Assembly (NCBI RefSeq): GCF_024345495.1
Contig: NZ_JAGQBF010000015.1
Coordinates: 1 to 64,000 of the forward strand
Direction: 5' to 3'
Length of the DNA: 64,000 nt
DNA from: Synechococcus sp. RedBA-s
GTDB taxonomy: Bacteria; Cyanobacteriota; Cyanobacteriia; PCC-6307; Cyanobiaceae
Shown here piece by piece: positions 1 to 64,000 of the stretch. Under the pieces are notes generated by a model. It worked only from the letters and a program-made list of their open reading frames with translations. It did not search any database and was not told the DNA's origin. Position 1 is the stretch's first letter, and every line of letters starts with the position of its first letter. The translations under genes and the position numbers were made by a program.

Positions 1-49
1 TTCCACTGAAGCCACCCCCGTGGCGCTGACCGCACCTGCGATCGGCTGA
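1..49 (+). CDS. psbA: Photosystem II D1 protein, C-terminal end only (partial)
   Basis: Only the last 15 codons lie in the window, read from base 2 to the TGA at 47-49; base 1 is the last base of the preceding codon. They encode STEATPVALTAPAIG, which matches the C-terminal extension of cyanobacterial D1 (family ending TPVAL-APAIG). In D1 this extension is removed by the CtpA protease after Ala344 so that the manganese cluster can assemble, so the window seems to begin almost exactly at the processing site. A strong terminator follows 61 bases later. The identification rests on this short tail alone, but the tail is distinctive. Confidence 0.82.
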   Translation, partial: STEATPVALTAPAIG

Positions 50-110
50 TGCAAGCGGTGGGTCTACGGGCCCAACCCCTGCATCACCAGCGATAGCAAT
101 CAAGACACTG

Positions 111-140
111 AAAGCCCCTGCTTCTGCAGGGGCTTTTTTT
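111..140 (+). terminator. Rho-independent terminator after psbA
   Basis: An 11-base stem (AAAGCCCCTGC paired with GCAGGGGCTTT) with a short TTCT loop is followed by a run of T. It is oriented to end the psbA transcript. Confidence 0.9.
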
Positions 141-350
141 ATGGGCAGTTCAGCAGATTTCTTGATCCGAGTCTGCAGTCTCTCGAGAGCATGAAGGCTG
201 GGCGGCCAACCAGCGAACAACCCCCGCCAAACCCGGGGATACCCGGCCGGCAAGCTGAACTCCAAGCACTATGCGCCTTGAGCAATCTGCGCCTTAAATC
301 CTCTGCGCTCTCGATCGCTGGAGTGGTTGCTGAATCTTTCTGGATTGAAA
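141..350. other. Non-coding stretch between psbA terminator and tRNA
   Basis: About 210 bases with no supported gene. A short open frame on the plus strand from 191 runs into the tRNA, has no recognisable product and is not accepted. It presumably contains upstream or downstream signals for the flanking genes, but none is clear. Confidence 0.4.
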
Positions 351-423
<73 letters not shown>

Positions 424-468
424 ATCCGAATGAAATTAGCATTGAGGGGTTCCACAGGCCCCTGGCTC

Positions 469-729
469 ATGCCATCGACCCGGCCCAAGCCCGAGCCTCA
501 GCCAGCGCCCCTGGATCCCGAGTTGCGGGAGCGGCTTCTGGCCGAAGCCAAGTCCCCTTGGAAGGGCCTGCGCCGGGCCCTTTGGTTTGCCCTCACCGCT
601 TCGGGTGGGATCGGCCTGGCGGCCATGGCCATGCGCTCATCGGCCGGCTCGGAGGTGACTTCAGGGGATCTGCTGATCCAGCTCAGTGCCTTCATCGGCT
701 TTGGCCTGTTGCTCTGGCGCGACCGCTGA
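469..729 (+). CDS. DUF3493 small membrane protein (LPA1-like domain)
   Basis: An 86-residue protein. After a proline-rich N-terminus it has the typical DUF3493 run LRERLLAEAKSPWKGLRRAL followed by two membrane spans (about residues 40-58 and 66-82) separated by a short polar loop. DUF3493 is a cyanobacterial/plastid family related to the LPA1/REP27 domain linked in plants and algae to photosystem II assembly; a similar role here is inference. ATG at 469 is chosen because the frame open further upstream runs into the tRNA. The gene is next to psbA, which suits a photosynthetic role but does not prove it. Confidence 0.72.
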   Translation: MPSTRPKPEPQPAPLDPELRERLLAEAKSPWKGLRRALWFALTASGGIGLAAMAMRSSAGSEVTSGDLLIQLSAFIGFGLLLWRDR

Positions 730-776
730 AGCGTTGGGGAGCTCCGCCCCGGGCTGTGGTGTGGGCTGGGACTGGG

Positions 777-1367
777 CTAGGGGAGCTCTAGGGGAGCGGG
801 CAGCAGCAGGGGCAGTCCAAGGCTCAATCGCTCCCGTGCCAGCACCTCTGGGGCCATGGTGGGGGTGCCCTCCAGCTGCTCCGCGCTGCGGCTGAGCAGC
901 CAGATGGCCTGGAGCAGCTGCTGGAACTGCCAGACCAAAACGGCCAGCAGCGGCAGGGTCAGCAGGATCGTGACCAGCCGCGACGCCTCCGGTAGGGGGG
1001 CGATGGCCGCCAGCTGGGGGGAGAGGAGGTCAAGGCGCCAAAGTGCCGGCAGCAACCCAGCCGCCGCTGCGACCGTAAGCAGGCGCACGGGCAGAGGCGA
1101 TTGCAGGGCGCTCAGCCTCCGCTGATCCTCACGGCGGCCTCGGGCCGGTGTCTGCAGCAGCAGCAACGACCAGCAATCGGCCGGCCGCTGCCAGAGCAGC
1201 AGGGCCGGCAGCAGTGCCCCCAGCGCCCAGAGCAACAGCCGCTCGATGCCTGGAACCGGGCCCGGATCGGCCCCCGCAAGGATCAGCGCCACGGCCAGCA
1301 GCTCGGCTGGGATAGCGGCCAGTCCGAGCAGTTGCAGCCAGAGCAGGGGTTCGCTGCGGGGGTTCAC
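777..1367 (-). CDS. Low-complexity tail integral membrane protein, last gene of the nusA-infB operon
   Basis: A 196-residue, very Leu/Ala-rich protein with about four predicted membrane segments (near residues 8-30, 42-60, 93-112 and 130-155) and a leucine/proline-rich end. It resembles the uncharacterised cyanobacterial family known as low-complexity tail membrane protein, which is often found beside infB. Start is GTG at 1367-1365: the infB stop and this start form TGATGTG, separated by one base, so translation is probably coupled. The in-frame alternative at the nearby ATG is closed by an immediate TGA. Function unknown. Confidence 0.7.
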   Translation of the reverse strand: MNPRSEPLLWLQLLGLAAIPAELLAVALILAGADPGPVPGIERLLLWALGALLPALLLWQRPADCWSLLLLQTPARGRREDQRRLSALQSPLPVRLLTVAAAAGLLPALWRLDLLSPQLAAIAPLPEASRLVTILLTLPLLAVLVWQFQQLLQAIWLLSRSAEQLEGTPTMAPEVLARERLSLGLPLLLPAPLELP

Positions 1368-1368
1368 A

Positions 1369-4300
1369 TCAGGTGCTGAGGGTGCGGCGTTGGGTGACCA
1401 GCTTGTAGGCCATCACCCGATCGCCCTCCTGCCAGTTGGCAAAGCGATCGCAGCCGATGCCGCACTCGAAGCCCGTGGCCACCTCCTTGACGTCGTCCTT
1501 GTTGCGGCGCAGGGAATCGAGATCGCCCTCGAATACCACCTGTTTGTTGCGCTGAATGCGCACCTTGCAGTTGCGCTGCAGCTTGCCGCTGGTGACATAA
1601 CACCCAGCCACGGCGCTCTTGCCGATGGTGAACACCAGGCGCACCTCCGCTTCGCCGAGGGACTCCTCCACCAGCTCCGGCTCCAGCAGACCCTCCATGG
1701 CCAGCTGGATGTCCTCCAGCAGCTTGTAGATCACGTCGTAGTCGCGCACGTCGACGCCATTGGCATCGGCGGCCCGCTTGGCTCCGGAGGCCATCGAGGT
1801 GTTGAAGCCCACGATCACGGCACCGGAGGCGGCGGCCAGATCCACGTCGGTTTCGGTGATCTCCCCTGGGGCGGAGAGCAGCACCCGCACTTGCACCTCG
1901 CCCTGGGGCAGCCGCTCGAGTGATCCGAGGATCGCCTCGACACTGCCCTGGACGTCGGCCTTGAGGATGAGGTTGAGCTCCTTGAGCTCCCCTTCGCTGG
2001 CCTGACCTGACATGGACGCCAGTGAAACCCGGCGGGAGGCCATCTGCTGGGCCAGGCGGGTGGCACGGGCTTCGTTGGCCCGGTCTCCCACCACCGAGCG
2101 GGCGGTCTTCTCGTCGGTGTAGACCTCGAATTCATCACCGGCGGTGGGCACCTCGCTGAAGCCGAGGGCCTCCACGGCCGAGGAAGGACCCGCGCTCTTG
2201 ACCCGTTTGCCCGAGTCGTCGACCATGGCCCGAACCTTGCCGAGCACGGGCCCGGCCGCCAACACATCGCCGGCCTTGAGGGTGCCGTTTTGGATCAGCA
2301 GGGTGGCCACAGGACCCTTGGCCTTGTCGAGGTGAGCCTCGATCACGGTGCCCTTCGCCATCCGGTCCGGGTTGGCCTGGAGGTCTTCGATCTCCGTCAC
2401 CAGCAGGATCATCTCCAGCAGTTTGTCGATGTTGATGCCCTTGGTGGCGCTCACCGGCACCATCACCGTGGTGCCGCCCCAGTCTTCAGCGACAAGCTCC
2501 AGGGCGGAGAGTTCCTGCTTGACCCGCTCGGGTTGGGCGCCCTCCTTGTCCACCTTGTTGATCGCCACGATGATCGGCACTTCCGCCGCCCTGGCGTGGC
2601 TGATGGCCTCGAGGGTCTGGGGACGAACGCCGTCGTCGGCGGCCACCACCAGCACGGCCACGTCGGTGACCTTGGTGCCCCGGGCGCGCATGGCGGTGAA
2701 GGCCTCGTGGCCCGGGGTGTCGAGGAAGGTGATGCTGCGGTCTTCGCCGGAGTGGGGAATCGTGACCTGGTAGGCGCCGATGTGCTGGGTGATGCCGCCG
2801 GCTTCCCCGGCCGCCACACGGGTCTTGCGGATGGCATCCAGCAGGCTGGTCTTGCCATGGTCGACGTGGCCCATCACCGTGACCACCGGCGGACGGCGGA
2901 TCAGGTGATCGAAATCGCTGGCCTCGATCATCTCGACCGTCTTCTTGGCGGCCTCCTCCACGTCGTCCTGGAGCACAGGCACCCCGAATTCATCGGAGAC
3001 CGTTTCGATCGTGGAGAGATCGAGGGTCTGGGTGACCGTGGCGATGATCCCCTTGAAGAAGAGGGATTTGATGATCTCGGAGCTCTCCACACCGAGGCGG
3101 TCGGCCAGCTCCTGCACCGTGAGGTTGCCCTCGGGCACGATCAGCATCTCGGGCCGGGTGGCCTTGGCTTCGCGGGCGGCGCGCAGTTCCATGGCGCGAC
3201 GCCGCTGCCTCTGGCGGGTGGTTTCCTTCTTGCGCTTGCGCATCGCCACCACGGGCTTGGCGCCCGGTGTGGTGGGACGAGTGCGGGGCCGCGACGGACG
3301 GGCCAGGCTGGCCTGGAGCACCATCGCCTCGTGCTCGCCGGCGAAGCCGCCGGTTTCGGCGGTGAGCGCATCATCGTTGTCGCCGATGATGTGGACCTTC
3401 TGGCGCTGCTTCTGGGGCGACTTGCTGCGCAGGGCCTCCAACTTGGCGCTGTCGTCCCATTCTGGGCGCCGTGCCCGGCCAGGCCCTGCGGCCTGGGGTG
3501 TGCGGAAAGCCGGTTTGCGCGGCGCCGAGGGGGGTGTGGCTGTGGGCCGGCTGGGATCGGTACCGCCTTCGCTGCGCTCGGGCCGCCGGGGTGGCGCGGC
3601 GATTGGGCGGCTGCCGGGCTTCTGCAGCTGCATCAGCTCACCGGGGGCCACAGGCTTGCGCATGCCCTGGGGCATGCCGGGACGCACGGGAGCTCCGGGT
3701 CGGGTGCCGCCACCGGGGGCGGCGTCGTCGCGGCGGATCGGTTTACCCACCAGCTCCAGGGGGCTGCGGGCCTGGGTGGGGCGGCCCACCTGCGGGGGGG
3801 GCCGCTGAGGCGCACCGGCGGGCCGCTGACTCAGGGCCGGGCGACCCGAAGGAGGTGCCGGTCGGTTGCTGGTGCCGGGCTGGGCCGTCTGGGGTCGGCC
3901 CACCAGTTGCGGCCGGCCGGGGGCGGAGCCGGCTGCTGCCCGCACGGGTGCAGGTGCGCCAGGCCTTGGGGGCGCGGCCGAGGCCGGACGGGAGGGGGCT
4001 GGTGCACTGTCGCGGGGCACGGGCCGGGGGCTCGTCGCCGGCCGGGGACTGGGGGTGAGACTGGGCGCCGCAGCCGGAGCGGGCTTGCGCACCTGGGGTG
4101 GCTCCGGCTTGCTCACCGGCGCGGCTGGTGGTCGGCTTGGGACACCCGCCGGCTTGAGCGGCACCGCCGGCCGGGCTGGTGCCGCAGCAGTTGGCGCGGA
4201 GGTGGTGGGGGTCTGTCGAGCGGCCTGAGGCACCACTTTCCTCACCAGCGGTGGTGGGCTGGGGGCCGCCGGCTTTGCTGTGTTGGCGGGAGCCTGCGCC

Positions 4301-4749
4301 ACGATCTCCGGCCTGGGGGCCGGCTTGACAATGACTGGCTTGCCGGCGGGGGCGGCTGGCTTCTGGGGGCTGCTCACCGGCCTGACGGCCGGCTTGGGCT
4401 TGGCGGCGGCAGCCGGAGCGGCCGCACTGGAGGGCGGAGCAGGAGCGGCTGGGGCCGACGGGGCTGCCTTCTTGAGCGAAAGGATGGCCTTCGCCGGCTC
4501 GCCCGCCGGGGGTGCGGGCCGCACAGGCTGGGCCAGCTGGGCCCCACCACCGTTGCTGGGTGCGTTCCTGGGCGCGTTGCCGGGGGTTCTGATCAGGCTG
4601 CGGATGCGCTCGGCCTCCCCATCGCTGATGGAGCTGCTGTGGCTCTTGACCGCAATGGACAGCTTCTCAGCGGCGTCGAGCACGTCCTTGTTCTCCAGGC
4701 CAAGGTCCCGGGACAGCTCATAAATTCTGACTTTGCCGCTGCTGGTCAT
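1369..4749 (-). CDS. infB: Translation initiation factor IF-2
   Basis: A GTPase of 1126 residues that brings initiator fMet-tRNA to the 30S subunit and promotes subunit joining. The N-terminus starts with an IF2_N-like helix ([12 protein letters not shown]), then about 400 residues of Pro/Ala/Arg-rich low complexity, a second IF2_N domain (about 540-600) and the G domain from about 620. G-domain motifs are GHVDHGKT (G1, near residue 628), DTPGHEAF (G3) and NKVD (G4). Domains II-IV follow. It is longer than E. coli IF-2 (890 residues) because of the linker, as in other GC-rich cyanobacteria. It lies in the operon rimP-nusA-ylxR-infB with a 63-base gap after ylxR. Confidence 0.97.
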
Positions 4750-4812
4750 TCAGATCTCCGATCGGTCGGGGCACCAAGTGCCGCCGAGCCCCACGCGCGG
4801 TGCGGCCACTGT

Positions 4813-5103
4813 TCATCTTGCCTCAGAGGCTGCAGCGTGTGACTCGCTCAGCCGTTCCACCAGTGCTGCGTAAATGGAATCCGACACCTGACAGCGCAGG
4901 GCGCGCTGGAGACGTTTGCGCCGCCTGGCGTCCTCGATGCAGCGGCTGGAGGGACAGACATAGGCCGAGCGGCCCATGGCCTTGGTGGTGGCCCCGTCCA
5001 GCACCACCCCATCGCTGCTCTGACGGATGATCCGCCAGAGCAGCCGACGATCCCGCCGTTCCCGGCAGGACACACAGCGCCGCAGCACCACTCCCCCGCT
5101 CAC
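4813..5103 (-). CDS. ylxR: YlxR family RNA-binding protein (DUF448)
   Basis: A 96-residue basic protein. The family signature RRCVSCRERR lies near the N-terminus and is followed by GRSAYVC and a basic helix rich in Arg/Lys. YlxR/DUF448 proteins have an RNA-binding fold; in Firmicutes the homologue modulates RNase P (called RnpM). A role here is inferred from family membership and from the near-universal position between nusA and infB. Start is GTG, whose GTGA overlaps the nusA stop by four bases, indicating translational coupling. Confidence 0.88.
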   Translation of the reverse strand: MSGGVVLRRCVSCRERRDRRLLWRIIRQSSDGVVLDGATTKAMGRSAYVCPSSRCIEDARRRKRLQRALRCQVSDSIYAALVERLSESHAAASEAR

Positions 5104-6587
5104 CGCAGTTCGGCCTCGGCATCCGCTTCGGCATCAGCGTCAGCCTCAACGGCGGCCACGGCCACGGTTTCAGTGGCGGCCACGGCCACGGTTTCCACTT
5201 CGGCCATGGCTTCTGCTGCAGCCTCAGGCTCAGGCTCAGGCTCATAGGCGGCCTCGGCCTCCCTGGCTTCGGCATAGCCCTCGTAGCCATCCTCGTCCTC
5301 GGGCAGGGGGTAGAGCTCCCGCAGGCGGGCGTCTTCCTCGGCTCGGGCGGCCTGCTCAACCGCCAGGCGAGCTTCGGCCTCGGCCTGCTGCCGCTCGTCC
5401 TCCTCGCGCAGGGCGATCAGCTCCGCCGCCCTGGCGTCCTCCGTGACCTGGTCGTAGTCGGAGGCGTTCTTGATGTCGATCTTCCAGCCGGTGAGCCGTG
5501 CCGCCAGACGCACGTTCTGGCCCTCGCGGCCGATGGCCAGGCTGAGCTGATCGGGGGGAACGAGCACATGGGCGTGTTGCCCCTCCGGATCCACCAGCCG
5601 CACCATCTCGACGCGGGCGGGGCTGAGGGAATTGGCCAGGTACTGAGCCGGATCGGGCGACCAGCGAATCACATCGATCTTCTCGCCGCGCAGTTCATTG
5701 ACCACCTGCTGAATGCGGGAACCCCGGGCCCCGATGCAGGCCCCCACTGGATCCACCTCCCGCTCGACGCTGTCGACGGCCACCTTGGTGCGGGGGCCCA
5801 CGGCACGGGAGGGGGGATTGGCTTCCCTGGCGACGGCCACGATCCGCACCGAACCCTCCTGGATCTCCGGCACTTCGTTCTCGAACAGGTACACCACCAG
5901 ACCGGCATTGGCCCTTGAGATGAACAGCTGCGGGCCGCGACGGGCGACCTCGCTCACCTCCTTGAGGAAGACCTTGAAGGTGGCATTGGCCCGGTAGTTG
6001 TCGTTGGGAAGCTGGTCGCGCCTGGGCAGCTCCGCTTCCACCTCAGGCCGACCCAGGCCGGAACTCACGGCCATGATCACCGACTGACGCTCGAAGCGGA
6101 TCACCCGGGCGGTGAGCACTGGGTCTTCGAGATCGGCGAACTCCTCCTGGATCATCCGGCGCTGCTGGTCCCGCAGCTTCTGGGCCAGCACCTGCTTGGT
6201 GGTGGCGGCGGCCATACGGCCGAAGTCGTCTTTCTCGGGGGTGACATCCAGCACCACCGTGTCGCCGATCTGGGCGTCTTCCGCCACCTGCTGCACTTCG
6301 GCCAGGGCGATCTGGTGGTCTTCGCTCTCCACCTCATCGACGATGATCTTGCTGGCCAGCACTCGATAGCCCTCCTCATCGAGGTCGAGGGCCACATCGA
6401 AATTGCTGAAGTAGTCCTCCTCGAAGGGGTCTTCGCTGATGCCCAGATAGAGGGTGCGGCGATAGCGCTCGTACCCCTTGAGGAGGGCCTCACGCAGGGC
6501 CGCCTCAATTACCTGGGTGGGAAGTTTCTTCTCCTCACTGATGTCCTCGATCAGGTTCTGCAGACCGGGGAGGAGAACGAGTGCCAT
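5100..6587 (-). CDS. nusA: Transcription termination/antitermination factor NusA
   Basis: A 495-residue RNA polymerase-binding factor controlling pausing, termination and antitermination. The order of domains is the RNAP-binding N-terminal domain (about 1-130), S1 (about 150-215) and two KH domains (about 230-345; GACIGARGSRIQ and LAIGREGQNV are the KH GxxG signatures). The C-terminal part is not an E. coli-type AR domain but an acidic Glu/Ala-rich tail of about 130 residues with the repeated phrase ETVAVAA, encoded by a 24-base duplication. Such tails vary freely among cyanobacteria. It is followed by overlapping ylxR and preceded by rimP 45 bases upstream. Confidence 0.96.
   Translation of the reverse strand: MALVLLPGLQNLIEDISEEKKLPTQVIEAALREALLKGYERYRRTLYLGISEDPFEEDYFSNFDVALDLDEEGYRVLASKIIVDEVESEDHQIALAEVQQVAEDAQIGDTVVLDVTPEKDDFGRMAAATTKQVLAQKLRDQQRRMIQEEFADLEDPVLTARVIRFERQSVIMAVSSGLGRPEVEAELPRRDQLPNDNYRANATFKVFLKEVSEVARRGPQLFISRANAGLVVYLFENEVPEIQEGSVRIVAVAREANPPSRAVGPRTKVAVDSVEREVDPVGACIGARGSRIQQVVNELRGEKIDVIRWSPDPAQYLANSLSPARVEMVRLVDPEGQHAHVLVPPDQLSLAIGREGQNVRLAARLTGWKIDIKNASDYDQVTEDARAAELIALREEDERQQAEAEARLAVEQAARAEEDARLRELYPLPEDEDGYEGYAEAREAEAAYEPEPEPEAAAEAMAEVETVAVAATETVAVAAVEADADAEADAEAELR
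5151..5195. repeat. 24-base tandem duplication in the nusA tail
   Basis: A 21-base identical stretch occurs at 5151-5171 and 5175-5195 (unit 24 bases, so in frame). It encodes the repeated ETVAVAA phrase in the acidic NusA tail and explains the local low complexity. Confidence 0.85.
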
Positions 6588-6632
6588 CGGATCAAAAAAG
6601 GGGGGATGAGGGGGTTGGTCACGGAGCGGTGG

Positions 6633-7103
6633 TCAGCCCGTGGTGGGGGTGACCAGGCGAACGGAGATCACATCAGAGCGGGGGATCCGACTGATGCGGC
6701 CGCGCAGATTGAGCTGGAGGTGCTCAGCGTCCCTCTCCAGCAATAGGCCTTCGCGGGTGGTCTCGGCGTCCTTGCCATCGCGAAAGCACACCGCCACGGG
6801 GAACCCGCGGAAACTGTGGAAGTCGCGGTCGTCAAGCAGCTCCTCGCCGATTCCTGGACTGCTGACTTCCAGGACATAGGCCTGGGGCATTAGCTCGCTG
6901 GCTTCGACAACCTCACCGAGCACACCGCTGAAAGCGGCGCAGTCATCGAGATTGACGTCCCGTCCGTCGGCGTGGCGGATCTGGACAACCAGGGTGAGTG
7001 GCAGCCGCTGGGCCTGGATCTCCACCCCCTGCACCGCCAGACCGGAAGCTTCGGCGAGCGGGCAGACCAGGCGCTCCAGATCGGGGATGAGTGGATGGGG
7101 CAC
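6633..7103 (-). CDS. rimP: Ribosome maturation factor RimP
   Basis: A 156-residue protein needed for maturation of the 30S subunit. It has the two RimP domains: N-terminal alpha/beta part with the characteristic VNLDDCAAFS and VLEVSSPGI stretches, and a small C-terminal SH3-like barrel. Length matches the family (about 150). Start is GTG at 7103. It is the first gene of the rimP-nusA-ylxR-infB operon. Confidence 0.95.
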   Translation of the reverse strand: MPHPLIPDLERLVCPLAEASGLAVQGVEIQAQRLPLTLVVQIRHADGRDVNLDDCAAFSGVLGEVVEASELMPQAYVLEVSSPGIGEELLDDRDFHSFRGFPVAVCFRDGKDAETTREGLLLERDAEHLQLNLRGRISRIPRSDVISVRLVTPTTG

Positions 7104-7150
7104 CGGCGGAGCTGGAGAGAGCGAGTCGGACGCCCGACCGGCCTCTGCAG

Positions 7151-7184
7151 AAAACTGCCCCCGAGCCCAAGGCTGCCCGGGGGC
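7151..7184 (-). terminator. Terminator of the 7267-7545 gene
   Basis: Read on the minus strand, a 7-base GC stem (GCCCCCG/CGGGGGC) encloses an inner GC-rich hairpin and is followed by AGTTTTC. It lies between the upstream minus-strand gene and rimP, so it probably keeps the two transcripts apart. Confidence 0.6.
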
Positions 7185-7266
7185 CGCACTTGAATGTCAG
7201 GGTGATGCCCGCCGGGCATGAACTTGAGCGTACAAGCCGGCACGGCAGGCCCCGGCTTCGGCTGAC

Positions 7267-7545
7267 TCAGGCCGGCGGAGTGGCGCTGCCGGGGGCATCG
7301 AGCAGACCGAGGCTGGGGGCCTCACCGTAGAAATCGTCTGCGCCGATCTCGCCCAGGATCGCCTGGTCCTGGTTGAGGCAGCGTTGGGGTTCCCTGACGT
7401 ATTGGCAGACCCTGGCCCAGAGCTTGGCGCGGGTGCCAGGCCCCCCCTGGCCGAACATCACCTGATCCTGGCCGCCCACCATGCCCTGGATCTCCACCTG
7501 GCAGAGGGCACATCGCACACGGGTGCCGGGAGGGATCGAGGCCAT
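7267..7545 (-). CDS. Conserved picocyanobacterial small protein, function unknown
   Basis: A soluble 92-residue protein. It has a C-ALC pair near the start (RVRCALC), two more Cys further on (VCQYV and RCLNQD), then an acidic C-terminal half. No domain is recognised. The four Cys could be a metal site or structural; this is only a possibility. ATG at 7545 is preferred over an upstream in-frame start because the extra 39 residues have no protein-like features and would overlap the divergent gene at 7605. Real-gene support: a terminator follows it and the codon pattern matches its neighbours. Confidence 0.6.
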   Translation of the reverse strand: MASIPPGTRVRCALCQVEIQGMVGGQDQVMFGQGGPGTRAKLWARVCQYVREPQRCLNQDQAILGEIGADDFYGEAPSLGLLDAPGSATPPA

Positions 7546-7604
7546 GGTCTGGCAGCGCTGTTGCGGCAACTTAGGGTGAAGTCCCCCCTCCATGGCGCTC
7601 TCTG

Positions 7605-9711
<2,107 letters not shown>

Positions 9712-9790
9712 GGGGCCCTGCGCCAGCTGGGTTCTGCAGGAATTCAGCCATCAGCTTGCTACGGTCGCAACCCCCCTGGTTCCACTCCCC

Positions 9791-10504
9791 ATGGCCGAGC
9801 TGCAGGACCGGATGAAGCTGGCCGTGGCCACCGCCGCCGTCGATCAGATTCGCGATGGGATGGTGGTCGGCCTGGGCTCCGGCTCCACCGCCGCCCTGAT
9901 GATCCGGGAACTGGGCGCCCGGCTGCAGCGCGGCGAACTCTCCGGCATCACCGGGGTGACCACCTCGTTCCAGGGGGAGGTGCTCGCCGCTGAGCTGGGC
10001 ATTCCCCTGCAGAGCCTCAATGCCGTCTCCCGCATCGACCTGGCGATCGATGGTGCCGATGAGGTGGATCCCGCCTTCCAGCTGATCAAGGGGGGCGGGG
10101 CCTGCCACGTGCAGGAGAAGCTGGTGGCCCGCCGGGCCGATCGCTTCGTGGTGGTGGTGGATTCCAGCAAGCTGGTGGAGCGCCTCAACCTGGAGTTCCT
10201 CCTGCCGGTGGAGGTGCTGCCCGGCGCCTGGCGTCAGGTGAAGGCGGAACTGGAGGCGATGGGCGCCACCGGTGATTTGCGTATGGCTGTGAGGAAGGCA
10301 GGCCCGGTGGTGACCGACCAGGGGAATCTGGTGTTGGATCTGCGCTTCGCCGGTGGCATCGCCGATCCACCGGCCCTGGAGCAGGCCATCAACAACCTGC
10401 CGGGGGTGCTGGAAAACGGGCTGTTCGTGGGCCTCACCGACCAGGTGCTGGTGGGCGAGATCGTTGATGGGGAGCCCCGGGTGCGGGATCTGGAGCGCGC
10501 CTGA
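9791..10504 (+). CDS. rpiA: Ribose-5-phosphate isomerase A
   Basis: A 237-residue enzyme interconverting ribose 5-phosphate and ribulose 5-phosphate in the Calvin cycle and pentose phosphate pathway. Family blocks are visible: GLGSGSTA near residue 28 (phosphate binding), [12 protein letters not shown] (about 83-94, catalytic Asp), and the KGGGACH loop with KLVARRAD after it. Length is standard. Convergent with hisD, 27 bases away. Confidence 0.96.
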
Positions 10505-10531
10505 GCAGCGCTTCGAGCTCGGGCGGCTCAG

Positions 10532-11854
10532 CTAGTTGAGCCGGCGGCGCACTGAATCGGCGTGGCTGTGCAGCCCCTCGCTCTGGGCCAGGGTGATCAC
10601 CGCCGGTCCGGTGGCCTCGAGGGCCTGGCGGTTGAAGGCGATCAGGCTGGTGTGACGCATGAACGTTTCCACACTGAGGGCGCCGGAGAAACGGGCGGTG
10701 CCTGAGGTGGGCAGGGTGTGGTTGGGGCCCGCCAGGTAGTCGCCGACGGCCTCTGGGCTCCAGGCGCCGATGAAGATGGCCCCGGCGTTCTCGATCCGTC
10801 CCGCCAGGGGCTCCGGCCGCTCCACCAGCAGCTCCAGGTGTTCGGGTGCGAACTGATCGCTGAGGCGGGCGGCGTCCTCCAGCGATGGGCAGAGCACGAT
10901 CAGTCCCCAGTTCTGCAGGGCCGTGCGGCAGAGCTCCGCCCGGGGGTGGTGGCGCAGCTGCTGCTCCAGGGCCTTGGGCACCGCCGCCGCCAGGGCCGCG
11001 CTGGTGGTGAGCAGGATCGCCGCCGCCAGGGGGTCGTGTTCGGCCTGGGCGAGCAGATCGGCGGCCACGTGATCGGGATCGGCGCTCTGGTCGGCGATCA
11101 CCAGCACCTCGCTGGGGCCGGCCAGCGAATCGATCGCCACCTGTCCATACACGGCTTTTTTGGCCAGGGTCACGTAGAGGTTGCCCGGACCGCTGATCAC
11201 ATCCACCCGCGGGATCGATTCGGTGCCGTAGGCCAGGGCGGCGATGGCCTGGGCCCCACCGACCCGGTAGACCTCCTCGACCCCGGCCAGGTGGGCGGCG
11301 GCCAGCACCGTGGGATCCGGTTGGCCCTGGGGCCCCGGCGGCGTCACCATCACCACCCGCTTGACCCCGGCCACCCGGGCCGGAATGGCATTCATCAACA
11401 CGGTGCTGGGGTAGGAGGCCCGCCCTCCGGGCACGTAGAGCCCGGCTGTGGCCACTGGCCGCCAGCGCCGCCCGAGGCGTTCGCCGTGAACGCCCGTAAC
11501 CTCCAGGTCGCGGGGCTTCTGGCGCTGGTGGAAATCGAGGATGCGCCGCTGGGCCAGCTCCAGGGCCCCGCGCAGGTCGGAGGGGCAGTCCTTCCAGGCG
11601 GCCGCGAGCTCCTCGCGGGGAATGCGCAGGGGGTCCGGGCGGACCCCGTCGAAGCGTTCGCTCAGCTCCAGCAGGGCGTGATCGCCGTCGCGTTTCACCT
11701 GCTCAATGATGGTCTCCACCGTGGCGGCGGCGTCCCGGCTGGCGCCGCCGCTGGTGCGTCCAGCGATGCCGGCCAGCCTGGCCGCCGCCGCATCGAGGTC
11801 CTCTAGGAGCTCGATGGCCAGGGCTGGGGCGGGGTCGCTCAGGGTGTTCGGCAC
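10532..11854 (-). CDS. hisD: Histidinol dehydrogenase
   Basis: This enzyme catalyses the last two oxidations of histidine synthesis (L-histidinol to L-histidine, NAD- and zinc-dependent). Recognisable blocks are GLYVPGGRA, RVGGAQAIAALAYGT, DVISGPGN, LAGPSEVLVIAD, AQAEHDP and GPNHTLPTSGTARF, which supply substrate, NAD and zinc ligands. From GTG at 11854 the protein has 440 residues, close to E. coli HisD (434). A TTG at 11893 would add 13 residues; neither start has a clear ribosome binding site. It stands alone, as his genes usually do in cyanobacteria. Confidence 0.95.
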   Translation of the reverse strand: MPNTLSDPAPALAIELLEDLDAAAARLAGIAGRTSGGASRDAAATVETIIEQVKRDGDHALLELSERFDGVRPDPLRIPREELAAAWKDCPSDLRGALELAQRRILDFHQRQKPRDLEVTGVHGERLGRRWRPVATAGLYVPGGRASYPSTVLMNAIPARVAGVKRVVMVTPPGPQGQPDPTVLAAAHLAGVEEVYRVGGAQAIAALAYGTESIPRVDVISGPGNLYVTLAKKAVYGQVAIDSLAGPSEVLVIADQSADPDHVAADLLAQAEHDPLAAAILLTTSAALAAAVPKALEQQLRHHPRAELCRTALQNWGLIVLCPSLEDAARLSDQFAPEHLELLVERPEPLAGRIENAGAIFIGAWSPEAVGDYLAGPNHTLPTSGTARFSGALSVETFMRHTSLIAFNRQALEATGPAVITLAQSEGLHSHADSVRRRLN

Positions 11855-11906
11855 GGGCAATCGCGATGGCGGCCTGCAGTGCCGCTCAATCAATGAGCCA
11901 CGCTAG

Positions 11907-12281
<375 letters not shown>

Positions 12282-12297
12282 GCGGCCGGCCGTCCCC

Positions 12298-13137
12298 ATG
12301 ACCGTCCACACCAAGCCCGCTGTGGCCACCGCGCTCCCGGCGCTGGTTGATTCCCACTGCCATGTGGTGTTCAGCACCTTCGAGGCCGACCTCGATGCGG
12401 TGGCTGAGCGCTGGCGCGAAGCCGGGGTGGTGTCGTTGCTGCATGCCTGCGTCGAGCCTTCCCAGATCGCGCCGATCCGCGCCCTGGCCGATCGTTTCCC
12501 CGAGCTGCGTTACTCGGTGGGGGTCCATCCGCTCGACACCGAGCACTGGGATTCAGGCACCAAGGCGGTGCTGCGCCAGGCTGCCCTCGACGACCAGCGC
12601 GTGGTGGCCATCGGTGAACTGGGACTGGATCTCTTCCGCGACTCCCAGCTCGACCGCCAGCTGGAGGTCCTTGGCCCCCAGCTCGATCTGGCGGTGGAGC
12701 TGGATCTGCCGGTGATCATTCACTGCCGTGATGCCGCCGCGCCGATGCTGGAGCTGCTGCGCCAGCGTCAGTCCCAGGGACGCTGTCCCCGGGGGGTGAT
12801 GCACTGCTGGGGCGGCACCCCGCAGGAGATGGAGGGGTTTCTGGAGCTGGGGCTTCACATCAGCTTCAGCGGAACGGTCACCTTCCCCAAGGCCCTCGAC
12901 ACCCATGCCTGCGCCCAGCAGGTGCCGGCCGATCGCTACCTGGTGGAAACCGACTGTCCCTTCCTCTCACCGGTGCCCCGCCGCGGCAAGCGCAACGAAC
13001 CCGCCTTCGTGGCTTCCGTGGCCGGCCGGATGGCGGAACTCAGGGGCGAGCCCCTGGAGCGGGTAGCGGCCGATTCCACCGCCAATGCGGTACGCCTGTT
13101 TGGCCTTCCTGGATCATCCACTGCCCATAGTGTATGA
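12298..13137 (+). CDS. tatD: TatD family metal-dependent hydrolase/DNase
   Basis: A 279-residue TIM-barrel hydrolase. Metal ligands are visible: DSHCH near residue 20, GELGLD, IIHCRDA, MHCWGG and ETDCPF. E. coli TatD is a 3'-5' exonuclease acting on DNA and RNA; cyanobacterial members are usually annotated as TatD family hydrolases with unproven substrate. ATG at 12298 follows rpsT closely. The last codons may overlap promoter elements for rpoB. Confidence 0.9.
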   Translation: MTVHTKPAVATALPALVDSHCHVVFSTFEADLDAVAERWREAGVVSLLHACVEPSQIAPIRALADRFPELRYSVGVHPLDTEHWDSGTKAVLRQAALDDQRVVAIGELGLDLFRDSQLDRQLEVLGPQLDLAVELDLPVIIHCRDAAAPMLELLRQRQSQGRCPRGVMHCWGGTPQEMEGFLELGLHISFSGTVTFPKALDTHACAQQVPADRYLVETDCPFLSPVPRRGKRNEPAFVASVAGRMAELRGEPLERVAADSTANAVRLFGLPGSSTAHSV

Positions 13138-13138
13138 T
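13110..13138 (+). promoter_or_regulatory. Possible promoter for the rpoB operon
   Basis: TGGATC at 13110 and TATGAT at 13133 are 17 bases apart; the -10 matches the consensus in five of six bases, the -35 is weak. It overlaps the end of tatD and would give an rpoB leader of about 200 bases (13145-13347). No other stronger candidate was seen, but this is a pattern match only. Confidence 0.3.
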
Positions 13139-13347
13139 GTTTTATTGGCCAGGTAGCGTGAGCGCACCATTGTCGAGGTCGGCAGCTCCGATTCGAGTGT
13201 CATCAGCGTGAACACGGCGAGGTATTTCCCTTCTCTCGGGGATTCCCTTGCCATGCCTTCGGCTGTCCTTGCGGCAGTCAGCAGCGTCAGGCGTGTTCCC
13301 GCCGTCGCAGCCCATCCACCTTCTCACCCGTTCCTGCAGGTTCCCGC

Positions 13348-16300
13348 ATGAGCAGCGCGATTCAGGTCGCCAAGACCGTCACCTACCTGCCCGATCTGGT
13401 CGAGGTGCAGCGGGCAAGTTTCAAGTGGTTCCTGGAAAAGGGTCTGATCGAGGAGCTCGACAGCTTCTCGCCGATCACCGACTACACCGGGAAGCTTGAG
13501 CTGCATTTCGTTGGCACCGAGTACCGCCTGAAGCGGCCCCGCCACGACGTCGAGGAAGCCAAGCGTCGCGACGCTACCTTTGCCTCGCAGATGTATGTCA
13601 CCTGCCGGCTGGTGAACAAGGAAACCGGTGAGATCAAGGAGCAGGAAGTCTTCATCGGTGAACTGCCGCTGATGACCGAACGCGGCACCTTCATCATCAA
13701 CGGCGCCGAGCGGGTGATCGTCAACCAGATTGTGCGCAGCCCTGGCGTCTACTTCAAGGATGAGCAGGACAAGAACGGCCGCAAAACCTTCAATGCCAGC
13801 CTGATCCCCAACCGTGGCGCCTGGCTGAAGTTTGAAACCGACAAGAATGATCTCCTGCACGTTCGTGTCGATAAAACCCGCAAGATCAACGCCCACGTGC
13901 TGATGCGGGCCATCGGTCTCTCCGACAACGATGTGCTCGACAAGCTCCGTCATCCGGAGTACTACAAGAAGTCGATTGAAGCAGCCAATGACGAAGGCAT
14001 TTCTTCAGAGGACCAGGCCCTGCTGGAGCTCTACAAGAAGCTGCGTCCAGGTGAGCCCCCTTCTGTCAGTGGGGGACAGCAACTGCTGCACAGCCGCTTT
14101 TTTGATCCCAAGCGCTACGACCTGGGTCGGGTCGGCCGCTACAAGATCAACAAGAAGTTGCGGCTCACCATTCCCGATGCCGTGCGCACCCTCACCGCTG
14201 AGGATGTGCTCTCGACGATCGATTACCTGATCAACCTTGAGCTTGATGTGGGCGGGGCCTCCCTCGATGACATCGATCACCTCGGTAACCGCCGCGTGCG
14301 CTCCGTCGGAGAACTGCTGCAGAACCAGGTGCGCGTCGGCCTCAACAGGCTGGAGCGGATCATCAAGGAGCGCATGACGGTCGGTGAGACCGAATCGCTC
14401 ACCCCCGCTCAGCTGGTGAACCCCAAGCCCCTGGTGGCGGCAATCAAGGAGTTCTTCGGCTCCAGCCAGCTCAGCCAGTTCATGGACCAGACCAATCCCC
14501 TGGCGGAGCTGACCCACAAGCGGCGCATCAGCGCGCTTGGCCCAGGCGGCCTCACCCGTGAGCGGGCCGGCTTCGCCGTGCGCGACATTCACCCGTCCCA
14601 CTACGGCCGCATCTGCCCGATCGAAACTCCAGAGGGTCCCAACGCCGGCCTGATCGGTTCGCTGGCCACTCACGCCCGCGTCAATGAATACGGCTTCATT
14701 GAAACTCCCTTCTGGAAAGTGGAGAACGGATTTGTCCACAAGCAGGGCGATCCCATCTACCTCTCCGCCGACCTTGAAGACGAGTGCCGCGTGGCCCCTG
14801 GTGATGTGGCCACCGACGCCGACGGTCGCATCCTGGCTGAGTTGATCCCCGTTCGCTACCGCCAGGACTTTGAAACAGTGCCTCCGGAGCAGGTGGACTA
14901 CGTCCAACTCTCACCGGTCCAGGTGATCTCGGTGGCCACGTCGCTGATTCCCTTCCTGGAGCACGACGATGCCAACCGGGCCCTGATGGGCTCGAACATG
15001 CAACGTCAGGCTGTTCCGCTGTTGCGGCCCGAGCGGCCCCTGGTGGGTACGGGCCTGGAAACCCAGGTGGCTCGTGACTCGGGCATGGTGCCGATCACCC
15101 GGGTCAATGGCACCGTCACCTTCGTAGATGCCACGGCGATTGTGATCCGCGATGAGCAGGGCACCGATCACATCCACCACCTGCAGAAGTATCAGCGCTC
15201 CAACCAGGACACCTGCCTCAACCAGCGGCCGATTGTCGGCCAGGGTGACTCGGTGATCGCCGGCCAGGTGCTGGCCAATGGTTCGGCCTGTGAGGGCGGT
15301 GAGATCGCCCTGGGTCAGAACGTGCTGATCGCCTACATGCCCTGGGAAGGTTACAACTACGAGGATGCGATCCTCGTCAGTGAGCGGCTCGTCCAGGACG
15401 ACCTCTACACCTCGGTGCACATCGAGAAGTATGAGATCGAGGCCCGCCAGACCAAACTCGGCCCGGAGGAGATCACCCGTGAGATCCCCAATGTGGCGGA
15501 AGAAAGCCTGGGTAATCTCGATGAGATGGGCATCATCCGTATTGGCGCCTATGTTGAGTCCGGAGACATCCTCGTTGGTAAGGTCACTCCCAAGGGTGAG
15601 TCGGATCAGCCGCCGGAAGAGAAGCTGCTGCGGGCGATCTTCGGTGAGAAGGCCCGGGATGTGCGTGACAACTCCCTGCGGGTGCCCAGCACCGAGCGCG
15701 GCCGGGTGGTGGATGTGCGCATCTACACCCGCGAGCAGGGCGATGAGCTGCCGCCGGGGGCGAACATGGTGGTTCGGGTCTATGTGGCCCAGCGGCGCAA
15801 GATCCAGGTGGGCGACAAGATGGCCGGCCGCCACGGCAACAAGGGCATCATCAGCCGCATCCTTCCCCGGGAGGACATGCCCTATCTGCCCGATGGCTCT
15901 CCGATCGACATCGTTCTCAATCCCCTGGGGGTTCCCTCAAGGATGAACGTGGGTCAGGTCTTCGAGTGCCTGATGGGCTGGGCCGCGGCGCACCTGGATT
16001 GCCGCGTGAAGGTGGTGCCGTTCGATGAGATGCACGGTAACGAAACCTCCAAGAACACCGTCCAGAAGTATCTGGAGGAGGCCGCCAGCCTGCCCGGTAA
16101 GGATTGGGTCTACGACCCCGAGAATCCCGGCAAGATCCAGCTTGTTGATGGCCGCACCGGCGAACCCTTTGATCAGCCCGTCACCGTGGGCTATGCCCAC
16201 ATCCTCAAGCTGGTGCACCTGGTGGACGACAAGATCCACGCCCGCTCCACCGGCCCCTACTCCCTGGTCACCCAGCAGCCCCTGGGCGGCAAGGCGCAGC

Positions 16301-16638
16301 AGGGCGGCCAGCGGCTCGGCGAAATGGAAGTCTGGGCACTGGAGGCCTACGGCGCCGCCTACACCCTGCAGGAGCTGCTCACCGTCAAGTCCGACGACAT
16401 GCAGGGACGCAACGAGGCGCTCAACGCCATCGTCAAGGGCAAGCCGATTCCCCGCCCCGGCACACCGGAATCCTTCAAGGTGCTGATGCGCGAATTGCAG
16501 TCACTGGGTCTGGATATCGCTGTCTACACCGATGACGGTACCGAGGTTGATCTGATGCAGGACGTCAATCCCCGCCGCAGCACCCCCAACCGGCCAACCT
16601 ATGAATCCCTCGGCGTCGCGGATTACGACGACGATTGA
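13348..16638 (+). CDS. rpoB: DNA-directed RNA polymerase beta subunit
   Basis: A 1096-residue core subunit of RNA polymerase. Typical blocks are seen in order, including [12 protein letters not shown], the rifampicin-region run [40 protein letters not shown] and the C-terminal [20 protein letters not shown]. The length is that of cyanobacterial beta, shorter than E. coli beta (1342) because lineage-specific insertions are missing. It starts the operon rpoB-rpoC1-rpoC2-hli-rlmN; rpoC1 follows after 52 bases. Confidence 0.98.
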
Positions 16639-16690
16639 ATCCACGCCCTGAGCTTCACCGTTTCCCTCGACGTCCGCGCGCCCTTCGGCC

Positions 16691-18595
<1,905 letters not shown>

Positions 18596-18600
18596 TCTGA

Positions 18601-22737
<4,137 letters not shown>

Positions 22738-22742
22738 TCCCC

Positions 22743-22898
22743 TTGCTCGAACCCACGCTCATCCCGAAGCGGCGCTTGCCCCGCTTCGGCTTCCACACCC
22801 ACACCGAACGGCTGAATGGCCGCTGGGCCATGCTCGGTTTCATCTCCCTGGTGGCGGTGGAGCGCTGGCTCGGACATGGTCTGCTGATCTGGTCGTGA
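22743..22898 (+). CDS. hli: Small high-light-inducible protein (HLIP/SCP)
   Basis: A 51-residue protein with one membrane helix carrying the chlorophyll-binding HLIP core [12 protein letters not shown] (residues 21-32), preceded by a short basic N-terminus. HLIPs bind chlorophyll and carotenoid, protect photosystem II assembly intermediates and are induced by strong light. Start is TTG at 22743, since no ATG or GTG precedes the motif. The stop overlaps the GTG start of rlmN (GTGA), and the gene begins five bases after rpoC2, so it is probably transcribed with the RNA polymerase genes. Too short to be found by a simple length cut-off. Confidence 0.82.
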
Positions 22899-23983
22899 TC
22901 AGCGAGGCACCCTCGCCTCAGGCCGTGCCCCTGCTGGGCCTGGGCCTCGGCGAGCTGGAGGCCTGGGCCGTCAGCCAGGGGCAACCCGCCTTCCGTGGCC
23001 GTCAGCTGCACGACTGGATCTATGCCAAGGGGGCCCGCCGCCTGGCCGACATCAGTGTGCTGCCAAAGGCCTGGCGCGAGAGTCTCGCGGCCGGGGCCGA
23101 TCCCGGCGGCGCCAATGCCCTTGGCCGCTCCAGGGAGCTGCTGCGCAGCGTGGCCAAGGACGGCACCACCAAGCTGTTGCTAAGCACCGCCGATGGCCTC
23201 AGCCTCGAAACCGTGGGCATTCCCTCCCGCGACCGGCTCACGGTCTGCGTGTCCAGTCAGGTGGGCTGCCCGATGGCCTGCCGCTTCTGCGCCACCGGCA
23301 AGGGCGGCCTGCAGCGCTCCCTGGCGGTGCATGAAATCGTTGATCAGGTGCTCTGCGTGCGCGAGGTGATGGAGCGCCGCCCCAGCCATGTGGTGTTCAT
23401 GGGCATGGGGGAACCGCTGCTCACGATTGATTCGGTGCTGGCGGCCATCCACTGCCTCTGCACCGACCTGGGCATGGCCCAGCGCCAGATCACGGTGAGC
23501 ACCGTGGGGGTGCCCGCCACCCTGCCCAGCCTGGCCGAACTCGCCCTGGAGCGCCTGGGCCGGGCCCAGTTCACCCTGGCGGTCAGCCTGCATGCCCCCG
23601 ATCAGGCCCTGCGCGAACAGCTGATCCCCACGGCCCACGCCTACCCGCTGGAGACGCTGCTCGACGACTGCCGCCGCTACGTGGAGATCACCGGCCGGCG
23701 GGTGAGCTTCGAGTACATCCTGCTGGGGGGGCTCAACGATCACCCCCGCCAGGCGGCGGCACTGGCGACGCTGTTGCGGGGCTTCCAGAGTCACGTGAAC
23801 CTGATCCCCTACAACCCGATCGAGGAGGAGGATTTTCAGCGCCCCAGCCCCGAGCGGGTGGAGGCCTTCCGGCGGGCGCTGCAGGAGCGGCATGTGGCCG
23901 TGAGCGTGCGAGCCAGCCGCGGCCTCGACGAAGATGCCGCCTGCGGTCAGCTCCGGCGGCGGGCGGCGCTCCCATCACTCTGA
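22895..23983 (+). CDS. rlmN: 23S rRNA (adenine2503-C2)-methyltransferase RlmN
   Basis: A 362-residue radical SAM enzyme that methylates A2503 of 23S rRNA (and A37 of some tRNAs). The 4Fe-4S motif CxxxCxxC is Cys125, Cys129, Cys132 ([15 protein letters not shown]). GMGEPL, STVG and NLIPYNP blocks and the catalytic Cys near the C-terminus (EDAACGQL) are present. Start is GTG at 22895, overlapping the HLIP stop by four bases; an open frame extends upstream into rpoC2 but is not protein-like. Convergent with the AmpG-like gene. Confidence 0.95.
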
Positions 23984-24017
23984 CCACCGTCGAGTCTGGG
24001 TGTGCTTGACGGTCGCC

Positions 24018-25295
24018 TCAGGTGGGATCTTTCGCTGGATCAAAGGCACCGTGGGGGCCGACGCCGTTCCAGGGGGTGAGTCGCAGCATCAGCAGGAAGG
24101 CCGGCAGTGCCGCCGCCACCGTGAACAGGAAAAAGTTGCTCCAGCCCACCTGTTCGGCCACCAGCCCGGCCGGAGCCGCCAGGATTGAGCGGCTCAGGGC
24201 GTAGACCCCTGAGAGCAGGGCGTACTGGGTGGCGGAGAACCGTGGGTTGCAGAGGCTCATCAGCAAGGCCACGAAGACCGCTCCCACCATGCCGCCGCCG
24301 ATGTTCTCCATGCCTACGGCCAGCACCAGTGCGGTCTGGCCGCCACCGAACTGGGCCAGGGCCCAATAGGAGAGGTTGCCGATCGCTCCGATCAGGGCGA
24401 ACAACCAGAGCGAGCGGTTCATGCCCAGACGGCTGAAGAGCACCCCGCCGAGCACCGTGCCGATCATCGTGGCGGCGATGCCCCAGCCCCCCTGCACAGC
24501 GCCGATCAGCCCGGGACTGAACCCTTGCTGAATCAGAAAGGGGACGGCCATTAGGTTGAGCAGGCCATCGGGCCAGCGGTAGAACAGAACCAGCAGAAGC
24601 AACAAAGTGGCCCGCCCGATGCCGGTGCGACGCAGGAAATCCCGTGCCGGGCCCAGCACCGCCTGGCGCAGGCTGGTGACGGGATGCTCGATCGGTGCCA
24701 GCGGCGGCGCCGCCAGGGTGAATGGAACCACCGCCAGCAGCAGCGCGGCCGAGGCCAGGAACGCCGCTGGCCAGCCGAAACGGCCAGCCAGCATGAAACC
24801 TCCGGCACCGATGGCGAGCATGGCCCCCCTGTAGCCCATGGCGGAGGCGGCCGCTCCGCCACCCCGCTCAGCCGGGGGGAGAAGGTCGGTGCGGTAGGCG
24901 TCGACAGCGATGTCCTGGGTGGCGCTGCAGACCGCCAGCAGCACGGCCATGAGGCCGATCGCCGTGAGACTGCCCCCGTCCGTGCCTGGTCGCAGCAGGG
25001 CCATGGCCGCAATCACACCCACCAGGGTGACCTGCAGCAGCAGCAACCAGCCCCGCCGGCGGTCGGGCCAGGGCAGTGGCCAGCGGTCGAGGGCCGGCGC
25101 CCAGAACATCTTCAGGGTGTAAGGCAGTTCCGCCAGGCCGAGCAGGCCGATCAGGCTCAGGGGCACATTGCTGGCGGCCAGCCATCCCTGCAGCAGCTTG
25201 CTGCCCACCATGTAAGGGGTGCCGCTGGCCACTCCCTGGGCCGTCACTGCAACCAGGCGTTGGCGGGGGGCGGAGGGCGCCTCGGCTGCTGCCAT
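24018..25295 (-). CDS. AmpG-like MFS transporter
   Basis: A polytopic membrane protein of 425 residues with about 12 to 14 hydrophobic segments. The blocks PYTLKMFWAPALDR and SATQDIAVDAYRTDLL are characteristic of the AmpG family (muropeptide permease, related to acetyl-CoA transporters). In Gram-negative bacteria AmpG imports anhydro-muropeptides for cell-wall recycling; that substrate is plausible here but unproven. ATG at 25295 is used; a TTG at 25322 would add nine residues. No recycling partner gene lies nearby. Confidence 0.78.
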   Translation of the reverse strand: MAAAEAPSAPRQRLVAVTAQGVASGTPYMVGSKLLQGWLAASNVPLSLIGLLGLAELPYTLKMFWAPALDRWPLPWPDRRRGWLLLLQVTLVGVIAAMALLRPGTDGGSLTAIGLMAVLLAVCSATQDIAVDAYRTDLLPPAERGGGAAASAMGYRGAMLAIGAGGFMLAGRFGWPAAFLASAALLLAVVPFTLAAPPLAPIEHPVTSLRQAVLGPARDFLRRTGIGRATLLLLLVLFYRWPDGLLNLMAVPFLIQQGFSPGLIGAVQGGWGIAATMIGTVLGGVLFSRLGMNRSLWLFALIGAIGNLSYWALAQFGGGQTALVLAVGMENIGGGMVGAVFVALLMSLCNPRFSATQYALLSGVYALSRSILAAPAGLVAEQVGWSNFFLFTVAAALPAFLLMLRLTPWNGVGPHGAFDPAKDPT

Positions 25296-25390
25296 GCGCT
25301 CGTTGGCTGGTTCGGGTGCCAAGGGCCGGACACGACTGGGCGAACCCTACGGAAGTCCGATGACCCCAGCATTCAGAATGAGGAACCTCC

Positions 25391-25528
25391 TTGGCCAGTG
25401 CCGTGTCGTTCTTCCGTTCCACCCTGTTGCCAGCCGCCATCATCGTGCTGTTCGGTCTGGCACTTTTCGCGGTGAGTGCCAGGATCTGGCTTCCGGGTGA
25501 CATGGCCGCCCCCGCACCGATCGGCTGA
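25391..25528 (+). CDS. Small single-span membrane protein, unknown
   Basis: A 45-residue protein. After SFFRSTLL comes one membrane helix (about residues 13-32) and a short tail ending APAPIG. Start is TTG at 25391 with a GAGG sequence seven bases upstream. The stop lies five bases before the HEAT-repeat gene, suggesting co-transcription. Single-helix proteins of this size are common as photosystem or NDH accessory subunits in cyanobacteria, but I cannot assign this one. Confidence 0.5.
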   Translation: MASAVSFFRSTLLPAAIIVLFGLALFAVSARIWLPGDMAAPAPIG

Positions 25529-25533
25529 GGGCC

Positions 25534-26358
25534 ATGACCGACCAAGCCAAGCCCGATCCAAGCGTGACCCCGCCCGCCTACGTCTACGGTCCGGCCGAGC
25601 TGGCCTTTGACCCGGAACTGCTGGCCGGTGAGCTGGCCCATGAGCTGCTGGGCGATCCGCTCGAAGATCTCGATGCGCTCGAGCCCGCCGAGGCCGACAT
25701 CGCCGCTGAATGCGACCTGGGGCTGGAGTGGCTCAGGGGCGGCCATGACCAGCGCATGCAGGGGCTGCGCATCTTCTGCGAACACCGCGACCCCCGGGCG
25801 ATCCCGCAGTTGCTGCCACTGCTGGAGGCCACCTGCCCGATCCTGCGCATGAGCGCGGTCTATGCCCTGGGCCGCAACCCTGATCCTCGTGCGGTGGCGC
25901 CGCTGCTGGCCCTGCTGCAGGACGACAGCAACGGCTATGTGCGCAAGGCGGTGGCCTGGAGTCTGGGCAACTACGCCGAGTCGCCCGTGCTCAACCCCCT
26001 GATCCGGGCCCTGCAGAACGACATCGCCGCGGTGCGGCTGTGGGCGGCGGGGTCGCTGGCGGATGTGGGCGGTACCGGGGCGGCCAAGGCCGACCAGGCC
26101 GCCGCCCAGTTGCTCGTGAGCCTGTGCATCGATTCCGAGCCGGTGGTGCGTAGCAACAGCGCCTGGTCGCTCGGGCGCCTGTACGACCGCCTGGTGGCTC
26201 CACGCCAGGCGGAACTGGTGGAGGCGCTGGTGGCGGTGATGCTCCACGACGGCGATTCGACGGTGCGGGATGAGGCGCGGGTGGCCCTGGAGCAGCTGGA
26301 GAGCCCGGCGGTGCTGGAGCGGCTGCAGACCCTGGTGGAAGACGGTCTGATCCGCTGA
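25534..26358 (+). CDS. HEAT-repeat protein (PBS lyase-like repeats)
   Basis: A 274-residue protein whose residues from about 70 form a row of HEAT/armadillo-like helical repeats (for example RMSAVYALGRNPDPRAVAPL, VRKAVAWSLGNY, VRLWAAGSLADVG, VRSNSAWSLGRLYD, VRDEARVALEQL). Such repeats occur in phycobilin lyase subunits (CpcE/PecE type) and in many scaffolding proteins. The first 65 residues are acidic and non-repetitive. It lacks enough distinctive features to call it a bilin lyase, so a binding or scaffold role is the safest statement. DUF2997 and Ycf35 genes follow. Confidence 0.8.
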   Translation: MTDQAKPDPSVTPPAYVYGPAELAFDPELLAGELAHELLGDPLEDLDALEPAEADIAAECDLGLEWLRGGHDQRMQGLRIFCEHRDPRAIPQLLPLLEATCPILRMSAVYALGRNPDPRAVAPLLALLQDDSNGYVRKAVAWSLGNYAESPVLNPLIRALQNDIAAVRLWAAGSLADVGGTGAAKADQAAAQLLVSLCIDSEPVVRSNSAWSLGRLYDRLVAPRQAELVEALVAVMLHDGDSTVRDEARVALEQLESPAVLERLQTLVEDGLIR

Positions 26359-26417
26359 AGCGGCCCCGGCAGCGCCAGGGCAACGTGGTTAACATTTGCC
26401 CACCTGAGTGAGCCTGG

Positions 26418-26630
26418 ATGGCCCAGACCACCATCCGCTTCCGCATTCGCCCCGATGGGCAGGTCGAGGAGCTCGTGGAAGGCGTCCAGGGCGCCGCCTG
26501 CGAGCAGCTCACTGAGCGGATCGAGAGCCAGCTCGGTTTGCTGCAGCAGCGCCGCTCCACCTCCGAGGCCTTCGTGGCCACGGCCCAGGCCGTCAGCCCC
26601 TCCGTGGGCGTCCATCAACGCTCCGCCTGA
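26418..26630 (+). CDS. DUF2997 protein
   Basis: A 70-residue protein with the DUF2997 pattern: FRIRPDGQVEELVEGVQGAAC followed by a helix with LTERIESQLG. Family members are found beside ycf35 in cyanobacteria. Function unknown. It lies 29 bases before the Ycf35 gene. Confidence 0.78.
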   Translation: MAQTTIRFRIRPDGQVEELVEGVQGAACEQLTERIESQLGLLQQRRSTSEAFVATAQAVSPSVGVHQRSA

Positions 26631-26659
26631 GTTTCACCCGTACCCTTCGGCCGCTCCCC

Positions 26660-27052
26660 ATGTCCCACTTCAGCACCGTCAAGACCGAACTGCGTGACCG
26701 CGGGGCCCTGCTGGGGGCCCTGCGGGACCTTGGCCACGACCCCGAGCTGGGGGAGCGGCCGGTGCGCGGTTACCGCGGCCAGACCGTGCTGGCCGACGTG
26801 GCCCTCAGCCGCGAGGACGGCTGCGACATCGGCTTCCGCTGGAATGCCGATTCCGGCAGCTATGAGCTGGTCACCGACCTGGAACTGTGGAAGCAACCCA
26901 TTCCGGTGGAGCGTTTCCTCGCCCAGATCACCCAGCGCTATGCCCTGCGCCAGGTGCTGGAAGCCACCGCCCAGGAGGGCTTCCAGGTGAGCGAGCAGAC
27001 TTCCAGCCTCGATGGCTCGATTGAACTGGTGGTGACCCGCTGGGATGGCTGA
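26660..27052 (+). CDS. ycf35: Ycf35 protein (DUF1257)
   Basis: A 130-residue protein starting MSHFSTVKTELRD, the usual Ycf35 N-terminus, with the conserved IGFRW and YELVTDLELW blocks. Ycf35 is conserved in cyanobacteria and in red algal plastids; function is unknown. Its last eight bases overlap the ferredoxin gene, indicating an operon with that gene. Confidence 0.85.
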   Translation: MSHFSTVKTELRDRGALLGALRDLGHDPELGERPVRGYRGQTVLADVALSREDGCDIGFRWNADSGSYELVTDLELWKQPIPVERFLAQITQRYALRQVLEATAQEGFQVSEQTSSLDGSIELVVTRWDG

Positions 27053-27434
27053 GGTGGATCCCTCGGTGGCCTACGCCGCCCCTGCCCGCAGCCGAGAACA
27101 ACCCAGTGGCCATGAGCCGCTGCTGGGAGGTCGCCTGCGTCAGCAGGCGGTTTGGGTCGATGAGGCCGTCTGCATCGGCTGCCGCTACTGCGCCCATGTG
27201 GCGGGTAACACCTTTCTGGTGGAACCGGTCTGGGGCCGCTCTCGGGCGATCCGTCAGGACGGCGACAGCACGGAGATCATCCAGGAGGCGATCGACACCT
27301 GTCCGGTGGATTGCATCCACTGGGTGCCCTACGAAGACGTGCCCCAGCTCGACCAGCGCCTGCGCTCCCAGGAGCTGCTGCCCCTGGGCTACCCAAGCCA
27401 ATCCCGCGTTCAGCGCACGTTGCCTCGGCCTTGA
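27045..27434 (+). CDS. 4Fe-4S ferredoxin, cyanobacterial type linked to ycf35
   Basis: A 129-residue protein. Cys43, Cys46 and Cys49 (CIGCRYC) and Cys86 (CPVDCIHW) make a single 4Fe-4S site in the pattern CxxCxxC...CP; Cys90 is an extra cysteine. The N-terminal 35 residues are unrelated to the fold. This type is often found in cyanobacteria next to ycf35. Start ATG at 27045 overlaps ycf35 by eight bases, and the stop forms TTGA with the next gene, so the order DUF2997-ycf35-ferredoxin-reductase looks like one coupled operon. Confidence 0.85.
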   Translation: MAEVDPSVAYAAPARSREQPSGHEPLLGGRLRQQAVWVDEAVCIGCRYCAHVAGNTFLVEPVWGRSRAIRQDGDSTEIIQEAIDTCPVDCIHWVPYEDVPQLDQRLRSQELLPLGYPSQSRVQRTLPRP

Positions 27435-28639
27435 TTGCAGCTCTGCCCTGCCGTCGCTTCGGGCGCACGCAACTGGCCATGCCGGTGCTCTCCTTGGGGG
27501 GCATGCGCTATCAGCAGAGCTGGAGCGACCTGCCGGCCGCTGAGATCACGGCCCAGAGCCAGGCCAACCTGCGCGCCACCCTGGAGAAGGCGGTGGCGGC
27601 TGGCTTTCATCACATCGAAACCGCCCGCCACTACGGCACTTCTGAGCGGCAACTGGGGGACCTGCTGCGGCAGGTGCCCGATCCCCGCCGCATCCTCCAG
27701 ACCAAGGTGCCGCCCCAAGACGATCCCGCCCAGTTCGAGGCGGAGCTGGAGCTGAGCTTCGAGCGGTTGCGCATCGAGCGGCTCGATCTGCTCGGCATCC
27801 ATGGCCTCAACCTTCCGGAGCACCTGGAGCAGACCCTGCGGCCGGGGGGGTGCCTCGATGTGGTGCGGCGCTGGCAGCGGCAGGGGCGCATCGGCCATGT
27901 GGGCTTCTCCACCCACGCGCCCCTGGCGCTGATCCTCGAAGCGATCGCCAGTGATGCCTTCGATTACATCAACCTGCACTGGTATTACATCCGCCAGGAC
28001 AATCGCCCGGCCCTTGAGGCCGCCCGTCGCCACGACATGGGCGTGTTCGTGATCAGCCCCACCGACAAGGGCGGCCACCTGCACAGCCCCTCCGAGCGGC
28101 TCCGCGGGCTGTGCGCGCCGCTGCATCCGATCGAATTCAACGACCTGTTCTGCCTGCGCGAGGCGACGATCCACACCATCAGCGTCGGTGCCGCTGGCCC
28201 GGCTGATCTCGACCGGCACCTGCAGGCGGTGGCCCTGCTGCCCGAGGCCGAGCGCTGGCTGGCCCCGGTGCAGGAGCGGCTGGAGCATGTCCGGCTGGAG
28301 GCCCTCGGCGCCCCCTGGCTGGAGAGCTGGAGTGAGGGCCTGCCCGCCTGGGAGGCCACCCCTGGCGGATTGAACCTGCCGGTGCTGCTCTGGCTGCACA
28401 ACCTGCTGGAGGCCTGGGATCTGGAGGCGTACGCCCGGGCCCGCTACGGGCTGCTGGGCCAGGGGAGCCACTGGTTCCCCGGCGCCAATGCCGAGGCCCT
28501 CGACCAGGAGGTGAGCGAAGCCGACCTGCTGGCGGTGCTGACGGCCAGCCCCTGGGCCCAGCGAATTCCAGCGCTGCTGCGCGGCCTGCGGGAGCGGCTG
28601 GGGGGCAGCCGTGTGCGGCGGCTGATGGCCGATGGGTGA
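27431..28639 (+). CDS. Aldo/keto reductase with a cysteine-free ferredoxin-like tail
   Basis: A 402-residue protein. Residues about 8-310 form an AKR barrel: Tyr68 (ARHYGTSE), Lys92 (LQTKVPP) and His124 (LGIHG) fit the catalytic tetrad, while the usual Asp is Glu63 (HIETARHYG). The C-terminal part matches the ferredoxin-like tail of bacterial 4Fe-4S aldo/keto reductases (compare NLPVLLWLHNLLEAWD and GSHWFPG), but the whole tail contains no cysteine, so it cannot bind the clusters. Start TTG at 27431 overlaps the upstream ferredoxin stop. It ends directly at the rsmG stop codon with no spacer. Substrate unknown. Confidence 0.85.
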   Translation: MIAALPCRRFGRTQLAMPVLSLGGMRYQQSWSDLPAAEITAQSQANLRATLEKAVAAGFHHIETARHYGTSERQLGDLLRQVPDPRRILQTKVPPQDDPAQFEAELELSFERLRIERLDLLGIHGLNLPEHLEQTLRPGGCLDVVRRWQRQGRIGHVGFSTHAPLALILEAIASDAFDYINLHWYYIRQDNRPALEAARRHDMGVFVISPTDKGGHLHSPSERLRGLCAPLHPIEFNDLFCLREATIHTISVGAAGPADLDRHLQAVALLPEAERWLAPVQERLEHVRLEALGAPWLESWSEGLPAWEATPGGLNLPVLLWLHNLLEAWDLEAYARARYGLLGQGSHWFPGANAEALDQEVSEADLLAVLTASPWAQRIPALLRGLRERLGGSRVRRLMADG

Positions 28640-29419
28640 TCAGGCCAGGGGTTGCTTGGCCGGCAGACCCACGGCCCTGGGATAGCTGGCCGGGCAGGGG
28701 GCACTGGGCCTGAGCACCACCGCATGGCGCACGCCCCGTCCGCCCGGCAGGTCGATCCGCTCCACCCGCTCCACCTCGGCGCGCAGGCAGGTGGCGGCCC
28801 GCTCCAGGCAGGTCTGATCCTCTGGGCTCCACAGGCCGCGGTAGAGCAGGGCCCGACCGCTGGCCCTGAGCAGGGGCACCAGGTACTCCGCCACCACCGG
28901 GGCGGCGGCCACGGCCCGCGCCATGGCCCAGTCCTGCTGGCCGCGGCAACTGGAGGCATGTCCGGTGGCCTCAGCCCGCTCCCAGCGCACCTGCACCCGC
29001 TCGCCCAGGCCCAGGTTGGCGGCCATGTCCTTCACCGCTTCAGCTTTGCGGCCGACGGAATCCACCAGGGTGAGCCTGGCGTGCGGCAGGGCGATCGCCA
29101 GGGCCAGGCCGGGGAAGCCGCCGCCGGTGCCCACATCCAGGCAGCGCAAGGGCTGTGCGGGGGGATGGGGGCTGTTGAGCAGCTGACGCCAGGGCCAGAG
29201 GCTGTCGAACACCTGGGCGATCCAGTAATCGTCGCCATCCACCAGACGGGTGAGGTTGAGGCGGGCGTTCCAGTGGCGCAGCTGCTGTTGCAGGGCCATC
29301 AACTGCCGCAGCTGCTCGGGGGTGGGCTCCCAGCCCAGGCTGTCCCAGAGGCCAGCGGGAACCGGGTCGGCGGGGGCCGTCATCACTGCAGCACCGTTGG
29401 TGGAGCTCTCTAGGATCAC
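28640..29419 (-). CDS. rsmG: 16S rRNA (guanine527-N7)-methyltransferase RsmG
   Basis: A 259-residue class I SAM methyltransferase that modifies G527 of 16S rRNA. The SAM-binding block CLDVGTGGGFPGL and the LTLVDSVGRKAEAV motif are diagnostic, along with RAVA in the middle. ATG at 29419 or at 29383 could be the start. It is convergent and directly abutting the aldo/keto reductase. Confidence 0.94.
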   Translation of the reverse strand: MILESSTNGAAVMTAPADPVPAGLWDSLGWEPTPEQLRQLMALQQQLRHWNARLNLTRLVDGDDYWIAQVFDSLWPWRQLLNSPHPPAQPLRCLDVGTGGGFPGLALAIALPHARLTLVDSVGRKAEAVKDMAANLGLGERVQVRWERAEATGHASSCRGQQDWAMARAVAAAPVVAEYLVPLLRASGRALLYRGLWSPEDQTCLERAATCLRAEVERVERIDLPGGRGVRHAVVLRPSAPCPASYPRAVGLPAKQPLA

Positions 29420-29436
29420 CCAACCATGGCGCGTGG

Positions 29437-30081
29437 TTGGTGGCAGGCGGCGAGCACCCGGTCACGGGCCCATCCCTCTATGGCCTGCTCGGTCTGCCGA
29501 GTACGGCCACAGTCCAGGACCTGCGGCAGGCCTTCCGCTCCCTGAGCAAGCTGTACCACCCCGATACCACCACCCTGCCGCTGGCCGAGGCCGAGGATCA
29601 GTTCCGGCGGCTGCAGGAGGCCTATCTGGTGCTGGGGGACCCCCAGCGCCGCTCCGCCTACGACAGCCAGCTGCGCCTGGCCCTGCTGCAGCGCGTCGAG
29701 GCCCTCAGCCCAGCGGCCGTCAGGGCGCCTGGGCCTGTGACGCCCGGACCGGCCGCGGAGCGTCGACCCCTCTCGGTGCGGCGGGCCTTCTCGGGTGGGG
29801 AATGGTTCGCCCTGGTGCTGCTGGCGATGGCGTTGCTCTTCAGCCTGGTGCTGGGGCTGGGCCTGGCCTGGTGGCGCGGGGTGGAGCTGGTCACCCAGCC
29901 ACCCCTCACCGGCCCGCTCACCGCTCCCGCCAGCGCACCGCCCGCTGATCCGATCGAGCGCCCCGCCGAGCGGCACACTGAAGGCTCCACCGCAGGCCTG
30001 CCCGGGGATGAGCTCCTTACCGCCCCTTCAGACGCCCCTCTACAACCACCCGCTGCCGGCGCTGGAGCAGTGGCTGAGTGA
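29437..30081 (+). CDS. Membrane-anchored J-domain protein
   Basis: A 214-residue protein. Residues about 13-78 are a DnaJ J domain with the HPD motif at 41-43 (KLYHPDTTTL) and the family's YDSQL at its end, which would stimulate an Hsp70 (DnaK). A linker leads to one membrane helix at about 120-145, then a Pro/Ala-rich tail. There is no Gly/Phe or zinc-finger region, so it is not a full DnaJ. Start TTG at 29437 (or GTG at 29440). The next gene starts inside its 3' end. Confidence 0.8.
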   Translation: MVAGGEHPVTGPSLYGLLGLPSTATVQDLRQAFRSLSKLYHPDTTTLPLAEAEDQFRRLQEAYLVLGDPQRRSAYDSQLRLALLQRVEALSPAAVRAPGPVTPGPAAERRPLSVRRAFSGGEWFALVLLAMALLFSLVLGLGLAWWRGVELVTQPPLTGPLTAPASAPPADPIERPAERHTEGSTAGLPGDELLTAPSDAPLQPPAAGAGAVAE

Positions 30082-30274
30082 TCTGGGCGCCTGCCGGGAC
30101 CGCGCCGAGCCTTGCCTCTGGGACCTGAAGCAGCCCTCCTGGAGTGCCCGCATTGAGCTGGAGGTGGAGGAACTGAAGGTGAGCTGGGAGCAGGACGGCA
30201 GCGTCACGGTGCGTCTGTTCCCCTACGGCCTCAGCCGCGCTGATGTGGAATCGGCGATCCTGGCGGGCCCCTGA
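30008..30274 (+). CDS. DUF3143 protein
   Basis: An 88-residue protein matching DUF3143: LPPLQTPLYNHPLPALEQWL at the N-terminus, a Cys pair around RDRAEPCLWDL, and the terminal SRADVESAILAGP. The family is restricted to cyanobacteria and plastids and has no known function. ATG at 30008 lies 74 bases inside the J-domain gene in another frame; the overlap suggests coupled translation. Confidence 0.82.
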   Translation: MSSLPPLQTPLYNHPLPALEQWLSDLGACRDRAEPCLWDLKQPSWSARIELEVEELKVSWEQDGSVTVRLFPYGLSRADVESAILAGP

Positions 30275-30282
30275 AACCGGCC

Positions 30283-31551
30283 TCAGCTGAGCTGATCGAG
30301 GCCTGAGCGGATCACGGCGTAGCAGTACTGCAGCTGCTGCTCGCTGAGGCAGAGCGGCGGCAGCAGGTACACCACATGGCCCAGGGGCCGCAGGAACACC
30401 CCGGCCTCGAGGGCGTGGCGCTGCAGCTGGCGGCCGGCGGGGTGGAGATAGCCGGGCCGCTCCACAGCCAGATCGAAGGCGGCGATGGTGCCGCAGAGCC
30501 GGGGCCGCTGCACCAGGCGATGGTCCGACAGGGCCTGCAGATGGGGCCGGTGACGGGCCTCGAAGCCTGCGTGGAGCGCAGGCTGCTGCTGGAGCAGATC
30601 CAGGCTGGCGTTGGCGGCGGCGCAACCGAGCGGATTGGCCGTGAAGCTGTGGCCGTGGTACAGGGTGTGGCTGGGGTCGTCGCTGATGAAGCCCTGGTGG
30701 ATCCGCTCGCTCGCCAGGGTGACGCCCATCGGCAGAAAGCCGCCGGTGAGGCCCTTGGAGAGGGCGACGAGATCAGGGCTGATGCCAGCCCGGCCGCAGG
30801 CGAAGAGGGCGCCGGTGCGGCCGAAGCCCGTCATCACTTCATCGGCGATCAGCAGGGCGCCGGCCTGACGCACCCGTTGCTCCAGCTCGCGCAGGAAGCC
30901 CTCCCGCACCATCGCCATGCCGCTGGCCCCCTGCACCAGCGGCTCCAGGATCACTGCGGCGGTGGGCACCTCCAGCAGTCGCTCCAGCGCCGCCAGGGCT
31001 TCGGCTTCCTTGCGCTCCACCTCCGGATCGTCCCACCAGGTGGCGGGCCAGGGGGCGCGGGCCACGGGTGAGAGCAGCGGCTCGAACGGGGCGGAGAAGA
31101 GCGAGCGCTCCCCCAGGGCCATGGCCCCGAAGGTGTCGCCGTGATAAGCCCCATCGAAGGCGATCAGCTGACGCCGCGGAGAGCCCTGGTTGCGCCACCA
31201 CTGCCAGGCCATCTTCAGGGCCACCTCCACGGCGGTGGAGCCGTCGTCGGAGAAGAACAGCCGCTGCAGCCCGGAGGCGGCACTGAGCCGCTCGGCCAGG
31301 CGCTCGGCCTGGGGATGGCGGAAGTTGGCGAAGATCACCTGCTCCAGCCGCAGGGCCTGCTCCGCCACCGCCGCGGCGATGCTGGGCTCGCCATGGCCGT
31401 GCAGGGTCACCCACCAGCTGCTGATGGCATCGATCAGTTCACGGCCGTCGTCGAGTTCAAGCAGGGCGCCGCGGCCGGCCACCGCACGCAGGGGTGGATC
31501 GGCCCGGGCCACCTGGGTGGTGGGGTGCCAGAGATGGGGATGCCAACTCAA
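30283..31551 (-). CDS. bioA: Adenosylmethionine-8-amino-7-oxononanoate aminotransferase
   Basis: A PLP enzyme converting KAPA to DAPA with SAM as amino donor, the antepenultimate biotin step. From TTG at 31551 it has 422 residues (E. coli BioA 429). Visible are the N-terminal HLWHPTTQ, SDDGSTAVEVALKMA, DGAYHGDT, DEVMTGFGRTG and the PLP lysine Lys266 in LSKGLTGG. An open frame continues 34 codons upstream but overlaps the small gene at 31571-31726 and adds residues absent from BioA. Last gene of the bio operon. Confidence 0.93.
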   Translation of the reverse strand: MSWHPHLWHPTTQVARADPPLRAVAGRGALLELDDGRELIDAISSWWVTLHGHGEPSIAAAVAEQALRLEQVIFANFRHPQAERLAERLSAASGLQRLFFSDDGSTAVEVALKMAWQWWRNQGSPRRQLIAFDGAYHGDTFGAMALGERSLFSAPFEPLLSPVARAPWPATWWDDPEVERKEAEALAALERLLEVPTAAVILEPLVQGASGMAMVREGFLRELEQRVRQAGALLIADEVMTGFGRTGALFACGRAGISPDLVALSKGLTGGFLPMGVTLASERIHQGFISDDPSHTLYHGHSFTANPLGCAAANASLDLLQQQPALHAGFEARHRPHLQALSDHRLVQRPRLCGTIAAFDLAVERPGYLHPAGRQLQRHALEAGVFLRPLGHVVYLLPPLCLSEQQLQYCYAVIRSGLDQLS

Positions 31552-31570
31552 GGGTTCGGCTGGGGCTGTA

Positions 31571-31726
31571 TCAGCGGCACCGCTTCTCCAGGCGGGCTGC
31601 TTCGGAGGCCCAGGGTCCGCAGTTGAACCACTGCACCATCCCCACTTCCACATCGGTGAAGAGCACCAGGATGCCGCTGCAGAGCAGGGCCACCGACGCG
31701 CTCACCAGCAGATTTCCACGTGTCAT
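31571..31726 (-). CDS. Small membrane-anchored protein embedded in the biotin operon, unknown
   Basis: A 51-residue protein: an N-terminal membrane helix (about residues 6-24), then DVEVGMVQWFNCGPWASEAA and a basic end. ATG at 31726 overlaps the bioD stop (ATGA), and bioA begins 19 bases after its stop, so it is cotranscribed with bioD and bioA. The codon use is like its neighbours and the helix-plus-NCGPW pattern looks selected, so I regard it as a real gene. No family is recognised and a role in biotin synthesis is only suggested by position. Confidence 0.6.
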   Translation of the reverse strand: MTRGNLLVSASVALLCSGILVLFTDVEVGMVQWFNCGPWASEAARLEKRCR

Positions 31727-32361
31727 CGGGCCAGGCTACGGGCCAGGCCGCTGGCCTGCCAGTGCTCGGCGAGGGCCTGGCGATCGAGCCGGGGCAGGGG
31801 GGGCAGGCAGGCCAGTACCCGCGCCCCGGTCATCGTCTCCAGGGTGCGGGGGTTGTCGGGGTGGAGGGGGCCGTTGAGCACCAGGCCCAGCAGGGGGATG
31901 CCCCTGGTGCGCAGGGCTTCCACCGACAGCAGGGTGTGGTTGAGGGTGCCCAGGCCGCTGCGGGCCACCAGCAGCACCGGCAGGCCCCAGCGGCTGATCT
32001 GATCGATTTGGAGGCTGTCGAGGCGCAGGGGCACCAGCAGGCCGCCGGCGGTTTCCACCACCAGCGGACCCCTCACCTGGGGCAGTGCCAGGCGCTCCAG
32101 CTCGATCGGCTGCTGCTCCAGCTCTGCGGCCCAGTGGGGTGAGACCGGATGGTTGAACCGATAGGCCTCTGGTAGCAGCCGCCCCGCAGCCTCGCTGGGG
32201 GTGAGCCCCAGCAGGGCCGCCACCCGGGCGGTGTCGCCCCCTTCCTCCAGGCCGCACTGCACCGGCTTCCAGTAGTGGGCCCCAAGGCCCTGCACCAGCA
32301 GGGCGCTCACCACGGTCTTGCCCACATCGGTGTCGGTGCCGCAGACCACCAGTCGTGTCAT
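31723..32361 (-). CDS. bioD: Dethiobiotin synthetase
   Basis: A 212-residue ATP-dependent carboxylase making dethiobiotin from DAPA. The P-loop GTDTDVGKT (residues 8-16), the KPVQCG block and VETAGGLLVP are standard BioD features. ATG at 32361 overlaps the bioC stop by four bases (ATGA). Confidence 0.95.
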   Translation of the reverse strand: MTRLVVCGTDTDVGKTVVSALLVQGLGAHYWKPVQCGLEEGGDTARVAALLGLTPSEAAGRLLPEAYRFNHPVSPHWAAELEQQPIELERLALPQVRGPLVVETAGGLLVPLRLDSLQIDQISRWGLPVLLVARSGLGTLNHTLLSVEALRTRGIPLLGLVLNGPLHPDNPRTLETMTGARVLACLPPLPRLDRQALAEHWQASGLARSLAR

Positions 32362-33188
32362 CGCTTCTGCTCCATGGGGGTTCGGCGGCCCAGCAGCAGC
32401 AGCACGTCCCAGCTCAGGCTCCTGGGGCCGTCGGGGTCGTGGGGCCAGTGGGCCTCCAGCCGCCGCCAGCCTCCCACCCCCAGGGGTTTGGTCCTGCTGC
32501 TGCCTGCACCGATGGCGCCCATGGGGCGCAGCAGGGACCGGCCGCTGGGGCCGCGCTGGCTGAAGCGCAGGATCGTGGCCTGGCGTAGCTGCAGGCGTGG
32601 GGCGGCCACCGCCAGCAGGCGGTCTCCCTCGGGCAGGGGCAGGGCGGTGCAGGCCACGCCGGCGGCGGCCGCGGCCTGGTGCCACTGGGGAAAGCTGCCG
32701 GCGATGGGCACGGCCAGCCCCAGCCAGCCCCCCGGCGCCAGGGCGTCGCACCACTGACCCAGGCTGGCGTAGGGATCCTCCAGCCAGTGCAGCGCGAAGC
32801 TCGACACCAGCAGCGCCGCGCCGTCCAGGCCGGCGGGCAGCCCGTCGTTGAGGTCCCAGAGCAGTTGGGGAGCTGCAGCAGCTGGGGTGGCCAGGGCCGC
32901 TGCCTCGGTCTGTTGGCGGGCTCCCTGCTCCAGCAGGGCCGCGCAGGCATCGAGGCGCAGCAGCTGCAGGCCGGGGCGCTGCTGCTCCAGGGCGTTGCTG
33001 AGCAGACCGGTGCCCGCCCCCAGATCCGCCATCGGGCCGGCCGGGAGGGGCAGGTGGCGACAGTGGTGGGCCAGCCGCCAGGCCACAGCCCGCTGAAGAC
33101 TGGCGGCGGCGTTGTAGTGGCGGGCACGGCGGCTGAAGGCCAGCCGCACGCGATCGGCCATGGAGGGGGCTGTGCGCAGCAGCACCAT
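32358..33188 (-). CDS. bioC: Malonyl-ACP O-methyltransferase BioC
   Basis: A 276-residue SAM methyltransferase that starts the BioC-BioH pathway by methylating the free carboxyl of malonyl-ACP, disguising it for fatty acid synthesis. The N-terminal FSRRARHYNAAASLQ is typical of BioC and DLGAGTG (from Asp55) is the SAM motif; LVSSFALHWLEDP follows. ATG at 33188 shares its first base with the stop of the esterase gene (TGATG). Confidence 0.92.
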   Translation of the reverse strand: MVLLRTAPSMADRVRLAFSRRARHYNAAASLQRAVAWRLAHHCRHLPLPAGPMADLGAGTGLLSNALEQQRPGLQLLRLDACAALLEQGARQQTEAAALATPAAAAPQLLWDLNDGLPAGLDGAALLVSSFALHWLEDPYASLGQWCDALAPGGWLGLAVPIAGSFPQWHQAAAAAGVACTALPLPEGDRLLAVAAPRLQLRQATILRFSQRGPSGRSLLRPMGAIGAGSSRTKPLGVGGWRRLEAHWPHDPDGPRSLSWDVLLLLGRRTPMEQKR

Positions 33189-33886
33189 CAGTGCCCGGCC
33201 TCCAGCCAGTCCAGCACCGGCTCCACCAGGTCGCACTCCAGCAGGCTGTGGCCGGCTTCGGCCAGGGGCCAGCGCTCGGCGCCCGGCAGGGCCTGGGCCA
33301 GGGCCGATCGGCTCTCGGCGGCCACGATGCGATCGGTACCGGCCTCCACGATCAGGCTGCGGGCGCCGGTGGGGTAGGCGGTGGGCACGGCACTGCACTG
33401 CTCCAGCAGCCGCAGATCCTGGCGCAATCGTTTAACCCCCTCGGCCGGGAGGGTGCCTGAGGCGGGCCCCGCCGGCAGCCGCTCCAGCGGGGCGGGAGCG
33501 GCTGCTTCGCGCAGGAAGTCGTTGAGCATGGCGGCGGTGTCGCCAGCCTCCAGGCGCTGGCCCATGCCGCGCAGGGCCTGCCGCCAGCGCCGGCCGCCGG
33601 GCCCAGCGGGCACGAAGCGCCCGAAGCTGGCCAGCAGCACCATCGCCTCAGCCCCCGCCAGCACCGCCTCAGGCAGCAGGTGCAGCCCAAGTGAATGCAC
33701 GATCACGGCCCGGGGGCCGCTGTGCTGCGGCCACTGGGGGCTGCTGGGGGTCAGCTGGCCGTAGCCGCGCTCGCCGCTTTGCCAGCCCCAGCCCCGGCGG
33801 TCCGCCGCCTCCTGCCAGGGGCCCCAGGCCCGACTGTCGCTGGCCCAGCCGTGCATGGCGATCAGTTGCAGCGCACCACGGTTCAT
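33188..33886 (-). CDS. bioK: Pimeloyl-ACP methyl ester esterase, BioK/BioH type
   Basis: A 232-residue alpha/beta hydrolase. The triad is Ser65 (VHSLG), Asp185 (GTDRIV) and His213 (AGHSLL). Lying between bioF and bioC it should remove the methyl group that BioC added, ending pimeloyl-ACP synthesis. Picocyanobacteria are known to use BioK rather than BioH, and the poor resemblance to E. coli BioH together with the location favours BioK; without a search the symbol is a reasoned guess. ATG at 33886 overlaps the bioF stop (ATGA). Confidence 0.8.
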   Translation of the reverse strand: MNRGALQLIAMHGWASDSRAWGPWQEAADRRGWGWQSGERGYGQLTPSSPQWPQHSGPRAVIVHSLGLHLLPEAVLAGAEAMVLLASFGRFVPAGPGGRRWRQALRGMGQRLEAGDTAAMLNDFLREAAAPAPLERLPAGPASGTLPAEGVKRLRQDLRLLEQCSAVPTAYPTGARSLIVEAGTDRIVAAESRSALAQALPGAERWPLAEAGHSLLECDLVEPVLDWLEAGH

Positions 33887-35073
33887 GGGATAGGGGCGTG
33901 GGGCCAGGCAGCCAGGGCCTGGAGCAGGCGCTCAAGGCTGCCGTGGGGTAGGTCGCGGCGCAGCACCAGCCGCAGCCGCGCCGTGCCCGGCGGCACTGTG
34001 GGCGGGCGGATCGCCACCGCCAGCAGGCCGGCCTGCTCCAGGTGGCGCTGCAGGTCGAGGGCGAGGGCGTCCTCACCCACGTGCAGCGGCAACACCGGAC
34101 CCTCGCCAGGGGGCCGCCGCCAGCCGGCGTTGGCGAGGGCCTCCCGCCAACGCCGGGCCCGCCGCAGCAAGGCGGCGCCCTGGCCCGGATCGGCCTGGAG
34201 CAGCTCCAGGGCCGCTGCGGCCGCGGCCGCCAGCGGCGGGGCCAGGGCGGTGGTGTAGCGAAAGGCCCCGGAGGTCTGCAGCAGCCACTCGCCCACGGGA
34301 CCATCGGCGGCGAGGAAGGCCCCACCGGCGCCGAAGGCCTTGCCGAAGGTGCCGCTCACCAGGCTCACCCCCGCCAGACCCCAGGCCAGGCCGCGGCCGC
34401 CGGGGCCGAGCAGGCCGAGGCCATGGGCTTCATCCAGCAGCAGTAGGGCGCCGAACTCCTGGCAGGCGGCGGCGATGCCGGCCAGGTCAGGGTTGGTGCC
34501 TTCCATGCTGAACAGGCTCTCGCTCACCACCAGCCGCCGCCTCTGCGGCTCGCTCCGGGCGCCGCGCTGCAGCAGGCGACGCAGGTCGGCCAGATTGTTG
34601 TGGCGAAAGCGGCGCAGGCAGGCGCCGCTGGCCTGGACCCCCACCAGCAGGGAGTGGTGAATCAGCCGGTCGGCGATCACCTCACTGTGGCGATCGGCAA
34701 GGGCCAGCACCGCAGCCAGGTTGGCCTGGAAGCCGCTGGGGAAGAGCAGCACCCGCTCGCGCCCCAGCCACTGGGCCAAGGCTGCCTCGAGGCTGACGTG
34801 GCAGGGGCGCGTGCCGCTCACCAGCCTGGATCCGCCGGATCCCACCCCTTCGCGCTGGATCGCGGCCATGGCCGCCGCCTTGAGGCTGGGGTGGGAGCTG
34901 AGCCCGAGGTAGTCGTTGCTGGCCAGATCGAGCAGGGGCCCCCGGGGCGGGCCGGCCTCGCCTGGCAGCAGGGTGGCATCGGGGCCAGGGCGGAACGTGC
35001 GCAGCCGTCGCTGCCGCTGCTCGGGCACCAGGCTGAGGGCCTGCTGAATTGACTCGAGCGGATCACGGTCCAC
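33883..35073 (-). CDS. bioF: 8-Amino-7-oxononanoate synthase
   Basis: A PLP enzyme condensing pimeloyl-ACP (or CoA) with alanine to KAPA. Blocks present: LDLASNDYLGLSSHP, GSGGSRLVSGT, SGFQANLA, LLLDEAHGLG and the PLP Lys245 in GTFGKAFG. From GTG at 35073 it has 396 residues, matching the family (about 385); an upstream reading to 35148 would overlap the divergent helicase. First gene of the coupled operon bioF-bioK-bioC-bioD-(small gene)-bioA; bioB is not in the window. Confidence 0.94.
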   Translation of the reverse strand: MDRDPLESIQQALSLVPEQRQRRLRTFRPGPDATLLPGEAGPPRGPLLDLASNDYLGLSSHPSLKAAAMAAIQREGVGSGGSRLVSGTRPCHVSLEAALAQWLGRERVLLFPSGFQANLAAVLALADRHSEVIADRLIHHSLLVGVQASGACLRRFRHNNLADLRRLLQRGARSEPQRRRLVVSESLFSMEGTNPDLAGIAAACQEFGALLLLDEAHGLGLLGPGGRGLAWGLAGVSLVSGTFGKAFGAGGAFLAADGPVGEWLLQTSGAFRYTTALAPPLAAAAAAALELLQADPGQGAALLRRARRWREALANAGWRRPPGEGPVLPLHVGEDALALDLQRHLEQAGLLAVAIRPPTVPPGTARLRLVLRRDLPHGSLERLLQALAAWPHAPIP

Positions 35074-35142
35074 GCGCAAGACACCGCCAGGGCAGTCGCA
35101 CTCACCCCACTCTGCTTGCTGGGGAGCCCATAGGATTGGGTG

Positions 35143-37989
35143 ATGCAAACCGCCGGTTCCGACGCTCCACCTGATTCGGCGGCGGTCCCGGAACGTGTAG
35201 CCGAAAGCGTCACTTCAGAGGCGGTGATCGATCTGGCCGTGGATCCCACCGAGGTGCCGCCCCTCGATCAGCTGTTCCCCTTCCCCCTTGATCCCTTCCA
35301 GCTGGAGGCGATCGGTGCCCTCAACCAGGGCCATTCGGTGGTGGTGAGTGCCCCCACGGGCTCGGGCAAAACGCTGGTGGGCGAGTACGCCATCCACCGG
35401 GCCCTGGCCCATGGCCAGAAGGTCTTTTACACCACGCCGCTGAAGGCGCTCTCCAACCAGAAACTGCGCGATTTCCGTGAGCAGTTCGGGGCCGAGCGGG
35501 TGGGGCTGATGACCGGTGATCTGAGCGTGAACCGCGAGGCTCCGATCGTGGTGATGACCACCGAGATCTTCCGCAACATGCTCTACGCGGAGGTGGATCG
35601 GGGTGACGATCCCCTCGCCGATGTGGAGGCGGTGGTGCTCGATGAGTGCCACTACATGAACGACTCCCAGCGCGGCACGGTCTGGGAGGAATCGATCATT
35701 CACTGCCCGCCGCCGGTGCAGCTGGTGGCCCTTTCGGCCACGGTGGCCAATGCCGGTCAGCTCACCGACTGGATCGAGCGTGTGCATGGGCCCACCACCC
35801 TGGTGGTGAGCGACCACCGGCCGGTGCCGCTGGCCTTCAGCTTCTGCAGCGCCAAGGGGCTCCATCCCCTGCTCAACGACGAGGGCACCGGCCTGCACCC
35901 CAATTGCAAGGTGTGGCGGGCGCCCAAGGGGGAGCGGCGCAAGGGCAGGAGCCCGAAGCCGCCCCAGCCGGAGGCGGCGCCGCTGCCCTTCGTGGTGGCC
36001 CAGATGGCCGAGCGCGACATGCTGCCCGCCATCTATTTCATCTTCAGCCGCCGTGCCTGCGACAAGGCGGTGCGCGACCTGGGCCGCGTCTGTCTGGTGA
36101 ATGAGCAGGAGCAGGCCCGGATCGTGGCCCGGCTCGATGCTTTCGTGGCCGCCACCCCCGAGGCGGTGCGTGAGGGCGGCCACGCCGAGGCTCTCACCCG
36201 CGGCATCGCCGCCCACCATGCCGGCGTGCTGCCGGCCTGGAAGGAACTGATCGAGGAGCTGTTCCAGCAGGGGCTGATCAAGGTGGTGTTCGCCACCGAA
36301 ACCCTGGCGGCGGGCATCAACATGCCTGCGCGCACCACGGTGATCTCCGCCCTCTCCAAGCGCACCGAGCGCGGTCACCGGCCGCTGATGGGCAGCGAGT
36401 TCCTGCAGATGGCAGGCCGGGCCGGGCGGCGCGGACTCGATGTGCAGGGCTATGTGGTGACGGTGCAGAGCCGTTTCGAGGGGGTGCGCGAGGCGGGACA
36501 GCTGGCCACCAGCCCCGCCGATCCGCTGGTGAGCCAGTTCACCCCCAGTTACGGCATGGTGCTGAACCTGCTGCAGCGCTACGACCTGGCCAAGGCCCAG
36601 CAACTGGTGGAGCGCAGCTTCGGCCGTTACCTGGCCACCCTGGATCTGGTGGAGGACGAATCCAACATCGCCTCCCTGCGCGCCCGGCTGGCCCAGCTGG
36701 CGGGCCCCACCGCCGACATTCCCTGGGAAGACTTCGAGACCTACGAGAAGCAGCGGGAGCGCCTGCGCGAGGAGCGTCGCATCCAGCGCATCCTTCAGCA
36801 GCAGGCCGAGGAAACCCTTGCCCACGAACTCACCCTGGCGCTGCAGTTCGCCAGTGAGGGCACCCTGGTGAGCCTCAAAGCGCCGCCGCTGCGGGCCCGG
36901 GTGACACCGGCGGTGATTGTGGCCAAGCAGCAGGGCTCCGGCCAGTTTCCGCTACTGCTCTGCCTCACCGATGAGAACGTCTGGATCCTGGTGCCCTGCC
37001 ATGGGGTGGTGAGCCTCCATGCCGAGCTGAGCTGCCTGCAGGTGGACTCGATCCCGGCCCCACGACTGGGGCACGCCGGCGAGATTCGCCACGGCGACAA
37101 CGCCAGCGGTGGCCTGGCCCTGGCCGTGGCCTCCATGGCCCGCCGCTACGACATGCACACCCCCCAGTACGACCTGGCCGGCGAGGTGCTCAGCCAGGCG
37201 GAGCTGGTGCAGCAGCTGGAGGAGGAGCTGGAGCAGCATCCCTCCCACCGCTGGGGCGACCGGCGCCAGCTCAAGAAGCAACGGCGGCGCATGGAGGAGC
37301 TGGGCGAGGAGATCGAGGAGCGGCAGCGCTTGCTGCATCACCGCGCCAACCGCCACTGGGACACCTTCCTGGCCCTGATCGAGATCCTGCGCGCCTTCGG
37401 TGCCCTGGCCGGTCCCGATGGCCTGGAGCCCACCGAAGTGGGCCGCACCGTGGCCGCCCTCCGCGGCGACAACGAGCTCTGGCTGGGCCTGGCCTTGATG
37501 AGCGGCCACCTCGATGAGCTCAACCCGGCGGAGCTGGCGGCGGTGTTCGAGGCGATCAGCACCGAGGTGAACCGCCCCGACCTCTGGAGCGGTTTCCCGC
37601 CGCCGCCGCGTTCGGAGGAGGCCCTGCACGATGTGAGCGGCCTACGCCGGGAGCTGCTGCGCCATCAGGAGCGGGCCCATGTGGTGGTGCCGGCCTGGTG
37701 GGAGCCCGAGCTGATGGGACTCGTCCATGCCTGGGCCCGCGGCAGCAGCTGGAACGACGTGATCGCCAACACCTCCCTTGATGAAGGTGACATCGTGCGT
37801 ATCCTCCGCCGCACCGTCGATCTGCTCGCCCAGGTGCCCTACGCCGAAGCGATCAGCGAGCAGCTGCGCACCAATGCCCGCAAGGCACTGCAGGCGATCA
37901 ACCGTTTTCCGGTGTCGGAATTCATGGACCTGCGTGCGGGTGCCGCCCCGGCCACGGCGCGGCCGGGCGGAGCTGCCCAGACGGTCTGA
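35143..37989 (+). CDS. Ski2-like DExD/H-box RNA helicase with DSHCT domain
   Basis: A 948-residue helicase. Motif I APTGSGKT (70-77), motif II DECH (167-170), SATVAN (motif III) and the C-terminal helicase block with QMAGRAGRRG (motif VI) are clear. Long middle and C-terminal parts match the Ski2/Mtr4 arrangement including a DSHCT-like domain near the end. Cyanobacteria and plastids (ISE2-like) keep one such RNA helicase; a role in RNA processing or ribosome assembly is inferred. ATG at 35143 is chosen; GTG three bases earlier is also possible. Divergent from bioF with 69 bases between. Confidence 0.9.
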   Translation: MQTAGSDAPPDSAAVPERVAESVTSEAVIDLAVDPTEVPPLDQLFPFPLDPFQLEAIGALNQGHSVVVSAPTGSGKTLVGEYAIHRALAHGQKVFYTTPLKALSNQKLRDFREQFGAERVGLMTGDLSVNREAPIVVMTTEIFRNMLYAEVDRGDDPLADVEAVVLDECHYMNDSQRGTVWEESIIHCPPPVQLVALSATVANAGQLTDWIERVHGPTTLVVSDHRPVPLAFSFCSAKGLHPLLNDEGTGLHPNCKVWRAPKGERRKGRSPKPPQPEAAPLPFVVAQMAERDMLPAIYFIFSRRACDKAVRDLGRVCLVNEQEQARIVARLDAFVAATPEAVREGGHAEALTRGIAAHHAGVLPAWKELIEELFQQGLIKVVFATETLAAGINMPARTTVISALSKRTERGHRPLMGSEFLQMAGRAGRRGLDVQGYVVTVQSRFEGVREAGQLATSPADPLVSQFTPSYGMVLNLLQRYDLAKAQQLVERSFGRYLATLDLVEDESNIASLRARLAQLAGPTADIPWEDFETYEKQRERLREERRIQRILQQQAEETLAHELTLALQFASEGTLVSLKAPPLRARVTPAVIVAKQQGSGQFPLLLCLTDENVWILVPCHGVVSLHAELSCLQVDSIPAPRLGHAGEIRHGDNASGGLALAVASMARRYDMHTPQYDLAGEVLSQAELVQQLEEELEQHPSHRWGDRRQLKKQRRRMEELGEEIEERQRLLHHRANRHWDTFLALIEILRAFGALAGPDGLEPTEVGRTVAALRGDNELWLGLALMSGHLDELNPAELAAVFEAISTEVNRPDLWSGFPPPPRSEEALHDVSGLRRELLRHQERAHVVVPAWWEPELMGLVHAWARGSSWNDVIANTSLDEGDIVRILRRTVDLLAQVPYAEAISEQLRTNARKALQAINRFPVSEFMDLRAGAAPATARPGGAAQTV

Positions 37990-38032
37990 TCGGCAAGCTT
38001 CAACCAAGAGTGGGAGCGCTAGCCCAGCAGGC

Positions 38033-39328
38033 TCAGATCCCCAGCCGCTCCCAGATCACATCCAGCTGGGCGCGGTGCAGATCGCTGGAAAAACAGGCGT
38101 CGAGCTGAGCGCTGTTGAGCCGTGCGCTCACCTGGGGGTCGGCGGCCAGGTTGGCGCGGAAGTCGCCCCCCTCGCGGTTCCAGGCGTCGTGGGCGTGGCG
38201 CTGCACGATCCGGTAGGCGTCCTCGCGGTTGAGACCGCTCTCCACCAGGGCCAGCAGCACCCGCTGACTGAACACCACGCCGCCGTACACATTCAGGTTG
38301 CGGGCCATGTTCTCCGGGTAGACCCCCAGACCCTTCACCACCTCGGTTGTTTCCCGCAGCATGAAGTGCAGCGTGCAGGAGCAATCGGGCAGCATCATCC
38401 GCTCCACCGAGCTGTGGCTGATGTCGCGCTCGTGCCAGAGGGCCACATTCTCCAGGGCCGCGATCGTGTAGCTGCGCAACACCCGCGCCAGGCCACTGAT
38501 CCGCTCGCTGCGGATCGGATTGCGCTTGTGGGGCATCGCCGAGCTGCCCTTCTGTCCCTTGGCAAAGTTCTCCTCCACCTCCAGCACATCGGTGCGCTGC
38601 AGGTTGCGGATCTCCGTCGTGAACCGTTCCAGTGAGGTGCCCACCAGTGCCAGGGTCTGGATGTATTCGGCGTGGCGGTCACGGCCGATCACCTGGGTGC
38701 TGGCGGTGTCGGGCTGCAGGCCCAGGCTGGCGCAGGTGAGGGCCTCCACCTGGGGATCGGTGTTGGCATAGGTGCCCATGGCGCCGCTCACCTGACCCAC
38801 CGCCACCACCAGGGCCAGCCGCTCCAGCCGCTCCCGATTGCGCTCCGTTTCCGCCAGCCAGCCCGCCACTTTGAAGCCGAAGGTGATCGGCTCGCCATGG
38901 ATCGCATGGGAGCGGCCGATCATCACCGTGTCCTTGTGCTCAGCCGCCAGGGTCCGCAGGGCGGCGGCCAGCTGATCGAGTTCCAGCCGCAGCGCCGCCA
39001 CCGAGGCCTTGAGCTGCAGGGCCAGGCCCGTGTCGAGCACATCCGAGCTGGTCATGCCCACGTGGATGTAGCGGCCGGCATCGCCCACGTGCTCATTGAC
39101 GTTGGTGAGGAAGGCGATCACGTCGTGGCGCACCTCCGCCTCGATCTCCAGGATGCGCGGCACTTCGAAGCGGGCCCGCTCGCGGATCGCGGCCATGGCC
39201 TCCTGGGGCACACGGCCCAACTGGCAGTTGGCGTCGGTGGCGGCGATCTCCACATCCAGCCAGCTCTGGAACTTGGCCTCTTCGCTCCAGAGGTTGCCCA
39301 TTTCGGGCAGGGTGTAACGCTCGATCAA
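38033..39328 (-). CDS. purB: Adenylosuccinate lyase
   Basis: A 431-residue lyase acting twice in purine synthesis (SAICAR to AICAR, adenylosuccinate to AMP). The fumarase/aspartase-superfamily signature SSAMPHKRNP is at residues 262-271, His141 lies in GRSHAIHGEP and TSSDVLDT at about 93-100. Start is TTG at 39328, just before ERYTLPEMGNLW, the usual N-terminus. Convergent with the helicase gene. Confidence 0.95.
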   Translation of the reverse strand: MIERYTLPEMGNLWSEEAKFQSWLDVEIAATDANCQLGRVPQEAMAAIRERARFEVPRILEIEAEVRHDVIAFLTNVNEHVGDAGRYIHVGMTSSDVLDTGLALQLKASVAALRLELDQLAAALRTLAAEHKDTVMIGRSHAIHGEPITFGFKVAGWLAETERNRERLERLALVVAVGQVSGAMGTYANTDPQVEALTCASLGLQPDTASTQVIGRDRHAEYIQTLALVGTSLERFTTEIRNLQRTDVLEVEENFAKGQKGSSAMPHKRNPIRSERISGLARVLRSYTIAALENVALWHERDISHSSVERMMLPDCSCTLHFMLRETTEVVKGLGVYPENMARNLNVYGGVVFSQRVLLALVESGLNREDAYRIVQRHAHDAWNREGGDFRANLAADPQVSARLNSAQLDACFSSDLHRAQLDVIWERLGI

Positions 39329-39384
39329 GGCCAGCGCGTGGCAACGTCCTGGTCAATCTATGGGTCGACCCCGACGGGATCCCG

Positions 39385-40206
39385 ATGGCAGGCAAGCAGC
39401 GGCTCGATCAGCATCTGGTGGCGCTGGGCCTGGCCGCCAGCCGTCAGCAGGCACAGCAGTTGATCCGTGCCGGGCGGGTGCGCAGCGGCGACAGGGTGCT
39501 GGACAAGCCCGGCCATGAAGTGCCCTCAGATCTCAGGCCCGAGGTGAGCCATCCGCCCCGCTTCGTCTCCCGCGGCGGCGAGAAGCTGGTGGCGGCCCTG
39601 GAGAGCTTTCCGCTGCAGGTGGCGGGGCGCGTCTGCCTCGATGGCGGCATCTCCACCGGCGGCTTCAGCGACTGCCTGCTCCAGCACGGCGCCGAGCGGG
39701 TGTACGGCATCGATGTGGGCTACGGCCAGACCGCCTGGAGCCTGCGCACCGACCCGCGGGTGGTGCTGCGCGAGCGCACCAACCTGCGCCGCCTCAGTCC
39801 AGAAGATCTCTACGGCCCCACTGACCCCTGGCCCGATCTGGCGGTGGCCGATGTCTCCTTCATCTCTCTGGCCCTGGTGCTGCCGGCCCTGCGGGCCCTG
39901 CTGCAGCCCGCCGCCGCCGAAGCCGTGCTGCTGGTGAAACCCCAGTTCGAGGTGGGCCGCGAGCGGGTGGGTAAGGGCGGCGTCGTGCGCGATCCCCTCG
40001 CCCACGCCGATGCGATCACGGCGGTGAGCGCCGCCGCCGCGACGCTTGGGCTCTGGCCCTGGGGCCTGATCGCTTCACCGCTCACCGGCCCCGCCGGCAA
40101 CCACGAATACCTGCTCTGGCTGCGCTCCGGGCCTGCGCCAGCTGATCCGCAGGTGACGGCCGAGTCAATCCGCGCGCTGGTGAAGCGCACCCTTTCTGAG
40201 GATTGA
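39385..40206 (+). CDS. tlyA: TlyA family rRNA (cytidine-2'-O)-methyltransferase/S4-FtsJ protein
   Basis: A 273-residue protein. An S4 RNA-binding domain (about residues 4-62, starting KQRLDQHLVALGLA) is followed by an FtsJ-like methyltransferase fold with SRGGEKL, LDGGISTGGFSDCLLQ, YGIDVGYGQ and DVSFISL. Mycobacterial TlyA methylates 16S and 23S rRNA; others are called hemolysin-related for historical reasons. rRNA methylation is the likely role. Convergent with glnB. Confidence 0.88.
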   Translation: MAGKQRLDQHLVALGLAASRQQAQQLIRAGRVRSGDRVLDKPGHEVPSDLRPEVSHPPRFVSRGGEKLVAALESFPLQVAGRVCLDGGISTGGFSDCLLQHGAERVYGIDVGYGQTAWSLRTDPRVVLRERTNLRRLSPEDLYGPTDPWPDLAVADVSFISLALVLPALRALLQPAAAEAVLLVKPQFEVGRERVGKGGVVRDPLAHADAITAVSAAAATLGLWPWGLIASPLTGPAGNHEYLLWLRSGPAPADPQVTAESIRALVKRTLSED

Positions 40207-40210
40207 ACAC

Positions 40211-40242
40211 AAAAAAGCCGGACACCCATGGGATCCCCGGCT
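40211..40242 (-). terminator. Terminator of glnB
   Basis: Read on the minus strand, AGCCGG pairs with CCGGCT around a loop that itself contains a short palindrome, followed by six T. The plus strand lacks a T run, so it serves glnB only. Confidence 0.8.
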
Positions 40243-40262
40243 GGTGAGCTGGAGCGAAACGA

Positions 40263-40937
<675 letters not shown>

Positions 40938-40952
40938 TCAGGCTGGCGGGCC

Positions 40953-41177
40953 TCAGCCCTCCTGCAGCTCCTGTTGGGCCTGCTGCTGGCGGTGGTGATA
41001 GACGTGCCCGCGGTAGTGGAGTTCCAGGCTTTCATCCACCAGCTGCGGTTGATGCTGAAGCGGCAGGCGGTAGTGGACGCCTCGGTAGACGTGCTCCACC
41101 GCTTCAACGCTGGCGAGCGACTGGTGCTGATGGCTGCCGTAGGGGACACCCCGGTAGACAAGTTGGTCTGTGGTCAT
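40953..41177 (-). CDS. DUF4278 protein with three YRG repeats
   Basis: A 74-residue protein carrying the DUF4278 motif (hydrophobic-YRG-x-x-Y) three times, at Tyr8, Tyr31 and Tyr55 (LVYRGVPY, HVYRGVHY, LHYRGHVY), with Gln/His-rich linkers. Family members usually show one or two copies; function is unknown. A CGAGG ribosome site stands eight bases before the ATG at 41177. Confidence 0.75.
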   Translation of the reverse strand: MTTDQLVYRGVPYGSHQHQSLASVEAVEHVYRGVHYRLPLQHQPQLVDESLELHYRGHVYHHRQQQAQQELQEG

Positions 41178-41414
41178 GACTGGAGCCTCGAAGGGATGGA
41201 GATCACAGGCCCCGTGGGGTCTGTGCCGCTTCGTGGGAAGGAGCGTTGCTTCGCCTTGCGGGGGGCTACTTCCGACAGGAGGGCTGAGGGGCGCTCCGAA
41301 ACGTGTCCAACGTTTTGTCCTTCGGATCTTTTCTAGCGAACTTGGCTGTTCAATTCGAACAAAGTCAGGCCTGCTTCAGTAATCTTCACCGATTGGCCGT
41401 TTCTGTGATCACTA
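41178..41414. other. 237-base divergent intergenic region
   Basis: Lies between the DUF4278 gene (minus) and queF (plus) and must hold both promoters. It is AT-richer than its surroundings near 41300-41400. The only clear structure is a 17-base palindrome at 41299-41315; no convincing -35/-10 pair was found. Confidence 0.5.
41299..41315. promoter_or_regulatory. Palindromic operator-like site
   Basis: AAACGT and ACGTTT are perfect inverted 6-mers separated by five bases. Symmetry, spacing and place between two divergent genes suit binding of a dimeric regulator. No known regulator is identified from the sequence. Confidence 0.35.
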
Positions 41415-41894
41415 ATGCCATCCCCTTTCAGCAGCAGCACCACTACCTCCTCCTCCTCACCAGTGGCTGCCACTGCTGCGGCAGCCACTGAGTCCCCGGG
41501 GGGCACCGTCAGCCCGCGCTACAGCGAGCGCCACATCAGCGAGGAGGCGCCGCTGATCTGCTTTGAGAACCCCCGCCGCGGCCGCGCCTACGAGGTGTCG
41601 ATCGATCTGCCGGAGTTCACCTGCAAGTGCCCCTTCTCCGGCTATCCCGACTTCGCGGTGCTGCGCCTGATCTATCAGCCCGGTCCCAGCGTGCTGGAAC
41701 TCAAGGCCCTCAAGCTCTACGTGAACAGCTGGCGCGACCGCAGCATCTCCCATGAGGAGGTGGCCAATCGCATCCTGGATGATCTGGTGGGCGTGGCTGC
41801 ACCGGTGTGGATGCAGCTGGAGGCCGACTTCAACCCCCGCGGCAATGTGCACACGGTGATCCGGGTCAGCCATGGCCAGCGGCAGGCCTGCTGA
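41415..41894 (+). CDS. queF: NADPH-dependent 7-cyano-7-deazaguanine reductase
   Basis: A 159-residue type I QueF that reduces preQ0 to preQ1 for queuosine in tRNA. The catalytic Cys72 (CPFSGYPDF) and Asp79 keep the seven-residue spacing of the B. subtilis enzyme (Cys55, Asp62), and [16 protein letters not shown] is the substrate-binding block. The first 28 residues are Ser/Thr/Ala-rich and absent from typical QueF, so translation might start lower, though no better start codon is obvious. Its last 29 bases overlap the end of ccs1 on the other strand. Confidence 0.94.
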
Positions 41895-43188
41895 GCTCCG
41901 AGCTTGCCCTCAGTTGCTCCAGCAGCAGCGGCAGTTCCCTGGCCAGGGCCGTGAGATTGCGGTTGCAGAGTCCGCCCACGTGCAGCTGGCCCTGATCGTC
42001 ATCGGCAATGGCCCAGAGCTGGCGGGTGGCGATCATGCTCAGGCCGCCTCCCAGCAGGGCAATGGCGAAGCCGGCATACACCAGCGGCACCCCCGGATCC
42101 CGTTTCAGCAGCAGGCCACTGGCGGGCATCACCTCCACCACCTTCAGGGGGAGGCCGGCGATCTCCAGGGCGTCGCCGCCGGGGGTGATCTGGCCGATCA
42201 GCTGGGCCTGGGCTGAGTAGACATCGATCGGGCCCAGCTCGCTGCCCAGGGCCAGCAGCACCGGCTCGGTTCCATCCGGCCGGGTGGGCAGGGCCAGGCC
42301 CCAGACCTGTTCCCCCAGCTCTGGCAGGCTGCGCAGCGGCAGCTGAAGCAGAGGGCTGCGCCCCAGTTGCACGGTGATCGCCGCCAGCGACCAGTCGGCC
42401 TGATACACAGTCATCCCGCGGAAGCGCAGGGGATGGTTGACGCTGATCTCGCTGCGCTGCAGAGGCTCCCCGTCGGGATCGAGCAGGCGCAACTGGGAGC
42501 GGAACTGCTCGGGCCGCCCGGCGGGATCACGCTCGATCCGAAAGGAATCAATCGCCAGGGTCATCTGGTTCTCGCCTCGCTGGTTCAGCAGCTGCAGGTC
42601 GTGGCCAGGTGCCAGGAAGCGCTCCAGCCGCTGCCCGGCCAGGGCCCCCCAGGAGGCCCCCACCATCAGCACCACCAGGCCGGCATGGACCAGCAGGGGC
42701 CCCACCCGGCCTGGAATCCCGCGCCGGGCCGCCAGCCGATCCCCCTGGGTCTTGATCTGCCAGCGCTGGCCCGCCAGTAGCTGGGCGAGGGCGTCGAGGT
42801 CGGCCCTGGGCTGCGATGTGGCCAGCGATTCGGCCAGGCTCAACTTGCTCAGCTGGCGCGGCGAGCGGTAGTCGATCCAGCGCAGGGCCGCCTGTAGGGC
42901 GGGCCACTGGCGCCGCCAGCTGCAGAGCACCAGCGAGAGCCCCAGCCAGGCCAGCAGCGCCAGAAACCAGCTGCTGGCATAGACGTGGTCCAGCTCCAGC
43001 TTCAGGATCCAGTCGCCATCCAGCAGGCCCAGCCAGGGCCTGGCGTCGTAGGCCTGGTGGTACACCTCGGCGCTCTCCTGCTGGGGAATGATCGTGCCCA
43101 GGCCACTGGCCAGGGCGATGACCAGCAGCAGGCCGATGGCCAGGCGCAGATCCGAGATCCAGGCGCCCAGACGACTGAGGGCCCTCAT
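41866..43188 (-). CDS. ccs1: Cytochrome c biogenesis protein Ccs1 (ResB)
   Basis: A 440-residue membrane protein of cytochrome c maturation System II, which with CcsA delivers heme to apocytochromes on the lumen side. N-terminal spans at about 14-33, 73-91 and 165-185 flank a lumenal domain, with a final span near 380-400. SLRLAI-type start ([20 protein letters not shown]) and GTIIPQ are family marks. ATG at 43188 overlaps the ccdA stop by four bases. Confidence 0.93.
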
Positions 43189-43817
43189 GGCAGCTGGGCC
43201 AGCAGGGTGAGCCCGCCGCTGGCCAGCAGCACCACGCCACTGATCGGCGGGATCCAGCGGCTGCGCTCCCGCAAGGCCAGCAGCTTCGGCATCGCCGCCG
43301 CCGCCGTGCCCGCCAGCATCAGGGGAATCACCTGGCCCGCTCCGAAGCAGGTGAGCAGCAGCATACCCACCAGCGGCTGGCCCTGCTGGGCGATCCAGGC
43401 CAGCAGCACCGCCAGGACCGGCGTGGTGCAGGGGCTGGCTGCCAGCCCGAAGGCGGCGCCGGCCGCCAGGGGGGCGAGGGGGGCGGGCACCCGCTGGCGC
43501 CAGAGCTCCGGATCGGGCCCCGCCGGCAGGGGCAGGCGCACCAGCCCCAGCAGGTTGAGGCCCATCAGCACCGCCAGCAGCGACACCACGGTGGGAACCA
43601 CCCCGGGCACCTGGCCGTAGAGCCGACCCAGCAGGGAGGTGGTGCCCCCCAGCAGCACCAGGGCCGCCACGATTCCCGCCGCAAAGCTGAGGCTGCGCTG
43701 CCAGGCCCGCCCCGGCGCCTCCGGGCTGGAGAAGCCGGCCATATAGGCCACGGTGATCGGCAGCAGCGACAACGAGCAGGGTCCGAGGCTGGTGAGCAGC
43801 CCAGCTCCGAACACCAC
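43185..43817 (-). CDS. ccdA: Cytochrome c biogenesis thiol transporter CcdA
   Basis: A 210-residue membrane protein with six hydrophobic spans that passes reducing equivalents across the thylakoid membrane to keep apocytochrome cysteines reduced. The two redox cysteines are in [10 protein letters not shown] and AASPCTTPV. Start is GTG at 43817; about 35 further residues could be read upstream in the same frame but only from non-standard codons, so the true N-terminus may be somewhat longer. Pairs with ccs1. Confidence 0.9.
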
Positions 43818-43921
43818 CGTGAAGGTGAGTGGCCCTGGCGCGGAGAGGGAGCGCTGCAGCAGCTGCTCACTCCAGAGGGCAAGATCCGAGAGGGCCAGAC
43901 CTGGGGCTCCAGAACAGGGTT

Positions 43922-45166
43922 TCAGCCTATCGGGGCAGGGTTGGGGCCGGCCCCGTCGGAGGAGGCCCGGCGGCGGCCCAGGGGCCGGCTCTCCCAGCCT
44001 CGGGATTCCAGTGAGCAGCGGATCAGCAGGCCGGCGCTGAGCAAGCTGGCGAGCAGCGAGTTGCCGCCGTAGCTGATCATCGGCAGCGGCAGGCCGGTGG
44101 TGGGCATCGAGCCGCTGGCCACGGCGATGTTGAGGATCGACTGGCCCACCAGCAATGTGGTGGCCCCGATGGCCACCAGGCGCTGCTGGTTGCTGCGGCA
44201 GCCCAGGGCCACCCTCAGCCCCACGAATCCGAACAGCACCAGGAACAGCAGCAGCACCACCGAGCCCACATAGCCGAACTCCTCCGCGAAGACCGCGAAG
44301 ATGAAATCCGTCGACTGGATCGGCAGGTACTGCAATTTCTGAGTCGAGAGCCCGAAGCCTTCACCGAGCACGCCACCGGAGCCGATGGCCAGCAGGCTCT
44401 GCACCAGCTGATAGCCATCACCCTGGGCGTCGCGCCAGGGGTTGAGGAAGGAGACCACCCGCAGCCGCTGGTACTCGTTGATCATGATGCTGCCGGCGCC
44501 CAGGGCCGCTCCGGCGGCGGCGGTGCCCAGCAGAGCGAACAGGGGCAGGCCGGCCGCCAAGGCCATGAACCAGAGCAGCAGCCCCGAGAGGGCGGCGGTG
44601 CTGAGGTTGGGTTGCTTGAGAATCAGCAGCAGCAGGGCGCCAAAGGTGCCCAGCCAGAGCACTTTCTGATCCAGGCCGATGCGCTTCCAGTGGGCGAATA
44701 GAGCGGCCCCCTGCAGCACCACGAAGGGTTTCACCAGCTCGGAGGGCTGAATCTGAATCGGACCCAGCACCAGCCAGCGGCTGGCGCCATTGACCGTGCT
44801 GCCCACTACCAGGGTGGCGGCGATCAGCACACAGCCGATCACCACCGCCGGCCCGGCTAGCCGCAGCCAGCGCCGCAGGGAGGTGCGCATCGCCAGCCAG
44901 AGCAGCCCCCAGCTGGCCACCATCCAGATGGCCTGGCGTTTGAGGTAGAAGGCTGGATCACCGTTTTCCCGGGCGGCCACCCACCAGCTGGCCGAGCCCA
45001 GGATCAGCAACCCGGCCAGGCACCAGATCCCCACCATCACCAGCAGCAGCCTGGCTTCAGCGGGCCAATCGGCCCAGGTCAGGGCCGGCTGAGCTGGGCT
45101 GTCTTCCGCCACGCTCAGCTGGGTCTTCGAGCGTGAATGGGCTGGGCTCCTGGGGCGTCGGGTCAT
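43922..45166 (-). CDS. ftsW: Cell division protein FtsW (SEDS family)
   Basis: A 414-residue polytopic protein with about ten membrane segments, the peptidoglycan glycosyltransferase of the division site. Characteristic runs are GASRWLVLGPIQIQPSELVK, the long loop ending STDFIFAVFAEEFGYVG, and GLPLPMISYGGNS. ATG at 45166 is used; a TTG at 45178 would add four residues. The end is basic. ccdA follows after about 100 bases. Confidence 0.94.
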   Translation of the reverse strand: MTRRPRSPAHSRSKTQLSVAEDSPAQPALTWADWPAEARLLLVMVGIWCLAGLLILGSASWWVAARENGDPAFYLKRQAIWMVASWGLLWLAMRTSLRRWLRLAGPAVVIGCVLIAATLVVGSTVNGASRWLVLGPIQIQPSELVKPFVVLQGAALFAHWKRIGLDQKVLWLGTFGALLLLILKQPNLSTAALSGLLLWFMALAAGLPLFALLGTAAAGAALGAGSIMINEYQRLRVVSFLNPWRDAQGDGYQLVQSLLAIGSGGVLGEGFGLSTQKLQYLPIQSTDFIFAVFAEEFGYVGSVVLLLFLVLFGFVGLRVALGCRSNQQRLVAIGATTLLVGQSILNIAVASGSMPTTGLPLPMISYGGNSLLASLLSAGLLIRCSLESRGWESRPLGRRRASSDGAGPNPAPIG

Positions 45167-45247
45167 GGGGGCCGGCAAAGACTGGCGCGGGGAGTGCAGT
45201 CCCCCATTCAGCCGTGGCCGCAGCCTCGGCGAAAGGGGGGTGAGGAC

Positions 45248-45275
45248 AAAAAAAAGCCCGGCGATGGCCGGGCTT
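45248..45275 (-). terminator. Terminator of the apcABC transcript
   Basis: On the minus strand an eight-base stem AGCCCGGC/GCCGGGCT with a short loop is followed by eight T. It lies just after apcC. Confidence 0.92.
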
Positions 45276-45316
45276 GGACGCTGGGGACGGTCAGGAGCGA
45301 GCGCTCAGAGCAGTGC

Positions 45317-45517
45317 TCAGTTGCCGACGTTGACCTGACGGCGACCCGTGACCAGTTCAACCTTGAGGATCTTGCCCCCCTGCTTCATGATCCGCTGCTG
45401 TTCAGCGAACCAGCTCTCGTAGGGCACCCACTTGGTGAAGAAGGTGTTCTGCAATTCCCGCTGACTCCTGACCTTTTCAGGGCAGGGAATGCAGGCTGTG
45501 ATCTTGAACAGGCGCAT
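45317..45517 (-). CDS. apcC: Phycobilisome core linker polypeptide (small, 7.8 kDa)
   Basis: A 66-residue core-capping linker that binds inside the allophycocyanin disc. It starts MRLFKITACIPCPEKVRSQR and ends GRRQVNVGN, typical of ApcC, and is made of one CpcD-like domain. It is the last gene after apcA and apcB, 35 bases behind apcB. Confidence 0.96.
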   Translation of the reverse strand: MRLFKITACIPCPEKVRSQRELQNTFFTKWVPYESWFAEQQRIMKQGGKILKVELVTGRRQVNVGN

Positions 45518-45552
45518 GTGGTGATCCTCGCGGGTTGGGCGTTGGGTCGGGA

Positions 45553-46041
45553 TCAGTTGCCCAGGCCGGAGCTGATGTAGTCGAGGTAGGTGCCGAGTTC
45601 ACGGCCGGCCTCCGGTCCCACCAGCGAAGCGGCGGCTTCCTTGATGGCCTGGATCGACTGCACGGTGGCACCGATGGGCACGCCCAGGGAGTTGTAGGTC
45701 TCCTTGAGCCCGTTCAGCACCCGCTCGTCGAGGATCGAGGTGTCACCCGCCAGCATGGCGTAGGTGGCGTAGCGCAGGTAGTAATCCAGGTCGCGGATGC
45801 AGGCTGCATAGCGACGGGTGGTGTACATGTTGCCGCCCGGACGGGTGATGTCCGAGTACAGCAGGGTCTTGGCGACGGCTTCCTTGATGATCGCTGCCGA
45901 GTTGGCACCGACGGTGGCCGCTGCGCGGACACGGAGCTCGCCGCTGGAGAAGTACTGCTCCAGCCGTCCGATCGAGGAGTCGTCCAGGTAGAGGCCCTGA
46001 ACGTCGGACTGGTTGATGACGTTGGTGATCGCGTCTTGCAT
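45553..46041 (-). CDS. apcB: Allophycocyanin beta subunit
   Basis: A 162-residue phycobiliprotein. Cys81 ([10 protein letters not shown]) binds phycocyanobilin; Asn71 (GGNMYTT) is the usual site of asparagine methylation in beta subunits. It forms the alpha-beta monomer of the phycobilisome core with ApcA. ATG at 46041 follows apcA by 40 bases. Confidence 0.97.
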
Positions 46042-46081
46042 GTGTCCTGGGAGGAGGCGGTGGGCAAGGAGAGGCGAAGCC

Positions 46082-46567
46082 TCAGGAGAGGGCGCCGATG
46101 ACGTAGTCGAAGTAGAAGCCTGCCTCTTCGGCGTCGGCTCCCGTGAGTAGCCCCAGGGAGGCGTTCTTGAGCTCACGGACAACCTCGGCCATGGCCTCCA
46201 AGGGAGTGCCGAGCGCGCGATACATTTCGCGGGCGCCGATGATGCCGATTTCTTCGATCGGGGTGACGTCACCCGCGACGACGCCGTAGGTCACCAGGCG
46301 CAGGTAGTAGTCGACGTCACGCAGACAGGTGGCTGTCATTTCCTCGCCGTAGGCATTGCCGCCGGGTGAGATCAGGTCGGGACGCTTCTGAAAAAGGGCG
46401 CCGCCGGCCTGCTTCACAATCCGCTCGCGACTCTCGCCCAAGACCTGAGCCACCCGCAGCCGGCGTTGACCGCCGGCGACGAAGGACTTGATCTGGTCGA
46501 GTTCGCCAGGGCTGAGGTAGCGGGCTTCGGCGTCCGCGTTGATGATCGAGTTGGAGACGATGCTCAT
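46082..46567 (-). CDS. apcA: Allophycocyanin alpha subunit
   Basis: A 161-residue phycobiliprotein starting [20 protein letters not shown]. Cys81 ([16 protein letters not shown]) binds phycocyanobilin. First gene of the apcA-apcB-apcC transcript, separated from apcE by a terminator and a 359-base upstream region. Confidence 0.97.
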
Positions 46568-46926
46568 GCAGTTCTGCCTCGAAACAAGCGGTCGCCGTAA
46601 TGGAGACCGATATCCGGTGGGTAAGGGATGCCCCTCGCTCCTTCTCTTCGTTGACGTGAACGCCGACGGATTGATCGGGAGAGTGGGCTGGCGATCAGGC
46701 TTGCCGACCGCCGAGTCATTCTGCGGCAGAGGGGGCCGCCACTCCCTGGGCCGGTAACAGTTCTTCACGGCAGTGTGATTAGGTCAGATCCCTTGGCCGG
46801 CAACGACTCTGGCCTGTTGCACACCTAAGGGAACAGCCCTGAATTTGTTGACACTTTGCAGGCCTTCTGGCGTCTGGTGGCCTTATTCCTCATCAAAGTT
46901 GAAGCTGATGAGATCAGTTTTCCATG
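46568..46926 (-). promoter_or_regulatory. apcA upstream region
   Basis: A 359-base non-coding stretch between the apcE terminator and apcA. One candidate promoter on the minus strand is TTGCCG (46803-46798), 16 bases, TAATCA (46781-46776), giving a leader of about 200 bases. Long leaders are usual for phycobiliprotein genes, but the elements are only a pattern match. Confidence 0.4.
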
Positions 46927-46956
46927 AAGAAAACCCCCGAGCTTACGTCCGGGGGT
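46927..46956 (-). terminator. Terminator of apcE
   Basis: On the minus strand ACCCCCG pairs with CGGGGGT around a ten-base loop and is followed by TTTTC. It lies 18 bases past the stop codon at the end of the apcE region. Confidence 0.8.
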
Positions 46957-46973
46957 GAGCGTTTAGTCGGGGA

Positions 46974-47424
46974 TCAGATCACGCCGCGCGGCGGTGGTGT
47001 CAGACCGGCGTTGCCGGCATAGAGCAGGGCCGTGAGGTTCACCGTGGCCAAGGGGATGCCATTGGCGGTTGCCATGACCCTGAGGTAAGGAACGGTGTCA
47101 CGGCCGAAGCTGTGGGCGAACTCCTTGCCCGAGAGCAGGTCGTCGAGGGCGGCCAGCTGACCCTTCCTGCCGCGGGTGGCCAGATAGCGGCTCATTTCCT
47201 TGGGTTGGGCGGCTCGCCCCAGCAGGGCCAGGTAGGCCGCCGATGCCGCCCGCAGGTGGCTTCCACCACCATCTGGAGCATGGCCTCATCGGCCTTGGGC
47301 AGCAGCATCACCGGCTGGCCGAGGCTGCGGCGACGGCTGAAGCCCTGGGGGCTGGCTCCACCAAGGGCCTTGGCCATGGCCGCTCCGGGCTGGGCCGCCG
47401 CGCCTAGCTGCCGACCTTTGAGCT
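46974..47424 (-). pseudogene. apcE: Out-of-frame 3' remainder of apcE (third linker repeat, broken)
   Basis: Past the stop of the main apcE frame the minus strand still codes for ApcE in other frames. From about 47510 to 47250 one frame reads APTPGAQPSLERG...ADEAMLQMVVEAT, the start of a linker repeat. Another frame from about 47250 to the stop at 46974 reads LRAASAAYLALLGRAAQP then GRDTVPYLRVMA and ends NAGLTPP-PRGVI, the end of such a repeat and of ApcE. Compared with repeat 1 of the same protein about 55 residues between these two parts are missing. Either a real deletion plus frameshift or an assembly error. Confidence 0.8.
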
Positions 47425-49776
47425 TCAGCCAGTGGCGCTGCTGCCGGGGCGGTTTGGGCCCACGCTCCAGCGACGGCTGGGCTCCGGGGGTTGGCGCAGA
47501 CTCTGAGGAGCGCCGCTGGTGGAGCTGGCCGGGGTGGCCGGGGTCTCTTGACCTTCGGCGACACGGGCCGTCCAGCCACCCACAACCTGGCGCAGGCGGC
47601 GGTCGGGCAGGTTCCGTGGCGTGAGGTCACCACTGCTGCGGAAACTACTGACTGGGCTCACCTGGGGTCGGCTCACCGGGGTGAGGTCAGGAGAGGTGGA
47701 GGGGTCGAGGGCCCTGCTCAGGGCGGGAATCCTGCGGGCATTGAGGTCGGCAGGGGTGACGAAGCGCTCGTACGGGACCGTGTCCTCTCCGAAGGCTGCC
47801 AGGTACTCGGTGCTGTTGACCATGGCGTCGACGACGCCGTAGAAGCCGTGGCGTGCCGCCGTGTCGAAGTAGCTGTTGAGCTCACGCCGCCCGAAGGTGG
47901 GCCGCCCGATCAGGCGGCGGTGCATCACCTCAATCGCCTTGGTGATGTAGAGGTTTGACCAGTAGCGGCGCCTGAACGCCGTGGAGCGCGCTACCTGGCG
48001 AATGAATTCGCGCAGGCTGATGTCGCCGTTCTCGAGCTTGATCTCCTCCACCTTGAGCTGCTCGCCGTCGTAGCCGCAGGTGCCGAGCACCTGCACATAC
48101 ACGGCCCTGATCACCCCCTGGGTGCTGGCTTCGGTGCCGCGGATGCTGGGCTGGCCGCCGCGGCTGGGCACTGAGGCGCCACCGGTGGCGATCTGCTGCA
48201 GCCTCACCACCTTGGGGCCCACGCGCCGGGGGGTAGAGGCCCGGAACTGGGGGCTGTCCATCTGGCCGGGTTCGGCCATGCCGTTGCCCACCAGGATGCG
48301 TCGGGTGTCGTCGTTGAAGGGGGCCGGCCGGGTGGCCACCGAGGCCGTTCCCGAGGGGAAGATGGCGCCGTAATTCAGGCCCAGGGGGTCGTTGCCGCCG
48401 CCATAGGGGTGCTGATCGGGCAGGGGTTGGCGGTACGACGCATACAGCGTGATGTACTGGGGCGCGCCTTCGAAGGGGGCGCTGAAGCGGAAGAGCTTGC
48501 GGTTCGATCCCCAGCCGGCGCTCTCCTGGGCCTCTTCACCAAGACCGCGCAGATAAGGAACGGTTTCCTCCCCGAAGGTCTGGGCGTATTCCTGGGTGTT
48601 GATCAGGGAATCCACCAGGCCGGCCAGTCCCTGCTGGCTGACGATGGCGAAGTAGCGACGGAATTCCTCGATCGTGCTCACGCCGCGGCCGAGGAAATGG
48701 CGGAAGGCCAGTTCCACCACCCGGCTGTTGGAGAAGCGGCCGTAGAACTGACGTCGGTATTCCTTGCTGCGCCCCAGGGCGCGGATGAACTCCCGCATCG
48801 AGAGTTGTCCCTGGGAGACCTGGGTGGTCTCCACGGGAGCCACCACCTGGGAGTAGCCCTTGACGATGTCCCGCTGGAACACCTGCCGATAGGCGGCACG
48901 GATCACCTCGGCCTTCTCACGGCCGGAGAGGCCTGGCTTCATCACGAAGCGCTGGCGGGATTCCGCGGCCAGGGCGTAGATGGCCGGCAGCTGCAGGCCC
49001 TGGTTCTCGGGGCTGCCCAGGCGCTGGCGCGCCGAGGGGGTGGGAACCGCCAGCTCCTTGAGCAGCACGTTGAAGCAGTTGATCACCAGTTCTCTGGCTT
49101 CCGAATCCTTGCGGAAAAGGTTGGCTGCTGCGGCGCGCATCTCCTGCAGCGCCACGTTGGTGGCGGCCAGGGAGCAGGCCTTCTCGAGCACATCGCGCAG
49201 CCCGCGGGTGTTCACCACCAGGATGCTGGGGTCACCGGCCACCAGGGCATAGCCCACGTAGCGCAGGAACCAGCCCATGTCGCGCAGCGACTTGCGCATG
49301 CGCTCGGTGCCGTAGCGGGCCACGCTGATGGGGCTGAAGCCGGCGGGGAGCACCACCCGCACGTCGGCATCGGCCTGGACCCCTTCGAGGATCCGTCCCA
49401 GCAGACCGCCACCACCGCTGCCCTGGGCGAAGGTGCGCACGGAGGTGGCAGCGGCCACCTGGTCGCTGGCCAGCGTGGTGGTCTCTGTCGAACCCACATT
49501 GAAGGGGGTCAGGGGAGCATCGAGATAGGAGAGCGGTGTGCCGCCGGCGAAGATGCGGTTGGCGGCCTTGGCGACGATCGCGTCGGCATTGGCGGAGATC
49601 AGCCGAGCCGCTTCAACGCGGGCCGAGCCGCTTCGGTAGAAGGTGAGCAGGGTCTCGAGCTCAACCTTCTCGGGGAAGCGATCCTGTTGCTCCGACTGAC
49701 GGACGCTGGAGAGCGGCAGGGTGTCGTAGCGCTGAGGGCTGACCCTGGTGCTGCCGCTGCTGGCGGTCACGGTCAT
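47425..49776 (-). CDS. apcE: Phycobilisome core-membrane linker ApcE (L-CM), truncated by frameshift
   Basis: The continuous frame gives 783 residues of the large anchor polypeptide that organises the core and passes energy to photosystem II. Residues 1-245 are the phycobiliprotein-like domain with PB-loop (about 80-150) and the probable chromophore Cys201. Linker repeat 1 covers about 285-412 and repeat 2 about 550-680; they share R-AY-QV, a GR-motif and FGE-TVPY. The frame then enters foreign sequence and stops at 47425, whereas the missing third repeat lies downstream in other frames. Intact ApcE of this type is expected to have roughly 950-1000 residues. ATG at 49776. Confidence 0.9.
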   Translation of the reverse strand: MTVTASSGSTRVSPQRYDTLPLSSVRQSEQQDRFPEKVELETLLTFYRSGSARVEAARLISANADAIVAKAANRIFAGGTPLSYLDAPLTPFNVGSTETTTLASDQVAAATSVRTFAQGSGGGGLLGRILEGVQADADVRVVLPAGFSPISVARYGTERMRKSLRDMGWFLRYVGYALVAGDPSILVVNTRGLRDVLEKACSLAATNVALQEMRAAAANLFRKDSEARELVINCFNVLLKELAVPTPSARQRLGSPENQGLQLPAIYALAAESRQRFVMKPGLSGREKAEVIRAAYRQVFQRDIVKGYSQVVAPVETTQVSQGQLSMREFIRALGRSKEYRRQFYGRFSNSRVVELAFRHFLGRGVSTIEEFRRYFAIVSQQGLAGLVDSLINTQEYAQTFGEETVPYLRGLGEEAQESAGWGSNRKLFRFSAPFEGAPQYITLYASYRQPLPDQHPYGGGNDPLGLNYGAIFPSGTASVATRPAPFNDDTRRILVGNGMAEPGQMDSPQFRASTPRRVGPKVVRLQQIATGGASVPSRGGQPSIRGTEASTQGVIRAVYVQVLGTCGYDGEQLKVEEIKLENGDISLREFIRQVARSTAFRRRYWSNLYITKAIEVMHRRLIGRPTFGRRELNSYFDTAARHGFYGVVDAMVNSTEYLAAFGEDTVPYERFVTPADLNARRIPALSRALDPSTSPDLTPVSRPQVSPVSSFRSSGDLTPRNLPDRRLRQVVGGWTARVAEGQETPATPASSTSGAPQSLRQPPEPSRRWSVGPNRPGSSATG

Positions 49777-49879
49777 GAACGGGCGTGTACCGGGCCTGGC
49801 CACGTTACGGCTGGGCTCCTGTCCTCCCGGCCGGCATGAACAAATGTTTGCAGCGGACCGTCGCTGGACTGTCTGCAGC

Positions 49880-49907
49880 GGCCCCCAGGGGCCCGCTGGG
49901 GGGCGGC
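49880..49907. repeat. GC-rich hairpin between apcE and the methyltransferase gene
   Basis: An imperfect inverted repeat (CCCCCAG with CTGGGGG around a seven-base loop) in the 167-base divergent gap 49777-49943. Neither strand has a T run after it, so it is not an ordinary terminator. No clear promoter elements are visible in the gap. Confidence 0.4.
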
Positions 49908-49943
49908 CCGTGAAAAGCTCCCCATGGATCGCTTGCTTTGCCG

Positions 49944-51167
49944 ATGAGCTCTGGCCCCGCCGATGCCGCCACGCCGGCGGTGAGCGCCTTCTACGACCGC
50001 TTCCCCTACCCCGGGGATCCGCTCGAGGACGGCCCCCCACCGGGCTACAACTGGCGCTGGAGCTACCCCTGCGTCAGCAGTGCCTGCACGGGCCGCCTGC
50101 CGGAGGCGGGCCAGCCCCCACGGCTGCTGGACGCCGGCTGCGGCACCGGCGTCAGCACCGACTACCTGGTTCATCTCAACCCAGGCGCGGAGGTCCTGGC
50201 GGTTGACATCAGCTCCGGTGCCCTGGAGGTGGCCCGCGAACGGCTGCGCCGCTCCGGTGGCGCCCGCCACTGCCCGTCGTTGCGGATCGAGCAGCGCAGC
50301 CTGCTGGAGCTCGATGGCGAAGGCCCGTTCGACCTGATCAATTCGGTGGGGGTGCTGCATCACCTGCGCCAGCCTGAGGCTGGGCTGCAGGCCCTGGCGG
50401 CGCTGTTGAAGCCGGGTGGGGTGCTGCACCTCTTCCTCTATGCCGACGGCGGCCGCTGGGAGATCCACCGGGTGCAGCGGGCCCTCATGGCCCTGCAGGT
50501 GGTGGGCGATGGTGAGGGACTGCGCCTGGGTCGTGCCCTGTTCGAGCAGCTGCCGGAGGGCAACCGCCTGCGCCGCCACCACGAGCAGCGCTGGGCCCTC
50601 GACACCGCGGCGGACGCCAATTTCGCCGACATGTACCTCCACCCCCAGGAAACCAGCTATCAGCTCGACGGCCTGTTCCGCTTCGTGGCCAGCGCTGGCC
50701 TGGAGTTTGCCGGCTTCTCCAACCCCGAAGTCTGGGATCCGGCCCGGCTGCTGCAGGGGGAGTTGCTGGAGCGGGCCCTGGCCCTGCCCGATCGCCAGCG
50801 CTGGGCCCTGGTGGAGAGCCTCGACCCCGACATCAGCCACTTCGAGTTCTTCCTGAGCCGGGGTCCCCTGCGCCTGAGCACCTGGGACAGTGACGGGGAC
50901 CTGCTGGCGGCCGGCGGCCGCCGCAACCCCTGCCTCTGGGGCTGGCCGGGGGCAACGCTGCTCGACCCTGATCTCAGGCCGATCGAGCTCGACGACCAGG
51001 AGCTGGTGCTGCTCAAGGCCCTGGAGACGGCCCCGGAGTTCACCCCGATCGGGGGGCTGTCCCTGGGCTGGTCGCCCGATCAGCAGGCGGCGGTGGCGCG
51101 CCGCCTCTGGAGTCGCCGCCTGCTGTTGCTGGCCCCAGGCTACGGGGCCTCCGCCACTGGGATGTAA
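49944..51167 (+). CDS. Class I SAM-dependent methyltransferase, large, substrate unknown
   Basis: A 407-residue protein. After VSAFYDRFPYPGDPLEDG the SAM-binding block LLDAGCGTGVSTDYLVHLNP (about 56-75) and VLAVDISSGALEVA follow, then DLINSVGVLHHL. The C-terminal 200 residues (PEVWDPARLLQGELLERALAL and a Trp-rich end) belong to a cyanobacterial family with no known substrate. ATG at 49944 is chosen; TTG two codons earlier is possible. It stands divergent from apcE and ahead of the atp genes. Confidence 0.82.
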   Translation: MSSGPADAATPAVSAFYDRFPYPGDPLEDGPPPGYNWRWSYPCVSSACTGRLPEAGQPPRLLDAGCGTGVSTDYLVHLNPGAEVLAVDISSGALEVARERLRRSGGARHCPSLRIEQRSLLELDGEGPFDLINSVGVLHHLRQPEAGLQALAALLKPGGVLHLFLYADGGRWEIHRVQRALMALQVVGDGEGLRLGRALFEQLPEGNRLRRHHEQRWALDTAADANFADMYLHPQETSYQLDGLFRFVASAGLEFAGFSNPEVWDPARLLQGELLERALALPDRQRWALVESLDPDISHFEFFLSRGPLRLSTWDSDGDLLAAGGRRNPCLWGWPGATLLDPDLRPIELDDQELVLLKALETAPEFTPIGGLSLGWSPDQQAAVARRLWSRRLLLLAPGYGASATGM

Positions 51168-51403
51168 CACCTTCGTGATAGATTCCGCGCGCCTTTTCCG
51201 ATGTCCTGACGCGCTTGCAGGCAACCCCCGCATCTGGCCTTTCAGCCGGTCCTGATTCCCCTGAGGGTTTCCCCCAGGAGGCTTCTGATCTGCGGTCGTC
51301 TCTGCTAAGTGGCCTGGCCGGGAGAGAACTGGCGGTCCCCACCCTGGTGCCGCCGGCCCCATCCCTCGAGTCCACCACCGTGGTGGACAAGCTCGACAAC
51401 GGC
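51168..51403 (+). promoter_or_regulatory. Region upstream of the atp operon
   Basis: A 236-base stretch that should contain the atp promoter. A frame open from TTG at 51215 runs in phase into atpI (63 codons, Ser/Pro-rich, not AtpI-like), so part of this could be a longer AtpI N-terminus. No firm -35/-10 pair was identified. Confidence 0.35.
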
Positions 51404-51739
51404 ATGGACGAGTACCTGCGCCTGCAACGGCGTCTGTTGCTCTCCACCCTGGTCATTTCAGTGCTGGCTGTCCCTGTGGCCGCCTACCTGTTCGATCGCA
51501 CCACAGCTCTGAGCCTCTCGATTGGAGCGGTTTCCGGCATGCTCTACCTGCGGCTTCTGGCTCGCAGCGTCGGTCGTATCGGTCCCGACTCCAAACAGGT
51601 GGGCAAGGGTCAGCTGCTGGTTCCGGTCGTGCTCGTGCTGGGCTGCTCCCGGGTTCCTCAGCTGGAGATCCTTCCGGCCCTGATCGGGTTCCTGCTCTAC
51701 AAGCCGGCGCTTCTACTTCAGGCCTTCGTCCGCCCCTGA
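51404..51739 (+). CDS. atpI: ATP synthase protein I
   Basis: A 111-residue membrane protein with four hydrophobic segments, starting [20 protein letters not shown]; it is thought to help assemble the c-ring. Family length is about 110-120, which supports ATG at 51404, although neither this nor upstream GTG/TTG codons has a clear ribosome site. First gene of the operon; atpB follows after 64 bases. Confidence 0.82.
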
Positions 51740-51803
51740 TCAGCGATTCCTCGATTCCCTGATCACCCCATCCGTCGCTTCAGCGGCACCTCTGTACCCC
51801 TCG

Positions 51804-52532
51804 ATGGTTCCGTTGCCTCTTTTTCTTCCTTTCGCCGAACTGGAGGTGGGTCAGCACCTCTACTGGCACGTCGGTGGATTTCAGATCCACGGTCAGGTGT
51901 TCCTGAGCTCCTGGCTGGTCATCGGCGCCCTGCTGGCCCTCGTGGTGGCGGGCACCCGCAACCTGGGGCGTGACCCCCGGGGTGTGCAGAACCTGCTGGA
52001 GTTCATTTGGGCGTATCTCCGTGACCTGGCCCGGGAGCAGATCGGCGAGAAGGCCTACCGCGACTGGCTGCCCTTCATCGGCACCCTGTTCCTGTTCATC
52101 TTCGTGAGTAACTGGGGCGGTGCCCTGGTGCCCTGGAAGTTGATTCACCTGCCCAGTGGTGAACTTGGTGCTCCCACCGCCGACATCAACACCACCATTG
52201 CCCTGGCGCTGCTGGTGTCATTGGCGTACTTCTATGCAGGTCTGAGCCGCAAGGGCTTCCGGTACTTCGAGTACTACGTGGAGCCCACGCCGATCATGCT
52301 TCCGTTCAAGATCGTCGAGGATTTCACCAAGCCCCTCTCGCTCTCCTTCCGTCTGTTCGGCAACATCCTTGCCGACGAACTGGTGGTGGCGGTGCTGGCG
52401 TTCCTGGTGCCCCTGGTGGTGCCCCTGCCGGCCATGTTCCTGGGCCTGTTCACCAGCGCCATTCAGGCCCTGATCTTCGCCACCCTCGCCGCCTATTACA
52501 TCGGTGAAGCGGTGCACGAAGAGCAGCACTGA
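51804..52532 (+). CDS. atpB: ATP synthase F0 subunit a
   Basis: A 242-residue proton-channel subunit with five to six spans. The essential arginine is Arg183 in [16 protein letters not shown]; the [19 protein letters not shown] run is typical. Called atpI in plastid nomenclature. Confidence 0.97.
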
Positions 52533-52546
52533 CCCCCCCCGGCTGA

Positions 52547-52939
<393 letters not shown>

Positions 52940-53072
52940 TTGCCTCCGGCAGGAACGGGGCACCGGGGCTGAGGCCACGGTGCCCAATCCCTTCTCCCAC
53001 TGACTGCTCCAATTCGACCCCTCCGGCCCCAGGTCGGCGCGGTCCCCTCGATCCCTCCAGCGTCCCCGCCCC

Positions 53073-53543
53073 ATGACCAGCTGGCTACTGCTTGCCGCAG
53101 CAGGTGCTCCCGAGGGAGGTCTGTTCGACCTCGATGCCACCCTGCCGCTGATGGCGGTTCAGGTGGTCCTCCTCACCTTCATTCTCAACGCCCTCTTTTT
53201 CCGCCCTGTCGGCAAGACCGTCGAGGAGCGTGAGAGCTACATCTCCACCAGCCGAGCTGAAGCCAAGCAGCAGCTGGCCCAGACCGAGCGGCTGGAGACT
53301 GATCTCCGCCAGCAGCTGCGCGAAGCCCGCCAGCAGGCCCAGGCCCTGATCGTGGACGCTGAGCAGGAGATGGACCGTCTCTACCGCAGCGCCCTGGCCG
53401 CGGCCCAGGCGGAAGCCAACGCCAGCCGTGAGGCTGCCCGTCGTGAGATCGACAGCCAGCGCGAGCAGGCTGAAAACACCCTCAACGGCGAAGCCGACCG
53501 GCTCGGCGATCTGATCGTCACCCGTTTGCTGGCGGCCCAATGA
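53073..53543 (+). CDS. atpF2: ATP synthase F0 subunit b'
   Basis: A 156-residue stator subunit: one membrane helix (about 26-46) and a long coiled coil rich in Gln, Ala and Arg. Photosynthetic bacteria have b and b' instead of a b homodimer; plastid name atpG. Its stop overlaps the atpF start (ATGA). Confidence 0.94.
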
Positions 53544-54070
53544 GCACCATCCCCTTGATTCCTTTCGTCCTGGCCAGTGAGGGCGGCTTCGGCCTCAACC
53601 TCAATCTCTTCGACACCAACATCATCAACCTGGCGATCGTGATCGCCGCGTTGGTGTGGTTCCTGCCCAAGGTGCTCGGTGGGATCCTCGAGGCCAGGCG
53701 GGCCACCATCCTCTCCGATCTCCAGGACGCCGAGCAGCGCCTTCAGCAGACCAGCGCCGAGCTGGCCGTCGCCAAGCAGAATCTGGCCGACGCCCAGAAG
53801 AAGGCCGAGCGGATCCGCAGTGACGCCAAGGACCGGGCCGATGCCCTGCGCCTGGAGAGTGAGCGCCGCACCGTCGATGAGATGGCCCGCCTCAAGCAGG
53901 GTGCCGTCTCCGACCTTGACTCGGAAGCCTCCAGGGTGAGCGAGCAGCTGCGCCGTGAAGCGGCCCGCCGGGCTATTGACCGGGCCCTGGCGTCCCTGCC
54001 CGGCAAGCTCGACGCTGACGCCCAGGCCCGCTTCATCGACCAATCCATCAACAGCCTCGGGCAAGCCTGA
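53540..54070 (+). CDS. atpF: ATP synthase F0 subunit b
   Basis: A 176-residue stator subunit with one membrane helix near residues 27-46 ([20 protein letters not shown]) and a long charged coiled coil. It pairs with b'. Its stop shares one base with the atpH start (TGATG). Confidence 0.96.
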
Positions 54071-54618
54071 TGCCACTGCTCAACTCCATCTCCACCCCCT
54101 ACGCCGAAGCCTTGCTTCAGGTGGCCGATCAGCGCGAAGTCACCGACCTGGTGGCTCAGCAGGCCAAGGATCTACTGGTGATCTGGCACTCCTCCCCTGA
54201 GTTGAGGGCCGCCTTCGCTTCGCCGGTGCTCGAGCCCGATGCCAAGAAGGCAGCTCTGGTGAGCCTGTTTGAGAAGGACGTCAACCCGACCTTCATGACC
54301 CTGCTCAAGGTGCTGGCCGATCGCAAACGGATTGCCCTGCTCGATTCCGTTCTGGAGCGCTTCCTGGTGCTCTACCGCGAGCAACGGGGCATCGCCCTGG
54401 CCAGAGTCACCTCAGCGTCGCCCCTGAGTGAGCAACAGCAGCAGGCTCTGCACACCAAGGTTCAGGCCGTCGCCGGCACCGACAAGGTCGAATTCGACCT
54501 GCACATCGACCCTGCCCTCATCGGGGGCTTTGTTGTCAGCGTCGGCTCCCAGGTGATCGACGCCAGCCTCGCCGGCCAGGTGCGCCGCCTCGGCCTGGCG
54601 CTGGCCAAGGCCGGCTAG
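54070..54618 (+). CDS. atpH: ATP synthase F1 subunit delta
   Basis: A 182-residue subunit joining the stator to F1. The N-terminal helical bundle starts ISTPYAEALLQVA and the C-terminal part contains the family signature GGFVVSVGSQVIDASL. Plastid name atpD. Confidence 0.96.
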   Translation: MPLLNSISTPYAEALLQVADQREVTDLVAQQAKDLLVIWHSSPELRAAFASPVLEPDAKKAALVSLFEKDVNPTFMTLLKVLADRKRIALLDSVLERFLVLYREQRGIALARVTSASPLSEQQQQALHTKVQAVAGTDKVEFDLHIDPALIGGFVVSVGSQVIDASLAGQVRRLGLALAKAG

Positions 54619-54629
54619 CCCTTCCCTGA

Positions 54630-56195
<1,566 letters not shown>

Positions 56196-56207
56196 GGTCC
56201 CCCATCC

Positions 56208-57161
56208 ATGGCCAACCTCAAGGAAATCCGCGACCGGATCAGTTCGGTCAAGAACACACGCAAGATCACCGAGGCCATGCGCCTGGTGGCTGCCGCCAAG
56301 GTGCGGCGCGCCCAGGAGCAGGTGCTGCGCTCCAGGCCCTTCGCTGACCGCCTGGCTCGGGTGCTGGAGAACCTGCAGTCCCGCCTGCGTTTCGAAGACG
56401 TGGTCAACACACCCCTGCTGGAGCAGGAGCGTCCCCTGCGTCACATCACCCTGTTGGCGGTCAGCGCCGATCGGGGCCTCTGTGGGGGATACAACGCCAA
56501 CATCATCAAGCGCACAGAACAGCGCTTCGCTGAGTTGAAGGGTCAGGGCTACGAGATTTCACTGGTGCTGGTCGGCCGCAAGGCCACCGCCTATTTCCAG
56601 AACCGGTCCTATCCGATCACAGCCACCTTCACGGGGCTGGATCAGGTGCCGAACGCCGAGGAGGCCCGTGGCATCGGCGACCAGATTCTGGCTGAATTCC
56701 TCTCCGGCTCCACCGACCGCGTGGAGATGGTGTACACCAAGTTCATCAACCTGGTGAGCAGTGCTCCTGTCTCTCAGACCCTGCTGCCCCTTGATCCCCA
56801 GGGCATCGCCAGCCCTGACGACGAGATCTTCCGTCTCACCACCCGGGAAGGCCAGCTGGCGGTGGAGCGCGGTACCGCGACGAACGCGGAGCCGGCTCTG
56901 GAATCCGACTTTGTCTTCGAGCAGAGCCCGGACCAGTTGCTCAACGCCCTTCTGCCCCTCTATCTGGAGAACCAGCTGCTGCGGTCGTTGCAGGAGTCGG
57001 CGGCCAGTGAACTGGCCAGCCGGATGACGGCGATGAACAACGCCAGCGATAACGCCAAGGCCCTCGCCAAGAGCCTTACCCTCGATTACAACAAGGCCCG
57101 CCAGGCGGCCATCACCCAGGAGATCCTGGAAGTGGTGGGTGGTGCCACAGCCATGGCCTGA
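56208..57161 (+). CDS. atpG: ATP synthase F1 subunit gamma
   Basis: A 317-residue central-shaft subunit (plastid and cyanobacterial literature: atpC). It starts [20 protein letters not shown] and ends with the conserved coiled coil to VVGGATAMA. It is about 30 residues longer than the E. coli subunit owing to an insertion near residues 195-230, as in other cyanobacteria; the insertion has no redox Cys pair, unlike in plants. The genes for beta and epsilon are not here, as usual in cyanobacteria. Confidence 0.97.
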
Positions 57162-57906
57162 GCCGGATCGAGCGATCCTCAGCCTCTTCCCCCTGGCGAT
57201 AGCCAGGGTGCAACTGAGGCCGGACCCCCTCGATTCGGCCCTGATGCTCCAGGAGGTGCTGGCCCTGCGCGGCGAGCTCCACTCCAACCCCGATCCGGAT
57301 TGCGCCTGGACCGGGGATTTTCATGGCGTCTGGCAACTGCATCAGCGGCCTGAGTTCAGCTGGCTGCTGCAGCAGGTGAGCCGTGAAGCCCAGCACTACC
57401 TGCGGGATCTTGGCTTTGATCTCGATCGCGTCAGGCTGCATCTACAGCGTTGCTGGCCCGTGGTGGCGGAACCCGGCCAGGTGGTGGGCCGCCATCACCA
57501 CCCCAACGCCCACCTCAGCGCCGTGTACTACCTCAACGGCGATGGCAGTGGTCGCAACGGTTGCCTGCGCCTGTTCAATGGACGCCACAGCAATGAGCTG
57601 GTGCCCGGTCTGGCGGTGGGTCATGACGGGCCGATCGCCACGGGCCATCCCCTCAATGCCGGCTGGCACGATGTGGCCCCCCAAGCGGGCCTGCTGCTGC
57701 TCTTCCCCTCCAGCACCGACCACGCCGTGCTGCCCAGCGACGACGAGGATGACCTGCGCCTCTCGATCAGCTTCGATCTCTGCCTGACGGCTCCGGCCTG
57801 CGGCCCCGCAGAGTTTCAGCCGCCGGAATATCTGGCGCCCCATCCCGGCCAGTGGCTGGAGCTGCCCCTGGCTGGAGACCCGCCGTCCAGGAAGATGGAG
57901 CCATGA
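57139..57906 (+). CDS. Putative 2OG-Fe(II) oxygenase (TIGR02466-type)
   Basis: A 255-residue protein. The central [17 protein letters not shown] and the terminal [12 protein letters not shown]...LRLSISFDL fit the small dioxygenase family in which two His and an Asp/Glu bind iron and an Arg (here probably Arg207) binds 2-oxoglutarate. Substrate unknown. GTG at 57139 lies inside the 3' end of the gamma subunit gene (23-base overlap), suggesting coupling to the atp transcript; starts a few codons later cannot be ruled out. Confidence 0.75.
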
Positions 57907-57948
57907 ACCGCTGGAGCCACCGCTCCCCTGCCGCGTCCCCACCACGCC

Positions 57949-58272
57949 ATGAGTGACAGCTTCACCGTGACCGCCGAACTTGGCGGCGTCAGCCACATCT
58001 TTCCCTGCCGGGCCGATCAGACCGTGCTTTCGGCAGCGGAGCAGGCTGGTGTGCCCCTGCCCAGTTCCTGCTGCTCCGGCGTCTGCACCACCTGTGCGGC
58101 CCGGCTGCGCCAGGGGGTCGTGCACCAGCCCGATGCCATGGGTGTCAAGGCCGAATTGCGGGCCGAGGGCTATGCCCTACTGTGCGTCTCCTATCCCCGC
58201 AGCGATCTGAGCCTGCTGGCGGGCCAGGAAGATGCGCTCTACGAGGCCCAGTTCGGCCAGTTCCAGCGCTGA
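57949..58272 (+). CDS. Plant-type 2Fe-2S ferredoxin
   Basis: A 107-residue ferredoxin. The cluster ligands are Cys41, Cys46, Cys49 (CxxxxCxxC) and Cys79. The C-terminal region after Cys79 is longer than in PetF1 and ends EAQFGQFQR. Divergent ferredoxins of this kind are usually specialised electron carriers distinct from the main photosynthetic PetF; its partner is not known. Confidence 0.9.
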   Translation: MSDSFTVTAELGGVSHIFPCRADQTVLSAAEQAGVPLPSSCCSGVCTTCAARLRQGVVHQPDAMGVKAELRAEGYALLCVSYPRSDLSLLAGQEDALYEAQFGQFQR

Positions 58273-58283
58273 AGCTACCGCCT

Positions 58284-58481
58284 GTGCTCCGGCTCGCAAC
58301 AGTCGACTTCTGGTTGGATGCCGCCCCCGGGCCGCTGCTGCCCCAGGTGCGTTCCGCCCTGGCCGAGCGGGGTGAGGGGGAGGCCCTGCGCTGGGCCATC
58401 ACTGCTGTTCTGCCGGCCACTGGGGGGTCTAAGGAGAGGCGGCGGCTGCTCATCGAGGCGGTGCTGCTGGTGCTGCCTTGA
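58284..58481 (+). CDS. Small conserved protein between ferredoxin and DUF3326, unknown
   Basis: A 65-residue protein from GTG at 58284 (LRLATVDFWLDAAPGPLL, later RWAITAV and a hydrophobic end LLIEAVLLVLP). No known domain. It starts 11 bases after the ferredoxin gene and its stop overlaps the TTG start of the DUF3326 gene by four bases, so it appears to be a genuine operon member. Confidence 0.55.
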   Translation: MLRLATVDFWLDAAPGPLLPQVRSALAERGEGEALRWAITAVLPATGGSKERRRLLIEAVLLVLP

Positions 58482-59644
58482 GCCGGCCCCTCCCCACCCT
58501 GCTGGTGATTCCCACCGGCATCGGCTGTGCCATCGGTGGCTATGCAGGTGATGGCCTGCCGGCGGCCCGGCTGCTGGCGGCGGCCTCCGGCTGCCTGATT
58601 ACCCATCCCAATGTCCTCAATGCGGCCTCTCTCTACTGGAGTGATCCGCGGATCCACTACGTGGAGGGCTGGGCCCTGAATCGATTCGCGGCGGGCGACC
58701 TGGCCCTGGCGCCGGTGGCGTCGCAGCGGGTGGGCCTGCTGCTGGATGCCGGCATCGAGGAGGAGCTGCGCCTGCGCCATCGGCAGGCGGCGGAGGCCTG
58801 CCGCGCCAGCCTGGGCCTCTCGATCGGCCCAGTGATCAGCACCGATGTGCCCCTGGAGGTGAGCCTTTCGCTGGGCCCCAGCGGGGTGAGCAGCGGCTGC
58901 ATCGGCCGCCCCGATGCCCTGATCCGGGCGGGGGAGCGCCTGCGTCAGGCCGGCGCCACCGCCATCGCCGTGGTGGCCCGTTTCCCCGATGACCCTGGCA
59001 GCGAAGCCCTGGCCTCCTACCGCCAAGGCAGCGGCGTGGATGCCCTGGCCGGCGCTGAAGCCGTGATCAGCCACCTGCTCAGCCGCCACCTGGGCCTGCC
59101 CTGCGCGCATGCCCCGGCCCTGGCTCCGCTGGCCCTGGATCCACGCCTGGATCCCTTGGCGGCGGCGGAGGAACTGGGTCATACCTTCCTGCCCTGTGTG
59201 CTGGTGGGCCTGAGCCGGGCCCCCGACCTGATCCCCCTGCGCAGTGGGTCTGGGCCTGGGTTTGGCTCTGGCTCAGGGTTCCTTGACGAGGCCGTGATCC
59301 ACCCCGGCCGGATCGGAGCTGTGGTGGCCCCCGCCGGCGCCCTCGGCGGTGAAGCGGTCCTGGCCTGCGCGGAGCGGGGAATCCCCCTCATCGCCGTGGA
59401 GGGCAACCCCAGCCTGACGCAGGTGAACGCCGAGGGCCTTGGCCTGAGTGCGATCGCGGCAGCCAGTTACGCGGAGGCGGCGGGCATCGTGCTGGCCCTG
59501 CGGGAGGGACTTCAGCCGGCGTCCCTGTGGCGGCCCCTGCCGCCGATGGAGCATCTCAGCGCAGACAGGCCATCGGATGGCGGGTCGGCATCCCCAGGGC
59601 CTTGGCCACGCCGGGATGACACACCGCCCCATCCACTGTGTTGA
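58478..59644 (+). CDS. DUF3326 protein
   Basis: A 388-residue protein with the DUF3326 features LLVIPTGIGCAIGGYAGD, THPNVLNAASLYW and GGEAVLACAERGIPLIAVEGN. The family is common in cyanobacteria and has no established function. Start TTG at 58478. The last 30 residues (low-complexity, Pro/Asp-rich) are read across the 3' end of ald on the opposite strand, an 89-base convergent overlap; the family core seems to end before this. Confidence 0.82.
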   Translation: MSRPLPTLLVIPTGIGCAIGGYAGDGLPAARLLAAASGCLITHPNVLNAASLYWSDPRIHYVEGWALNRFAAGDLALAPVASQRVGLLLDAGIEEELRLRHRQAAEACRASLGLSIGPVISTDVPLEVSLSLGPSGVSSGCIGRPDALIRAGERLRQAGATAIAVVARFPDDPGSEALASYRQGSGVDALAGAEAVISHLLSRHLGLPCAHAPALAPLALDPRLDPLAAAEELGHTFLPCVLVGLSRAPDLIPLRSGSGPGFGSGSGFLDEAVIHPGRIGAVVAPAGALGGEAVLACAERGIPLIAVEGNPSLTQVNAEGLGLSAIAAASYAEAAGIVLALREGLQPASLWRPLPPMEHLSADRPSDGGSASPGPWPRRDDTPPHPLC

Positions 59645-60695
59645 GGCCGGAGAGCAGCTCGGGGCGCTCGGTGACCGCTTCCACCAGGCCTCGCCCGGCG
59701 ATGCCCATGATGTAGGGCAGCGTGACGCTGACCAGGGCCTCAGTGGAGGTGAAGGGCACGGCGCCGGGCATGTTGCCCACGGCATAGTGCTGGACGCCGT
59801 GGATGGTCACCACGGGATCGGTGTGGGTGGTCTCGCGGCTGGTGGCGATGCAACCCCCCTGATCGATGGCTACATCGACGATCACCGAGCCGGGCTTCAT
59901 CCGCTTGACCACCTCCTCATCCACCAGGGTGGGGGCCCGGCTGCCGGGGGTGAGCACGGCGCCCACCACCAGATCAGCGCTGGGCACCAACCGCTCAATC
60001 AGACTGTTACTGCTCACCAGGCTCACCATCCGCCCGATCCTCTGGGGCTCCAGCTGGCGCAGGCGCTGGGGGGTGTGGTCCAGCAGGAACACCTCCGCGT
60101 CCATGGCCGCGGCCACCCGGGCGGCATGCCAGCCCACGGTGCCGGCACCGAGCACGATCACCCGCGCCGGCCGCACCCCGGCGCAACCGCCCATCAGCAC
60201 TCCCCGGCCGCCATGGGGCTTCTCGAGCAGGTGGGCCCCCACCTGGGCAGCCAGCCGGCCGGCGATCTCGCTCATCGGCGCCAGCAGCGGCAGGTTGCCG
60301 TTGTCGAGCTGGACGGTTTCGTAGGCCACTCCGGTGGTGCCCGCCTCCAGCAGGGCGCGGCCCACCTCGGGATAGGCCGCCAAGTGCAGATAGGTGAACA
60401 GCACCTGATCACCGCGCAGGAAGGGAAACTCCTCCGCCTGGGGTTCCTTCACCTTCACCACCAGATGGGCACCCCAGGCCTCCTCTCGTCCCACCAGGCG
60501 GGCTCCGGCCTCGGCATAGCTGGCGTCCTCCATGCCGGCCCCCTGGCCGGCTCCGGCCTCAACGCGCACCTCCAGGCCCTGGGACACCAGCTCCCTCACC
60601 CCATCGGGGCTGAGGGCCACCCGCTGTTCATCCCGTTTGATCTCCCTGGGAACACCGATGCTCGCGATCGGTGCCGCTGGGCCCATGCTGGCCAT
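59556..60695 (-). CDS. ald: Alanine dehydrogenase
   Basis: A 379-residue NAD-dependent enzyme interconverting alanine with pyruvate and ammonium. It has GVPREIKRDEQRVAL at the start, the catalytic Lys in VKVKEPQ, His in YLHLAAYP, and the Rossmann motif VIVLGAGTVGWHAARVA. A GGAAGGAG ribosome site lies 12 bases before the ATG at 60695. Length fits (about 370). Confidence 0.95.
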   Translation of the reverse strand: MASMGPAAPIASIGVPREIKRDEQRVALSPDGVRELVSQGLEVRVEAGAGQGAGMEDASYAEAGARLVGREEAWGAHLVVKVKEPQAEEFPFLRGDQVLFTYLHLAAYPEVGRALLEAGTTGVAYETVQLDNGNLPLLAPMSEIAGRLAAQVGAHLLEKPHGGRGVLMGGCAGVRPARVIVLGAGTVGWHAARVAAAMDAEVFLLDHTPQRLRQLEPQRIGRMVSLVSSNSLIERLVPSADLVVGAVLTPGSRAPTLVDEEVVKRMKPGSVIVDVAIDQGGCIATSRETTHTDPVVTIHGVQHYAVGNMPGAVPFTSTEALVSVTLPYIMGIAGRGLVEAVTERPELLSGLNTVDGAVCHPGVAKALGMPTRHPMACLR

Positions 60696-60797
60696 GCCAC
60701 TGAGAAGCTCCTTCCAGGTTGGCGGGCTGGCGGCTCAATCGCCAGCTTTCGCCACGGATTGGGCACTGATTGCTCATCTCATGGCTCAACTCATGGC

Positions 60798-62528
60798 TTA
60801 GCTGAGTGGTCCGGCGGCGATGGGCATGCGCCAGCCGCCACCGAAAGCCCGGCCGCTCACCTTGAGCAGCGGCGCCGCCTGGCGCCGCTTGAATTCGGCG
60901 CGGCGCAGCAGCTGATACACCCGCCGCGCCAGCTCGGCCTTCACCTCTCCAGTGGCGATCAGCTCTTCGGGGGAGCGCAAGTGCTCGATGTAGGCCTTGA
61001 GCAGGGGATCGAGCTGGTCGTAGTCGGGCAGGGAATCGCTGTCGAGCTGGTCGGGCCGCAATTCAGCGCTGGGGGGCTTGGTGCGGATCGCCGCGCCGAT
61101 CAGCTCGCCGCTGGCGGGCAGGCCCAGGGACCGGCGGCAAACCAGGGCGGCCTCGCTGTCGAGCCAGTGGCAGAGCCTGAAGACGGTGGTCTTGTAGAGA
61201 TCGCCGATTACCGCCAGCCCACCGTTCATGTCGCCGTAGAGGGTGCAGTAGCCCACCGCCAGCTCCGACTTGTTGCCGGTGGAGAGCAGCAGACGGCCCT
61301 GCTGGTTGGCCACCGCCATCAGCAGGGTGCCGCGGATGCGCGACTGCAGGTTCTCGGCCGTCAGCCCCTGGGGTCCACCCTCCAAAACCGGATCCAGGCT
61401 GTGGTGGAAGGCCGCCATCAGGGTCTCGATCTCCACGGTCTGGTGGGGCAGCTCCAGCCGGTCGGCGAGATCGATCGCATCGAGGCGTGAGCCCGCCGAG
61501 CTGTAGGGGGAAGGCATCAGCAGGGCCTGCACCCCCTCAGCCCCCAGGGCCGCTGCGGCGATCACCGCCACCAGAGCCGAATCGATGCCGCCGCTCAACC
61601 CCAGCACCACCCGCTGAAAGCCGCATTTGCGGGCGTAGTCGGACACCCCCAGCACCAGCACCCGGAACAGCTGCTCCAGGGGCTCCGGCGGTACCGCAGC
61701 CGGGGCCGCTGGCGCCGCTGCTGAGCTCTGTGCTGCTGCCGGGTCCCGGGGACTGGGTTCCCAGAGCTCAAGGGCTACCTGGGCGCAGGGCAGCTGGCGT
61801 AGCACCCGGGCCTGGGGATCGATCACGAAGCTGCCCCCGTCGAAGACCAGCTCGTCGTTGCCCCCCACCTGGTTCACGTAGACCACCGGACAGCCCAGCC
61901 GGGCCGCCGCCGCCGCCGCCAGCTCCAGGCGCAGCTCCGGTTTGCCCTGGGCAAAGGGGGAGGCGGAGAGGTTCAGCAGCAGATCGGGGCGCTGGGGCGC
62001 CAGCTCCGCGACCGGGTCGGCCCCCGCCAGTCGGTGGCCCTGCACCCGCTCCTCCACCCAGAGGTCTTCGCAGATGGTGAGCCCCAACCGCCAGACCCGA
62101 CCGCCACACGGCCACTCCAGCAGGCAGGCCTGGTCTCCAGGCTGGAAGTAGCGCCGTTCATCGAAGACGTCGTAGCTGGGCAGCAGCCGCTTGCGGGCCA
62201 CCACCCGCCAGCTGCCCCGGTGCACCAAGGCGGCGGCGTTGTGCAGGGCCGGCAGCTCGCGGCCGGCGATCGGCTCCACCAGGCCCAGCAGCAGCCCCAG
62301 ATCCTGCGGTAGCTCGGCGGCGAGGGTCTCCAGCACCTGCCCCTGCAGCTGCAGCAGCGAGGGGCGCAGCAGCTGGTCGCGCGGGGGGTAGCCCCAGAGC
62401 GACAGCTCAGGGCTGATCACCAGATCGGCGCCCGCCGCCGCCGCCCGCTGGCTCTGCTCCAGCAGCTGGGCGGCATTGCCGCGCAGATCCCCCACGAGGG
62501 GATTGATCTGGGCCAGGGCAAGACGCAT
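60798..62528 (-). CDS. nadE: Glutamine-dependent NAD+ synthetase
   Basis: A 576-residue enzyme amidating deamido-NAD to NAD. The N-terminal glutaminase (nitrilase) domain has the Glu in ISPELSLWG, Lys in ARKRLLPSYDVFDERRYF and Cys in LTICEDLW. The C-terminal synthetase has the PP-loop LSGGIDSAL. The stretch of about 40 Ala/Pro-rich residues between the domains is a linker. ATG at 62528 shares a base with the nadD stop (TGATG). Confidence 0.96.
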   Translation of the reverse strand: MRLALAQINPLVGDLRGNAAQLLEQSQRAAAAGADLVISPELSLWGYPPRDQLLRPSLLQLQGQVLETLAAELPQDLGLLLGLVEPIAGRELPALHNAAALVHRGSWRVVARKRLLPSYDVFDERRYFQPGDQACLLEWPCGGRVWRLGLTICEDLWVEERVQGHRLAGADPVAELAPQRPDLLLNLSASPFAQGKPELRLELAAAAAARLGCPVVYVNQVGGNDELVFDGGSFVIDPQARVLRQLPCAQVALELWEPSPRDPAAAQSSAAAPAAPAAVPPEPLEQLFRVLVLGVSDYARKCGFQRVVLGLSGGIDSALVAVIAAAALGAEGVQALLMPSPYSSAGSRLDAIDLADRLELPHQTVEIETLMAAFHHSLDPVLEGGPQGLTAENLQSRIRGTLLMAVANQQGRLLLSTGNKSELAVGYCTLYGDMNGGLAVIGDLYKTTVFRLCHWLDSEAALVCRRSLGLPASGELIGAAIRTKPPSAELRPDQLDSDSLPDYDQLDPLLKAYIEHLRSPEELIATGEVKAELARRVYQLLRRAEFKRRQAAPLLKVSGRAFGGGWRMPIAAGPLS

Positions 62529-63142
62529 CAGCGCAGGGGAGGGCGGCTGGCCTGGCAGGAGCGCAGACCGTAGAGATTCTGCTCCAGCAACACCTGCCAG
62601 AGCTCCGGCGGCACCAGTTGGGGGTCGGGGTGCCGGCGGATGGCGGAACTGGCCGTGGCCGGAATCTGCAGGGGCAGCACCTCCACCTGGCCACCGCGGC
62701 GGTTGAGCTGATCGATCTGCAGGGAGTCGAGCGGCCAGCCCAGCCTCGGCACCACCGCGAGACGGCAGCGGCGCAGGATTTCATCGGCCGCGTACCAGCG
62801 CTGGATCTGGGGCAGCAGGTCGCTGCCCACCACGAACACCAGCTCCGCCTGGGGCCATTGCCGCGCCGCCCGCTCCAGGGTGTCGAGGGCCCTGGGGCTG
62901 CTCAGGCTCTGGTCGAGGCGCAGGTTGGGACTCCCCAGCCCCTCCACCACCGCCTCCAGCAGGGCTGCCCGTACGGCCAAGGGTGCCCCATGGCTCTTGA
63001 AGGGGTTGTCGCTGGCCCAGGTCCTCACCAGGGGGTAGCGCTGGCTGAGCCCCGCCAGCAGGCTGCGGTGGCCCAGGGTGGGCGGATCGGCGCTGGTGCC
63101 GAACAGGGCCACCGAGGCCGGCTGGCCGGCGGAGTCACTCAC
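62528..63142 (-). CDS. nadD: Nicotinate-nucleotide adenylyltransferase
   Basis: A 204-residue enzyme making deamido-NAD from nicotinate mononucleotide and ATP, directly before NadE in the pathway. The nucleotidyltransferase motif reads FGTSADPPTLGH, i.e. the (H/T)xGH motif with Thr, and SSAIR near the C-terminus is the second motif. Start GTG at 63142 overlaps the stop of the GTPase gene by four bases. An upstream reading to 63199 is inside that gene. Confidence 0.92.
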   Translation of the reverse strand: MSDSAGQPASVALFGTSADPPTLGHRSLLAGLSQRYPLVRTWASDNPFKSHGAPLAVRAALLEAVVEGLGSPNLRLDQSLSSPRALDTLERAARQWPQAELVFVVGSDLLPQIQRWYAADEILRRCRLAVVPRLGWPLDSLQIDQLNRRGGQVEVLPLQIPATASSAIRRHPDPQLVPPELWQVLLEQNLYGLRSCQASRPPLR

Positions 63143-64000
63143 GGCAGCAGGCTGGCGCTCACAGGCTCTCGGCCCTCCTGCTGCCACTGCTCCAGCCACT
63201 GGCGGGCCTGGGGGTCATGGCGCCCCAGGCGGCGCAGCAGAGCCCCGGGGCGGGCGCGGCCGCGCTGGGCACCCTTGAGCAGGGCGGCCGCAGCCAGGCG
63301 CCCAGTCCGGCGGGTGGTCTGGATCGCCAGGGCCGCCTGGGCCAGGGCCACCGGCGCCGCCGGAGCCAGGGACAACCCGGCGGTGGCCGGCGCCGCCAGC
63401 AACAGCACATTGCGCACGGCTCCCAGCAGCAGTTGCAGGGCCAGCTGGGCGCCGCCCAGCAGGGCGCTGTGGCCGGAGAGGCGGCTCAGCAGTGCCCTGG
63501 CCTGGGGACCACTCAGCTGCAGGCCGTAGAGCTCGCAGAGCTTCAGCACCAGGGCCGTGTCCAGGGCCAGTCCAGCGGCCAGATCCAGCAGGATCAGGGG
63601 GTTGGCGGCTACACCGGTGGCCTTGAGGGCGGCGAAGCGTCCGATCAGGGTCTGGGCCTGCCGGCGGTGCTGCTGCAGCCGCCAGTGCGAAAGGCGCTGG
63701 TTGAAGCGATCCCCGGCCGCCAGGGCGTTGAGGGCCAGCAGCAGTTCCCCATGGGCCTGCAGCAGGCCGTTGAGCCGCTGGCGCAGGGGCTCCACCTGCG
63801 GCGGCTGCGGCTCGCTGCGCACCCGCCCGTCGGGCCGCAGCACTCCGGCCCGGGGCGCGGCGGCAACGGCCACCAGCTCCAGCTCCCGTGCGCCGGCGGG
63901 AAGCCGGCGGCGGATGCTGGCCAGCAGGGCCTGCCGCTCCCCTTCGGGCCAGGCGTCGAGGCGGTTGACCACCAGCAGCAGGGGCTTGCCTGAGCTCAGC
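63139..64000 (-). CDS. GTP-binding protein with DUF697-like C-terminal domain (partial, 5' end outside)
   Basis: The visible 286 codons begin inside the protein at the right edge. LLLVVNRLDAWPE looks like the G4 motif (N-R-x-D variant of NKxD) of a small GTPase, and the following part has a long helical region with two hydrophobic stretches (about ANPLILLDLAAGLALDTALV and VRNVLLLAAPATAGLSLAP) as in YcjF/DUF697 proteins. P-loop and G3 are beyond the window. Coupled to nadD by a GTGA overlap. Confidence 0.72.
   Translation of the reverse strand, partial: LSSGKPLLLVVNRLDAWPEGERQALLASIRRRLPAGARELELVAVAAAPRAGVLRPDGRVRSEPQPPQVEPLRQRLNGLLQAHGELLLALNALAAGDRFNQRLSHWRLQQHRRQAQTLIGRFAALKATGVAANPLILLDLAAGLALDTALVLKLCELYGLQLSGPQARALLSRLSGHSALLGGAQLALQLLLGAVRNVLLLAAPATAGLSLAPAAPVALAQAALAIQTTRRTGRLAAAALLKGAQRGRARPGALLRRLGRHDPQARQWLEQWQQEGREPVSASLLP

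Follow-up and report, generated by a model that had tools for sequence, protein, structure and literature searches.

The window analysed here is the 64-kb stretch formed by positions 1-64000 of contig C7 in the draft genome of Synechococcus sp. RedBA-s (61 contigs, 2.72 Mb), a phycoerythrin-gene-bearing picocyanobacterium from the genus group of Synechococcus WH 5701. Our subject is its apcE gene, on the minus strand. The protein contains PF00502 and PF00427 over cut-off and its gene has apcA and apcB downstream, which identifies it as ApcE (LCM); it is the sole ApcE that searches with PF00427 and P0001 recovered from this genome. A sequence-only reading had already noted that the main ApcE frame ends at 47425 after 783 residues, and we confirm this, the frame starting from the ATG at 49776. 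The features of the locus are collected in Table 1.

Table 1. Features of the apcE-apcA-apcB region of Synechococcus sp. RedBA-s (positions in the window).
Feature	Positions	Strand	Basis
apcE as translatable, 783 aa: chromophore domain, REP1, REP2, then a C-terminal hinge of 111 residues	47425..49776	-	ATG 49776; two PF00427 and two PF00502 stretches
REP1 (PF00427)	48547..48921	-	E 3.6e-39
REP2 (PF00427)	47764..48132	-	E 6.0e-39
Hinge motif RQPPEPSRRW, aa 761-770	47467..47496	-	type kept in 25/25 truncated ApcE examined
Nonsense codon TGA (Trp in 8/8 congeners)	47425..47427	-	congener alignment
Second nonsense codon TAG (Ser in 7/8 congeners, Ala in one)	47404..47406	-	congener alignment
Joint of 88-bp deletion in the REP2-REP3 hinge, frame change 1	47399..47400	-	congener alignment
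Second-frame remnant: hinge end and REP3 start	47256..47399	-	congener alignment
Joint of 154-bp deletion within REP3, frame change 2, about 51 codons removed	47255..47256	-	congener alignment
Third-frame remnant, from the second half of REP3 through the old stop	46974..47255	-	PF00427 positions 66-126, E 4.9e-9
Terminator-like hairpin and T-rich run after the old stop, aligned with G008	about 46927..46955	-	read from sequence
apcA, intact	46082..46567	-	NF058521 291.1 bits (cut-off 270)
apcB, intact	45553..46041	-	TIGR01337 232.6 bits (cut-off 228.15)

The lesions were read from an alignment with eight congeners whose apcE matches the 783 residues of RedBA-s, seven of them being Synechococcus WH 5701, J7-Johnson, BSA11S, CS-1329, 1G10, Cruz-7E5 and the MAG Cyanobium sp. 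CZS48M (G008 below), the closest relative (96%). All eight have a single open ApcE frame of 1008-1011 codons at the same locus (92-96% identity to the RedBA-s 783 aa), in which the chromophore domain, REP1, REP2 and hinge shared with RedBA-s are followed by REP3; only in the congeners is REP3 in frame. Pfam accordingly finds three PF00427 stretches in the ApcE of G008 and two, not three, in the RedBA-s frame. All four lesions of RedBA-s, two nonsense codons and two deletions, sit C-terminal to the motif RQPPEPSRRW. Both deletions are 1 modulo 3 in length, so that each shifts the frame, and as we read the alignment the edges share 3 and 2 bp at the two joints. Sequence on both sides of the break aligns with G008 at about 96%.

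The sequence-only reading had described two later frames, two frame changes and a missing half repeat. The two frames exist, although the first frame stays homologous down to 47400 and not merely to about 47510; the frame changes are indeed two, the first being due to the 88-bp hinge deletion, which had gone unnoticed; and about half of the third repeat is gone, the loss amounting to some 51 codons (154 bp) rather than about 55. It was right that a normal ApcE C-terminus follows, and a terminator-like element lies beyond it: the old stop codon is at 46976-46974, and a hairpin accompanied by a T-rich run occupies about 46955-46927.

Two explanations of the break had been offered, a core linker in which just two repeats are complete or a mis-assembly across similar repeats. 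The idea of an assembly or base-calling error, in which apcE is intact in the strain itself and was mis-joined or corrupted in the contig, has on its side that the genome is a draft in many contigs and that linker repeats are alike, and it should be weighed against the pattern of substitutions. When changes on the RedBA-s branch are polarised with the seven other congeners, the ratio of nonsynonymous to synonymous changes (N:S) is 12:3 in the tail versus 12:30 in the head, defined as codons 1-700 (p=0.0008); without the two nonsense changes the tail stands at 10:3 (p=0.003; p=0.006 when codon 862 is counted once). Eight of the changed tail codons encode a residue that is invariant across all seven other congeners. 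The branch of G008 shows no such excess (1:2 in the tail versus 5:16 in the head, with few tail changes), and a direct comparison of the two tails, 12:3 versus 1:2, gives no significant difference (p=0.17). Pairwise comparison with G008 gives a dN/dS of 0.10 over codons 1-700 and of 0.42 over the tail; since the latter value is below 1, the tail was under constraint along part of the RedBA-s branch. The tail is now evolving without visible constraint, and the REP3 remnant thus combines inactivating lesions with loss of constraint, as a pseudogenised domain does.

The rest of the window was checked on 38 ORFs from positions 8236-64000 whose differences from G008 fall mainly at third positions. 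Five were flagged, and apcE alone was shown to be frame-broken: one of the others lies upstream of an open 81-aa ORF, which we take to be atpE, two have upstream alternative starts giving frames of 379 and 576 aa, and the fifth is cut by the window edge and stands outside this verdict. A first version of the check, run on long ORFs of G008, had flagged 16 of 43, probably for the most part shadow ORFs of a GC-rich genome, and was discarded.

We think that an assembly error is very improbable. It would have to produce two nonsense substitutions and two simple deletions with joints of 2-3 bp, together with a remnant that has accumulated 12 N to 3 S changes and has altered eight codons otherwise invariant in seven congeners, while leaving none of the other compared ORFs demonstrably broken; moreover, similar losses occur elsewhere, some of them in one-contig genomes (G052, G089, G061 and G204). 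The point nonsense codons, simple deletions, remnant substitutions and otherwise open ORFs speak in particular against a mis-join between similar repeats. The break is very probably real, to judge from these sequence features, and of the two explanations the architectural one, a two-repeat linker, is the better, supported as it is by two PF00427 stretches against three in G008 and by the loss of constraint on the tail.

Loss of REP3 could also be one symptom of a wider decay, in which apcE relaxes with other antenna genes because the phycobilisome as a whole is being lost. One gene points that way: a rod-linker-like gene on contig C17 is interrupted after its linker domain by a TGA, at codon 153, with in-frame sequence beyond, whereas it runs to 311 codons from the same start in four congeners (G008, G007, G006 and G005). 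However, all 12 PF00502 matches in the RedBA-s genome are free of internal stops, and codons 1-700 of apcE itself remain at a dN/dS of 0.10. The intactness of apcA and apcB, as stated earlier from sequence alone, holds, both being over NCBI cut-offs. The alpha and beta genes of phycocyanin and phycoerythrin pass their NCBI cut-offs too (cpeA 280.6 bits against 225, cpeB 316 bits against 275), and further ApcA-like and ApcB-like genes on other contigs, which score below the cut-offs, may be apcD and apcF. A match to CpeA was not found in G008, the closest relative. In strain WH7805, according to the passage of PMC2246261 on that strain, part of the phycocyanin cluster including the cpcC genes has been replaced by phycoerythrin genes; a replacement of cpcC of this kind would explain the rod-linker break on C17, and the loss of a phycocyanin rod linker fits phycoerythrin rods as that passage presents them. 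We consider a general relaxation of the antenna to be very unlikely.

The sequence-only reading was confined to RedBA-s; that REP3 has been severed repeatedly across the family is an observation beyond it. We ran a REP3 query on 400 family genomes, then a whole-apcE search in 49 genomes (27 + 22), and read the sequence behind the hinge wherever the contig reached. From 122 ApcE heads, 15 same-genome duplicates, 5 partial or single-cell loci, 7 distant outgroup loci and 7 contig ends or partial apcE (G262, G202, G246, G286, G116, G081 and G268) were dropped, which left 88 for a quick tree of this one gene, its branches supported by SH-aLRT alone: 63 fused, 10 split and 15 lost. REP3 is thus severed in 25 of 88 rows, decayed or gone in 15 and, in 10, split from the head by a stop or frame change in the hinge but intact as far as seen. 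The split rows are G158 (Synechococcus sp. ATX 6A2), G112 (MAG K_DeepCast_35m_m2_155), G161, G189, G226, G090, G303, G357, G369 and G273 (MAG Cyanobium CACIAM 14), the REP3 of G161 being cut by a contig end and that of G369 lying on another contig. The lost rows are RedBA-s, G204, G146, G343, G360, G130 (Cyanobium usitatum Tous), G052, G183 (MAG casp40-mb.195), G026, G075, G102, G141, G156, G089 (SynAce01) and G061; in G141, whose contig ends 289 nt past the stop, the assignment rests on a scrap.

On this tree the fused state changes at least 13 times, and starred branches force 11 of these changes; the corresponding minima are 7 for the lost state (6 forced) and 8 for the split state (7 forced). 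Numbers of this kind cannot distinguish gains from losses, and to read the changes as losses is our own interpretation. Sister rows differing in REP3 state are present, and two starred groups of five rows each share the lost state, so that this state can outlive speciation. In the open-licence PMC literature we found no report of REP3 loss or splitting in picocyanobacteria.

The cuts share one hinge. In all 25 truncated ApcE the R(R/S/T)W motif is kept (the hinge motif type being P.P.RRW) and the protein ends 1-48 residues later. The motif is also present in 45 of the 63 fused rows, the other 18 being marine and S. lacustris-type rows. In the congeners, 95 residues separate the end of REP2 from the end of the motif, PQGF comes after another 65-68, and 176 remain from PQGF to the C-terminus. 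Every lesion seen in the ten split genomes falls in the stretch from the motif to REP3, with REP3 itself untouched as far as seen. If cuts behind the motif were equally likely everywhere, such confinement to the hinge would have a chance of (66/242)^7 = 1.1e-4 for seven events and of 2.3e-6 for ten, a model which is crude because the hinge is hypervariable. In the lost genomes the position of the first stop tells little about which lesion came first.

This confinement suggests that the split genes may still be functional, REP3 being translated as a free chain that acts in trans, which may fit the ten split genomes as well as an earlier stage of RedBA-s. The REP3 of split genomes is not measurably relaxed, and for this reason we regard a free-standing chain in them as possible: N:S is 90:143 on eight split branches, similar to the 81:120 of six fused sisters (p=0.77) and unlike the 12:3 of RedBA-s (p=0.002), although the split branches partly predate the cut, so that an unchanged ratio may only mean that the cuts are recent. 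In G090 the hinge contains four in-frame stops, yet an open REP3 frame of 204 aa follows, and the sister species G303, G357 and G369 each combine a hinge lesion with an open REP3. RedBA-s itself has no open REP3 frame behind the cut, owing to the 154-bp deletion. Against a free chain one must set the REP3 of G161, which runs into a contig end, that of G369, which is on a separate contig, and the scarcity of an obvious ribosome-binding site: a Met pattern precedes REP3 in 60 of 76 rows, and a Shine-Dalgarno-like site lies upstream in 13 of those 60; of the seven split genomes among the 60, two have it (G273 and G158). These figures do not support an internal Shine-Dalgarno before REP3 as a general rule. 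In six of the eight congeners (G008, G001, G005, G006, G002 and G003) and in RedBA-s, GGAG stands 5 nt before the conserved ATG, and the Gly codon at this place is GGA in 13 of the 41 rows that have Gly, compared with 8.8% overall. On balance we would hold translation of a free REP3 as a tentative proposal, and somewhat against the odds.

Recoding, by which the stops or frame changes of the hinge would be read through and a full-length ApcE still be made, might be invoked for G158, G112, G161, G189, G226 and G090, where REP3 shares the frame of the head past the stop or stops. But the stops vary both in kind (TGA, TAG and TAA) and in position, several are in frame in G090 and G161 alike, and the lesions of G303, G357 and G369 differ, with no common site seen. 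In RedBA-s the ribosome would have to pass two stops and two frame changes, with half of REP3 missing at the end. We find this explanation extremely improbable.

We also asked about phycoerythrin. CpeA is over cut-off in 9 of 15 lost genomes (taking G102, G141 and G156 as negative), in 4 of 10 split ones and in 17 of 94 fused ones, the last being those among the matches listed, down to about 200 bits, with marine types under-represented and with split genomes, contig-edge matches and second copies left out. Ignoring kinship, and with the same fused set from among the matches listed, the lost genomes differ from the fused (p=0.0013) and the split ones do not significantly so (p=0.11). A pair test on the tree used 67 of the 88 rows, leaving out G102, G141 and G156 (MAGs beside G026 and G075) as well as rows that lacked a genome match; the ambiguous matches L063 and L077 were settled by hand and the chance match L117 was dropped. 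For severing it gave 11 independent pairs, in which phycoerythrin went the same way in 6.3 on average and the opposite way in 0.1, with p between 0.008 and 0.22 over random pairings and a median of 0.031; for the lost state alone there were 6 pairs and no significance (median p 0.25). The congeners G002, G003 and G004 have phycoerythrin together with an intact REP3. These results are suggestive only of a tendency of REP3 severing to go with phycoerythrin.

The most probable interpretation, in our opinion, and one in which we have good confidence on sequence grounds, is that the apcE of RedBA-s has lost REP3 and now encodes a 783-aa two-repeat product, which would give a two-cylinder core, the same end-point having been reached repeatedly by cuts in the hinge. 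From the sequence, the nonsense codons end the protein just past the hinge motif, the rest being a decaying remnant with two deletions. With chromophore domain, REP1 and REP2 retained, a 783-aa ApcE would be expected to go on organising the two basal cylinders of allophycocyanin and anchoring the antenna, whereas the top cylinder, given the known role of REP3, would no longer be held, so that the core would go from three cylinders down to two; rod attachment should be reduced as well. In principle, linkers other than ApcE might hold a third cylinder. The states on the tree suggest a succession in which a hinge stop with REP3 intact comes first, then REP3 decays and finally disappears, the order being our proposal, and a change of rod type to phycoerythrin may perhaps relax the need for a third cylinder. 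A broader version, in which REP3 is a module whose hinge is recut after a fixed motif, which then works for a time as a free core-linker chain still able to hold the top cylinder in trans, and which is later kept or lost, its loss making a three-cylinder core a two-cylinder one, preferentially with phycoerythrin, RedBA-s standing just after the loss, seems to us rather unlikely as a whole.

The ApcE of Synechococcus elongatus has two repeats, and we know of no decaying third repeat in that species. Its core is the architecture to be expected for RedBA-s, a likeness drawn at the level of architecture, and that of strain UTEX 2973 is given as bicylindrical in the relevant part of PMC10433846. 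The far-red ApcE2 proteins (PDB 8uhe, 783 aa; 9i1r, 780 aa) likewise have two REP domains behind the chromophore domain, and the passages of PMC10810746 on far-red light cores take these two domains as the basis of a bicylindrical core; but ApcE2 is a separate paralogue for far-red light, whereas the ApcE of RedBA-s is the sole copy found and was shortened recently. More generally, phycobilisome structure is said to be determined by the number of pfam00427 domains (PMC12279586, in the section cited). Two-repeat ApcE also occur in SynAce01, Cyanobium usitatum Tous and the MAG casp40-mb.195, whose proteins of 773-784 aa likewise end just past the hinge motif, with REP3 absent or in scraps; these represent separate losses on the tree and are further decayed than RedBA-s. 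The passages of the SynAce01 genome paper (PMC6337551) do not mention apcE. Repeat number can also change naturally in the other direction: some marine Synechococcus have an extended LCM with a fourth repeat, as one section of PMC2246261 describes, and we saw four repeats in L099, L109 and L110, although this is a gain and the case of RedBA-s a loss. The same section attributes typical three-cylinder cores to most sequenced marine Synechococcus and calls for a wider screening of apcE.

A two-repeat ApcE as such was already known, and the wider pattern is the repeated cutting of one hinge with a split stage. The family offers a series running from intact through split and decaying to gone, in which starred branches force at least 11 changes; to our knowledge, no natural series of intermediates between core architectures has been known. 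WH 5701 with its three repeats, ATX 6A2 with its split gene and either of the two-repeat cases SynAce01 and Cyanobium usitatum Tous lend themselves to direct comparison, and a core of three cylinders should not be taken for granted in every picocyanobacterium.

The hinge between the second PF00427 repeat of ApcE (REP2) and the third (REP3, which is decayed in the window) carries a different lesion in each of three family genomes that are sister rows on the tree (G303, G357 and G369): in two of them the cut is a TAG and REP3 follows in the +1 frame, and in the third it is a TAA. REP3 is open in all three, with pairwise dN/dS of 0.08-0.10. Immediately ahead of REP3, a Met lies within an AMAKAL pattern in 60 of the 76 rows examined. 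The Gly codon preceding this Met is GGA, yielding GGAG, in 13 of 41 cases against a usual 8.8%, an enrichment that arises partly because the window's genus supplies several of the rows.

The hinge spans ~175-180 residues in the window's genus versus ~68 in the Hyella and Xenococcaceae rows. A phmmer comparison with solved ApcE chains found no solved counterpart for most of this interval in G008 (Cyanobium sp. CZS48M, the closest congener), since the best stretches reach only to residues 678-721 of its protein.

Features considered, with their positions
Feature	Location	Strand	Basis
ATG ahead of REP3, with counterparts in relatives	~47378 of the window	minus	row comparison
ApcE hinge (REP2-REP3 interval)	residues ~673-835 of G008		row comparison, phmmer
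Hinge lesions, open REP3	G303, G357, G369; loci L130, L148, L129, L181		sequence and tree
Rod-linker-like gene, TGA-interrupted	G000:C17, locus L004, contig 19387-22755; stop ~20875-20877	minus	congener comparison
apcE-type gene matches, G199	G199:C27:156529-157155 and G199:C16:7716-8339		REP3 query on family genomes

On another contig of the window's own genome, a rod-linker-like gene has TGA at codon 153, directly behind its PF00427 domain, where four congeners have TGG, and the reading frame resumes past this stop, in the same frame, up to codon 311. On the window-genome branch, the ratio of non-synonymous to synonymous changes is 4:10 upstream of the stop and 7:8 downstream.

One family genome, G199, has two apcE-type genes, both with REP3 fused in open frames of ~1150 aa, and some ApcE of marine Synechococcus type (loci L099, L109 and L110) have four repeats, matching the already known extended LCM.
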